A DNA stretch of 41,579 bases from a virus: IMG/VR virus record IMGVR_UViG_3300000236_000002, positions 1 to 41,579 of that record; one strand, 5' to 3'. Position numbers and translations under genes: made by a program. Shown here piece by piece: positions 1-41,579 of this stretch. How positions within the stretch are numbered: the stretch's first letter is position 1; each line of letters begins with the position of its first letter. Under the pieces are notes generated by a model that saw nothing but the letters and a program-made list of their open reading frames with translations, was not told the origin of the DNA and did not search any database.

Positions 1-132
1 AATAAAAAATGATTATACGTTTTCTGCCTCTTTTTGTTGTTTTATTGCGATTTTTTTATTTAATATTTTTGTCCAAAGTCTAAAAAATTAGGTACATTGC
101 TTTATTTTTGCTAGTTTTCCACAAAAACGGAA

Positions 133-168
133 ATTGCTTTATTTTATTAATTAACTTTTTTATCTTTG
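133..168 (+). promoter_or_regulatory. Promoter region of the packaging/late operon
   Basis: The 195 bases before the first gene hold no ORF I trust, but contain three matches to the Bacteroidota -7 box TAnnTTTG: TATTTTTG at 64-71, TATTTTTG at 103-110 and TATCTTTG at 161-168. The last is best placed for the small terminase gene at 196; an ATTG at 133-136 could be its -33 element, with slightly long spacing. Which box is active cannot be told from sequence. Confidence 0.45.
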
Positions 169-195
169 TCTTAAATTTAATCCAGCCGCCAAACA

Positions 196-684
196 ATGGA
201 CTTAAAACATGAGCATTTTTGCATTGCCTACATAGCAAATAAGGGCAATGGAACAGCCGCATACCAAATTGCATACCCCGAATGTAGCTATGGAGCTGCA
301 CGTGTAGGGGCTAATCGTGTGCTAAAACTACCAGAAATTCAAGAATATATTGCCAACAAAAGAGCTTCTCTTTTGCAAGAATTCAATATCACAATAGAAT
401 CACAATTAAGAGACTTAGAGTTAGTTAAAGAACAATATAAAAAATTAATAGCTCTTTCGTTAAAACAACAATTAACCAAAGAAGAACGATTCCAAATGGA
501 ATTTCTGTTTGGCTTATTAAAATCGCCAAATTACATTGCTGCTATTGCCGAACAAAACAAAATATTAGGCTTTCACATTAATAAAGAAATTGATACAGAA
601 AATCAAAGTTCTGTTCAGTTGTACTTACCTAATAACGAACGTGAAGTGTTTGACGATGCCGAAATTTTAGAAACAAATGAATAA
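196..684 (+). CDS. terS: Terminase small subunit
   Basis: This 162-residue protein is the DNA-recognition subunit of the packaging motor. Its N-terminal 60 residues fit the Terminase_2 family: an aromatic/Gly/Asn helix (GNGTAAYQIAYP), then a helix with small residues (AARVGANRVLKLPEIQEYI), which is the N-terminal helix-turn-helix. The rest is helical and charged, consistent with oligomerisation. It overlaps the large terminase gene by 8 bases, the usual coupling of this pair. The ATG at 196 is the first in frame and follows a promoter-like box by about 28 bases. Family assignment is by motif and position; the pac or cos site it binds was not identified. Confidence 0.88.
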   Translation: MDLKHEHFCIAYIANKGNGTAAYQIAYPECSYGAARVGANRVLKLPEIQEYIANKRASLLQEFNITIESQLRDLELVKEQYKKLIALSLKQQLTKEERFQMEFLFGLLKSPNYIAAIAEQNKILGFHINKEIDTENQSSVQLYLPNNEREVFDDAEILETNE

Positions 685-2155
685 CACTAAAGTCATAAGA
701 CCGCAAGAAGGCTTTCAAGAAAAGTTCCTTGCTAGCCCTGCCGACATCGTGATTGGTGGTGGTGCGGCTGGTGCTGGAAAGTCGTTTGTTGCACTTATGG
801 AAGGGCTTAGAAATATTTACAACCCCGAATTTAGAGCCGTTTACTTTAGGCGTACCTATCCTGAAATAGCAGCACCGGGCGGACTGATTGACGAAAGCCG
901 TAAATTTTACCCACAATTTGGTGCAAAGTTGCACGATGGTAGAGGCGTTTGGCAATTTCATAGCGGTGCTAGCATAAAGTTTTCGCACTTACAATACGAA
1001 AAAGATATTTATCGTTGGCAAGGCTCGCAAATACCTTTGATAGTGTTTGATGAGCTTACACACTTTACTAAAAAGATGTTTTTCTACATGCTTTCTCGAA
1101 ACAGAAGCACATCAGGAATAAGACCGTATATCCGCGCTACTTGCAACCCCGATGCTGAAAGTTTCGTGGCTGATATGATTAAGTGGTGGATTGGCGACGA
1201 TGGTTATATTATCAAAGAGCGTTCGGGCATAATTCGCTACTTCATTATGGATTCAGATGAGTACGTTTGGGGTGCTACCAAAGATGAAATTATTGATAAA
1301 AACCCACATATTTTTAATGAAATACCAACCAAAAAAGAAAAATACGCACAAATAAAATCATTAACATTTATCGAAGGGAGTATTTACGGAAATAAGGAAT
1401 TGCTAAAAAAAGACCCGGGCTATCTAGGCAACTTGCGAGCTTTGCCCGAAGCTGAGCAGTTAGCACTCTTAAAAGGCAATTGGAAAGTTTCGTTTGGCAA
1501 AGAAAACCTTATCAATCCTACAAAATTCAACGACGTATTTACAAATCGTTTTGTGCAAACTGGTAATATGTACATAACTGCCGATGTAGCCTTGCAAGGT
1601 TCAGATACAATGGTTATAGGCGTTTGGAATGGTTTCAGATTAGAAGATATTTATTTCTCTGAAAAAACAGATGGCAAAGTTATTCAAGAGAAAATATACG
1701 AACTTGCTTATTTCTACAAAGTACCTGAAAGTAACATTGCTTTCGATGCCGATGGCGTTGGCGGCTACTTAGATGGTTACTTGCCCAACGCAAAACCTTT
1801 CCACAATGGTAGTTCACCGCTCGGCTTAGTCGAAGGCACAGATGGACGTTGGCAAAAACCGAACTACAATCATCTAAAATCGCAATGCTATTTCGCACTT
1901 GCCGACAGGATTAATCGCGGCGGGCTTTATATTAGCGAAAATGTAGCAAATATGAAACGAAACAATGTTTCGCTATCTGAAATATTCAAAAGTCAAATTA
2001 AGGCTATTAAGAAAGAGAAATCGGACGATGGTAAACTAAAAGTAATTTCAAAAGAACAAATGAAAAACATTTTGCGTGGAGAGTCGCCCGATTATTTAGA
2101 TATGCTAATGATGCGTGAAGTTTTTGAATTATTGCCAAACTATAACGTTTATTAA
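677..2155 (+). CDS. terL: Terminase large subunit (ATPase and nuclease)
   Basis: This 492-residue packaging motor has an N-terminal ATPase and a C-terminal RNase H-fold nuclease that cuts the concatemer. Walker A is GGGAAGAGKS at residues 27-36. Walker B is LIVFDE at 121-126, with E126 as catalytic carboxylate. The nuclease domain shows its acidic cluster: D303 in TADVA, D357/D359 in AFDADGVGG, and the aspartates of PDYLDML near residue 475. Length is normal for a Terminase_6-type protein. It overlaps terS, and the portal follows after one small gene, the standard head-packaging order. Confidence 0.95.
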   Translation: MNNTKVIRPQEGFQEKFLASPADIVIGGGAAGAGKSFVALMEGLRNIYNPEFRAVYFRRTYPEIAAPGGLIDESRKFYPQFGAKLHDGRGVWQFHSGASIKFSHLQYEKDIYRWQGSQIPLIVFDELTHFTKKMFFYMLSRNRSTSGIRPYIRATCNPDAESFVADMIKWWIGDDGYIIKERSGIIRYFIMDSDEYVWGATKDEIIDKNPHIFNEIPTKKEKYAQIKSLTFIEGSIYGNKELLKKDPGYLGNLRALPEAEQLALLKGNWKVSFGKENLINPTKFNDVFTNRFVQTGNMYITADVALQGSDTMVIGVWNGFRLEDIYFSEKTDGKVIQEKIYELAYFYKVPESNIAFDADGVGGYLDGYLPNAKPFHNGSSPLGLVEGTDGRWQKPNYNHLKSQCYFALADRINRGGLYISENVANMKRNNVSLSEIFKSQIKAIKKEKSDDGKLKVISKEQMKNILRGESPDYLDMLMMREVFELLPNYNVY

Positions 2156-2167
2156 AACCCTTTTTTT

Positions 2168-2398
2168 ATGATAAACTATTTAGAAAAATTATTAATGTTA
2201 AGACCTAACATTCAAATAATTGAATTACAAGAAGTGAAAGGTCAAACACTCGAAACGAAAGCAAGAAACTTGCTCATCAAAACACGTTTTGAGGAATTGA
2301 AACAAAACAATTCGATTATAAATACTATCAATTTAATCGCGAATGAATTTTACATTTCGTACAGTCGTGCGGTTAAAATAATCTACGACTATAAATAA
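2168..2398 (+). CDS. Small hypothetical protein, possible helix-turn-helix
   Basis: This 76-residue protein of unknown function lies between terminase and portal. The C-terminal half (about residues 48-76, IINTINLIANEFYISYSRAV) has the spacing of a helix-turn-helix with a conserved Ala/Tyr/Ser turn, like small phage DNA-binding proteins, but no family is certain. It starts at an ATG 12 bases after the terL stop and is followed by an 86-base gap with a new promoter, so it closes the packaging unit. It might be a regulator of late transcription or an HNH-free packaging accessory protein; neither can be shown here. Confidence 0.7.
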   Translation: MINYLEKLLMLRPNIQIIELQEVKGQTLETKARNLLIKTRFEELKQNNSIINTINLIANEFYISYSRAVKIIYDYK

Positions 2399-2460
2399 CA
2401 TTTATAGTACCTTCCGCAAAAACGGCAATAAATTACACCTATTTTAATAGTATTCATTCG

Positions 2461-2468
2461 TATTTTTG
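2461..2468 (+). promoter_or_regulatory. Promoter -7 box before the portal gene
   Basis: TATTTTTG matches the Bacteroidota -7 consensus TAnnTTTG and ends 16 bases before the portal ATG at 2485. The expected -33 position carries an AT-rich ATTTT rather than TTTG, so the match is partial. It lies in the only sizeable gap (86 bases) in the first 6 kb, supporting a separate start for the head genes. Confidence 0.5.
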
Positions 2469-2484
2469 TAAAAAAAAGTAACGA

Positions 2485-3837
2485 ATGAACTTCTTTTCTA
2501 ACATATTTTCTAAAAAAAGTAACTCAATTAGTCTTCAAAATAGATTAATGGAAAGTTTATTTCAGTACACAAACAAAGGTGCTGTTTATAACTATTCAGG
2601 TAATCTGAAAGACAACGTAAGGCATTACCAAGAAAACGATGCCTTATATAGTGTTATTAATTTGATTATTAGAAATATTCAATCCGTTGAATGGAAGCTT
2701 TACGAAATTAAAAACAAAAAAGCGTTCGATGGCTTTAAAGCTACTCAAAACCAACCAATAAGCATAAAATCAACGCTGTTTCACAAAAACGCTTTCAACG
2801 AAATTGAATCGCACCCAATCATTTCAAACTTTTTTGAAACACCAAACAAACGTCAAGGCTTCTCTGAATTTATAGAGGAATTTTTTGGCTTCAAATTACT
2901 TACAGGAAACGGCTACATAAACGGAATAAGGCAACCTTTTGGCGAAAAAAAAGACTTATTCCAAGAGTTCTTTGTAATGCCTTCGCATTTGGTTGAAATC
3001 ATAACAGGTGGTTGGCAAGACCCAGTAAAATCGTATCGCTTAGAGTTTCTTTGGAACGAAAAGTTTGAAATCCCTGCCGACGAAGTTTTACACTCTCGAA
3101 ACTGGAATCCAAATTATGTAGGTGGCGAATGGCTTTATGGTTTGTCGCCTGCTAAGTCGGTAAACAAACCGCTAAATGCCATTGACGAAGGCAATAATGC
3201 CAACGTCAAATCATTCCAAAACATGGGAGCGGTTGGTGTTTTAAGTACCGATAATTTTAAAACAGATGAGCTTTTTGGCGAAGCTCTTGTAAAAAAATAT
3301 TATGAAAAGTTTGGAGGTACTGACAATGCTGGGAAAGTAATGTTTTCGCCTATTCCATTAAAATACTTAGACATGGCAAAAAGCCCTGTGGACATGGATA
3401 TTTTGGCTTCAAACAAAGATGCTTTAAGAAGTGTGTGCAATGCTTGGGGTTTACAAAGCCAACTTTTAAATGACCCTGACAATAAGACTTATAACAATCA
3501 AAAAGACGCTAGAAAAGCATTATTCACAGATGTAGTAATGCCTTTACTCAATAATTTCAGCAAAGAATTAAATCGTTGGTTAATTAAAAACTACAACGAT
3601 AAAGGCAAAACAAAGCTTTACGCTGCACCAAACTGGCGTGAACACCCTGTTTTGCAAGATGAGTTTGAGAGTTTAACCACCTCTTTAAAAGATGCTTGGT
3701 GGCTTACTCCAAACGAAAAACGCATTATGCAAGGCTTAGGCGAGTTAGATTTACCGAATATGAATAATATTTTGATTCCTAACAACCTAGCTAAAATAGA
3801 AGAAATTAAAAATAATAATACATTCAATCATGCCTGA
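2485..3837 (+). CDS. Phage portal protein (HK97/SPP1-type superfamily)
   Basis: This 450-residue protein forms the dodecameric ring through which DNA enters the head. The order of features fits Phage_portal: an N-terminal NDALYSVINLIIRNIQSVEWKLYE-type segment (residues 52 onward), a wing region with P-S-H-L-V-E, a central ALRSVCNAWGLQSQLLNDP stem helix region near residue 315, and a C-terminal KDAWWLTPNEKR segment. It follows terminase and overlaps the protease gene by 8 bases. Its size is typical. The exact family within the portal clan is inferred. Confidence 0.9.
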   Translation: MNFFSNIFSKKSNSISLQNRLMESLFQYTNKGAVYNYSGNLKDNVRHYQENDALYSVINLIIRNIQSVEWKLYEIKNKKAFDGFKATQNQPISIKSTLFHKNAFNEIESHPIISNFFETPNKRQGFSEFIEEFFGFKLLTGNGYINGIRQPFGEKKDLFQEFFVMPSHLVEIITGGWQDPVKSYRLEFLWNEKFEIPADEVLHSRNWNPNYVGGEWLYGLSPAKSVNKPLNAIDEGNNANVKSFQNMGAVGVLSTDNFKTDELFGEALVKKYYEKFGGTDNAGKVMFSPIPLKYLDMAKSPVDMDILASNKDALRSVCNAWGLQSQLLNDPDNKTYNNQKDARKALFTDVVMPLLNNFSKELNRWLIKNYNDKGKTKLYAAPNWREHPVLQDEFESLTTSLKDAWWLTPNEKRIMQGLGELDLPNMNNILIPNNLAKIEEIKNNNTFNHA

Positions 3838-4555
3838 TATATACAAAGTTAAATCGCATTTTGAAATAAAAGACCTTGACGAAAAGCAAGGCATTGTTAC
3901 TGGATATGCTTCTATATTTAATAATATAGATAGCGATAACGAAATGATTGTGCCTGGTGCTTTTCTAAAAACCATTCAAGAGAGAGGTCCTGTAAGTGCA
4001 AAGCCTAGAATTAAACATCTTTGGCAGCATGACACTTGGCAGCCTATTGCACTACCAATAAGTTTAAGAGAAGATGCGAGAGGTCTTTATTTTGAGAGTA
4101 AATTTGGTTCTGACCAATTTAGCCGCGATAAATTTTTACAGCACGTTGATGGTATCATTACCGAGCTATCAATTGGTTACAATATTATAAAAGAAGAAAG
4201 AGCAAAACGAAGTAACACAGACGAAACTTGGTATTGTAAACTAACTGAATTGATGCTTTGGGAATATTCTTCTGTTACGTGGGGTTCAAACTCTTTGACT
4301 GAAATTATTTCGGCAAAAGGCATTACAATCGAATCGAAAATAGAAAAACTAAACAACCGCATGAATGCCCTTGCAAAAGGGCTGAAAAACGGTGCTTACA
4401 CAGATGAAATGTTATATTCATTTGAAATTGAAATCAAACAGATACAAGAAGCTTTTAACACAATGATTTTGAAGCCGGAAACAAAGCCCACTTCAATAGA
4501 GCCGGAAGTAAAAACCACTCAACTTGATTATGACTTCTTAATCTCAAATTTATAA
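3830..4555 (+). CDS. Prohead maturation protease (HK97 family, U35)
   Basis: This 241-residue serine protease cleaves scaffold or the capsid delta domain during head maturation. The family hallmarks are visible: GIVTGYASIFNNIDSDNEMI near residues 21-40, then VPGAF, the catalytic histidine in IKHLWQHD (H63 or H67) and the serine in TELSIGY (S114). The C-terminal 70 residues form a helical linker rich in Glu/Lys that could act as scaffold. It overlaps the portal gene by 8 bases and lies 17 bases before the capsid gene, the usual portal-protease-capsid order. Confidence 0.92.
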   Translation: MPDIYKVKSHFEIKDLDEKQGIVTGYASIFNNIDSDNEMIVPGAFLKTIQERGPVSAKPRIKHLWQHDTWQPIALPISLREDARGLYFESKFGSDQFSRDKFLQHVDGIITELSIGYNIIKEERAKRSNTDETWYCKLTELMLWEYSSVTWGSNSLTEIISAKGITIESKIEKLNNRMNALAKGLKNGAYTDEMLYSFEIEIKQIQEAFNTMILKPETKPTSIEPEVKTTQLDYDFLISNL

Positions 4556-4572
4556 TCTTTAAATATTTTTTT

Positions 4573-5985
4573 ATGCAAACAAGTAGAATGATAATGTCAG
4601 CCCTGTTTTGGGCACTTATAGGTTCTCTTTTGGCTGGTGTCATTGGAGTTAATCCTATTATCGGAGCTATTGCGCTCCAAGTAATGAATCTTGTACCGAT
4701 GCCAGTTGGCGTATTAGGCGACAATGTACCAACAAACGGTACACAAACAAAAGAAGCCGAATTGCTTGAAAAGATAGGGCGAAAAACAAACGACTTAATT
4801 ACAGCCGCAACTAAAGGGTTTTTAACTCAAGAAATGTTTGATGCTAAAATTAAGGCGTTGCAAGAAGCTATGGATAAAATCAATCCCGAAGGCAAATTGC
4901 ACGATGTTAAAGAAGCACTTCAAAAACAGCTTGACGAAATTGGACTTGCCGTTGAAAAAATCAAAAATTCAACCCAAGCTCCAAAGAAAGTGAAAAGCCT
5001 TGAAAATTTCGTTAAAGATGCTTTTGCTTCTGAAAACTTCATAAAATACGTAAAAGGCGAAGTTGCTGCTTTTTCACAAAAAGCTGACATGACATTGACC
5101 GAAGTTTATGCTACTGGTACTTACATGCCTGAGCAAAGACCTGACGTATTGCCATTACCACGTAAACTACACGTTAGAGATGTTATTGCAAAAGGCACTT
5201 CCGATGAATCGTATATCAAATTTAATAAAGTTGTTTCGGTAAATGCTGCGGGTGCTGCCGTTGGATTAGATACTGCTTCGCCTCAATCTGATTTCAAACT
5301 TTCGCCTGCAACTGTTGATGCTAAAAGAATTGCAACTCATTTAGTAGTAGATAAAAATACACTAAGAGGAAACCAATCACGTGTACTTTCTATGATTAAA
5401 AATCTTATTCCAGAACAACTTCGTGATAAAGAAGATTACCAAATCATTAAAGGTACTGGTGTAGCTGAAAACGTATCAGGAGTAATGACTAACGCATCAG
5501 CATTTACTACTGTGGTGGCTTCGGGTCATGCAATGTACCACAAATTTGAAACTCCAAATAAAGCCGATGTTTTGAAAGTTGCAACAACTATTCTTCGCAA
5601 TGCCGGTATTTCTGCAACTGCAATCTTCTTAAATCCTTTCGAGGCTTTATTGATTGAAACAATGAAAGATACTACTAAAAACTATTTAAAAGACATCATT
5701 ATCAGAAGAAATGAGCAAGGTATTTTGATGGTTGGTGGTATTCCGGTTGTAGAACTTCCAGACATGGCAAGCGATGAGTTTTTGGTTGGCGACTTCCAAC
5801 GTTCGCTCGAATTAGCAGACTACGAAAGTTTGAATATGCGCATTTTTGACCAAAACGGCACTGATGCAATTCAAAATCAAGTAACCATTGCATTCGAGAT
5901 GCAAATTTTGTTACCAATTTATAGAGATATTGCCTTCTTAAAAGGTTTGTTCTCTACTGCTTTGACTGCAATTACTAAAGTATAA
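4573..5985 (+). CDS. Major capsid protein, HK97 fold, with hydrophobic N-terminus
   Basis: This 470-residue capsid subunit has three visible parts. Residues 7-52 are strongly hydrophobic and glycine-rich (ALFWALIGSLLAGVIGVNPI and on), with few charges. Residues 60-140 are an alpha-helical delta/scaffold-like segment. From about residue 155 a Phage_capsid HK97 core follows, with a P-loop/E-loop region and a C-terminal FDQNGTDAIQNQVTIAFEMQ stretch typical of the A-domain end. The protease encoded just upstream probably removes the N-terminal part, including the hydrophobic piece. The role of that piece is unknown; it may tether the prohead to the membrane. It starts at the first ATG after an A/T-rich leader. 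Confidence 0.9.
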   Translation: MQTSRMIMSALFWALIGSLLAGVIGVNPIIGAIALQVMNLVPMPVGVLGDNVPTNGTQTKEAELLEKIGRKTNDLITAATKGFLTQEMFDAKIKALQEAMDKINPEGKLHDVKEALQKQLDEIGLAVEKIKNSTQAPKKVKSLENFVKDAFASENFIKYVKGEVAAFSQKADMTLTEVYATGTYMPEQRPDVLPLPRKLHVRDVIAKGTSDESYIKFNKVVSVNAAGAAVGLDTASPQSDFKLSPATVDAKRIATHLVVDKNTLRGNQSRVLSMIKNLIPEQLRDKEDYQIIKGTGVAENVSGVMTNASAFTTVVASGHAMYHKFETPNKADVLKVATTILRNAGISATAIFLNPFEALLIETMKDTTKNYLKDIIIRRNEQGILMVGGIPVVELPDMASDEFLVGDFQRSLELADYESLNMRIFDQNGTDAIQNQVTIAFEMQILLPIYRDIAFLKGLFSTALTAITKV

Positions 5986-6068
5986 TTTCTCTTCATTTTC
6001 TATTTTTCGTTTAGTTTTTTTTGTGTGGGCTACATTTAGTTGTAGCTATTTTAACAAATACTAAAAAC

Positions 6069-6263
6069 ATGAAATTAATAACAATAAAAAGACATGCCTT
6101 TGATGGCAAAATTCGTGAAGAGGGAGATATTTACGAAACAACTGAGCAAATAGGCTCTGAACTGGTACGAATGCAATTGGTTGAGGAAACTACCGAAGAA
6201 GCCGAACCTGCAAAGGAAGACGCTCCGAAAGTAAAAAAAGTAATAATCAAAAATAATACATAA
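6069..6263 (+). CDS. Small head protein of the capsid-tail interval
   Basis: This 64-residue protein follows the capsid gene. The first 40 residues (KLITIKRHAFDGKIREEGDIYETTEQ) follow the pattern of small phage proteins that read K-x-(V/I)-x-G-x-x-Y-E and often sit beside the capsid gene; the tail is Glu/Lys-rich. I prefer the ATG at 6069 over an upstream non-ATG start because it has an A-rich leader and conserved-looking sequence begins there. A hairpin (GCTAC at 6029-6033, GTAGC at 6042-6046) lies in the 83-base gap before it and could trim capsid mRNA readthrough. Function is unknown. Confidence 0.7.
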   Translation: MKLITIKRHAFDGKIREEGDIYETTEQIGSELVRMQLVEETTEEAEPAKEDAPKVKKVIIKNNT

Positions 6264-6264
6264 C

Positions 6265-7041
6265 ATGGATTTAATAAAACAAACTGGTGCACTAGCCATT
6301 GAGCAAATTCCAACTTCGGCTGAAGTATTGGATTTGTCATTTCCACGCGTTGTGGTTTTGTGGTTGCCAGAAACAACCATTACTGCCGTTGGTGATATTC
6401 CAACTCCAGCCGAATTGCAAACTGCCATCGACAACGGACTAGCGGTTACGACTGGTAGAATGACAAACGGCACAAAATCAGCGGGAGAAACTCAGCAAGA
6501 AGATGCAGCCGCAACCGAAGATGGCTTGCCAACTGTTTACCAAGAATTTGAAACGATTGGTGGAAATTTGAAAATGCTTAACAACGATGTTTTGTTGATG
6601 TGGGCAAAAAACAATTTCAATAACCGTGTGCGTTTTGGCTTCGTTGATGACAACGGACATTGGAACGGTGGCAAAGAAGGCTTTCATGGTAGTTTCTATA
6701 CAAAGAACTACGAACATGGCGGTTACGGCTCTGGTCGTGCATTCGTGCCATTCACAATGAAGTGGGAACGCGACCCTTTGAAATTTGTTGAAATTTCAGA
6801 ACCCGATGCAGCTTATTTGGAATTAACCAACTTTAGTCCGGCAAAAGCTTTATTGCAAATTAATGCCATGGCAGTTGCCAACGATGCAGCTACATTGACT
6901 ATTCAAATGATTAAGCAAGCCGGAGCGGTTGATGTTATCACTGCCAAACTTCCCAAATACAAATTAGGCGTAGTGGCAGCCGCAGGTGTAGCAACCGTAG
7001 CAATATTGCAAACTATTATTGATACTGCAAATTTAGCATAA
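6265..7041 (+). CDS. Putative head-tail or major tail protein
   Basis: This 258-residue protein begins 1 base after the preceding stop. It has a low-charge N-terminal region, an acidic linker (residues 72-86) and a central aromatic/glycine stretch (FHGSFYTKNYEHGGYGSGRA) followed by FVPFTMKWERDPLKFV, which recalls tail-tube or decoration folds. The C-terminus is alanine-rich and small-residue beta-like. No named family is recognised. Its place between capsid and connector genes makes a structural virion role very likely, but major tail protein and head decoration protein are both possible. Confidence 0.6.
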   Translation: MDLIKQTGALAIEQIPTSAEVLDLSFPRVVVLWLPETTITAVGDIPTPAELQTAIDNGLAVTTGRMTNGTKSAGETQQEDAAATEDGLPTVYQEFETIGGNLKMLNNDVLLMWAKNNFNNRVRFGFVDDNGHWNGGKEGFHGSFYTKNYEHGGYGSGRAFVPFTMKWERDPLKFVEISEPDAAYLELTNFSPAKALLQINAMAVANDAATLTIQMIKQAGAVDVITAKLPKYKLGVVAAAGVATVAILQTIIDTANLA

Positions 7042-7045
7042 AAAC

Positions 7046-7645
7046 ATGGTAGATTTTGAGCAAATATACACGGCAGGCGTGTCTTTGGTTGGTTTTAAAG
7101 AAGAAAACGAAATACTTCTAACAGACCAACAAAAGACATCTACATCGGGCTTTTATGTAAATACCTTGCCCGGTGTGGACTTGCTTTCTGTGAAAAAAAC
7201 CTTAGTTGTTAAGCAAGACGTAACAACCGAGACCGTTTCAGAATATTTGCAGAGAATTTACAATCAGGAACTACATGCGGTGATTTTTGCTTTCATCAAT
7301 CAGAAACACAATGCAATACGTGCAAAGGGAATTTACAAAGAAGACCCTTTAATTATCACACCACTTTTTACAGACAATATGCTTGCTTTTGCCGAATCAT
7401 TTCAGCACCAGTTAGCAATTAGAATTTTGTCAGATGCTTTTAATTCTAAGGAATTTAATGCAATAACAGAATTGCAACGTAACAATTGGCGAAATAATGC
7501 ACAGTATTTAAGTCATAAGCTAAAAGGCTATGATTTTCAATACAATGAGAGCAAAGCACACATGAAAGGCTTGTTAGAAATTGCAGCCGAATATTTTGAA
7601 GGTATGCACGAAACTTGTTTTCCGACTATTCAATTCTTTTTTTGA
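7046..7645 (+). CDS. Hypothetical head-tail connector protein
   Basis: This 199-residue protein of unknown family is in the slot where head-completion or connector proteins are found. An N-terminal beta-rich part (VDLLSVKKTLVVKQDVTTET) is followed by long helices with several glutamines and aromatic residues. It ends 1 base before the next ATG. It may be a stopper or adaptor that bridges portal and tail; this rests only on gene order. Confidence 0.6.
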   Translation: MVDFEQIYTAGVSLVGFKEENEILLTDQQKTSTSGFYVNTLPGVDLLSVKKTLVVKQDVTTETVSEYLQRIYNQELHAVIFAFINQKHNAIRAKGIYKEDPLIITPLFTDNMLAFAESFQHQLAIRILSDAFNSKEFNAITELQRNNWRNNAQYLSHKLKGYDFQYNESKAHMKGLLEIAAEYFEGMHETCFPTIQFFF

Positions 7646-7646
7646 A

Positions 7647-8087
7647 ATGATTGATTTAAAGAAATTTATATCAAAACTTAAAAATCTAAAAGCCTTTTCT
7701 CAGAAAGAGGCTTTTACGATTTTAAGTGAAGAATTGAAGCCAGTTATTGAAGATATGAATGCCGAACAGCTAAATAACGGAATGAGGGCAGATGGAAAAA
7801 TTTTACCCGATTATTCAGAAGCTTCTGTTCAAATTTATGGAAAACCAAACGGACCAATTAAGCTGTTAGATTCGGGCAAATTTCATTCAAGTATAACGGC
7901 AATCATTGAACCCAACGAAATTAAAATTACTTCAACGGATAGTAAATTCAGTGAACCACCAGCCAATTTAGAGTTTCATTATGGCTCTGAAATTTTGGGA
8001 CTAACTGAAAGGAACATTGAAGAATTAAGGGACGGCTATTTAATTCCACATTTAATTGAAAAAATAGAAAAATATTTTGAGAAATGA
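7647..8087 (+). CDS. Putative tail-completion / virion morphogenesis protein
   Basis: This 146-residue protein starts at the ATG at 7647, directly after the previous stop; an upstream in-frame extension exists but would overlap. The pattern MRADGKILPDYSEASVQIYG then GPIKLLDSGKFHSSI resembles phage virion-morphogenesis / minor tail proteins of the HK97 gp10 type, in which a conserved polar loop precedes an L-x-D-S-G-x-L/F segment. Such proteins close the tail end that joins the head. It overlaps the next gene by 4 bases (ATGA). Confidence 0.6.
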   Translation: MIDLKKFISKLKNLKAFSQKEAFTILSEELKPVIEDMNAEQLNNGMRADGKILPDYSEASVQIYGKPNGPIKLLDSGKFHSSITAIIEPNEIKITSTDSKFSEPPANLEFHYGSEILGLTERNIEELRDGYLIPHLIEKIEKYFEK

Positions 8088-8569
8088 AAAAACTAAAAAT
8101 TAATCCAGAGTTGGAAATAACGGTTTGCGAAGGAATAAGTGATATTTCATATTCCAGAGCAGTGAAATTCAAACAATACATTTCACAATTGATGTTTGAT
8201 ATAACGCTTCCTTTATTTCAGCAGGCTTTTGCTAATTACAAAAAAGCCGCAGACCGTGGGCAGCATTCAAACGGCTTACTTATTTGGCAAAACTTTGAAA
8301 GTGCAATTAAACTTAAAGAGCCAAACGTTGATGCGCTAGGCATTTGTTTTTCTTTGATAATTAAGGAAAATGAAAAAGATGTTTCAACCGATGACAATTA
8401 TCACAAAGATAGAATTGAACGACTATCAAAAGCAGGCTTGTCTTATGAAATGGTAGAGGAAGAAGTAGAGGCTTTTATGCAAGCCTTTCCAGCGATTTAC
8501 TCTTACTTCAGCGAGTGGAAAGGCAATCTAGCAAAAGAGATAGCATCAATAAAGAAATTATCAATTTAA
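8084..8569 (+). CDS. Putative tail assembly chaperone, G-type
   Basis: This 161-residue helical protein sits two frames before the tape measure, where lambda-like phages encode gpG and the frameshift product gpGT. It has no recognised domain, but the size, acidic-helical composition and position fit the chaperone that coats the tape measure during tail assembly. The following reading frame is in the -1 register, opens at 8449 and has no ATG in the overlap, which is the expected G/GT layout. The assignment is inferred from context. Confidence 0.6.
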   Translation: MKKLKINPELEITVCEGISDISYSRAVKFKQYISQLMFDITLPLFQQAFANYKKAADRGQHSNGLLIWQNFESAIKLKEPNVDALGICFSLIIKENEKDVSTDDNYHKDRIERLSKAGLSYEMVEEEVEAFMQAFPAIYSYFSEWKGNLAKEIASIKKLSI

Positions 8570-8895
8570 CAATCGCCCTTAACGAAGCTTTATTTTGTCA
8601 AGATGACAAGGAAATTTTAAAGTTAAGTGCCGAAATTGAAGTAAGAGAGTTCCAATTAAATGCCGATGAATTTCAGCCGTTTTGGAACGAAGAAAAAAAC
8701 AAATTTGATACGTACGCAAATTTTGTTCAAGACATGCAAAATGAATTTGAGCAAAATCTATTTGATATAAAGGAACTAACAGGCGAAGGCAATTACAAAG
8801 AAGTAGAACAATGGACTTGGCTCGAAGTTATTGACTACTCAAAACGCAAAGCCGCACAAATACAAAAGCGAAATGCCAAACGACATAAGGATTAA
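8515..8895 (+). CDS. Putative GT-type extension, probably made by -1 frameshifting
   Basis: This open frame runs from 8449 (after a stop at 8446-8448) to 8895, in the -1 register to the gene before it. It has no ATG in its first 80 codons; the given start at 8515 is a GTG with no leader. Translation is therefore probably by a -1 slip in the overlap. A-rich candidate sites are GCA AAA at 8531-8536 and A AAG AAA at 8551-8557; a slip at AAG 8552-8554 would give a product of about 270 residues. Its C-terminal half is acidic, helical and Gln/Trp-containing. It overlaps the tape-measure start by 23 bases. Direct GTG initiation remains possible. Confidence 0.5.
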   Translation: MERQSSKRDSINKEIINLTIALNEALFCQDDKEILKLSAEIEVREFQLNADEFQPFWNEEKNKFDTYANFVQDMQNEFEQNLFDIKELTGEGNYKEVEQWTWLEVIDYSKRKAAQIQKRNAKRHKD

Positions 8896-11800
8896 CATAT
8901 TAGGCGATGTAACGTTAGAAAAAAACGTTTTGCAAGCCGTTGAAATTCACGAAAACATTAAATCGACCTTTGAAGTTTGGAAACAAATGTCGAAAACGAA
9001 TCCTTTTGTCGATACCGAAAACACTAAAAACGCTTTAACCGAACAAACAAAACAATTAAAAGAAATTGAGCAGGCTATCAAAAAACAAATTATAGCTGAG
9101 CAAGCTCTCGAAAGAGTACAGAAAGAAGCCAACAAAGAGCTTTTAGAGAAAATAAAAATAGCCAAAGCAATTGAAAAAGCCCAAGAAGAAGCCAACAAAG
9201 CGCAAGACGATGCCAACAAATTGGCAAAAGAAAACGTGAGCGAGCTTCAAAAATTAGCCGCTGAAATAGAAGCGGTTAAGAAGGCAAATCAAGCTCTTAG
9301 TAAAGGAAATAAACAAACTTCGCAAGAGTTCATTGATAACAAAATGAAACTCAAAGAGCTAAATGAAGAATACCGAACTGCCGAAAAGTTAATTAATTTA
9401 AAAACTATAGCAGACAAAGAAGCCGAAGGTTCTAACCAAAAGTTAAAAGCTTCTGTTTCTCTATTAACTCACGAATACAATAAACTTTCCGATTCGGAAA
9501 GAGAAAACACCGAAAAAGGTAAGAAATTAACCCGCGAACTTGCCATGCAGGTTTATCAGTTAAAGAAAAACGAAGAAGCCGTTGGCGACCATAGGCGTTC
9601 GGTTGGCGACTATCAAAAAGCGTTAGGTAATGCTCAAACTCATTTGGCTTTTTTACTAAAAACCGAAAAAGATGTATCAAAAACAGTTGATAAAAACAGC
9701 GACGAATACAAACAACTTCGCCAAGAAATAAAACAAACCACCGACGAAGTACGCAAATACAATTCCGAAATAATTAAATCATCTGCCAAAGATGCAATTA
9801 GCTCAAAGGTAGGTTTTGACTTAGGCGGAATGGACGGAATTGCCGGAAAATTAGCTATTGGTGGGGCTGCCGTGGGGGCTGCCGTTGCGGCTGGTAAAGC
9901 CTTATACGATGCTTCGGTTGAAACAAACAAAATACAACAAAAGGTATTAAATCTTTTCGATTTACAAGGAGAAGCCCTAGATAATGTTACTGTTAAGGTT
10001 AAAACACTTTCAGAAGTATATGAAAAAGACTACGATGAAGTAATTAAAGCCGCCAATACAGTTTCTAAAGAATTTGGGATCTCGGCATCTGACGCTTTAA
10101 TCCATATTGAAGAAGGTTTTGCAAAAGGTTCTGATGCAAGCGGTGAGTTTTTGGATATGCTAAGAGAATATCCGGCACAATTTAAGGCTGCAGGGATTGA
10201 TGCGGATTTAATGTTTTCGATAATAAATAAATCCGCAACTGAAGGTATTTATTCCGATAAAGGGGCAGATGCTATCAAAGAAGGAATGTTAAGGCTTCGT
10301 GAAATGACTCCTGCCACCCAAGATGCATTGAAAGCAATAGGCTTTACGAGTGAAGAGGTACACGATGCTTTGAAAAATGGCACTTTAGCTACTTGGGACG
10401 GAATGAAAAAAGTGTCCTCAAAACTTTCAGAACTGAAAGAAAACAGCCCAAAAGTTGGGCAAGCTTTGGCAGATATATTCGGAGGTGCTGGTGAGGATGC
10501 TGGGTATGGTTTCATTACAATGCTCAAAGACGTAGATAAAAATCTTGATAATACAAAAGAAACTACAACAAAATTAACAAAATCCCAAATTGAATTAACA
10601 GAAGCATGGAATAGAGTAGTTATTAATGCGAGTTCTGATGGTGGTTATTTGAATACAGGATTAACAGCTATGCTAAGTATCGCATCTAAAACACTAGATG
10701 TTATATCTACAGGTAGTTTTATAGCTGCTGATCTTCTTGAAACTGCAAGAGAAGTAGAGGCAATAAACAAGCGAATTGCTAAGCAAAAAGGACAGGTTGA
10801 TAGAACTATAGAAGAAGAAAAGTCAAGCAAAGAAAATGCTTCTAATGTGAAAAATGAAGGTGGCGGTGGTTCTCAAGCAAATAAAGAAATAATAAAAGAA
10901 AATAAAGAAGTAACAGAATCAGAAAATAAAGAACAGGAAAAACGTCTTGCTAATCAAAAAGAGTTCTACAAAAAGCAACTTGACGCTGCAATTCTTTACG
11001 AAAGAATGCGCATTGAAAACATGGAAGAAGGTTTTGACAAAGAGAGAGATACTGAAAATTTAAGATACAAAGAAGCTTTAAGGTCTTACGATGAAAGATT
11101 TAAAGGCACTAAAGATTATTTCAAAATAGTAGAAGAAGAAACAGAAAAACACCTCAAAAATTTAGAAAATATTTATTCGGGTGTAAAATCGAATACCGGT
11201 TCTATGGGTATTGATACACCTACAAGTGCCTCTGAAGCTGCCGAAGTTGCAAAGAATATTAATTTAAAATTAAATGTACAAACTACAACTAATAGTCAAG
11301 AAGGTTTTGATTTGGCTGAATTATTAGGTGTAACCGACGACCAATTAAGCTTTGTAGAAGACCAACTCAGATACGCTTATAGTGCTGTTATGGACTTTAT
11401 GAGTAGCCTAGCCGATGCTCGAATAGCTGACTTAGAAGACCAGATTGCAATAACCGACGATAAAATAGAAAATACCGAGCGCGAGCTTGACAAAGAGCGC
11501 GAAGCTCGCGATAAGGGCTATGCCAACAACTTTGCACTACGTCAAAAAGAATTAGCCGACTTGCAAAAGCAAAAAGCTGAGGAAGAAAAAGAACTTGATA
11601 AAGCTCAAAAAGCAAAATCACGAATAGCCAAATTAGAAGCGATTGTTTCAGCCGCCGCCACTTCCTCAAATATAATTTTAACAGGCACCGAGCTTATGAA
11701 AGCTCATGCCGGAATACCATTTGTTGGCGTAGGTATAGCTGCCGGACTTATAGCTACTATGTTAGGCATGATTGCCAAACTTCGCGCATCGTCGCGCGGC

Positions 11801-12220
11801 TATTTTGATGGAATTGAATTTGTGCCACTCGGGAACAACCCAAAGGGTCGCGATACAATTCCCGCTAATTTGCACGAAGGCGAGCGCATTGTGCCAACTT
11901 CGATAAATGCAAAGCTAAAAGGTGTTAAAAATTCCGATTTGCCATTGATTTTGCGACAATCGGAACTTTGGCGGTTGCGACAAAATGTGAGCTACAATTT
12001 TGGGCAGCACGAACTAAATGCGCACAATAATTCATTTCCGTTTGAATATGAATATTTGCGAAAACAAAACGAATTATTAGCTCAAAACAATAAGCAACTT
12101 CAAAAACTTGTTGCCAACTCTCGAAATAGAACCGAAAGAGTATCAACGCCTATCGGTTATGTCGAATTTACGTATGCCGATGGCGTATTAACAGAGAAAA
12201 AGGAGGTTACGGTAAAATGA
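8873..12220 (+). CDS. Tail tape measure protein
   Basis: This 1115-residue protein sets tail length. Residues 1-300 are heptad-like coiled coil rich in Lys/Glu/Gln. About 330-590 is a PhageMin_Tail/TP901 region (DEVIKAANTVSKEFGISASD ... GQALADIFGGAGEDAG). A second coiled coil follows, then hydrophobic stretches near residues 945-990 (IPFVGVGIAAGLIATMLGMI) and the common carboxyl module GRDTIPANLHEGERIVP. I chose the ATG at 8873; the longer open frame upstream has only a TTG. By the usual 1.5 Angstrom per residue, the tail would be about 165 nm. Absence of sheath genes points to a siphovirus. A perfect 9-base inverted repeat (11480-11488 with 11502-11510) lies inside the gene. Confidence 0.92.
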   Translation: MPNDIRINILGDVTLEKNVLQAVEIHENIKSTFEVWKQMSKTNPFVDTENTKNALTEQTKQLKEIEQAIKKQIIAEQALERVQKEANKELLEKIKIAKAIEKAQEEANKAQDDANKLAKENVSELQKLAAEIEAVKKANQALSKGNKQTSQEFIDNKMKLKELNEEYRTAEKLINLKTIADKEAEGSNQKLKASVSLLTHEYNKLSDSERENTEKGKKLTRELAMQVYQLKKNEEAVGDHRRSVGDYQKALGNAQTHLAFLLKTEKDVSKTVDKNSDEYKQLRQEIKQTTDEVRKYNSEIIKSSAKDAISSKVGFDLGGMDGIAGKLAIGGAAVGAAVAAGKALYDASVETNKIQQKVLNLFDLQGEALDNVTVKVKTLSEVYEKDYDEVIKAANTVSKEFGISASDALIHIEEGFAKGSDASGEFLDMLREYPAQFKAAGIDADLMFSIINKSATEGIYSDKGADAIKEGMLRLREMTPATQDALKAIGFTSEEVHDALKNGTLATWDGMKKVSSKLSELKENSPKVGQALADIFGGAGEDAGYGFITMLKDVDKNLDNTKETTTKLTKSQIELTEAWNRVVINASSDGGYLNTGLTAMLSIASKTLDVISTGSFIAADLLETAREVEAINKRIAKQKGQVDRTIEEEKSSKENASNVKNEGGGGSQANKEIIKENKEVTESENKEQEKRLANQKEFYKKQLDAAILYERMRIENMEEGFDKERDTENLRYKEALRSYDERFKGTKDYFKIVEEETEKHLKNLENIYSGVKSNTGSMGIDTPTSASEAAEVAKNINLKLNVQTTTNSQEGFDLAELLGVTDDQLSFVEDQLRYAYSAVMDFMSSLADARIADLEDQIAITDDKIENTERELDKEREARDKGYANNFALRQKELADLQKQKAEEEKELDKAQKAKSRIAKLEAIVSAAATSSNIILTGTELMKAHAGIPFVGVGIAAGLIATMLGMIAKLRASSRGYFDGIEFVPLGNNPKGRDTIPANLHEGERIVPTSINAKLKGVKNSDLPLILRQSELWRLRQNVSYNFGQHELNAHNNSFPFEYEYLRKQNELLAQNNKQLQKLVANSRNRTERVSTPIGYVEFTYADGVLTEKKEVTVK

Positions 12221-13869
12221 TAGAATTCTTCATTACATACAACGCCGCAACGCGACAGGTATATCCTTTGTTTTCAGACCTTGCTATTGAATATAGCACC
12301 GCAAAAAGCTATTTGCTTTCAGAAAAGCAACTAGCCAATACCCTTACGTTTACCAACGAAGTAGGCGACTACGATTATTTGATGAATATTATAAAAACAA
12401 ATCAAGTTACAATTTTCATCAAAAAAGACAATGTCGAAGTATTTCGCAGCACATTTTCAATTCTTAGTTGTAACGTAAATGAGGTAGCACAAACCATCGA
12501 AGCTAAAATTGATGTAATAGGGTCTGTACCTAGCTTTGAAAAATCGAGTATTATTCAATACAATATACTCAAAACTACACCAAAGCACGTCATGAAAATT
12601 AAGGAAAAAACAGAAATGTTTTTTGAACTTGCCTTGTTTAATCTAGGCATAGAACCAGACGTTGCTGAAGAATTGGAAATTGTAATTACTTACGATATAG
12701 CACCCGGTACGCAAGTTTGGATACTTGCCGTTGAACTTTCGGCAGTCAATATTGGTGCTTATTGGCAATGGTCTAATCATTTCGATTGCTACTATAGGTC
12801 GTGGACTAATAACAATGAAAGACTTGCAAATTATATAGTAAAATATAGTACTCAAATAGTCGATGGCGACCATGTTTTGATTGGTAACATGAGCGGTTTT
12901 TATTTCTATTACCAACTTAGTGAACTTGTTTTAGAAGAAACCGAAACACTTTTCGACAATCAAATCATGCTCAAAGATGTTTTGCAGTTTTTATTCAATA
13001 AATTCAGCGCATTACCTTTGGTTTCAAGCCTATTTTTCAACCACAATAACGAAAACGGAGTAGCAATAGGCAATTATATAGACCAAACCACCGATTTAAG
13101 TAAGCTTTCTATTAGTCAAATTACTGATATAAAACGGTATTATGCCTATTCAAATGCTTTTATTATGAACATTTCGCTCAAAGAACTGTTAGACGATTTG
13201 AATGGTATGTTTGGAGAGTTGAAAGTGTTTATCGACAAAAATAATGTACTACGAATAGAGCATATAGCCTATTTCAGTACCCAAAGTATAGATTTAACCA
13301 ATATTGAATTTCTGAACGAATTCAAAAATTGGAATGTCGATAATAACACGAAACAATTTAGAGAAAATTACACATTTGTAGCCTACCAACGCCAAGAAAA
13401 CAAGGCTATAGTAGAAAATACCAGTTATTTTAATTTAACCGAAATAAAAGAATTTTCAACTAAATTTCTAGTGTCAGATATTCCCGGTGTTATATCGGAA
13501 ACAGATATATTTTCAGATGATTTGATTACTATAGGCTTACTAAATGCCAATAATGAGTTAATAAAAAGCGGTGGAACATTCAATTCGTATTTAGATTTTC
13601 CTAATCTAATTACTAAATATCACAAATACAACCGAATTACACCAATTTTCAAGGTAAACGGTGTAAATGTAACCAGTTCAACGCTCAAAAAGATAAAAAA
13701 ACAAGAACAAATAGAAGTTCCATTTTCTTTACTGAATGTAAGCTTGTTGGACTTCAACCCTTCCTATTACCGTTTCAAAACGCAATTAGGCGATAACGGA
13801 GAGGTTGAAACCGCTACATACAATTTAATTTCAGATACTTTAACATTAAAATTAAAATACGAATTATGA
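12217..13869 (+). CDS. Putative distal tail / tail-hub protein
   Basis: This 550-residue protein immediately follows the tape measure (4-base ATGA overlap), the position of distal-tail and hub proteins. The N-terminal 130 residues are beta-rich (NQVTIFIKKDNVEVFRSTFS then AQTIEAKIDVIGSVPSFE), as in Dit/hub adaptor domains; the middle is aromatic and Asn-rich. A central helix ELLDDLNGMFGELKVFIDKN and IEHIAYFSTQ could belong to a gp27-like fold. No enzyme motif was seen. The role is inferred from order and composition. Confidence 0.6.
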   Translation: MIEFFITYNAATRQVYPLFSDLAIEYSTAKSYLLSEKQLANTLTFTNEVGDYDYLMNIIKTNQVTIFIKKDNVEVFRSTFSILSCNVNEVAQTIEAKIDVIGSVPSFEKSSIIQYNILKTTPKHVMKIKEKTEMFFELALFNLGIEPDVAEELEIVITYDIAPGTQVWILAVELSAVNIGAYWQWSNHFDCYYRSWTNNNERLANYIVKYSTQIVDGDHVLIGNMSGFYFYYQLSELVLEETETLFDNQIMLKDVLQFLFNKFSALPLVSSLFFNHNNENGVAIGNYIDQTTDLSKLSISQITDIKRYYAYSNAFIMNISLKELLDDLNGMFGELKVFIDKNNVLRIEHIAYFSTQSIDLTNIEFLNEFKNWNVDNNTKQFRENYTFVAYQRQENKAIVENTSYFNLTEIKEFSTKFLVSDIPGVISETDIFSDDLITIGLLNANNELIKSGGTFNSYLDFPNLITKYHKYNRITPIFKVNGVNVTSSTLKKIKKQEQIEVPFSLLNVSLLDFNPSYYRFKTQLGDNGEVETATYNLISDTLTLKLKYEL

Positions 13870-15878
13870 TAAGAAACACAATAACCCACATAATCATACC
13901 ATTTTACGATTCTATTACTAAGCAAAATTATAGAAAAGTAAAAAGCCAAACCTTGCCTTTTCCTATTTTTTGCAAAAGTCCGGTTTTTCAAATAGCACTC
14001 GATTTAAACGAAGCGGTTAGTACTATACAATTTGTTAATCTAGCAAGTTTAAAAACAATAAATATCAATCCTGATTTATTTATAGATAGATATTTGACTG
14101 CAGAAAATGTTATCCTTATTAGTAAGGAGAACATTAATTTAAACCTGAATGCTGCTGGTTTTTACTATGTAATTATAAACGACCGAGGTACGAACTATTA
14201 TTCAGAAGTTTTTGAGATAGTAAACGATACTGCTGGACTATTCAAAATTACATTTTCAGATAGTTCCGACATCGAAAATAGGCTTTATCAAACTTACTTT
14301 AAAGAAACAGTAAGCTTTAGAGGGAATATAAAAAATACAAAACCATTTTTTGAATCGAAAAGTGTTAAAAGGTCCGGCGAAGAGTATTTCACAGAGCGCG
14401 TGTATTATGACCAATTTGAAATGAAATTCAATTCATACCTTAACACCGCGCTTGCTATTCAACGAATTAATTTATTTGACAATATAGAAATTACAACGCC
14501 GCGCGGAGAAGTTTTCACGCTCAAGAAGTGTACGCCTACTATTTCGGAACTGAACGAAACAGGTATTTTTAACATTACTATTCTATTCAAAACGAATAGA
14601 ATATTCAAAAACACGCTACAAACAAATTTAAACGCATCGCTTTACATAAAAGGCTTAAGTGCCGATGCCGTAAGTTCAAACTACATTTATACCGATACTA
14701 GCGGTTATAAATACACAATGTTTTACCGAACTGTAGTTAATCCTGTTACGAATAACATAATTCGAGTATTCAAACTTTCGTATTCACATACCGAATTATT
14801 GCAATTTTTCTACATCGAAATTTCACGCGACAGAGGTGTAACTTACAAAAGCATCGATGGAACAGCACCTTACAATAAGGTACAAGTTGGGCAGTGGATT
14901 AACAACCCAACACCAGTTTATACTAAAACTGGACGATTGATTGTGTTTTTTCAGTGGGCACCGACCTCAAGCGCAACACGCGAAAAAGCCTGCTGGATTT
15001 ATTCCGACGACGATGGAACTACATGGTCGGCAGTACAATATTACACCGACCCGCCAGTAGCTAACAAGTTGTACAATAGCTATTTTTATAGTAACTATTT
15101 CTTTTATGCAAACAACGGAGATATTCTAGTTCCTTACAATTTGCGTGTGGTTACGTTTGGTAGAAATAACTGTAGATTAGCACGTTCTACCGATAACGGA
15201 GCTACATTTACCGATACTGGTATTGTGTTTTTCGCAAACCCAACAGGCACAATCATGGAGCCGGGCGAGTTTGAGGTTGTTCAAGATGGTTCTCATGTGT
15301 TTATGATTGCACGTGCCGGGCAAGGTAACAACCCGGGCGGACATAGTGTACCAATTATGTTCTATTCGAGCGATTATGGTTCTACGTGGAGTAGTACCGG
15401 AAACCCACACACCGTTGAAAGTCTTTGGGCAAAAGATAACAAGTGCGGTTTTCTATATTTAGAAGGTGCGAATGTAAGTTTAGGCATTATTGGTGCTACT
15501 TACAATGAATGTTTGCCTTCGATAAACATTGTAACAATCGACAATGTAAAATGGCTTGTTATTTTCTATTGGTTAAGGCTAACACCAGCGGGTCAGCAAA
15601 CCGTTCAGAAATGGACTGTAGTTAAAGCAAGCGACTATGTAGCGAATGGTGTAAATGCTATAAAAAACATTTCGCAAACGCTTTTTGATGGTTACAACCA
15701 CACAGGAAGCAATAAAAACGGTGGAAATGGTTGTGCTGATAATTTTGGCAGCGACTTAGTTTTTTCGAGTTATGCTCAAGAAAGTACAACCAGCGCAGGC
15801 GGTACAACCCGATTGTATAATATTGTTATACGCAAAGCGCAAATTCAACAATTAATTGACGCTTACAACGCAGCTTAA
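13866..15878 (+). CDS. Tail protein with C-terminal sialidase-type (Asp-box) beta-propeller
   Basis: This 670-residue protein appears to have two parts. Residues 1-250 are beta-rich and look like a baseplate or adaptor domain. Residues 255-660 carry four Asp boxes (S-x-D-x-G-x-T-W/F): SRDRGVTY at 320, SDDDGTTW at 380, STDNGATF at 441 and SSDYGSTW at 501, spaced almost exactly 60 residues apart. That periodicity is the blade repeat of the sialidase/BNR six-bladed propeller, so the tail tip may bind or cleave a host surface glycan. A clear arginine triad and Tyr/Glu pair could not be assigned by eye, so a non-catalytic glycan-binding role is possible. It overlaps the hub gene by 4 bases. Confidence 0.75.
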   Translation: MIRNTITHIIIPFYDSITKQNYRKVKSQTLPFPIFCKSPVFQIALDLNEAVSTIQFVNLASLKTININPDLFIDRYLTAENVILISKENINLNLNAAGFYYVIINDRGTNYYSEVFEIVNDTAGLFKITFSDSSDIENRLYQTYFKETVSFRGNIKNTKPFFESKSVKRSGEEYFTERVYYDQFEMKFNSYLNTALAIQRINLFDNIEITTPRGEVFTLKKCTPTISELNETGIFNITILFKTNRIFKNTLQTNLNASLYIKGLSADAVSSNYIYTDTSGYKYTMFYRTVVNPVTNNIIRVFKLSYSHTELLQFFYIEISRDRGVTYKSIDGTAPYNKVQVGQWINNPTPVYTKTGRLIVFFQWAPTSSATREKACWIYSDDDGTTWSAVQYYTDPPVANKLYNSYFYSNYFFYANNGDILVPYNLRVVTFGRNNCRLARSTDNGATFTDTGIVFFANPTGTIMEPGEFEVVQDGSHVFMIARAGQGNNPGGHSVPIMFYSSDYGSTWSSTGNPHTVESLWAKDNKCGFLYLEGANVSLGIIGATYNECLPSINIVTIDNVKWLVIFYWLRLTPAGQQTVQKWTVVKASDYVANGVNAIKNISQTLFDGYNHTGSNKNGGNGCADNFGSDLVFSSYAQESTTSAGGTTRLYNIVIRKAQIQQLIDAYNAA

Positions 15879-15879
15879 T

Positions 15880-16623
15880 ATGAAAACAGTAGCAACGCAA
15901 CACAATAAAGTTTTTGCAGATGCAATTATCGAACAGTTGAGATTTATGCTTATGCTAAATCTCGACTGGTTAGAATTTGCATTTCCGGCTGCAAAAAAAG
16001 CAAAAAGCGAAAAAAAAACACTTCCGGCAGTATATAATCAAGATGGTACGTTGCAATTTATAACACCAACTTCGATTGTAAAATCATTGTGTTTTTTCGA
16101 GAAAAAGAATTATTCAATTTCGCACACCGATGACAATAATCAGTATGATTTAAGTGCTACATTTTGGGTGCAACTCGACAAATTAAGAGAAGCCGATGTA
16201 ACCGATTTTTCCGACGAATTGATTTATCAAGTCAGCGAAGTATTAATAAATAATCGGGCATCAAATATTACTGTTCAAGCGGATAGTGCTGTTTTGAATG
16301 AATTTGATTTTGAGGATTCACTTTTGATGTATCCTTACGCAGCATTTAAGGTTAATTTCCGAATGTTTGGCTTTAAAAACAAAACCAATTCAACGGTTAA
16401 TACTTTAGTAAGTAATAATTTAGCAAAAGCCTACTTGCAAAAAGCAAGTTTTGAAGCCGAAGAAAACCAATCGGAATTTGTTTGCACCTTTTTACTTACT
16501 AATAATTGTGTCGTGTTCGTTGATGGCACTCAATTAGAAAGCTTTTTTTATACAATCAATAAAAATGTTTTAACTCTTACAAATCCTTTATTTCAATATC
16601 AAAAATTAACAATAATCAATTAA
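15880..16623 (+). CDS. Hypothetical tail protein
   Basis: This 247-residue protein starts at the ATG at 15880, directly after the sialidase-like gene (TAATATG). A Lys/Glu-rich loop near residues 43-55 is followed by mixed beta sequence (YDLSATFWVQLDKLREADV) and a Phe/Asn-rich C-terminus (NNCVVFVDGTQLESFFYTIN). No family was recognised. Its place between tip and fibre genes suggests a baseplate or fibre-anchor part. Confidence 0.6.
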   Translation: MKTVATQHNKVFADAIIEQLRFMLMLNLDWLEFAFPAAKKAKSEKKTLPAVYNQDGTLQFITPTSIVKSLCFFEKKNYSISHTDDNNQYDLSATFWVQLDKLREADVTDFSDELIYQVSEVLINNRASNITVQADSAVLNEFDFEDSLLMYPYAAFKVNFRMFGFKNKTNSTVNTLVSNNLAKAYLQKASFEAEENQSEFVCTFLLTNNCVVFVDGTQLESFFYTINKNVLTLTNPLFQYQKLTIIN

Positions 16624-16628
16624 AAAAT

Positions 16629-17915
16629 ATGAAAAAAACTATTATTTTTTTAGCTTTTATGCTGTTTTCAGTACTCATATTTGCCCAAAATGTGCGGCTA
16701 ATAGGCATGAATAATGAAAATGCAGTGTTCGGTACAACGTATGCGATTAATACGCTTGTTTTGGACTATGCTACCAACCGTTTATTCAAATTAACGGCTA
16801 GTGCAACGGCTACTCAAACGCTTGCGAATGCTAGCAAAACGCTTGTTATAGCCAACGTCGAAAATTTAGACCTAACGCAAATCAAAACGCTGATTGCTGA
16901 TACTGCTACATCGGTACGAAATTGGGTTTTATCTAAAAATTACTTAACTTCTTTTACCGAAACAGACCCAATTTTCAACGCGCAAAAGTCGAATTATGCG
17001 CTGCAAAGTTGGGTTACAAGCCAGAATTATATAAGCAATGAATTTGACCCGTTTTTTGCAGCTTCGGCAGCTTATTCTATTTCAACTACCGACAAAGCAA
17101 ACTGGAACACCGCTTACCGTTGGGGCAACCATGGTTCTGCCGGATATTTAACAAATTTTACCGAAACAGACCCTTTTTGGAGTACTGACAAACCGAATTA
17201 TGCGCTACAAAGTTGGGTAACTTCGCAAAACTATTTAACTTCTTTTAGTGAAACAGACCCGATTTGGTTGTCTGAAAAATCGAATTACATTACTTTCGAT
17301 GATATTGGTGCAATAAGTCTAACAGAAACCGACCCTGTTTGGAATAGCCAAAAAGCTTCTTATGCTACTCAAACATGGACTAATTCGCAAGGCTTTTTGA
17401 AAACAGAAACCGACCCTGTTTGGAATAGCCAAAAAGCGAGCTATGCAACTATTCAAGCCTTGCATGATACAGCAAGTATTTTACGAGATGACTTTAATAA
17501 ATTCGTTATTGTAGATAATTCAGGGTTGTGGGTTTCTACTGGTAATGAGGTTATTTTGAGTACTACAAATAATATTGTAACAGTTAAAAACAACAAAACC
17601 TACAATTTTGTAAAGACTTCAAACAGCGTTAATTATACGTATATAGATAGCATTGAAATAACAAACCTTACCGATGTCGAAATAGCAGCAACCGCAAAAG
17701 GCACAAACACAATAGGCACGTTCAAACATACTGTAGCTTATAATAACGTTGCCGGAACGCTTAATAGAGTTGGTATAAATAGCAGCGAAATAAAATGCGA
17801 TACTTACCCTACTACGCATTTTGCCTACGATGTGCGTGCCAACTGGTTGCGTTTTAAAGTGAAAAGTAACGAATTAGTTACGTGGAAATTTAAGGTAGAA
17901 ATAAATTATAACTAA
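16629..17915 (+). CDS. Repeat-built tail fibre-like protein with signal peptide
   Basis: This 428-residue protein begins with a clear Sec signal peptide: KK, hydrophobic core IIFLAFMLFSVLI, and cleavage after FA in FAQNV. Residues 100-290 consist of repeated modules: (F/L)TETDPxFNxQKSNYALQSWV, AYRWGNHGSAGYL and TETDPVWNSQKASYAT, with five copies of ETDP. These modules are common in trimeric fibre stalks of Bacteroidota prophages. The C-terminus is a beta-rich head. A signal peptide on a tail fibre is odd, since virions assemble in the cytoplasm; the protein might instead be an exported adhesin or surface-displayed fibre. It is followed with a 1-base overlap by another signal-peptide gene. Confidence 0.75.
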   Translation: MKKTIIFLAFMLFSVLIFAQNVRLIGMNNENAVFGTTYAINTLVLDYATNRLFKLTASATATQTLANASKTLVIANVENLDLTQIKTLIADTATSVRNWVLSKNYLTSFTETDPIFNAQKSNYALQSWVTSQNYISNEFDPFFAASAAYSISTTDKANWNTAYRWGNHGSAGYLTNFTETDPFWSTDKPNYALQSWVTSQNYLTSFSETDPIWLSEKSNYITFDDIGAISLTETDPVWNSQKASYATQTWTNSQGFLKTETDPVWNSQKASYATIQALHDTASILRDDFNKFVIVDNSGLWVSTGNEVILSTTNNIVTVKNNKTYNFVKTSNSVNYTYIDSIEITNLTDVEIAATAKGTNTIGTFKHTVAYNNVAGTLNRVGINSSEIKCDTYPTTHFAYDVRANWLRFKVKSNELVTWKFKVEINYN

Positions 17916-18436
17916 TGAAATATATAATTGTTTTTTTATTGTTATCAGATATAACGTTTGCGCAAAATAAATACGCTCTTATTTTGTGCGATAAAAGCGA
18001 TGCCGATTTCAAGCAAGAAACCGCATTTATTAAAGCGATTTTCAGAAACAACGATTATAAAATATTAAAAACAAATGATTTAAGTAAATTAGTAAAGCAA
18101 ACAACTAAAATTAATGATACCGATTCGGTTGTTTTTATCTATACCGGGCACGGCAAGGAAAATATTATATCAAAATTGCCTGACCTTTACGTTTTCGGGA
18201 AAGAATTAAACAGTTTATTTTTTATTGAATTGCTTTGTATGCAAACAAATAACGTTAAATTTTTCGTTCATGCGTGCAACAAGGCAAAAGAGAAAAATAA
18301 ACGTAAATACGCAGGCATTGCAGCCAAAAAAGGTTTTGAGGTAGAAAAAGAAAATAAAGACCTATTTTATTTTATTTTCAATTTGAATACAAAACCAACT
18401 ATGCAAAGAGATTTTTTTGAATATTACAATAATTAA
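17915..18436 (+). CDS. Secreted caspase-fold (clan CD) cysteine protease-like protein
   Basis: This 173-residue protein has a signal peptide (core IIVFLLLSDIT, predicted cut after FA in FAQNK) and a mature domain laid out like clan CD peptidases. A first strand YALILCDKS (20-28) is followed by a helix with FIKAIF and a second strand near YKIL. SVVFIYTGHGKEN holds the candidate catalytic histidine (H79), and VKFFVHACNKAKE the candidate cysteine (C121). The GHG and (H/D)-A-C motifs at the ends of successive strands are the caspase/metacaspase/gingipain signature. It lies in the late operon right after the fibre, before two membrane proteins, so timing suggests lysis or particle-associated function. 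No other phage role is known to me; an inactive caspase-like fold is possible. Confidence 0.6.
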   Translation: MKYIIVFLLLSDITFAQNKYALILCDKSDADFKQETAFIKAIFRNNDYKILKTNDLSKLVKQTTKINDTDSVVFIYTGHGKENIISKLPDLYVFGKELNSLFFIELLCMQTNNVKFFVHACNKAKEKNKRKYAGIAAKKGFEVEKENKDLFYFIFNLNTKPTMQRDFFEYYNN

Positions 18437-18447
18437 ATTTTTGAACC

Positions 18448-18723
18448 ATGATTTTTTTTAATTTTTTAGCAGGTTTTCTGCAAGAACATGACGGCAAAAG
18501 CAGCCAAAAAAGAGTAATTATATTTATAGCCATGCTACTAATAGCATTTATAACGTATGCAAATGTAATGCTCAATAAACAAGTAGATTATATGTTATTA
18601 GCTAGTCTAATGACTATTGTGCTTTTCGGAATAGGTGTAATAACCCGAATTTCGGAAAAAACACTAAACAATATACTCGAAAAAGGCAAAGAAAAATCTA
18701 CGCCCAAAGAAGAAGTAGTGTAA
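18448..18723 (+). CDS. Small two-helix membrane protein, holin candidate
   Basis: This 91-residue protein has two predicted transmembrane helices, about residues 23-42 (RVIIFIAMLLIAFITYANV) and 49-67 (MLLASLMTIVLFGIGVI), and a charged Lys/Glu C-terminal tail. Size, charge and place at the end of the late operon fit a class II-type holin, but no holin family motif is clear. A terminator hairpin follows at 18730. The absence of a recognisable endolysin nearby weakens the lysis call. Confidence 0.55.
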   Translation: MIFFNFLAGFLQEHDGKSSQKRVIIFIAMLLIAFITYANVMLNKQVDYMLLASLMTIVLFGIGVITRISEKTLNNILEKGKEKSTPKEEVV

Positions 18724-18729
18724 CACAAA

Positions 18730-18757
18730 AATAAAGCGGTAAAAAAGCCGCTTTATT
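18730..18757 (+). terminator. Terminator hairpin after the holin-like gene
   Basis: AATAAAGCGG at 18730-18739 pairs perfectly with CCGCTTTATT at 18748-18757 (10 base pairs, 8-base loop). It lies 7 bases past the stop codon and before the next gene. It has a weak T-tract, so it may act as an attenuator with some readthrough. Confidence 0.6.
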
Positions 18758-18773
18758 CTTAAGTTATTTAAAA

Positions 18774-19709
18774 ATGAAAGATTTCTTCAATAAACATAGA
18801 ACAGGTATTATTCATTTTGTAGGCTTTATAATAATAGCATTAAGCCTATTATTTATTGGTTGGAGTGTAACAAAATTAGACCTATTCGATTTTTTCAATG
18901 TTATCTCCAAAGTGGTTAATTTGTCGATTGTGTTTGCTATTGTAGTTATTACTTCTACATTGATAATTATGTTTGCAGAGCAAAAGAAAATTAGAAAATC
19001 ACAAAAAAAACTAAGCGTAGATATTGATTCGATAAAAAAAACGGACCAACAGCATTTTGAAATTGCCGAGCAAAATAGGAAGTTACTTATTGAAGAAATA
19101 AATAATTTAACCAGCAAAATACACCACTTAACCGTAACTGTTAAGGCTATTGACTATAATATAACTGTTAAGGTATTCAATCATTTAGATCTTGAAAAAA
19201 AGTTATTCGTTGGCTTGCGTACTATCAATTATGAGCGCATCGAAATATTAGATGCTATGTTCACTACCTTCTTTGAGAAGATAATCAAAAAAATAACCGC
19301 ACACGTTAGAAGTCTGAAAGAAAACAATAAGCCGTTTACGTATAAAGCGCAAAAAGCAATAGTCGATGAAATAGAACAAATATTGCTGACAGATAACATT
19401 AAAATAAGTCAGAAAAATTTTATTGAATTATTCACTACTCTAATGAAAGATGTGATAGAAGAAAAAAGAGTAGATAAGAAAAAAGAAATTGCAGATATTA
19501 TTTCCGACAATTTCAAAGTTTTTATTGAGGCTATTTATTTTGAATATATTTATCCTTACAAGAAAGGTATGCTGCCTATTCCCAAAAAAGGAGCTACCAA
19601 AAATACCAACGAAACAAATAATACCAATAATTCAAACATAAACGGCAACGATAATTTTGCGTTACAACAAATAAAAGCTGAAAATATAACAATAAACATA
19701 GACAAATAA
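18774..19709 (+). CDS. Membrane-anchored coiled-coil protein of unknown function
   Basis: This 311-residue protein has two N-terminal transmembrane helices (about 13-31 and 45-66) with a short loop, then a Lys/Glu/Gln coiled-coil rod (70-130), a helical middle (FVGLRTINYERIEILDAMF) and an Asn/Thr-rich linker (NTNETNNTNNSNINGNDNF). Its end, QQIKAENITINI, resembles short beta-helix capping segments also seen in two lysogeny proteins of this window. It closes the late operon before a strong terminator. It could be a lysis regulator, a spanin-like protein or an exclusion factor; none is proven. Confidence 0.6.
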   Translation: MKDFFNKHRTGIIHFVGFIIIALSLLFIGWSVTKLDLFDFFNVISKVVNLSIVFAIVVITSTLIIMFAEQKKIRKSQKKLSVDIDSIKKTDQQHFEIAEQNRKLLIEEINNLTSKIHHLTVTVKAIDYNITVKVFNHLDLEKKLFVGLRTINYERIEILDAMFTTFFEKIIKKITAHVRSLKENNKPFTYKAQKAIVDEIEQILLTDNIKISQKNFIELFTTLMKDVIEEKRVDKKKEIADIISDNFKVFIEAIYFEYIYPYKKGMLPIPKKGATKNTNETNNTNNSNINGNDNFALQQIKAENITINIDK

Positions 19710-19733
19710 GTTTTTTCATTAATAAAGGTGTCG

Positions 19734-19769
19734 CAGGCTTCTAATGTGAATTATGAGCCTGTTTTTTTA
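19734..19769 (+). terminator. Terminator of the late operon
   Basis: CAGGCT at 19734-19739 pairs with AGCCTG at 19756-19761, followed directly by seven T. This is the textbook rho-independent form, 25 bases after the last late gene. Confidence 0.75.
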
Positions 19770-19782
19770 TTTTTTCGCATTT

Positions 19783-19801
19783 TGTTTACTGTATGTTTAC
19801 T
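19783..19801 (+). promoter_or_regulatory. Candidate integrase arm-type sites, left pair
   Basis: Two copies of TGTTTACT begin at 19783 and 19794, 11 bases (one helical turn) apart. The same pair with the same spacing and orientation recurs at 20025 and 20036, on the other side of the tRNA-derived core. Two flanking pairs of short repeats are the layout of lambda-type attP arm sites. Confidence 0.6.
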
Positions 19802-19810
19802 AAAAATAAA

Positions 19811-19842
19811 AAAGACCTACATAGATAAGTATGTAAGTCTTT
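19811..19842 (-). terminator. Leftward terminator downstream of the tRNA 3' half
   Basis: AAAGAC-C-TACATA (19811-19823) pairs with TATGTA-A-GTCTTT (19830-19842), with a single mismatch. Read leftward it is followed by a run of T. It lies 12 bases beyond the tRNA-like 3' end, so after integration it would terminate the rebuilt host tRNA transcript. Confidence 0.65.
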
Positions 19843-19853
19843 GATTTTAAGAG

Positions 19854-19896
19854 TGGAGCTTACCGGAATCGAACCGGTGACCTTTTGACTGCCAGA
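19854..19896 (-). other. attP core: 3' half of a tRNA gene (anticodon arm to acceptor)
   Basis: Read on the minus strand, this carries an anticodon loop CTGGCAG, the stem side TCAAA, variable loop AGGTC, a perfect T arm (ACCGG, loop TTCGATT, CCGGT) and an acceptor 3' strand AAGCTCC plus discriminator A. The opposite anticodon strand is imperfect and no D arm or 5' acceptor follows, so this is not a complete tRNA. Loop positions put GGC at the anticodon, which would be tRNA-Ala, but the host gene should decide. Integrases of this family commonly recombine at such tRNA 3' halves so that the host gene is restored. Arm-type repeats flank it and the integrase starts 150 bases away. Confidence 0.75.
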
Positions 19897-20007
19897 CAAT
19901 AGTGTATTATTTTTGTTGGCTTATTTGTTGGTGTGTAAATCAGTATTTTACATCGAATATTTGCTTTTTAGTAAAAAAATATTTTCGTAAATATACATTG
20001 TTTTGCG

Positions 20008-20015
20008 TACATTTG
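20008..20015 (+). promoter_or_regulatory. Integrase promoter -7 box
   Basis: TACATTTG fits TAnnTTTG. The transcript would begin near 20021, just before the right-hand arm sites, and lead to the ATG at 20048. The -33 position carries TTCG, a partial match. Confidence 0.5.
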
Positions 20016-20024
20016 TGCGCAAAA

Positions 20025-20043
20025 TGTTTACTAAATGTTTACT
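20025..20043 (+). promoter_or_regulatory. Candidate integrase arm-type sites, right pair
   Basis: TGTTTACT at 20025-20032 and 20036-20043 repeats the left pair, with the following sequence TAAAAAT also shared. The pair lies in the integrase leader between its promoter and start codon, so integrase binding there could also repress its own gene. Confidence 0.6.
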
Positions 20044-20047
20044 AAAA

Positions 20048-21214
20048 ATGAGTACGACAATAAAATCAGTCATTAAAAGTAAGGACACCAATAAAGAAGG
20101 TAAGGTTAATGTTAAAATACGAATTACCCACAAACGAAAGATTAAATACCTTCCGACTATCTTCTACGTGTTTCCAAACGAATTTGACAATGAAAAAGGG
20201 TTGCTTCGTAAAAAAAGTCCCAACGCTGCATTCATTAATTTAGAACTTCAGAAAAAAGTGTTTGAATTTCAGAAAAAAGTAATTGAATTTCCAGCTAACA
20301 TTACACCTGAAGCCTTATTTACACATCTCGCGTATTCAAACGAAAATAAGGAAGATATTGATTTTTTCATTTTACTAAAAAACAAAATCAATCATCTGAA
20401 AGAAATAGGCAAACTCGGTTCTTCTCGAATTAACGAATCGACTAGCAAAATTCTATCTTTGTTTGTAAAAAAGCCTATACTTGATTTTAAAGCTATTGAT
20501 TTCAATTTTCTTAAATCTTTTGAGAATTTTATGCAGCTCGAAGGTTTGAAAACAAATTCGATTGGTGTACACATGCGAAATGTTAGAGCTATATACAATC
20601 AAGCCATTGACGAACAGATTATCAGTTTGGAATATTATCCTTTCAGACGTTTTAAGATTAAAAAGGAGCGAACTATCAAACGAAGCCTTGCCATCGACCA
20701 GTTAAAAAAAATTAAAAATACCGTTTTCAAAGATGCTAATTTAGAGTTTGCCAAAGATTATTTTTTCTTATCATTCTATTTGATAGGTATTAACGTAATC
20801 GACATGTACAATTTAATTAAAATAAAAAATGGTAGAATTATTTATCGACGGTCCAAAACTGGTCGTATTTACGATGTGAAAGTACAACCAGAAGCGTTGG
20901 CTTTAATCGAAAAGTACAAAGGTATCGAGCGACTTTTGAATTTTTACGAGAAGTACAACGACCACCGAAATTTAGATAAATCGGTAAATAAGAAATTGAA
21001 ACGCATCGCTACTTTATGCGAAATTGACGACCCTATTTCAACCTACTATGCTCGCCATTCGTGGGCTACAGTCGCATCTAAAATAGGTATTTCAAAAGAT
21101 ATTATTTCGCACGCTTTAGGACATGGTAACGACACAGTAACAGATGTATATATTGACTTTGATTTGAGCAAAGTTGATGCTGCAAATAAGGCTGTTATAG
21201 AGGCGTTGAAATAA
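20048..21214 (+). CDS. int: Tyrosine recombinase (phage integrase)
   Basis: This 388-residue integrase joins attP to the host tRNA site. It has an N-terminal arm-binding domain (about 1-95), a SAM-like core-binding domain (100-200, ending SIGVHMRNVRAIYNQAID) and a catalytic domain. The catalytic region shows RRSKTGR (strand lysine), ARHSWAT (Arg II with His), ALGHGND (His III) and the nucleophile Y368 in TDVYID. At the usual Arg I position the sequence is YLIGINVIDMYNL with no arginine, as in some Bacteroidota recombinases. I chose the ATG at 20048 because the longer frame starts upstream of, or at, the predicted transcript start and the arm sites. A strong terminator follows. Confidence 0.9.
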   Translation: MSTTIKSVIKSKDTNKEGKVNVKIRITHKRKIKYLPTIFYVFPNEFDNEKGLLRKKSPNAAFINLELQKKVFEFQKKVIEFPANITPEALFTHLAYSNENKEDIDFFILLKNKINHLKEIGKLGSSRINESTSKILSLFVKKPILDFKAIDFNFLKSFENFMQLEGLKTNSIGVHMRNVRAIYNQAIDEQIISLEYYPFRRFKIKKERTIKRSLAIDQLKKIKNTVFKDANLEFAKDYFFLSFYLIGINVIDMYNLIKIKNGRIIYRRSKTGRIYDVKVQPEALALIEKYKGIERLLNFYEKYNDHRNLDKSVNKKLKRIATLCEIDDPISTYYARHSWATVASKIGISKDIISHALGHGNDTVTDVYIDFDLSKVDAANKAVIEALK

Positions 21215-21220
21215 TTTTAA

Positions 21221-21258
21221 AAATTTCACACTTTTTTTTAGTGTGAAATTTTTTTTTA
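21221..21258 (+). terminator. Integrase terminator
   Basis: AAATTTCACACT (21221-21232) pairs perfectly with AGTGTGAAATTT (21240-21251), followed by a T run. It lies 6 bases after the integrase stop and separates integrase transcription from the repeat array. Confidence 0.8.
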
Positions 21259-21271
21259 CCAAAATACATTG

Positions 21272-21279
21272 TATATTTG
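21272..21279 (+). promoter_or_regulatory. Promoter of the CRISPR-like array
   Basis: TATATTTG is an exact TAnnTTTG match. A transcript would start near 21286, at the first repeat, and run through the array to the terminator at 21589. The -33 region is T-rich without a clear TTTG. Confidence 0.5.
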
Positions 21280-21282
21280 CAG

Positions 21283-21535
21283 CATCAAAATCAAATAGGG
21301 AATTGAAATAATTAAATTTACTGAATTTAAAAATTTCGCTCGCTTTTTGTGATTATTAAATCGAAATTTTCACTCATTTGGGGAGTTTTTAATCGAACCC
21401 GCAGGGAATTGAAATAATTACATTTGTTAAATATTTCTCATTCTCCCCAAATTTTAATCGAACCCGCAGGGAATTGAAAAAATTGAATTAGATAAATCAC
21501 AACAAAGCATAATCGAACCCGCAGGGAATTGAAAT
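21283..21535 (+). CRISPR. CRISPR-like mini-array of type I-B/III-style repeats, degenerate
   Basis: Three near-identical 30-base units lie at 21386-21415, 21451-21480 and 21506-21535, sharing AATCGAACCCGCAGGG followed by AATTGAAA. A fourth, partly deleted unit ends at 21309. Intervals between units are 76, 35 and 25 bases. The unit begins TTTTAAT in two copies and ends ATTGAAA(T/A), the 3' tag typical of type I-B and type III repeats, and can fold as TCGA..CCC-GCA-GGG..TTGA. It has its own promoter box and terminator. No cas1, cas2 or effector operon is nearby. Against a normal array: the intervals are AT-rich, unequal and weakly alike just after each repeat, and few in number. An RNA anti-CRISPR or a structured phage RNA would look the same. 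Confidence 0.6.
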
Positions 21536-21588
21536 AATTAGATTGAATAAATCTTAATTGAAATTCTTGATTTTGCTAAATTTTTACA

Positions 21589-21617
21589 ACAAAAGCCCGC
21601 TTTTTGCGGGCTTTTGT
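21589..21617 (+). terminator. Terminator of the array transcript
   Basis: ACAAAAGCCCGC (21589-21600) pairs with GCGGGCTTTTGT (21606-21617), a 12-base-pair stem with a TTTTT loop. It is symmetrical, and could stop leftward transcripts as well. Confidence 0.8.
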
Positions 21618-21642
21618 CATTTATAAAAACAGTATTAAGGGT

Positions 21643-21703
21643 TTACCTTTTGTTTAACAATCCCTAATTACGAAATGCTATTTTTTAGTACAACAAAAGG
21701 TAA
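21643..21703. repeat. 12-base perfect inverted repeat with 37-base loop
   Basis: TTACCTTTTGTT (21643-21654) is the exact complement of AACAAAAGGTAA (21692-21703). The loop holds no ORF. It lies between two terminators in a gene-free stretch, so it is not explained as a simple terminator; a small structured RNA or protein-binding site is possible. Confidence 0.6.
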
Positions 21704-21726
21704 GCTTTTTGTATAAAAAAATAAAA

Positions 21727-21761
21727 CAAAAAAGCCGTTGAAAAATCCAACGGCTTTTTTG
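21727..21761 (-). terminator. Terminator of the leftward lysogeny operon
   Basis: CAAAAAAGCCGTTG (21727-21740) pairs with CAACGGCTTTTTTG (21748-21761). The stop codon of the last leftward gene touches the hairpin. T-runs on both sides make it bidirectional. Confidence 0.8.
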
Positions 21762-21938
21762 TTACTCCCAGTATTTCATGTGAATCTCAAGAAAAAAGAA
21801 CTGCAACAAACCTTCTTTTTTTTCTTGGTGTTCACTTTTATTCCAATCTTTCCATTCCTGTACTCCGCCAGTGAGGGCGAAAAACAAAAATGAAATTGGA
21901 AAAATTAAAACTAAAAGAATGAATATAAATCGTCTCAT
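21762..21938 (-). CDS. Small single-helix membrane protein
   Basis: This 58-residue protein has an N-terminal transmembrane helix (RFIFILLVLIFPISFLFFAL, residues 3-22) and a short polar tail with HQEKKEG. Its ATG overlaps the previous stop (TAATG), so it is translationally coupled as the last gene of the leftward operon. Small membrane proteins in this place often act in superinfection exclusion; the function here is unknown. Confidence 0.6.
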   Translation of the reverse strand: MRRFIFILLVLIFPISFLFFALTGGVQEWKDWNKSEHQEKKEGLLQFFFLEIHMKYWE

Positions 21939-22072
21939 TATTCTTCCTTTTCTGCGGGTTTATCCGCTTTGGGTTTTTCTACTAATTTTACCCTCTGGTT
22001 TTCTTTGTCAAATTCAGCAGACTTATATTTTTCTTTCAAGAATTCTTTTGCTGCTTGTTTTTTTTTGTTCAT
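21938..22072 (-). CDS. Small lysine-rich protein
   Basis: This 44-residue protein is almost entirely charged (MNKKKQAAKEFLKEKYKSAE, ending KPAEKEE). Its 5' end overlaps the preceding gene by 50 bases and its stop overlaps the next start. It may be a soluble partner of the small membrane protein that follows. No family was recognised. Confidence 0.5.
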   Translation of the reverse strand: MNKKKQAAKEFLKEKYKSAEFDKENQRVKLVEKPKADKPAEKEE

Positions 22073-22292
22073 CAGTTTTCTGTTCTAGTTCCATTTCTTC
22101 GTTTTTTATTTGGTTTTTAATAACCCAATACTCTAAGAAGCCAACTAGCTCATTGAGCTGTGGCAAATAACGCTTGGGAATTGGGTCTCGCCCCAAACGT
22201 ATTTTTTTTGGATTACCCGTTAATATTAGGCTCAACTGACTAATATTAAGTGGTAAATTTTTAATTCTTTCTTGCATTTTGTACCCTTCCAT
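22023..22292 (-). CDS. Hypothetical helical protein
   Basis: This 89-residue protein starts at the ATG at 22292 (MEGYKMQERIKNL) or at 22277; both follow a strong leftward promoter box. It contains ISQLSLILTGNPKKIRLGRD, reminiscent of an XRE-like helical segment, then PQLNELVGFLEYWVIKNQ and a Glu/Lys-rich coiled tail. It could be a small DNA-binding protein or antirepressor partner. Its own promoter separates it from the upstream Csf1-like gene. Confidence 0.6.
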   Translation of the reverse strand: MEGYKMQERIKNLPLNISQLSLILTGNPKKIRLGRDPIPKRYLPQLNELVGFLEYWVIKNQIKNEEMELEQKTDEQKKTSSKRILERKI

Positions 22293-22312
22293 TCTATATA
22301 TTTTAAAAAGTT

Positions 22313-22351
22313 CCTTGCAAAGATACACAAAAAAAAGTGTATTTTGCAAGG
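22313..22351 (-). promoter_or_regulatory. Leftward promoter inside a 15-base-pair inverted repeat
   Basis: On the minus strand TATCTTTG (22325-22318) matches TAnnTTTG, with CTTG at 22350-22347 about 21 bases upstream. The whole promoter lies in an inverted repeat: CCTTGCAAA-G-ATACAC (22313-22328) pairs with GTGTATTTTGCAAGG (22337-22351), with one bulged G and an A8 loop. As DNA this could be an operator; as RNA from the upstream gene it would be a hairpin. It should control the three small genes down to 21762. Confidence 0.55.
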
Positions 22352-22361
22352 CTTTTTTTAC

Positions 22362-22742
22362 TTATCTTCTTTTTTGGTTTAATAAACTTTCCACTTTTTC
22401 GGCTGTTATTTTGTCGCTATTTTGAGCATCGAAACGCTCCCACGCTTGAATTAACATAATAACTCTTCTTCTTATTCTAAATAACGAAGTTTTCAATTCT
22501 TTGTACGATGCGTAATTTTTCTCTTTGTAGTCTGTGTGTACAGCTTTTATATTGTTGTTTTCAAACACAATATAATCTATGTTTCTTTCTACTCCAAACC
22601 TTTTATAAAAAAAATTATAATTAGCTTCGGATTTTGGAATTTCAAACAGTTCTAGTAATTTTGAAACCGTAATAGAATTTACGAGAGTGCTATAGCCGTA
22701 TCTTTGGCTATTGTGTACCAACGGTTCATAATAGGCAAAATT
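22362..22742 (-). CDS. C-terminal part of a -1 frameshift fusion
   Basis: This open frame has no ATG until its last third; the only early start codon is a TTG at 22721. It is in the -1 register to the gene that overlaps it. The zero-frame gene holds the canonical slippery heptamer A AAT TTA at 22748-22742, and downstream RNA can pair ATAGCC (22711-22706) with GGCTAT (22697-22692). A slip there adds 126 residues beginning NFAYYEPLVHNSQRYGYS. The segment SKLLELFEIPK...FFYKRFGVERNIDYIVF is faintly like AntA-type antirepressors. If not frameshifted in life, this is a pseudogene fragment created by an indel. Confidence 0.6.
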   Translation of the reverse strand, partial: NFAYYEPLVHNSQRYGYSTLVNSITVSKLLELFEIPKSEANYNFFYKRFGVERNIDYIVFENNNIKAVHTDYKEKNYASYKELKTSLFRIRRRVIMLIQAWERFDAQNSDKITAEKVESLLNQKRR

Positions 22743-23206
22743 AAATTTGCTTTTTCTACATCAAACACTACATTTCCGGCATCGGTAGCTACTATAAACC
22801 GTTGTTTGTTGTAGTTAATTGGTGCTTTGTAAGCAATGTGCTTTTTGTTTGAATAAGTAACTCCTATCTGAAAAGGAGTGTCGGGAATGTGCAGCAATAG
22901 CTCGAGCATTTCATTTCTACTAAGCAACTTCAATTCCTTTTCGGTTGCAAAAAAAGAGTAGTTTCGTAAGCTATTAAGTTGTTTCTCGCCTTGAATGACT
23001 GGTTGGGTGAGTAGAGCAAAGTCGATGCTCAAATAATCGGACTTGTATTTAAAGATTTCAAGGTCGGTAAAGGTATCACCTATTATATCCTTGAATTTCA
23101 CACCTACATTGATTTGTTTGCCCGAAAATGCGCAAATTGTATCTATATCTTTATGTGTGGTGCACGTAAGTCGATTAGCGAATAAATGTTTTGCGATTAA
23201 ATCCAT
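22679..23206 (-). CDS. Csf1-like protein (weak similarity), zero-frame product
   Basis: This 175-residue protein starts at the ATG at 23206, just after a TACATTTG promoter-like box. From memory of the family, the order of motifs recalls the type IV CRISPR large subunit Csf1: a Cys-Gly knuckle (ICAFSGKQI), F-T-D-L-E with following Ser/Tyr, FFATEKELKLLSRNEMLELL, then IPDTPFQIGVTYSNKKHIAY and KAPINYNKQRFIV. Only one of the Csf1 cysteine pairs is visible. The match is by eye and weak. The gene is in the leftward lysogeny operon, about 1.1 kb from the CRISPR-like array, and appears fused by -1 frameshifting to the next frame, giving about 281 residues. Confidence 0.6.
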   Translation of the reverse strand: MDLIAKHLFANRLTCTTHKDIDTICAFSGKQINVGVKFKDIIGDTFTDLEIFKYKSDYLSIDFALLTQPVIQGEKQLNSLRNYSFFATEKELKLLSRNEMLELLLHIPDTPFQIGVTYSNKKHIAYKAPINYNKQRFIVATDAGNVVFDVEKANLILPIMNRWYTIAKDTAIALS

Positions 23207-23236
23207 ACAAATTATGTTTTTTTGTAAAAAGAAACA

Positions 23237-23244
23237 CAAATGTA
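23237..23244 (-). promoter_or_regulatory. Leftward promoter-like box before the Csf1-like gene
   Basis: Read leftward this is TACATTTG, an exact TAnnTTTG match 30 bases before the ATG at 23206. A clear -33 TTTG at the right spacing is missing, so it may be weak or helped by an activator. Confidence 0.35.
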
Positions 23245-23281
23245 TGTAATTTAATCAAATACTTATATTATTGTTGAAAAC

Positions 23282-23560
23282 TTATCGTGTTTCTAGCAAA
23301 TTTATTATCTTTTTCAATAGTTCAATTTCGCGTTTTAAAGCTTCGTTTTCTTGTTTAAATAGTAATAGTTGTGTTTGAGCGTCTTGGTCATCGGCAATGG
23401 TATTGATGTGAATTGCATTGTTATTTCCTCTTATGCTATTCCCTAACAGCGACGATTTAAGCCTTATATTTTCGATAAAAAACGATTTTACCGAATCATC
23501 AAATAGCTTTACTAGCTTGTTTAAATCGTTGTCTATTGCCGAAGATGTGTCTTCGGACAT
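23282..23560 (-). CDS. Small coiled-coil protein with beta-cap motif
   Basis: This 92-residue protein has an acidic N-terminus, a helix (LNKLVKLFDDSVKSFFIENI), a Gly/Asn segment GNSIRGNNNAIHIN (40-53) and a C-terminal coiled coil (LLLFKQENEALKREIELLKK). The Gly/Asn segment followed by a heptad coil is also found in the repressor of this operon. It may be an oligomeric adaptor or a truncated repressor-like protein without the DNA-binding part. The gene is 6 bases from the membrane protein before it, so they are cotranscribed. Confidence 0.65.
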   Translation of the reverse strand: MSEDTSSAIDNDLNKLVKLFDDSVKSFFIENIRLKSSLLGNSIRGNNNAIHINTIADDQDAQTQLLLFKQENEALKREIELLKKIINLLETR

Positions 23561-23566
23561 ATTCTT

Positions 23567-24307
23567 TTATTTTGAAAATTTGATGGTTCCTTTGATTTTG
23601 CTTACTTTACGGTCGCCAAAAATGAAATTTAGTTCAGTACCGGTATTGTTCATAAAGATGTCGTGCCCTTTGTTGGCTCGCCATTCGTTTGGTGGCGTGC
23701 CCTGTTCTCCAAATCGAATGTTTAATGTTCTCAAAACATTGCCTTCAGTATTGAAATAAGTAACTCTAATCGTATTGGTTGAATTGGTTACCTCAGTCAT
23801 GCCACCTGAATTTGGGAGTGTTAAGTGTGTAAAGCAATCGGTTATCGTTTTCTCTTCTATCAATTTGTCAGTTCCAACTTCGTAAGCTTTTAGTTCCATT
23901 TTGGTATAAGCGCATGAGGTTGTTTTTTCTGTACCATTTTTAGTGGGCAAATCTTTGTATTTTTTGTAGTTTGGACCTTCTACACTTCTACTATATATAA
24001 ATACAAATAGAAAAACCAATGCAACTACAGATAGTAGCAACCAGTTGCTCAAAATAAATTCTTTTGCCGTTTTACGTGGTAGTTTTTCTACTATTAACTC
24101 ACTACCCGGATTCTTTAAATAATTGATTTTATGGTTTAAATTTCGTATTGCTAATTGGCGTTTTCTTTCGCTGTTTATGCTCAAATTTTTGAATTCTGTT
24201 TCGAGAAAATAAAGTGCATCTAAATAATAATCAAGTGCTTTTTCTATATTTCCCTTAAACTCCTCTCGCTCGCCATTCGTTTTGGCTTCTGTGTATTTGT
24301 TGTTCAT
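23567..24307 (-). CDS. MIT-like, single-pass membrane protein of the lysogeny operon
   Basis: This 246-residue protein has an N-terminal three-helix region (residues 3-65, KGNIEKALDYYLDALYFLE) that resembles MIT or TPR-like bundles. One transmembrane helix follows (87-106, NWLLLSVVALVFLFVFIYS), then a 135-residue outer domain with two cysteines and a beta pattern (VTYFNTEGNVLRTLNIRFG; GTELNFIFGDRKVSKIKGTI). It is coexpressed with the repressor, so it is made in lysogens and would change the cell envelope. Superinfection exclusion or lysogenic conversion is a reasonable inference. MIT domains are mainly known from eukaryotes and archaea, so a convergent bundle is possible. Confidence 0.7.
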   Translation of the reverse strand: MNNKYTEAKTNGEREEFKGNIEKALDYYLDALYFLETEFKNLSINSERKRQLAIRNLNHKINYLKNPGSELIVEKLPRKTAKEFILSNWLLLSVVALVFLFVFIYSRSVEGPNYKKYKDLPTKNGTEKTTSCAYTKMELKAYEVGTDKLIEEKTITDCFTHLTLPNSGGMTEVTNSTNTIRVTYFNTEGNVLRTLNIRFGEQGTPPNEWRANKGHDIFMNNTGTELNFIFGDRKVSKIKGTIKFSK

Positions 24308-24326
24308 TCTTAAAGTTTTAGTGTGA

Positions 24327-24743
24327 TTATTTTTTTTTCATTAATTCTATCATGTCTTTGAGCAATTTGTTTTGCTCTTTCAAATAGTCAATTTCTTGTT
24401 TTAACATTTTTACGTTTTCTCTGCCGTAATCAACCCCACGTTCCTGTAAATTCATTTCATTGCCCTCGCCCACTACCGTATTGCCTACCCACGAATTTTT
24501 TATTTTGCTCTCTATTTTGGGCTTCTCACTTTTTAGCATTTCGCCCTTTCCGGTTAAAAGCCATTCTATATTTATATTGAAATTTGATATAATTTTTAGT
24601 ATAATTTCAAGCGATATTTTCTTTCCATTGTTTTCAATGTGTGATAAATTCGCTTGTTTAACATCAATAATATTACAAAAGTCGGTTTGTGTTAAATTAT
24701 TTCTATTCCTTATTTCTTTGATTCTCAAACCAATATCAATCAT
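24327..24743 (-). CDS. CI-type repressor (XRE helix-turn-helix with coiled coil)
   Basis: This 138-residue protein has an HTH_3/XRE domain at residues 6-65: LRIKEIRNRNNLTQTDFC, VKQANLSHIENN and ISLEIILKIISNFNINIEWL, ending in the common WLLTGKGEM motif. Instead of a LexA-like peptidase it has GNTVVGEGNEMN and a leucine-zipper coil (VKMLKQEIDYLKEQNKLLKD), so it likely oligomerises through the coil and is not induced by RecA self-cleavage. It diverges from the early operon across a switch with three AATAAGATA sites. It heads the leftward lysogeny operon. Confidence 0.85.
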   Translation of the reverse strand: MIDIGLRIKEIRNRNNLTQTDFCNIIDVKQANLSHIENNGKKISLEIILKIISNFNINIEWLLTGKGEMLKSEKPKIESKIKNSWVGNTVVGEGNEMNLQERGVDYGRENVKMLKQEIDYLKEQNKLLKDMIELMKKK

Positions 24744-24768
24744 GTAAAAAAAAATATGTTAAAATATC

Positions 24769-24828
24769 AAAATAAGATATAAAAAATTTGCATAGTATTA
24801 AAATAAGATATATTTTTGTAATAAGATA
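24769..24828. promoter_or_regulatory. Operator sites of the lysis-lysogeny switch
   Basis: AATAAGATA occurs at 24771-24779, 24802-24810 and 24820-24828. The first two sit in a longer 12-base direct repeat, AAAATAAGATAT. The middle copy abuts the -7 box of the rightward promoter and the last overlaps the transcript start. The copies are tandem, not palindromic, which suits a repressor binding cooperatively as oligomers. Confidence 0.6.
24787..24818 (+). promoter_or_regulatory. Rightward early promoter
   Basis: TTTG at 24787-24790 and TATTTTTG at 24811-24818 are separated by exactly 20 bases, the Bacteroidota consensus. The transcript would start near 24825 and reach the small Cro-like gene at 24848. 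Candidate operators overlap it. Confidence 0.75.
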
Positions 24829-24847
24829 CAAATTAAAAAACGAAGCT

Positions 24848-25045
24848 ATGTTTGACTTTCATAATCATTACACATCAATTCCGAATAAGGAAGAAAAAAT
24901 AAAATTTAGAAAGAAAGTAATTGAAATATTAAACATCAATTACAATTATTTCTACATGTGGCTCGCAAGAAACCACATTCCACCAAAATTCAGAGAAGAT
25001 TTTGCAAACAAAGTAATGCAAAACCCCGACCTGAAATGGTCTTAA
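24848..25045 (+). CDS. Cro-like small regulator
   Basis: This 65-residue protein is the first rightward gene after the switch. The longer frame at 24788 begins inside the promoter, so the ATG at 24848 is used. IKFRKKVIEILNINYNYFYM then LARNHIPPKFREDFA has the helix-turn-helix spacing of small Cro/YdaS-like proteins with a trailing beta or helix. Position makes a Cro or antirepressor role likely. A terminator hairpin follows at once, so it may be made in bulk before downstream genes. Confidence 0.65.
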   Translation: MFDFHNHYTSIPNKEEKIKFRKKVIEILNINYNYFYMWLARNHIPPKFREDFANKVMQNPDLKWS

Positions 25046-25060
25046 CTTTATTATAAAATA

Positions 25061-25108
25061 AAGAAGCTTAAAACCAGCCGCCAAGCATTATTTTTAAGCT
25101 TCTTTTTA
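25061..25108 (+). terminator. Terminator after the Cro-like gene
   Basis: AAGAAGCTTAAAA (25061-25073) pairs with TTTTAAGCTTCTT (25092-25104), then TTTT. The 18-base loop carries CCAGCCGCCAA, an 11-base string also found just before terS at 182-192. Early genes beyond would need antitermination or another promoter. Confidence 0.7.
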
Positions 25109-25164
25109 AAAGATACGATAAAACTCCCTGCCTTCAGTCGCCAAACCTTGCGCAGTGAGTAACA

Positions 25165-25214
25165 AAATAACAAAAACCACACGCTCAAAAAGCGTGAAAG
25201 TAGCTGCATTTTTA
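25165..25214 (-). ncRNA. Possible short leftward RNA
   Basis: A leftward promoter with ideal spacing (25221-25252) would start RNA near 25214. About 20 bases later comes a hairpin, CACGCT (25196-25191 read leftward as its complement) with AGCGTG (25185-25180), followed by a T-rich stretch. That predicts an RNA of about 50 bases. A hydrophobic frame of 53 residues (25211 to 25051, ATG at 25211) starts just after the promoter and could be translated instead if the hairpin is read through. Confidence 0.35.
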
Positions 25215-25220
25215 TTGGTG

Positions 25221-25252
25221 CAAATATAAAAAACAATTTCACACTTTCCAAA
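25221..25252 (-). promoter_or_regulatory. Leftward promoter in the early intergenic region
   Basis: Read leftward, TTTG (25252-25249), 20 bases, then TATATTTG (25228-25221): a full consensus match. The -33 box lies inside a hairpin, TTCACACTTT-CCA-AAAGTGTGAA (25238-25260), which could be an operator. No annotated leftward gene is downstream. Confidence 0.6.
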
Positions 25253-25279
25253 AGTGTGAACAAAAAAAAATAAAAATTT

Positions 25280-25594
25280 ATGTACGACAGAACGCATGTT
25301 AAGATTTACCAGAAGCTAAGCCAAACATCAAAAATGGGCTTAAAGCGTTGGTTATTGGCACAATTAAAAGCCAAACGAACGCCAAGAACCTTTGGAAATT
25401 GGTTTAACGATGTTAAAGAAATTCCTGAAAAAGTTGAAAATTTCACGAACGAAGAAATTAAAAAAATCATGCTTCACGGCTTAACGCTATTTGCTGAGGC
25501 AGAAAAAAGCAAATTTCAGTCAATCATGGAAGATGCAAAAAAAGAGGTACAAACATTCAATAAATACCTCAAAAAACTAATTTTATTTAATTAA
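25280..25594 (+). CDS. Small early protein, unknown
   Basis: This 104-residue basic helical protein (LSQTSKMGLKRWLLAQLKAK then RTPRTFGNWFNDVKEIPEK) resembles no family I know. The N-terminal half could be a DNA-binding helix pair. It follows the region of hairpins at 25180-25260 and heads a run of closely packed early genes. Start chosen at the first ATG. Confidence 0.6.
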   Translation: MYDRTHVKIYQKLSQTSKMGLKRWLLAQLKAKRTPRTFGNWFNDVKEIPEKVENFTNEEIKKIMLHGLTLFAEAEKSKFQSIMEDAKKEVQTFNKYLKKLILFN

Positions 25595-25611
25595 CAAAAA
25601 AAAAACGCAAA

Positions 25612-25764
25612 ATGAAAACAATAATCCTAACAAAAATGATTGTGGAATTGGCAAGCAATACGCTATTTCATTTCTACGGGGCAATAGCCTTTGGTGTAAT
25701 TCTTTTAATTAGTATTCTCCGCTATTTCTACAAAAAAGATGGAACAACCGACGGTAGCAAGTAA
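25612..25764 (+). CDS. Small membrane protein
   Basis: This 50-residue protein has one transmembrane helix (FYGAIAFGVILLISILRYFY, about residues 21-40) and a polar tail. Its start has the ACGCAAAATG leader motif that recurs at several early genes. It overlaps the next gene by 26 bases. Function is unknown. Confidence 0.55.
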   Translation: MKTIILTKMIVELASNTLFHFYGAIAFGVILLISILRYFYKKDGTTDGSK

Positions 25765-25918
25765 ACGCAAGGCAAATAAACGCCAAAAACCCAGTGAAAA
25801 TATGCCATCAAAGAAAACGCACGAAGTCGATTATTGGACAGGCAACTTTATTACCGGGCACGACTTGAAAATTTATTTTCGAGAAATACAAAACGAAGAA
25901 TTTGATTTTGATTTTTAA
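25739..25918 (+). CDS. Small basic protein
   Basis: This 59-residue protein has a lysine-rich N-terminus (SKRKANKRQKPSENMPSKK) and an acidic C-terminus (EIQNEEFDFDF). It ends 2 bases before the next ATG. Overlap with the membrane protein suggests coupling. No family was recognised. Confidence 0.5.
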   Translation: MEQPTVASKRKANKRQKPSENMPSKKTHEVDYWTGNFITGHDLKIYFREIQNEEFDFDF

Positions 25919-25920
25919 AC

Positions 25921-26199
25921 ATGACAACAATAACACTATCATACAGCGAGCTTGACGATATGCTTTTCAGAGCTTCAAAAATGGGAGCTATGCAGGCATT
26001 GCAAGAAACAGGGTTGTTGAAATCGACCCTTAAACGTGCCGAAGTTGAAAAGCTTTACGGTCGTAGAATGTACGAAAAAAGCCTACTATTTGTACGTTGG
26101 CAGAAAAAAGGCGGAAGTGTTATTTGCCAACGTGTGGATTTTGAGAAATTTATAACCAAATTCAACGAAGAACAAAAAGAACTAAAAACTCAAAACTAA
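25921..26199 (+). CDS. Putative helix-turn-helix/excisionase-like protein
   Basis: This 92-residue protein ends with a pattern like Bacteroidota HTH_17/excisionase proteins: a first helix (LLKSTLKRAEVEKLYGRRMY), then WQKKGGSVICQRVDFEKFI, in which the last strand-turn-helix is typical of MerR/Xis winged helices. It could be excisionase, since none is found beside the integrase. It is tightly packed between two genes. Confidence 0.5.
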   Translation: MTTITLSYSELDDMLFRASKMGAMQALQETGLLKSTLKRAEVEKLYGRRMYEKSLLFVRWQKKGGSVICQRVDFEKFITKFNEEQKELKTQN

Positions 26200-26200
26200 C

Positions 26201-26602
26201 ATGAGTAGAACCTACGATGCGTGGAAGTTGCAAAGTCCCTACAACCACGAAGAAGAAGCGTATTGGGAATGCCCACACTGCAAAGCTTATGTAAGCAAAA
26301 GCAGCATAGTAGGCAATTTAGAGGTTTGCACCGATTGTGCCGAAACTCTAAAACCATTGCACGAAAAGGCTCTTAATTTATTTACGCTTTTGTGGAAGTT
26401 CAAAACCAAAACAACCCCACAGTTGCAAGAAATAAACGCCATAATCGCCGCAAGGCAATGGCTAGCCAAAGAGCTAAAAATGAAAGAATCTGAATGCTTT
26501 ATCGAAAACTTAAACGAAGAAAATTGCCTTTTGGCAATCGAAATTTTGGAAGGAGTTTTTGAACGAAGCGAAGTTCTAATGAAATTTAAAGAAGCTGCCT
26601 AA
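26201..26602 (+). CDS. Zinc-ribbon protein
   Basis: This 133-residue protein carries CPHC (C24, C27) and CTDC (C43, C46), a four-cysteine zinc ribbon, followed by helices. It starts one base after the previous stop. Zinc ribbons of this size serve in DNA or protein binding; the target is unknown. A hairpin lies after the stop. Confidence 0.65.
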   Translation: MSRTYDAWKLQSPYNHEEEAYWECPHCKAYVSKSSIVGNLEVCTDCAETLKPLHEKALNLFTLLWKFKTKTTPQLQEINAIIAARQWLAKELKMKESECFIENLNEENCLLAIEILEGVFERSEVLMKFKEAA

Positions 26603-26610
26603 AATAGTAA

Positions 26611-26663
26611 GACGGCACTGAAAACGCAAAATGAAAAGCAAAATCAGCACCGTCTATTGTTAA
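26611..26663 (+). promoter_or_regulatory. Hairpin enclosing a 10-codon leader frame
   Basis: GACGG-CA-CTG (26611-26620) pairs with CAG-CA-CCGTC (26645-26654). The loop contains the ACGCAAAATG leader and an ATG at 26631 that opens a 10-codon frame (MKSKISTVYC) ending at 26663. The next real gene starts at 26718. It could be an attenuator for the recombination block or only a transcript-end hairpin; no T-run follows. Confidence 0.4.
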
Positions 26664-26717
26664 AGTTGGCGCAAAAGTAAATATTAAATTTTAATAACCA
26701 AAAAAAAGTTAAAAAAA

Positions 26718-28433
26718 ATGAGTACGGAAACCACAGTTAGACGATACTTACAAGACGAAAGTCTTAGTATCCTGAAAGTTAATAATCTAAAACTCTTGCA
26801 AGATGCACCGCAAAAAGTGGAAGATTTAATTAAAAACAACGAATTTCTAAACCCTTCAATTAATTTTGACGAGGCTGAAAAACGTAGAAAAAACCTTAAA
26901 AACGGACGTTTGGACGTTCAAAGAATAACAAAAGACTTAACCAGTAGCCTCAACGATGCGAAGAAAACAGTATCGGAGTTTGAAAAAGAGTTATTAGCCG
27001 ATTTAGAGCCAGCCGAAGAAAAACAAACGGCAGCCAACCACGTTTACAAAGAAGAACAGGACTGGAAAAACACATGCGACAAGAACACAAAAGAGGCTTA
27101 CACAAAGTACATTATCGACTACTCTACTCGTAACTCGATACCAATGTTCAAAGCCCAAGCCGAAGCCAAGATTAATGAATTTGTAGCTGCCGAAAAAGCA
27201 ATCGAAAACAAATACAACGATTGGTTAGACCAAACAACCAAAACCATTTATGCAATTAACACCAGCAAAGAGGCTAGTGAGCTAATTGAAACATTAGAGA
27301 ATTTAGATGTAGATGCTTTTGGCAAATTTGCCGATGCAGCTCAAGAAAAAAGAGATTCTTTTTTGTCTGTTATCGACACAAAACTGGCAAACCTTGTTAG
27401 TGCTGAGCATTTGGCACGTATCAACGAAAAGAAATCGGCGTATTCTACAGACATTTCACGCGCTACACTGCAAACGATTGGTAGTATTATTCAAAGTATT
27501 CAAAATTGTTTGAATGCAAAACCAGATTTTGGCGAGCACACCGGGTTGGCAATTCAAGAAATGTCCAAACTTTTTACCCTTGCCAAAGAGCGTGAAACTT
27601 TCCTTATTTCTCAAAAAGAAATGGCAGAGGCAAAAGCAGAAATGAAACGCCAACAGGCTGAAATGAAAGCCATGCAAGAACAACTTGCAGCGCAAAAAGC
27701 GGAATTGGAACGTGCCGAAAACGAACGCAAAGCAGCAGAAGCCAAAGCTGAAGCCGAAAAACAAGCTGAAATAAATCGTTTGGCGGCTGAAAAAGCAGCC
27801 GAAGAAAAAGCCAAAGAGCGTTTCGCAATCGACAAAGAAGCCGCTGAGATACACGCAAAATGCAGCGTTGTTATTAAAGAGTATAAAAATGCAACTTCGG
27901 TTTCTGATATTGAAAAAGTGAGAGAGCTTATTGCCGAACTTGAAAACATTACTCCTGTTTACGATGCCAACAAACAATCATTGTTTGCAGGTATAAACAA
28001 ACTAATCAACGGTTGTAACGAAAAAGCATTGCACTTTCAAATAGCCGAAGAACAGGCTGAATTAGAAGCACAAGGCAAAATAAAAATCGGTGGCGTTGTT
28101 TACAAAAAAAGCCTTTTGGCAGAAGTAAAAGCTTATTTCAATAGTGAATCATTTCAAAACCTTGAAAAAACGCATTCTTACGAAGCCATTGATGAGCTTA
28201 TCAACGAAATGCGAGAAGGCAAAGCGATGGGACGTGAAACATGGAAAGACCTTACAACCGTTCAAAAACTCAACGAAGCGTACAGAACCGAAATTCTTAA
28301 CAAAGTAAATGAATTTGCAACGGAATTATTTGCCGATGGTAAATTAAGAAATGCTTTTGCTGATGGAATTTTGAACGCCCACGACCTTGCAAAACAATTC
28401 AACAATCAATTAGTATTCAATTCAACAAAATAA
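26718..28433 (+). CDS. Long coiled-coil protein of the recombination block (DUF1351-like)
   Basis: This 571-residue protein is helical throughout. An N-terminal domain (1-130) has GRLDVQRITKDLTSSLNDAK, a pattern of DUF1351-like phage proteins found next to recombinases. A central Ala/Glu/Lys/Gln coiled coil follows (residues 295-375), then a C-terminal helical region. It starts the recombination/replication block and is followed after 8 bases by an SSB-like gene and a PD-(D/E)XK nuclease. It may organise recombination complexes. Confidence 0.65.
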   Translation: MSTETTVRRYLQDESLSILKVNNLKLLQDAPQKVEDLIKNNEFLNPSINFDEAEKRRKNLKNGRLDVQRITKDLTSSLNDAKKTVSEFEKELLADLEPAEEKQTAANHVYKEEQDWKNTCDKNTKEAYTKYIIDYSTRNSIPMFKAQAEAKINEFVAAEKAIENKYNDWLDQTTKTIYAINTSKEASELIETLENLDVDAFGKFADAAQEKRDSFLSVIDTKLANLVSAEHLARINEKKSAYSTDISRATLQTIGSIIQSIQNCLNAKPDFGEHTGLAIQEMSKLFTLAKERETFLISQKEMAEAKAEMKRQQAEMKAMQEQLAAQKAELERAENERKAAEAKAEAEKQAEINRLAAEKAAEEKAKERFAIDKEAAEIHAKCSVVIKEYKNATSVSDIEKVRELIAELENITPVYDANKQSLFAGINKLINGCNEKALHFQIAEEQAELEAQGKIKIGGVVYKKSLLAEVKAYFNSESFQNLEKTHSYEAIDELINEMREGKAMGRETWKDLTTVQKLNEAYRTEILNKVNEFATELFADGKLRNAFADGILNAHDLAKQFNNQLVFNSTK

Positions 28434-28441
28434 AATAAGCC

Positions 28442-28984
28442 ATGACTAAAGATACATTAGAAATACAAAACCCGATTGATGCCTTTGAAGGCAAAGAATT
28501 AGCAATCGTAAAACCAAACGAACAAAGAGAAGTCGCTCTTGCCGAAGCAAAGCGTATTCCATTCGCTACATTCGACATAAGCAACGCAAACGAAGCAATG
28601 CTAAATGCTATTGCCGATGCACCGCAAATGAATTTCAACACCAAAGCGGAGTATTGGTCGCCAGAAACAAAAGGCGAGCGCAAAAGATTGATTTTTCAAT
28701 TTGTTGCCGAAAAAGAAAAAACAAAGAACACCATGAGCGACGACCCCGAGTATGTGTACATAGATACAGCCTATTTCGTTGAACTAAAAAAGGACGAAAA
28801 GACTGGAAAAATGCAGCAACAAATGCTAAAAAACGCTTCTACTGTTATGGTTTCTTACCTACAAAACAATGCAATTCCAAGGCATTCAATTTTAGATATT
28901 GAATATCTAGGTAAGAAAAACAGCAAAAAAAGCGGTTTTAAATTTGACGATTTTGCTTTCATTCCTGTACCAATTCAATTTTAA
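28442..28984 (+). CDS. Possible single-strand DNA-binding or annealing protein
   Basis: This 180-residue protein lies between the coiled-coil protein and the nuclease, where phages keep SSB or annealase. Alternating strands (KRLIFQFVAEKEKT; YVYIDTAYFVEL; STVMVSYLQNN; SILDIEYLGKKNSKKSG) fit an OB-like fold, and the end KFDDFAFIPVPIQF is acidic-aromatic. No strict motif proves it. Confidence 0.5.
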   Translation: MTKDTLEIQNPIDAFEGKELAIVKPNEQREVALAEAKRIPFATFDISNANEAMLNAIADAPQMNFNTKAEYWSPETKGERKRLIFQFVAEKEKTKNTMSDDPEYVYIDTAYFVELKKDEKTGKMQQQMLKNASTVMVSYLQNNAIPRHSILDIEYLGKKNSKKSGFKFDDFAFIPVPIQF

Positions 28985-28997
28985 TACGAATTAGAAC

Positions 28998-29999
28998 ATG
29001 GACGAACTAACCAAACAATATTTTGCAAACCTTAATCAGCAAGAGCGTCAGGCTCTTGCTGACTACAATCAGGTTATCGAATTAGATAACTTGCTTGATG
29101 CGCATTTTGAGATGTACACTCAAAAAGTGCTAAGGAATTGGCTTGCAAACAATCCTGACAAAAAAAGCTGGTTAGTTGAACGAATCAAAACTTTCAAATT
29201 TAAAAAGGTCGAAGATTTAAGAATTAGCCAGTCGCTCATCAAATCTTTTTGGGACTATTCAGAGGGAAATATTTGTGGCGAACTTTACAAAGAATCACTT
29301 TTCAATAAAAAAATATCGCCTTACAAAACATCGGACGCGATGCTTGCAGGGCAAGTATTTGAATATATAGCAACCGGACAAAAGAATTATAACTGCGAAG
29401 TTCCTGAACTTCCATCGATGTTTTCTAAAGACGGTTACTCAAAACAAGGAGAAGTAATCAAAGCGCAAGCCGATAATTGGAAAAAATTTGTTAGAACAAA
29501 CAAGTTTTTAAGAGTTAAAACTGGTGAGTTTTTGAGTTACGAAACTCAAACCTACAAAGCAACTGCCTTGCCAGACGTAGTTGCTCAAAAAGGTAAACAA
29601 ACGTACATCATTGATTTGAAATTTGGCGACCCAGATGCGACTTTTGGCGACTTCGCTTGGGCTGACCAAACCCTCAAATACAAAGACAAACTTCTTCTTC
29701 AAGCCAAACAAAACGTACTCCTTTGGTACAAGATGACTGGTGAGAAGGCTCAATTTATGTTCTACATAGCAAGTAAAACCAACCCAAATAATGCGAAAGC
29801 GAGAATTATTGCATTCAAGGATATCGATGGTATGCTCAAAGAACACGAATTACTAATCGAAAACACGTACAAAGGACTTGTTTTTCTATTAGAAAATGGA
29901 ATTATGGAACCTACTCCGGAGTTGAAATTTTGCACTGATTGCAAAGTTTCATGCGTGCAAAAGGTGTCAGTTGCAAACATTAAGACTATAACAATTTAA
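28998..29999 (+). CDS. PD-(D/E)XK exonuclease, AddB/Cas4-like or RecE-like
   Basis: This 333-residue nuclease has the motif order of the superfamily: GQVFEYIATG with E122, LPDVV with D193, then YIIDLKF with D206 and K208, and a QAKQNVLLWY motif (Q235/Q238). Cysteines C93 and a C-terminal CTDCKVSC cluster hint at an iron-sulfur clasp as in AddB/Cas4. It probably degrades or trims ends during recombination with the SSB-like neighbour. Function by motif is firm; substrate is inferred. Confidence 0.8.
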   Translation: MDELTKQYFANLNQQERQALADYNQVIELDNLLDAHFEMYTQKVLRNWLANNPDKKSWLVERIKTFKFKKVEDLRISQSLIKSFWDYSEGNICGELYKESLFNKKISPYKTSDAMLAGQVFEYIATGQKNYNCEVPELPSMFSKDGYSKQGEVIKAQADNWKKFVRTNKFLRVKTGEFLSYETQTYKATALPDVVAQKGKQTYIIDLKFGDPDATFGDFAWADQTLKYKDKLLLQAKQNVLLWYKMTGEKAQFMFYIASKTNPNNAKARIIAFKDIDGMLKEHELLIENTYKGLVFLLENGIMEPTPELKFCTDCKVSCVQKVSVANIKTITI

Positions 30000-30002
30000 T
30001 GT

Positions 30003-31106
30003 ATGGCACGACCTATAAAGAAGGGACTTGATTATTTTCCTTTAGATGTTGATTTCTTTACCGACGATAAAGTTGAGATTATTGTTGGGCAATTTGGGTT
30101 ACAAGCAGAGAACATCATTCTTCGACTATTCTCAAAAATATATAGGGAGAATGGCTTTTATTATACTTGGGGGTCAGACGAACAAATCCTTTTTGGAAAG
30201 AGGTTCGGGTTTACCGTGGGTACAACGAGAGAAATTGTAGCCGGGTGTCTCAAACGTGGAATCTTTGACAATTCCGTATTTGAGAGGTTCGGAGTGCTAA
30301 CTTCAAAAGGAATTCAAACACGATTTTTTGAGATAATGAAAAACTCAAAAAGGAAAACGACTCCACTTTCGGAGCTCGAAGCTGACTATTTACTTGTTGA
30401 TATTGGTGCTAAAATAGAGGAAAAAACAGTTAATACGGAATTAACTCTAATTAATACGGAATTAACCCCGATAAACTCGGAATTTAGTACACAAAGTAAA
30501 GTAAAGAAAAGTAAAGAAAAGGAAATTAAAATAAAACAAAGTAAAAGTGGAATTAATTCCGAAGAAACGATTTTGGAAAATTCGAGTATTGAACCGCCAA
30601 ATGTTACTGTGAATTTTGACTTTACTGTGTTTGATAAAAATTTCTTTAAATACTTTAAAAAAAATACTACGGATTCTTTCATTCAAAAATTTGCAAAGTG
30701 GTATGAATATAAGAAACATAACGGCTTTGTTTTGTTTCCAAACAAAAAACCTATCGACGACTTTTTTAAAAAATTGAATGAAATTTCCAGTGGTGATTTG
30801 GGCGTGGCGGCGCAGGCGATTGAAAATGCGATTGCCAACAAATGGCAAGATGTGTATCCTATCATCGTGCCGAGCGAGCCAACCACAAACCTTAACGGCA
30901 AGTGGGTAAATTTCAAAACGCTTGTTTGTCAGGTAATTCCAAGTTTTGAGGAAGTTGAATTTGTTCAAATGACTGACAAAACGGTCAATTTGCGGTGTAC
31001 CCTCGAAACCATGAATGCCGTTGAAAACAGCGAAAAATTTAATCAGTTCAAAACCATTTTCAAAAGCCATTTTGGCGAACGAAAATTAATTTATGTAAAA
31101 AAATGA
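30003..31106 (+). CDS. Replication initiation protein (Lin1244/DUF4373 N-terminal domain)
   Basis: This 367-residue protein begins with the Lin1244/Lin1753-type winged-helix domain: GLDYFPLDVDFFTDDKVEII, then GLQAENIILRLFSKIY and LFGKRFGFTVGTTREIVAGC. The C-terminal half is basic and helical (KWYEYKKHNGF, then a DnaD-like helical region). Such proteins serve as phage replication initiators or helicase loaders. It overlaps the next gene by 4 bases. A low-complexity Lys/Glu linker and many short direct repeats lie at 30430-30550. Confidence 0.75.
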   Translation: MARPIKKGLDYFPLDVDFFTDDKVEIIVGQFGLQAENIILRLFSKIYRENGFYYTWGSDEQILFGKRFGFTVGTTREIVAGCLKRGIFDNSVFERFGVLTSKGIQTRFFEIMKNSKRKTTPLSELEADYLLVDIGAKIEEKTVNTELTLINTELTPINSEFSTQSKVKKSKEKEIKIKQSKSGINSEETILENSSIEPPNVTVNFDFTVFDKNFFKYFKKNTTDSFIQKFAKWYEYKKHNGFVLFPNKKPIDDFFKKLNEISSGDLGVAAQAIENAIANKWQDVYPIIVPSEPTTNLNGKWVNFKTLVCQVIPSFEEVEFVQMTDKTVNLRCTLETMNAVENSEKFNQFKTIFKSHFGERKLIYVKK

Positions 31107-31696
31107 AAGTAGTAAAAAATTATAGCCCTCAGCGTCCAGTGTTTTTCACTGACAAAGCAATTAAATCTTTGGGCGTTGATGCAGAGCTTTTTACCGACCT
31201 TGAAACCGAAGAAGAGAAGCTCAAAGCGTTGAAAAACAATTTAGATTTTACTGTTATTCCACACGAAAAAACGGTTACAAGGTTTTTGGATAACGTTGAA
31301 ATTTCGATGCTGCGCGAAGAATATACCGAAGAATTTGAAACCGTTCTTCCGGTGCGCGAAGCTGAATTTGAAGCTAAAAAAGCCGAGTTCAAAGCTATTT
31401 TGAAAGATTTAGCCGCGTTGGTTGCAGCAAGCGATACCAAAATTCGCGACTTAGTTGGGCAAATTAATACCGGCACTACTGCCGTTGCTCTCGAAAAAGA
31501 AAGCACGTATCGAATATTGCACAACGACAAATACTTGTTTTATTCGATTATCAACGGTCATTTGCTTTTGGTTGCGGTTGAAGATGTGCCAAAAAACAAA
31601 GAAGAAGGTTTGTTTGAAAAACAAGAGCGCGAAAAAGCCGCTGCATTTTTCAATGCGGAAAGTAACCAAGAACAATATTTCAACGAAGCAAGCTAA
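31103..31696 (+). CDS. Hypothetical coiled-coil protein
   Basis: This 197-residue protein has an N-terminal SPQRPVFFTDKAIKSLGVDA segment, an acidic middle with long helices (VREAEFEAKKAEFKAILKDL) and YRILHNDKYLFYSIINGHLL near the C-terminus. It is translationally coupled to the replication gene and precedes the HNH nuclease. No family was recognised. Confidence 0.6.
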   Translation: MKVVKNYSPQRPVFFTDKAIKSLGVDAELFTDLETEEEKLKALKNNLDFTVIPHEKTVTRFLDNVEISMLREEYTEEFETVLPVREAEFEAKKAEFKAILKDLAALVAASDTKIRDLVGQINTGTTAVALEKESTYRILHNDKYLFYSIINGHLLLVAVEDVPKNKEEGLFEKQEREKAAAFFNAESNQEQYFNEAS

Positions 31697-31703
31697 TTAG
31701 GCG

Positions 31704-32006
31704 ATGGGTGTAATCATCAAAGGGCGCAAAAGTGCGTATTTAAAGAGCTTAAACAATTCAGAGTGGCAAGCCGTAAGGCGTGCCACTCGAATTAGAGACC
31801 GACATGTGTGCGTGGAGTGTGGTAGCGAAATAAATTTAGAGTGCCACCACATTTCGTATTATGCCAACGGAAAGTCAATTTTAGGCTCTGAAATCAATTT
31901 TTTGTACTGCATGGTAACATTGTGCCACACGTGCCACAAAAAAGTACACGGCGACCCTTTGCACCGATTTAACCCCCAAAATAAAAGAAAAACCTATGTA
32001 CGTTGA
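31704..32006 (+). CDS. HNH endonuclease, early-region
   Basis: This 100-residue HNH protein has the zinc knuckle CVEC (C36, C39) and CHTC (C74, C77), with ECHHIS (H48/H49) and HKKVH (H82) forming the beta-beta-alpha metal site. The size fits stand-alone phage HNH proteins that take part in packaging or nicking. It overlaps the next gene by 11 bases. A second HNH gene lies at the far right of the window. Confidence 0.8.
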   Translation: MGVIIKGRKSAYLKSLNNSEWQAVRRATRIRDRHVCVECGSEINLECHHISYYANGKSILGSEINFLYCMVTLCHTCHKKVHGDPLHRFNPQNKRKTYVR

Positions 32007-32193
32007 AATTGTAAAATGCAGTTGGGCAAATTACTGGTATGCCGATGCCATTGGTTCAACCATTGAAGTAACTGAACATGACAACGAAACATACGAAGTT
32101 ATTTCTGACAATGAGAAAACGAATTTTATAAAACATCTGGTAAATAAAAATGACTGCAAAATTTTAGAAGAAGAGCCGATTTATTTCGGTTAA
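31996..32193 (+). CDS. Small hypothetical protein
   Basis: This 65-residue protein (YVEIVKCSWANYWYADAIGS then IEVTEHDNETYEVISD) is acidic with one short beta barrel-like pattern. It overlaps the HNH gene by 11 bases. After its stop, GTTAAA-type tandem units (32190-32215) separate it from the radical-SAM-like gene. Function is unknown. Confidence 0.6.
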   Translation: MYVEIVKCSWANYWYADAIGSTIEVTEHDNETYEVISDNEKTNFIKHLVNKNDCKILEEEPIYFG

Positions 32194-32228
32194 AAAAAGT
32201 TAAAGTTAAAGTTAAAAAAAAACGCAAA

Positions 32229-33068
32229 ATGGGAAAAACAAGAATACAATGGGCAGATTTTACATGGAATCCGGTGTGGGGTTGCCTTAATACTTGTAGT
32301 TATTGCTATGCTCGCACGTTTGCAAAACGATTTGCAAAACAAACGGCAACTTACGAAGCCGAGCACATGAAATTAACACACGGAGTTACAATCGAAAAAA
32401 AACAACTTACAAAGCAACTTGCCGAGTTCAAGCCTACAGTTTTGCAGCGCGGCTTAAACAAAGTATTTGTTAATACACCTTCGCGTGTGTTTGTAAATTC
32501 GATGTCAGACCCAAAATTTTGGACAAAGGAAACAATGCTCAAAATTATTGCTCGAATTAAGGAGTTTCCGAAAGTAACATTCATGTTCTTAACTAAATAC
32601 CCAGAGAGCTACAATGGCTTTGAGTTCCCTGACAATGTTTGGCTGGGCGTGTCAATAACGACCAACAAAGAAATAGAAAAGTTGGACCGTTTGAAAGTAA
32701 ACAACTTGAGCTTTGTGTCGCTCGAACCACTATTAGAAGAGGTATCAATAGCCAAATACTTGCACAAATTGAATTGGGTAATTGTAGGCGGACAAACAGG
32801 CAGAGATGCTGCTATACTTCACGAATCGTGGGTTACACGCATTCAATTAGAATGTGAAACGGCAAATACACCGTTTTTCTTTAAAAGTTGGGGTGTATGG
32901 GTATCTGAAAACCAGATACAGCACCTAACATTTAAAGAAAAATTAAAAGGTACTTTCAAATGGCATACCACACCCGGCGGTTGGCGTTACTACCGAGTTG
33001 GTAAGAATGCGGGAAATCTAATAGATGGTATTGAATATAAACAACTACCGACCGATGATAAAATATAA
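32229..33068 (+). CDS. Phage Gp37/Gp68-like (DUF5131) radical-SAM-type protein
   Basis: This 279-residue protein opens with IQWADFTWNPVWGCLNTCSY, the hallmark of the DUF5131/Gp37-Gp68 family; the cysteines CLNTCSYC (C19, C23, C26) match the CxxxCxxC iron-sulfur motif of radical-SAM enzymes. GVSITTNKEI, FVSLEPLLEE and WVIVGGQTGRDA follow as in the family. Its reaction in phages is unknown; nucleic-acid modification is a common guess. It starts with the ACGCAAAATG leader. Confidence 0.85.
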   Translation: MGKTRIQWADFTWNPVWGCLNTCSYCYARTFAKRFAKQTATYEAEHMKLTHGVTIEKKQLTKQLAEFKPTVLQRGLNKVFVNTPSRVFVNSMSDPKFWTKETMLKIIARIKEFPKVTFMFLTKYPESYNGFEFPDNVWLGVSITTNKEIEKLDRLKVNNLSFVSLEPLLEEVSIAKYLHKLNWVIVGGQTGRDAAILHESWVTRIQLECETANTPFFFKSWGVWVSENQIQHLTFKEKLKGTFKWHTTPGGWRYYRVGKNAGNLIDGIEYKQLPTDDKI

Positions 33069-33390
33069 TTCAGATATGTTCTTGATAACCGAGATATGCG
33101 ACGCTCTCGAAATAGACGTTAATTATTTTCTGTTAAACCAACGCCAACGCTACGTATTAGGTCGTTATTTGTTTGCTTTTTTTGCTAAAAAAATAAATAA
33201 ATCAAGGACTTTGCAATCAATAGGCGATGCACTCTCAACTTGCACCATTCAACGGTTTTACACGCTTTTAAAACAATCGGAATATCTAAGCGTTGAATCA
33301 GCAAAAGCAGCTTTTAGAAGTTCTAATATGTCAGACTTATATAAATCTGACAAAGGACTAGAAATTTTAAACGTTATCGAAAATAACTGA
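33055..33390 (+). CDS. DnaA C-terminal-like DNA-binding protein
   Basis: This 111-residue protein overlaps the radical-SAM-like gene by 14 bases, so I use the ATG at 33055. QRQRYVLGRYLFAFFAKKIN and LQSIGDALSTCTIQRFYTLL match the DnaA domain IV helix-turn-helix (Bac_DnaA_C), with I-G-x-x-x at the turn. It lacks the ATPase domain and so may mark an origin or act as a transcription regulator. Confidence 0.6.
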   Translation: MIKYNSDMFLITEICDALEIDVNYFLLNQRQRYVLGRYLFAFFAKKINKSRTLQSIGDALSTCTIQRFYTLLKQSEYLSVESAKAAFRSSNMSDLYKSDKGLEILNVIENN

Positions 33391-33800
33391 TGTCAAAGCT
33401 CAAAGTATATTACGGCTTTACAAAGCTAACCCCCAAAATAATGAAAAATAGAGAGGTTGCTATTTTCTATTCAAATGGAAACTGGTGGAATTCGGAAGCT
33501 TGGGTAAAACAACGCATTGAAGTTATTTATGAACGGTTTCAAACCGATGCTGAGGCTACCGATGCCGAATATAAAAATCGTATATTTTCAAAGGCTGGTT
33601 ACTTAGTAGATAAACGACCTTACAACGGCGATTTGAATAAGGTTTTGCAGGCTAATTTTGATGCAGAAAAAGGCATTATTCCCGATATTGAACTTGAAAA
33701 AATACGAAAGGTTTTGAATGATAATTACTATAAATATTATCGTATTTCAAGACCTAAAAAGGTTACTAAAAAAGAAGTAAAGCAATTAGAATTAATATAA
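33390..33800 (+). CDS. Hypothetical early protein
   Basis: This 136-residue protein is basic with a tryptophan-rich segment (SNGNWWNSEAWVKQRIEVIY) and a Lys-rich C-terminus. Its ATG shares the A of the preceding stop. No family was recognised; the pattern might be a small nucleic-acid-binding protein. Confidence 0.6.
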   Translation: MSKLKVYYGFTKLTPKIMKNREVAIFYSNGNWWNSEAWVKQRIEVIYERFQTDAEATDAEYKNRIFSKAGYLVDKRPYNGDLNKVLQANFDAEKGIIPDIELEKIRKVLNDNYYKYYRISRPKKVTKKEVKQLELI

Positions 33801-33818
33801 TTTAATACAAAACGCAAA

Positions 33819-34013
33819 ATGAAACAGTATTTAATTGATATAAGAAATGAGTTGGTTAAGATTGAAAATGAAAGCCAATTTTTGAATTTTGAAAAAGATA
33901 GAATGGGAAGACATGACGAACATGAAGGAAACATAAACAAAAAGCTACAAGTTGCAAAAATAAAACTTGCGCATGTGCTAAAAGTACTAAAAGAAACTTA
34001 TTCAGAACTATAA
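33819..34013 (+). CDS. Small coiled-coil protein
   Basis: This 64-residue protein is helical and charged (LVKIENESQFLNFEKDRMGR then KKLQVAKIKLAHVLKVLKET). It starts with the ACGCAAAATG leader. Its stop codon lies in the base of a large hairpin. Function is unknown. Confidence 0.55.
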   Translation: MKQYLIDIRNELVKIENESQFLNFEKDRMGRHDEHEGNINKKLQVAKIKLAHVLKVLKETYSEL

Positions 34014-34071
34014 AATAACCAGCAGCCAAAATTCCATTACGTTTTCAAACTGGTGGCTGCCCGGTTATTTT
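34012..34071 (+). promoter_or_regulatory. Large hairpin between early genes
   Basis: AAAATAACC-A-GCAGCCA (34012-34028) pairs with TGGCTGC-CC-GGTTATTTT (34054-34071): 16 base pairs with one small internal loop. It overlaps the stop codon of the upstream gene and ends 19 bases before the next ATG. It has no T-run, so processing or attenuation is as likely as termination. Confidence 0.5.
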
Positions 34072-34090
34072 AACTTAAAACCAATTAAAA

Positions 34091-34630
34091 ATGAGTACGC
34101 AAGAAATAATTGACAAAGCAAGGGATTTGCTATGCGATTCCTTTGAACCCAACCAGACAGCTTACTTTGTTACAAAAAACGAAGAAGATGAAGGAGGCGA
34201 AGACTTTTGCCATAAGTGCATTGACAAACAAGTTAAAGAAGCTCACGAAGCGCACAAAGAAATGCGCAAATCTATCAGTGAAAAATTTCAACAATACATT
34301 GGTTACCCTGAAAGTGAAATTAAAAAAGCACTTAAAGAATATCCAAACAATGCACGGTTTGGTAAATCTTGGCACGACCCCGATTTTAGCGGTGGCAGAA
34401 AATCACCTGCAACCTGTTATTATTGCGGTGCTCTTTTTGATACAGATTACTACCCAGATTTAGAAGAAGCCAACTATTTAAAAGAAGAATTTGGAACTGG
34501 CAAAAATATTTCGCCCGAATTAGCTTGGCAACTAAGAACTGTACTTCATAATTTCGATTACAAAGACAATTCAGAGGTTGAAATAATTCTATTAAAAATT
34601 GCAAACCAAATAATTGAAAACGACAAATGA
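34091..34630 (+). CDS. Zinc-ribbon protein of the accessory block
   Basis: This 179-residue protein has CHKC near residue 40 and CYYC near residue 119, with an intervening helix rich in Lys/Glu. The acidic start (NEEDEGGEDF) and end suggest protein mimicry or binding. The C-terminal region (ISPELAWQLRTVLHNFDYKD) is helical. No family was recognised. Confidence 0.6.
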   Translation: MSTQEIIDKARDLLCDSFEPNQTAYFVTKNEEDEGGEDFCHKCIDKQVKEAHEAHKEMRKSISEKFQQYIGYPESEIKKALKEYPNNARFGKSWHDPDFSGGRKSPATCYYCGALFDTDYYPDLEEANYLKEEFGTGKNISPELAWQLRTVLHNFDYKDNSEVEIILLKIANQIIENDK

Positions 34631-34660
34631 TTTTATATTACTATTTAAAGCCTTAAAAAA

Positions 34661-34906
34661 GTGAATAAAGAAGAAATTAAAAACCAAGCCATAAATTGCT
34701 TACAAACTATAAGCAATATGACTGATGCGGAGTTTGACAACGAAGAGATAGAAAAACACGATTGCTTTGAGCATTTAGAAGACAACGAAATAGAGCTTTA
34801 TTGTACTATTTGCTGTGAATCCTTCTATAGCATAGATATATTTGTTGGGTTAAACCTTACCCACATTTATCCGACAAAATGGTTGATAAATTGCTTAGTT
34901 TTCTAG
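34661..34906 (+). CDS. Small acidic protein with GTG start
   Basis: This 81-residue frame begins at GTG 34661; there is no ATG until codon 20. It is strongly acidic (DAEFDNEEIEKHDCFEHLED) with a CxxC near residue 48 (YCTICCESFY). It overlaps the next gene by 28 bases. The unusual start makes it less sure, but composition matches its neighbours. Confidence 0.4.
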   Translation: MNKEEIKNQAINCLQTISNMTDAEFDNEEIEKHDCFEHLEDNEIELYCTICCESFYSIDIFVGLNLTHIYPTKWLINCLVF

Positions 34907-35187
34907 GTTTTGAGTTTGAAAACGACGAATACGGAGAGCTTGAAATACCACACGAAATTATTTTAACTTATCCCGAGTTTTATAACAATGCCGAAAATGA
35001 AAATATTGAGGGTCGCCACACTGATAGTTCTTTCAGTACCGAAAAATATGTAGTAGAGTACGCTATGGCACTTTCAAAAGGCTGTTATTTTTACGAATTT
35101 TCAGATGACAAAACGTGGGAACTACTTGAGAAAAAGTTAGAAATTGCGGGTAGGTATTGTGTAGGCTGGTGTCAAAATAATTATTGA
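34879..35187 (+). CDS. Hypothetical acidic protein
   Basis: This 102-residue protein is acidic (FEFENDEYGELEIPHE) with an aromatic C-terminus (CYFYEFSDDKTWELLEKKLE). Its ATG lies inside the previous frame. Small acidic proteins in this part of a phage are often inhibitors of host enzymes, but nothing here shows that directly. Confidence 0.6.
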   Translation: MVDKLLSFLGFEFENDEYGELEIPHEIILTYPEFYNNAENENIEGRHTDSSFSTEKYVVEYAMALSKGCYFYEFSDDKTWELLEKKLEIAGRYCVGWCQNNY

Positions 35188-35193
35188 CAGGAA

Positions 35194-35370
35194 ATGAACC
35201 GATTATTTAAAAATACAATTAAAATTCAAAACATCGAAATTGGTACGGTTTGGATTGAAAAAACGGAAGATGAAGTTACTTTTATACACCCAGAAAAAGA
35301 ACCGCATCGGGTAATGTTCCACAAATACCAACCGGAATTATTTGAAGAAATAAAAACAACTCTTTTTTAA
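35194..35370 (+). CDS. Small hypothetical protein
   Basis: This 58-residue protein (RLFKNTIKIQNIEIGTVWIE, ending PELFEEIKTTLF) has a short beta pattern. It begins 7 bases after the previous stop and ends 15 bases before the next gene, so it is probably part of the operon. Function is unknown. Confidence 0.55.
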   Translation: MNRLFKNTIKIQNIEIGTVWIEKTEDEVTFIHPEKEPHRVMFHKYQPELFEEIKTTLF

Positions 35371-35385
35371 TTTTTAAGAATAAAA

Positions 35386-35661
35386 ATGACAGACGAAAAT
35401 ATAATAAAAGTCAAAAATCTACTTGAACAATATGTTCAATCGGAAATAGATTTAAAGCAAACTATAGAGCAAAGCAAAGCTATTGGAGCAAAAATAGAGT
35501 TGCTTATGAAAAAAATGGACGAAGACCGCAAAACGCTTTTCCAGTATTTAACTCTATTTTTTATAGAAAAAAGCGATAGTTCACAATTCAATATTATTAG
35601 TGAAGGAAGCCTTAAACCAATAGGCAATTTCAGTGAGCTATTGGGCTTGCCCGAGTTGTAA
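35386..35661 (+). CDS. Small coiled-coil protein
   Basis: This 91-residue protein has a helical heptad region (LKQTIEQSKAIGAKIELLMK) followed by a hydrophobic stretch (FQYLTLFFIEK). It is likely oligomeric. No family was recognised. Confidence 0.55.
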   Translation: MTDENIIKVKNLLEQYVQSEIDLKQTIEQSKAIGAKIELLMKKMDEDRKTLFQYLTLFFIEKSDSSQFNIISEGSLKPIGNFSELLGLPEL

Positions 35662-35722
35662 ATGTTAAAGTATTAGTAAATTGTTAATATTAAATTTATT
35701 TAACACCCTTAAAATAGAAACA

Positions 35723-35944
35723 ATGAAAACAAAAACATTAATATTTGATGCAGATAGCATGAAAGTAAATAGTTCAAACGGCAATTTCGGTATTGAAATA
35801 GAAGCAGACGAACGTGATTTAAGAACCATTTTGCAACAAATCGGAATTTCAACTATTGTTTCAGAGTTGAAAGATGAAATTTTAGACGAAATAGGTGCTG
35901 ACTATTGTGTTGAGCATTTCTATTTAGATGTAAGGAATGAGTAA
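35723..35944 (+). CDS. Small acidic hypothetical protein
   Basis: This 73-residue protein uses the ATG at 35723; a longer frame begins at 35681 but lacks a leader. It is acidic, with FGIEIEADERDLRTILQQIG and a helical middle. It ends 18 bases before the next gene. Function is unknown. Confidence 0.55.
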   Translation: MKTKTLIFDADSMKVNSSNGNFGIEIEADERDLRTILQQIGISTIVSELKDEILDEIGADYCVEHFYLDVRNE

Positions 35945-35962
35945 CCCGCTAACAATACGAAT

Positions 35963-36202
35963 ATGCGCTTTGCCCTCAGAAAACAACAAGCAATAAAAGA
36001 AAAGCTAGGTGAGCAGGTGCTTGCCGAGCTTTTGAAGTCGTTGAAAAAGCATTTTATCGAAAATGAAACGATTGTAGAAGACACTACCGGCACGTTACCA
36101 ATAATTAATGTGCAGAGCGTTTCAAATAAGGCTAACAATTTTAGCTTTTTTGTAACTAAAAAAAAGTGGGACGTATTTCACTTAGCTTACAAACCAAAAT
36201 AA
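35963..36202 (+). CDS. Small hypothetical protein
   Basis: This 79-residue basic protein (RKQQAIKEKLGEQVLAELLK) has a helical N-terminus and a beta-like C-terminus (NNFSFFVTKKKWDVFHLAYK). It is followed by a 91-base AT-rich gap before the exonuclease. No family was recognised. Confidence 0.55.
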   Translation: MRFALRKQQAIKEKLGEQVLAELLKSLKKHFIENETIVEDTTGTLPIINVQSVSNKANNFSFFVTKKKWDVFHLAYKPK

Positions 36203-36293
36203 AAACAGTTGATTTTAAGTAAGTTGTAGATAAATATTCTTTTTTTTAATTTTTTTAAAATTAACAAACGTAACACAAAATAACAAACGCAAA

Positions 36294-36851
36294 ATGGAGA
36301 AAATTCTAATTATTGATATTGAAACTACTGGTTTTTTAACTGCTGGTGGTAAAATAGTAGAGGTTGGCATTGTGGAATTGAACCTTGCCAACGGCGAGCG
36401 GAAAATAATTTTTTCAGAAGTATGCCATGAAAACGGCATTACAAAAGAAGAGGTTGAAAAAAGTTGGATTGTGAACAATTCGACCTTAACCGTTGATGAA
36501 ATCAGGCACTCAAAAAACTTGAATGTATTGAAACCGAGGATTCAAGCTATTTTAAACAGTTATCCGGCAGGTGCAACAGCATTCAACAATGTTTTTGACT
36601 TTGGCTTTATGGAAAACAGGGGTTTTGTTTTCCCGAAGAAATTAGCTTGCCCGATGCTTTTGAGCACCGACATTGTAAAAATACCTAGTCCTTTCAGGGC
36701 TGGCACTTTTAAGTGGCCTAAAGTACAAGAGGCTTATGATTTTTTCTTTGGGCAAAACGACTATGTAGAGCAGCACCGAGGCGCGGACGATGCCTTTCAC
36801 GAAGCTGAAATTGTTTACGAGTTATTTAAGAGAGGAGTGTTTGAGGTATGA
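36294..36851 (+). CDS. DnaQ-like 3'-5' exonuclease (DEDDh)
   Basis: This 185-residue exonuclease has ExoI IIDIETTG (D7, E9), ExoII AFNNVFDFGFM (the conserved aspartate is D103 region) and ExoIII HRGADDAFHEAE with the general-base histidine and metal-binding aspartate. Length fits a stand-alone proofreading-type domain. It may edit or degrade DNA or RNA ends during phage replication. It starts with the ACGCAAAATG leader. Confidence 0.85.
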   Translation: MEKILIIDIETTGFLTAGGKIVEVGIVELNLANGERKIIFSEVCHENGITKEEVEKSWIVNNSTLTVDEIRHSKNLNVLKPRIQAILNSYPAGATAFNNVFDFGFMENRGFVFPKKLACPMLLSTDIVKIPSPFRAGTFKWPKVQEAYDFFFGQNDYVEQHRGADDAFHEAEIVYELFKRGVFEV

Positions 36852-36897
36852 GTTATGATGTAACAATAGTAAAACAATAACAAATTTCAAAAAAACA

Positions 36898-37140
36898 ATG
36901 AAAAAAATTAGAGTAAAAGCCAAAAACGTTAAACTTATCCAAGATATAGAAGCTTGGTTTATAGAAGACAACGAACATTCAGATTTCTGTTTTGATGAAG
37001 CCAATGGTATGTCTTTGGACTTTAATGTTCCAGAACATATAAACGCTGAAAAAATGCTCGCTGAAATAAAACAAGAAATTAACGATATTTCTTTTTCTCT
37101 TGATGCTGAGTTGTATGAATATTCAATAATCGAAGAATAA
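36898..37140 (+). CDS. Small acidic protein
   Basis: This 80-residue protein (KAKNVKLIQDIEAWFIEDNE, then HSDFCFDEANGMSLDFNVPE) is acidic with a helix near the end (AEKMLAEIKQEINDISFSLD). It overlaps a possible 29-codon frame by one base. It is the last firm gene of the rightward early operon. Confidence 0.6.
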   Translation: MKKIRVKAKNVKLIQDIEAWFIEDNEHSDFCFDEANGMSLDFNVPEHINAEKMLAEIKQEINDISFSLDAELYEYSIIEE

Positions 37141-37229
37141 TGAAAAAAAACAAAACAAAAAAACTCAAAAAGAAATTAGCCCAATATAAACGCCTTTTCG
37201 CGTTTAATCAGGCTACAATAAAAGAGTAG
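37140..37229 (+). CDS. Possible short lysine-rich frame
   Basis: A 29-codon frame begins with ATG overlapping the previous stop (TAATG) and is rich in lysine (MKKNKTKKLKKKLAQYKRLF). Its end overlaps the convergent leftward gene, and the sequence AAACGC-CTTTTC-GCGTTT (37187-37204) there forms a hairpin. It may be real by coupling, but it is short and basic by base composition alone. Confidence 0.3.
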   Translation: MKKNKTKKLKKKLAQYKRLFAFNQATIKE

Positions 37230-37451
37230 TTCCTTAAAAAGCTCGGGAAATACATTGTAATCCTTTTCGTAACGTTTTTTCAAATTTTCGTACCATTCCG
37301 TATATAGGTTGGTCCGTTGGTTGTTAAAAGCGTAAATTGTATATTTCAAAAAGTCTGAAAAAACGGTATATTCATCGTATCTATAACCAGCGAGCTTTGA
37401 AAATACCTTGTTTAATTGCCTTAATTCTGGTGCTACATCTCTTGTTTTCAT
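37176..37451 (-). CDS. Hypothetical protein of the leftward accessory block
   Basis: This 91-residue protein has an N-terminal RDVAPELRQLNKVFSKLAGY and a helix-rich body with many aromatics (TEWYENLKKRYEKDYNVFPE). It has faint likeness to the N-terminal helical part of some N6-adenine methylases, but no catalytic motif is present, so a remnant or an unrelated small protein are both possible. Its 3' end overlaps the converging rightward genes. Confidence 0.5.
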   Translation of the reverse strand: MKTRDVAPELRQLNKVFSKLAGYRYDEYTVFSDFLKYTIYAFNNQRTNLYTEWYENLKKRYEKDYNVFPELFKELLFYCSLIKREKAFILG

Positions 37452-37481
37452 TTGCTTATATTTGTTTTGTGAAAATTAAAA

Positions 37482-37509
37482 ACCATTTTGCCGATACCGA
37501 CAAAATGGT
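37482..37509. terminator. Bidirectional terminator
   Basis: ACCATTTTG (37482-37490) pairs with CAAAATGGT (37501-37509) across a 10-base loop. T-rich tracts lie on both sides. It separates two leftward genes (37523-37765 and 37176-37451). Confidence 0.7.
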
Positions 37510-37522
37510 CTGTTTTTTTTGT

Positions 37523-37765
37523 TTAGAATAAAGTTAATTGCTTCGATAGTAATTTGTCTGCAAACTTATTGAACTGTTTTAAGAAGTCTTTTGTAGCTTG
37601 CATCTTCTTTTTGAAAACCACCGCCCAGCGCACTTTTACTAAATAAGCAAATTTTAGCAATTTTAGATGCCCGTTATGATATTTGAAACCTTTTGATTTC
37701 CACTTGTTTACTATTGAATTTAAAAAATCTTCAAAAGTTTGGTTAAAATAATCTAATTTTTTCAT
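37523..37765 (-). CDS. Small basic protein
   Basis: This 80-residue protein is strongly basic and aromatic (NKWKSKGFKYHNGHLKLLKF, KVRWAVVFKKKMQATKDFLK). It lies between two terminators, so it may be expressed on its own. No family was recognised; DNA or membrane binding would suit its charge. Confidence 0.5.
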   Translation of the reverse strand: MKKLDYFNQTFEDFLNSIVNKWKSKGFKYHNGHLKLLKFAYLVKVRWAVVFKKKMQATKDFLKQFNKFADKLLSKQLTLF

Positions 37766-37803
37766 ATTTTTGTAATCTCAAATTGTTAATACTAAATTTT
37801 TAC

Positions 37804-37837
37804 AAAAGCCCAAGATTCCGTACTCTCTTGGGCTTTT
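37804..37837. terminator. Bidirectional terminator
   Basis: AAAAGCCCAAGA (37804-37815) pairs with TCTTGGGCTTTT (37826-37837). It ends the leftward unit of the next two genes. Confidence 0.75.
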
Positions 37838-37842
37838 TCTTT

Positions 37843-38100
37843 TTATACATACCAGTTTATTCTCTTTTGCACTCCTTTTTCTTTCCTTGACACCTCTTTT
37901 TCTGATTTTAATTGCGCTAATATGTAGAGTAATGCGTTTTTTTCGCTTAAAAACACTACTATGCCCGGTCGCTCTGTACTATCAGCCTCAAATTTATGCT
38001 CAGCCACTTGTTTTATCATGCCTATTCTTCTGTTTGCATTGTCGTATATGTTTGTTATTGCTTTGTCAAACATATCTACTGCTTTTGTGTAACTTTCCAT
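37843..38100 (-). CDS. Hypothetical helical protein
   Basis: This 85-residue protein starts at the ATG at 38100 (a TTG 12 bases upstream is less likely). It is helical (MESYTKAVDMFDKAITNIYD) with a positive end (KSEKEVSRKEKGVQKRINWY). The middle ERPGIVVFLSEKNALLYILA suggests a strand-helix core. It is cotranscribed with the gene before it. No family was recognised. Confidence 0.55.
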   Translation of the reverse strand: MESYTKAVDMFDKAITNIYDNANRRIGMIKQVAEHKFEADSTERPGIVVFLSEKNALLYILAQLKSEKEVSRKEKGVQKRINWYV

Positions 38101-38112
38101 TTTGTTTTTCAA

Positions 38113-38367
38113 TTAAAAATTAATACTATAATCTCTTTCGCCTGTGTAATTTGCAGTTTCTTGCACCGTTTGGTACATTACATGGCTGTCTTCTACTTTT
38201 GAAATTTCAGTTCTAAGTTTTTCCAAATCCATTGAACTTTTAAATGTTAATTCTAAACCACCATATAAAAAACGTTCTACTTCTACAACTTCTAAATCTG
38301 GTGTTGTAGATAATAATAAATCTGTATCATAACTACACTCTGCTCTTAATTTATACTCTTTTTTCAT
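38113..38367 (-). CDS. Small hypothetical protein
   Basis: This 84-residue protein has a beta-alpha-beta-like pattern (EYKLRAECSYDTDLLLS; LEVVEVERFLYGGLELTF; MDLEKLRTEISKVEDSHVMY). It is the first gene behind a duplicated leftward promoter module. A ferredoxin-like fold is possible. Function is unknown. Confidence 0.6.
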   Translation of the reverse strand: MKKEYKLRAECSYDTDLLLSTTPDLEVVEVERFLYGGLELTFKSSMDLEKLRTEISKVEDSHVMYQTVQETANYTGERDYSINF

Positions 38368-38400
38368 GTTTTTACTATTTATTTATATTAATATCTTTGT

Positions 38401-38450
38401 TTTTAAATTCTAATGTAAAGATAATCAATATCTTACAATCATGCAAATTT
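38401..38450 (-). promoter_or_regulatory. Leftward promoter module, copy A
   Basis: Read leftward: TTTG (38447-38444), 20 bases, TATCTTTA (38423-38416), one base off the consensus. The 23 bases 38401-38423 are identical to 39391-39413 in copy B, and the -33 flank ATGCAAAT is also shared. It drives the genes at 38113 and 37843. Confidence 0.7.
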
Positions 38451-38507
38451 TTTACTGTCTTTTTTTTATGTTTTATAACATTAATTAATTAAATATCAAT
38501 TAGTTAG

Positions 38508-38540
38508 ATAAAAGCCGTTTTATATAAACAGCTTTTTATC
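38508..38540 (-). terminator. Hairpin after the 215-residue leftward gene
   Basis: GATAAAAGC (38508-38516) pairs with GCTTTTTATC (38531-38540), one bulge. It lies 10 bases past the stop codon of the gene at 38550. T-tract is weak. Confidence 0.5.
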
Positions 38541-38549
38541 AATCTTAAA

Positions 38550-39197
38550 TTAAAACGGTGCCGGTATATTAATCATTCCAAAAACTTCGTCTTGCACTGC
38601 AAAATCACCGCTTTCATATCTTACCTTGTCATTGAACATTTTAGCAAAAGTTCTATCAATATTAAAGCCTACCATTTCTTTAAAAATGCCTTCAAATTCT
38701 GTTATTTTTGCATACAAATCATACTCATAACTTCCGTTTTCAAAGCTTGTTATAAAGTCAATTACATCGTCGGTCTCAAGGTTGCTATAATAAATCTCAT
38801 TCAATTCCTCAATCATTACATCAATAGGAGTTCCTTCCTTGCTGATGTAATTTCTTTTCAATGTTCTATTCAAGTAATTTGCATCGCCATACCTTTTGAA
38901 ACTTGCTTCGGTTGTTTTCTTAATCGACTTTGCTAAAATCCCAAATTTTGAAAAATCATTGTCAAAATTGTCTTTCAAAGTCAAATATTCTTCTATCAAA
39001 CCTTTTACATCAATACCTTTTTCTTCTGCCTTGCTTACTATGTTCAATTTGCGGTTTGTATCGCCCTTAAAACCTCTGATTATGTTTTCGGCAGCCGTTA
39101 AACCATTTTTTTGTACATCTTCCATTCTAAATTCCAAACCGTCTTTGCCTAAATACACACCCGATTTCACTTCTTTGTAATTTTTTGTCAAGTTCAT
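38550..39197 (-). CDS. Hypothetical helical protein
   Basis: This 215-residue protein has an N-terminal YLGKDGLEFRMEDVQKNGLT segment, then mixed helices (NIIRGFKGDTNRKLNIVSKA; EEYLTLKDNFDNDFSKFGIL) and an acidic C-terminal half. No domain was recognised. It lies downstream of the second promoter module and a 48-residue gene, and is followed by a hairpin. It is the largest gene of the leftward accessory block, so a defence or counter-defence role is conceivable but unproved. Confidence 0.6.
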   Translation of the reverse strand: MNLTKNYKEVKSGVYLGKDGLEFRMEDVQKNGLTAAENIIRGFKGDTNRKLNIVSKAEEKGIDVKGLIEEYLTLKDNFDNDFSKFGILAKSIKKTTEASFKRYGDANYLNRTLKRNYISKEGTPIDVMIEELNEIYYSNLETDDVIDFITSFENGSYEYDLYAKITEFEGIFKEMVGFNIDRTFAKMFNDKVRYESGDFAVQDEVFGMINIPAPF

Positions 39198-39208
39198 TTT
39201 GCTTATTA

Positions 39209-39355
39209 TTAAGAGTTTAACATTATATACATATCTACAAAATGTTTGTAATCCACTTCCGAAACTTCATTTATAAAGTCATTTACAAACCAGTTTGCTG
39301 TTTTTTCATCAGCTTGTTTCAATTCTTCAAATCTGTAATTTTTATAGTTTTTCAT
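39209..39355 (-). CDS. Small acidic protein
   Basis: This 48-residue protein (MKNYKNYRFEELKQADEKTA then NDFINEVSEVDYKHFV) starts at the ATG at 39355 behind the copy B promoter and an AGCAAAATG leader. It ends 12 bases before the next start. It is too short to assign. Confidence 0.5.
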   Translation of the reverse strand: MKNYKNYRFEELKQADEKTANWFVNDFINEVSEVDYKHFVDMYIMLNS

Positions 39356-39390
39356 TTTGCTTTTACATTAAAATAATACTTAATTATATC

Positions 39391-39440
39391 TTTTAAATTC
39401 TAATGTAAAGATATTCAATTAGTTAGACCCATGCAAATAT
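39391..39440 (-). promoter_or_regulatory. Leftward promoter module, copy B
   Basis: Read leftward: TTTG (39437-39434), 20 bases, TATCTTTA (39413-39406). The -7 box and leader are identical to copy A over 23 bases. Further upstream both copies share TTTTTTATGTTTTATAACAT, which has an ATGTT/AACAT dyad, so a common activator or repressor site is likely. Confidence 0.7.
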
Positions 39441-39509
39441 TTTACAAAGTATTTTTTATGTTTTATAACATTTATTTGATTGATTTATAGATAGTTAGAA
39501 TAAAAAAAA

Positions 39510-39531
39510 CCCTTTGCATTGCTGCAAAGGG
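39510..39531 (-). terminator. Leftward terminator
   Basis: CCCTTTGC (39510-39517) pairs with GCAAAGGG (39524-39531). Read leftward it is followed by eight T. It would stop leftward RNA coming from the far right before it enters the accessory block. Confidence 0.7.
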
Positions 39532-39566
39532 CTTTGAAATTATTTTAATATTTTTAACATAAAATA

Positions 39567-39598
39567 TTTGCATATATACGTAAATTTACGTATATTTG
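39567..39598 (+). promoter_or_regulatory. Rightward promoter with a 22-base palindromic operator
   Basis: TTTG (39567-39570), 20 bases, TATATTTG (39591-39598) is a full consensus match. The spacer and -7 box hold a perfect palindrome at 39574-39595 with half-site ATATACGTAAA. Binding there would block RNA polymerase. It controls the rightward genes from 39636. The small HTH protein at 40326 in the same unit is a natural candidate for the binder. Confidence 0.75.
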
Positions 39599-39635
39599 CA
39601 AAGATTTAAGTATTAACAATTTAATAAAAAGCAAA

Positions 39636-39911
39636 ATGAAAAATTTAATAATTGAAACATTAAAACCATTTTTGAAAAATGTAAAATACCCAGACGTTGA
39701 TTTATGGCAGGTATGTAGCTTTAACGAATATGTTAAGTTAGCCGAAGATACGGTTGAAGGAGCGATTGATTTGTGGGGTGTATTTGACTATGTTATTATG
39801 TTTTCCGACTTCCCTGACTATTGTTTTATTCAAAAAGAAATGACTTCCGATGATATAAAAAATAATATTGCAGCATGGATTAAAAATACAATACACCAAT
39901 GGAACGAATAA
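39636..39911 (+). CDS. Small hypothetical protein
   Basis: This 91-residue acidic, Trp/Phe-rich protein (VDLWQVCSFNEYVKLAEDTV; VFDYVIMFSDFPDYCFIQKE) is the first gene behind the palindromic promoter, with an AGCAAAATG leader. No family was recognised. Confidence 0.6.
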   Translation: MKNLIIETLKPFLKNVKYPDVDLWQVCSFNEYVKLAEDTVEGAIDLWGVFDYVIMFSDFPDYCFIQKEMTSDDIKNNIAAWIKNTIHQWNE

Positions 39912-39926
39912 AGTAAAAACAAAAAA

Positions 39927-39952
39927 GCCCTACCGATGCGAATTGGTAGGGC
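39927..39952 (-). terminator. Leftward terminator inside a rightward unit
   Basis: GCCCTACC (39927-39934) pairs with GGTAGGGC (39945-39952). T-run is only on the leftward side, so it stops leftward transcripts, here antisense to the rightward genes. In the rightward direction it may only pause polymerase. Confidence 0.6.
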
Positions 39953-39967
39953 ATAAAACTAAACAAA

Positions 39968-40105
39968 ATGAATAAAGAATCAATAAATGGCGATAAATCA
40001 TTAAGCAGATCCGAATGGGAAAACCTCACGAAGTATTCAGTTATGCACAAAGCCGAAGAAGATTTTATAAACCAGTTTTATAAAAAAATAAAAAGTACCC
40101 TATAA
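39968..40105 (+). CDS. Small hypothetical protein
   Basis: This 45-residue protein (SINGDKSLSRSEWENLTKYS) is charged and helical, with an ACAAAATG leader and a stop 9 bases before the next gene. It is too short to assign. Confidence 0.45.
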   Translation: MNKESINGDKSLSRSEWENLTKYSVMHKAEEDFINQFYKKIKSTL

Positions 40106-40114
40106 GAAAAACTT

Positions 40115-40321
40115 ATGGAAATTGGCATTGTTTTTCAAAAAAGAGAAGATTTTTTAGATTTTTCGAGCAAATACATAACTAAAAATAGAGAAATAAGAGA
40201 CCAAGATACGTATTCATTTGTCTTAAATTATGAAAATTATGAAAATTTCGTGTTACTGACTTGTACAGAATCGGTTGTATTTGACGCTGTAACCCCAGAA
40301 CTAAGAGTAACTTTAAAATAA
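40115..40321 (+). CDS. Small hypothetical protein
   Basis: This 68-residue protein (GIVFQKREDFLDFSSKYITK; NYENYENFVLLTCTESVVFD) may be a beta-alpha fold. It ends 4 bases before the HTH gene, so it is cotranscribed. No family was recognised. Confidence 0.55.
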   Translation: MEIGIVFQKREDFLDFSSKYITKNREIRDQDTYSFVLNYENYENFVLLTCTESVVFDAVTPELRVTLK

Positions 40322-40325
40322 AAAA

Positions 40326-40529
40326 ATGGCAAACAAATATAGACTAAACAATCTACTCAAAGAAATAGCAAAAGAGTATAAAAGTAATGCAGAAATGGCT
40401 AAAAAAATAGGAATTTCGACCCAATATTTTTCAGATATTGTTAATTGCCGAAACTCCTTATCATTAGAGCAATTTGAAATTTTCTTAGAAAAATTGGATA
40501 AGAAAATTGACAAAATAATTATTTACTAG
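40326..40529 (+). CDS. Small XRE-type helix-turn-helix regulator
   Basis: This 67-residue protein is a bare HTH_3 domain: LLKEIAKEYKSNAEMAKKIG, ISTQYFSDIVNCRNSLSLEQ, FEIFLEKLDK. It could bind the palindrome at 39574-39595 that controls its own transcription unit. Its end overlaps the converging ParB-like gene by 11 bases. Confidence 0.75.
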   Translation: MANKYRLNNLLKEIAKEYKSNAEMAKKIGISTQYFSDIVNCRNSLSLEQFEIFLEKLDKKIDKIIIY

Positions 40530-41031
40530 GAATCCAAGCCTTTGAATACTTATGGTTTGCAATATCAAGTTTACTAAATACACCTTCTTGCAAAAGCAAT
40601 TCAATTTCGCCTTTGTCTGCACCAATTTCTTTGGCAATTTTGGCGACCGGAAAATTAAATTTATGGTGTACTTTTGTAATTAATTCGTGCATTTTAAAGG
40701 CAACGTGATTGCCTTTTGCACGATTGATGCGTATTGTTAGCAGCATTCTTTCGGGTTCTGACAATTCCATAAGCACCACAGGAACCATGTAATTGAATTG
40801 CTTAATTACATCTTTGTCGTTTGTAGATAGCCAATACCGATGAAAACCGTCAATTATTTGCGTTTTTCCGTTGCTTTTTGTAGCTAAAATAGGTTGAATC
40901 CAACCGCTTTTAAGGAGCGAAAATTTGAGCAAATTCATTTCGGTATCTAAAACCACATTCGGGTTGTAGTCGTTGGCACTAAGTTGGCGAGCATCTACCC
41001 ACCTGAAATTATCTATCGGGTTGTTATTCAT
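40519..41031 (-). CDS. ParB/IbrB-like N-terminal domain protein
   Basis: This 170-residue protein has a ParB-type CTPase/nuclease fold: DARQLSANDYNPN, SLLKSGWIQPI, then QIIDGFHRYW (the G-x-H-R box, here GFHR), followed by a helix-turn-helix (FPVAKIAKEIGADKGEIELL). Stand-alone phage ParB-like proteins may regulate, nick DNA or modify DNA. Its start overlaps the HNH gene by 8 bases, so the two work together or are coregulated. It may act in packaging, as the genes lie next to terminase if the genome is circular. Confidence 0.8.
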   Translation of the reverse strand: MNNNPIDNFRWVDARQLSANDYNPNVVLDTEMNLLKFSLLKSGWIQPILATKSNGKTQIIDGFHRYWLSTNDKDVIKQFNYMVPVVLMELSEPERMLLTIRINRAKGNHVAFKMHELITKVHHKFNFPVAKIAKEIGADKGEIELLLQEGVFSKLDIANHKYSKAWIPSK

Positions 41032-41470
41032 ATTTTATTAAATTTTCACTGTTTAAATTTACTTTTTGCATACTCAAATTGTGAAACCACTCATTACCAA
41101 AGTCAGTAGGCATAAGGTTTTCGCTATTAGAATAGTCATTTACTTGCTTTTTAATAGCACTGAAAAAATGATTAACAGACTTATATTCTATTGAAACATA
41201 GCCGTTTTTAACATTTTCTAAATGCTTAATCCACATCAAAGGTTTTGAAAACCTGCTATGCAGCTTCAAATGGCACTCAATACAAAGCGTATGGTAATGC
41301 CTATGGTCTGCATAATCCTCTTGATGTGCCATGTTTGTAGGCGACTGCAAACCACAAATTTCACAAGGTTTGTGTTTCCAGTCTTCAACTTCGCCTTTGG
41401 CAACTAAATACCTAAGTTTGTTGTAACTTTTTGTACGCTCATCGCCCGAAAATCCGTTATAATCTTTCAT
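41024..41470 (-). CDS. HNH endonuclease, right-end
   Basis: This 148-residue protein has CEIC (C36, C39), MAHQEDYADH (H49, H56), TLCIECHLKLH (C63, C66, H67, H71), a well-formed HNH zinc/metal site. It is coupled to the ParB-like gene. Phage HNH proteins near terminase help cut DNA during packaging. The apparent left end of an IS1-like element lies only 10 bases before its start codon, so its native promoter may be lost. Confidence 0.8.
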   Translation of the reverse strand: MKDYNGFSGDERTKSYNKLRYLVAKGEVEDWKHKPCEICGLQSPTNMAHQEDYADHRHYHTLCIECHLKLHSRFSKPLMWIKHLENVKNGYVSIEYKSVNHFFSAIKKQVNDYSNSENLMPTDFGNEWFHNLSMQKVNLNSENLIKYE

Positions 41471-41479
41471 ATTAAATTG

Positions 41480-41579
41480 GGTGGTGATTCAAAAAGTATG
41501 ATAAAATAAAACTTTAACAATAAGGAAATTAGTGTAATTTTGTATCATGTTAAAAATAGAAATCACACTAAAATGTCCT
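41480..41579 (+). mobile_element. Left end of a probable IS1-family element, cut by the window edge
   Basis: GGTGGTGATTC at 41480, continuing to AAAAAGTATGAT, resembles the IS1 terminal inverted repeat (GGTGATG...). A TAnnTTTG promoter box (TAATTTTG, 41535-41542) and an ATG at 41547 follow. The frame opens MLKIEITLKCP, which fits the first zinc-binding segment of InsA. Only 11 codons are present. The distance of 67 bases from end to start codon suits IS1. The call is tentative because the element is incomplete. Confidence 0.45.

Follow-up and report, generated by a model that had tools for sequence, protein, structure and literature searches.

The gene at positions 17915–18436 (+ strand) of the window, which is the entire 41,579-base IMG/VR virus record, encodes a 173-residue protein with a signal peptide and the paired His and Cys motifs of clan CD cysteine peptidases, and we propose, at not quite even odds, that it is an exported p20-like protease of this clan that works in the cell envelope during infection or lysogeny. 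The open reading frame begins with ATG and carries the candidate catalytic His79 in FIYTGHGK (YTGHG codons, Y76–G80, 18140–18154, +) and the candidate nucleophile Cys121 in FFVHACNK (VHAC codons, V118–C121, 18266–18277, +), and the residues on which an earlier note had based a clan CD dyad layout are thus present as it described them. This is a real gene: codon usage in its frame gives z = 6.3 against shuffles, and it is the sole frame to score positive. Its G+C content is 27.8% versus 34.3% for the whole record, a low value common to all three genes of 17915–19709, and the mature protein contains three cysteines, at 25, 108 and 121, and carries a net charge of +7.

The same note had placed a signal peptide ahead of the dyad domain, and hydropathy and inspection bear this out. 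Residues 1–16 (MKYIIVFLLLSDITFA, 17915–17962, +) show the n-, h- and c-regions of a Sec signal, with a Lys in the n-region, a hydrophobic core of Kyte-Doolittle mean 2.8 and a TFA/QN end, the FAQ ending being usual in Bacteroidota; the predicted cut falls before QNKY.

Judged by its gene families, the record is that of a temperate tailed phage of Bacteroidota. Family matches identify a small terminase (196), large terminase (677), portal (2485), S78 prohead protease (3830–4555), HK97-type capsid (4573–5985), tape measure (8831), BNR-repeat protein (13866) and CI-like repressor (24330–24743), together with a tyrosine integrase (20003–21214, +; Pfam and PHROGs). The protease gene follows a phrog_8145 protein (15880–16623, +; PHROGs) and an ETDP-repeat tail-fibre-like protein (16629–17915, +; tail-fibre phrog_9729, 2e-17), its start codon overlapping the stop of the latter (TAATG). 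Downstream are a holin-like ORF of 91 aa with two hydrophobic segments and no family match (18448–18723, +) and a membrane protein with a coiled coil and an Asn-rich tail ending NINGNDNFALQQIKAENITINI (18774–19709, +), a C-terminus that we take to be reminiscent of bacterial amyloid-signalling or RHIM-like motifs. The late-operon position between fibre-like and two-TM ORFs was therefore correctly described, as was the phage origin of the gene. The 3′ half of a tRNA gene, read by eye at about 19850–19899 (− strand) beside the integrase, looks like attP and is presumed to be its core (ARAGORN found no complete tRNA). The record thus seems to represent the phage form, with the protease gene within it, and an origin of the gene in flanking host DNA was rejected because both the tRNA half and the integrase are located deeper in the record.

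What defines clan CD is structure together with a Gly-flanked His/Cys dyad, not sequence (PMC12445089). In the protein studied here His79 lies beside Gly after a hydrophobic strand (VVFIYTGHG; strand 71–77 in both structural models), and Cys121, in the Ala-Cys pair often found at the clan CD nucleophile, follows the next core strand (NNVKFFVHAC; strand about 113–121). The dyad spacing of 42 residues is within the 37–63 measured in Bacteroidota C14 proteins. Two single-sequence AlphaFold2 runs both gave β1-α1-β2-α2-β3-(H79)-α3-β-β4-(C121)-α4-β5-β6-α5, which is the caspase p20 order; H79 follows strand 3 and C121 strand 4, the arrangement seen in clan CD, and both models are of low confidence (pLDDT 50–57; pTM 0.48 for the model of pLDDT 57). 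The caspase fold put forward in the earlier note is consequently upheld in part: motif pair, spacing and the order of secondary structure in the low-confidence models agree with it, while Foldseek found no caspase with either model, and nothing with that of pLDDT 57. We regard a caspase-like fold as probable.

The motif pair itself is rare. When 2,574 ORFs of at least 100 aa from fetched phage and prophage loci were scanned for a hydrophobic strand plus GHG followed, at caspase spacing, by a hydrophobic strand plus [DEHNSQ][ASGT]C, just one other ORF carried it, and that ORF encodes a true C14 caspase. Scored with a Bacteroidota C14 profile, the protein came second of 2,575 ORFs, behind this same caspase, and its 12 bits exceeded all 3,715 scored shuffles. 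Shuffles that kept its two motif blocks, however, scored no lower in 1,588 of 4,000 cases, so the profile similarity is confined to the YTGHG strand and carries no information beyond that of the motif, and we dismissed the score as proof of homology. Alignment to C14 with hhalign covered residues 30–82 (P 4e-4), Pfam gave no match to PF00656 (C14) at E ≤ 1, and these comparisons do not establish membership of the C14 family. A doubtful but still appreciable alternative is that the protein has no caspase fold at all and is an orphan exported α/β protein in which GHG and HAC occur by chance, its function lying elsewhere. The lack of homologues, the confinement of C14 similarity to the motif, the low-confidence model and the altered Cys context would all fit such a protein; the rarity of the motif pair in other ORFs, and the placement of both motifs exactly at strand ends in blind models, speak against it.

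Comparison with prokaryotic C14 proteins (orthocaspases and metacaspase-like proteins with p20 only) shows both likenesses and differences. The GHG and AC motifs, their spacing and the p20 strand-helix order of the low-confidence models are alike, and many C14 members have signal peptides. Beyond the YTGHG strand, however, the protein has no significant similarity to them, and it consists of one small domain (about 157 residues) encoded in the late region of a phage. The D-x-C-[HR] nucleophile context of C14 is also absent: the protein reads H119-A120-C121-N122, with HAC for D[AS]C, a His two before the Cys where Asp, Glu or Gln is usual, no Gly after the Cys and no HSG following it. In the low-confidence model the C-terminal part is short, with a β5-β6 hairpin where β5-helix-β6 is expected. 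This odd nucleophile context and reduced C-terminal part could indicate a caspase-like fold that has lost peptidase activity and serves as a binding or inhibitory pseudo-protease, like pseudo-orthocaspases, and a share of prokaryotic metacaspase-like sequences does lack the dyad (PMC5756287); as both dyad residues are kept here and glycines flank the His, we consider this scarcely probable.

The best Pfam match of the protein is to the Raptor N-terminal CASPase-like domain (PF14538), over the His/Cys region (residues 53–124), although at 14.2 bits it falls below the cut-off of 27 (E 0.04). That domain is known from a eukaryotic signalling protein. Clostripain (C11) and gingipain (C25, from Bacteroidota) share the His-Gly...Ala-Cys layout and are exported proteases. 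They are large multidomain enzymes, however, and in Pfam the protein matched neither the C11 nor the C25 profile.

We found no homologue of the protein in IMG/VR, GTDB contigs, phages, plasmids, the PDB or about 1,500 Bacteroidota genomes. Both the whole protein and its core were used against IMG/VR, GTDB contigs, phages and plasmids; the pattern-based scans detect close relatives only. PADLOC, NCBIfam and PDB sequence searches gave no match. Repeated weak matches in Bacteroidota genomes resembled a HemB-type enzyme and an RsgA-type GTPase whose P-loop lined up with YTGHGK, and were taken as chance, as were single weak matches elsewhere. A P-loop reading of TGHGK was itself ruled out, since there is no Gly at position 75 and no Ser or Thr after the Lys. 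Searches with neighbouring genes (12217, 15880, 16629 and 18448) recovered no record of close relatives spanning the same place, the closest terminase relatives in IMG/VR (89%) being fragments that end before it. We also set aside MT835687, a faecal ‘phage’ record with a caspase, as it is marked unverified, no phage gene was recognised by eye in the stretch read and its other genes look bacterial.

The claim that a phage can carry a secreted caspase gains independent support from a provirus of Hymenobacter rigui. Its locus L041, reached through terminase relatives, encodes a 482-aa protein (13720–15168) with a signal peptide and a C14 domain (Pfam 1.5e-15), which the NCBIfam EACC1-associated caspase model also matches (2.6e-20, below the model's cut-off), and directly after it a signal-peptide metalloprotease (15179–15682). 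The pair sits between the terminase (terL) and portal, with terminases and a spike-like protein upstream and the portal (5e-132), scaffold-like and capsid-like genes downstream; in IMG/VR the region forms a 62-kb record, and the caspase lies 19 kb from one end of it. Like the protein studied here, the H. rigui caspase combines a signal peptide with a GHG/AC dyad among the structural genes of a Bacteroidota provirus, but it differs in its size, extra N-terminal domain, canonical DACHSG and adjoining secreted metalloprotease. The two proteins have no BLAST similarity, which makes the H. rigui caspase an independent case and not a homologue, and a provirus with a bona fide signal-peptide C14 caspase shows that secreted caspases ride in Bacteroidota phages. 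A match of 213 residues (E 6.5e-4) links the unannotated phrog_18397 to the H. rigui caspase domain, and on such similarity caspase-like phage proteins may already be present, unnamed, within PHROGs. Locus L041 also contains a Tad3 anti-Thoeris gene (20435–21064).

Caspase homologues of prokaryotes, some of which have signal peptides, have been described in detail (PMC3501461, PMC5756287), and caspase-like domains occur in polymorphic toxins as releasing peptidases or toxins (PMC3482391). Our search of the full-text open-access literature, with subscription papers mostly outside its scope, found no paper on a phage-encoded caspase. Most of what is known of bacterial caspase-like proteases concerns systems of defence and cell death and domains that process toxins; an exported one borne by a phage would be the same chemistry in viral hands, outside the cytoplasm.

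In the mechanism we favour, the gene product would be a caspase-like (clan CD) cysteine peptidase in minimal form, exported by Sec. Following removal of the 16 N-terminal residues, the p20-like domain would work in the periplasm or on the cell surface of an infected or lysogenic Bacteroidota host, His79 acting as general base and Cys121 as nucleophile, and would cut one or a few exported proteins. The peptidase would be made together with the upstream fibre-like protein, the two sharing an accessory slot flanked by the tail genes and attP. That fibre-like protein (16629) has a signal peptide of its own (MKKTIIFLAFMLFSVLIFA/QN), and it or a host envelope or receptor protein would be the likeliest substrate; the outcome would be a modified cell surface or superinfection exclusion, not a role in the virion. 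The N-terminus of the fibre-like protein (MKKTIIFLAFMLFSVLIFAQN) is very similar to the signal peptide of the protease, which is odd for a tail fibre. Phage-encoded DGR target proteins were reported to be without signal peptides in a survey (PMC6199706).

The overlap between the protease start and the fibre-like stop would also suit a virion-associated maturation protease that clips the fibre in assembly or aids penetration. We think this very unlikely, because the signal peptide would remove the product from the cytoplasm, the site of virion assembly, the fibre-like ORF bears a signal peptide too, and the S78 prohead protease already serves head maturation. The main functional rival to an envelope protease of the surface-modifying kind is lysis, in which a Sec-exported protease would degrade envelope proteins and so aid lysis in a phage with no recognisable endolysin. 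The gene adjoins the two-TM ORF and precedes attP, as in the usual order of fibre, lysis genes and attP, and neither Pfam nor PHROGs recognised an endolysin among the scanned ORFs of the 41,579-base record. Peptidoglycan is no caspase substrate, however; Bacteroidota phages can have endolysins that the libraries miss through divergence, and the scan took in only part of the small ORFs; the two-TM ORF has no holin match; and the H. rigui caspase, lying between terminase and portal, is outside any lysis cassette. A lysis role is accordingly an unlikely one in our estimate.

A second locus of the H. rigui provirus, L158, extends the envelope reading. There a phrog_8145 gene (7827–8393) is followed by a spike-like β-helix protein (8788–11148) with a signal peptide and a type IX secretion system (T9SS) type A sorting domain (TIGR04183, 6e-8), a spike that, from these sequence features, is apparently exported to the cell surface via the host's type IX system. 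The window has the phrog_8145 protein first, then the signal-peptide fibre and then the protease, and the signal-peptide fibre here and the T9SS-tailed spike there, both after phrog_8145, point to a slot for exported cargo and not for virion parts. The slot rests on two cases, which are few but agree. It may be, although we would sooner expect otherwise, that such a slot recurs in temperate Bacteroidota phages, both behind the phrog_8145 tail gene and at other late-region positions, its signal-peptide spikes or fibres and secreted peptidases of the caspase kind remodelling the surface of the lysogen, and that the protein studied here is a new minimal clan CD family for that purpose. Taken together, the H. 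rigui provirus and the signal-peptide fibres suggest that phages of Bacteroidota use the export machinery of the host for proteins of their own.

Two further features of the record were observed. Direct repeats of TAATCGAACCCGCAGGGAATTGAAA, three full and one partial with a spacing of 55–106 nt, lie 3′ of the integrase (21297–21557); they partly resemble a tRNA T-arm, could be integrase arm sites or CRISPR-like, and were found in none of 109 Bacteroidota genomes. The capsid ORF opens with a strongly hydrophobic segment (MIMSALFWALIGSLLAGVIGVNPIIGAIAL), perhaps reflecting a wrong start or a fused membrane segment.
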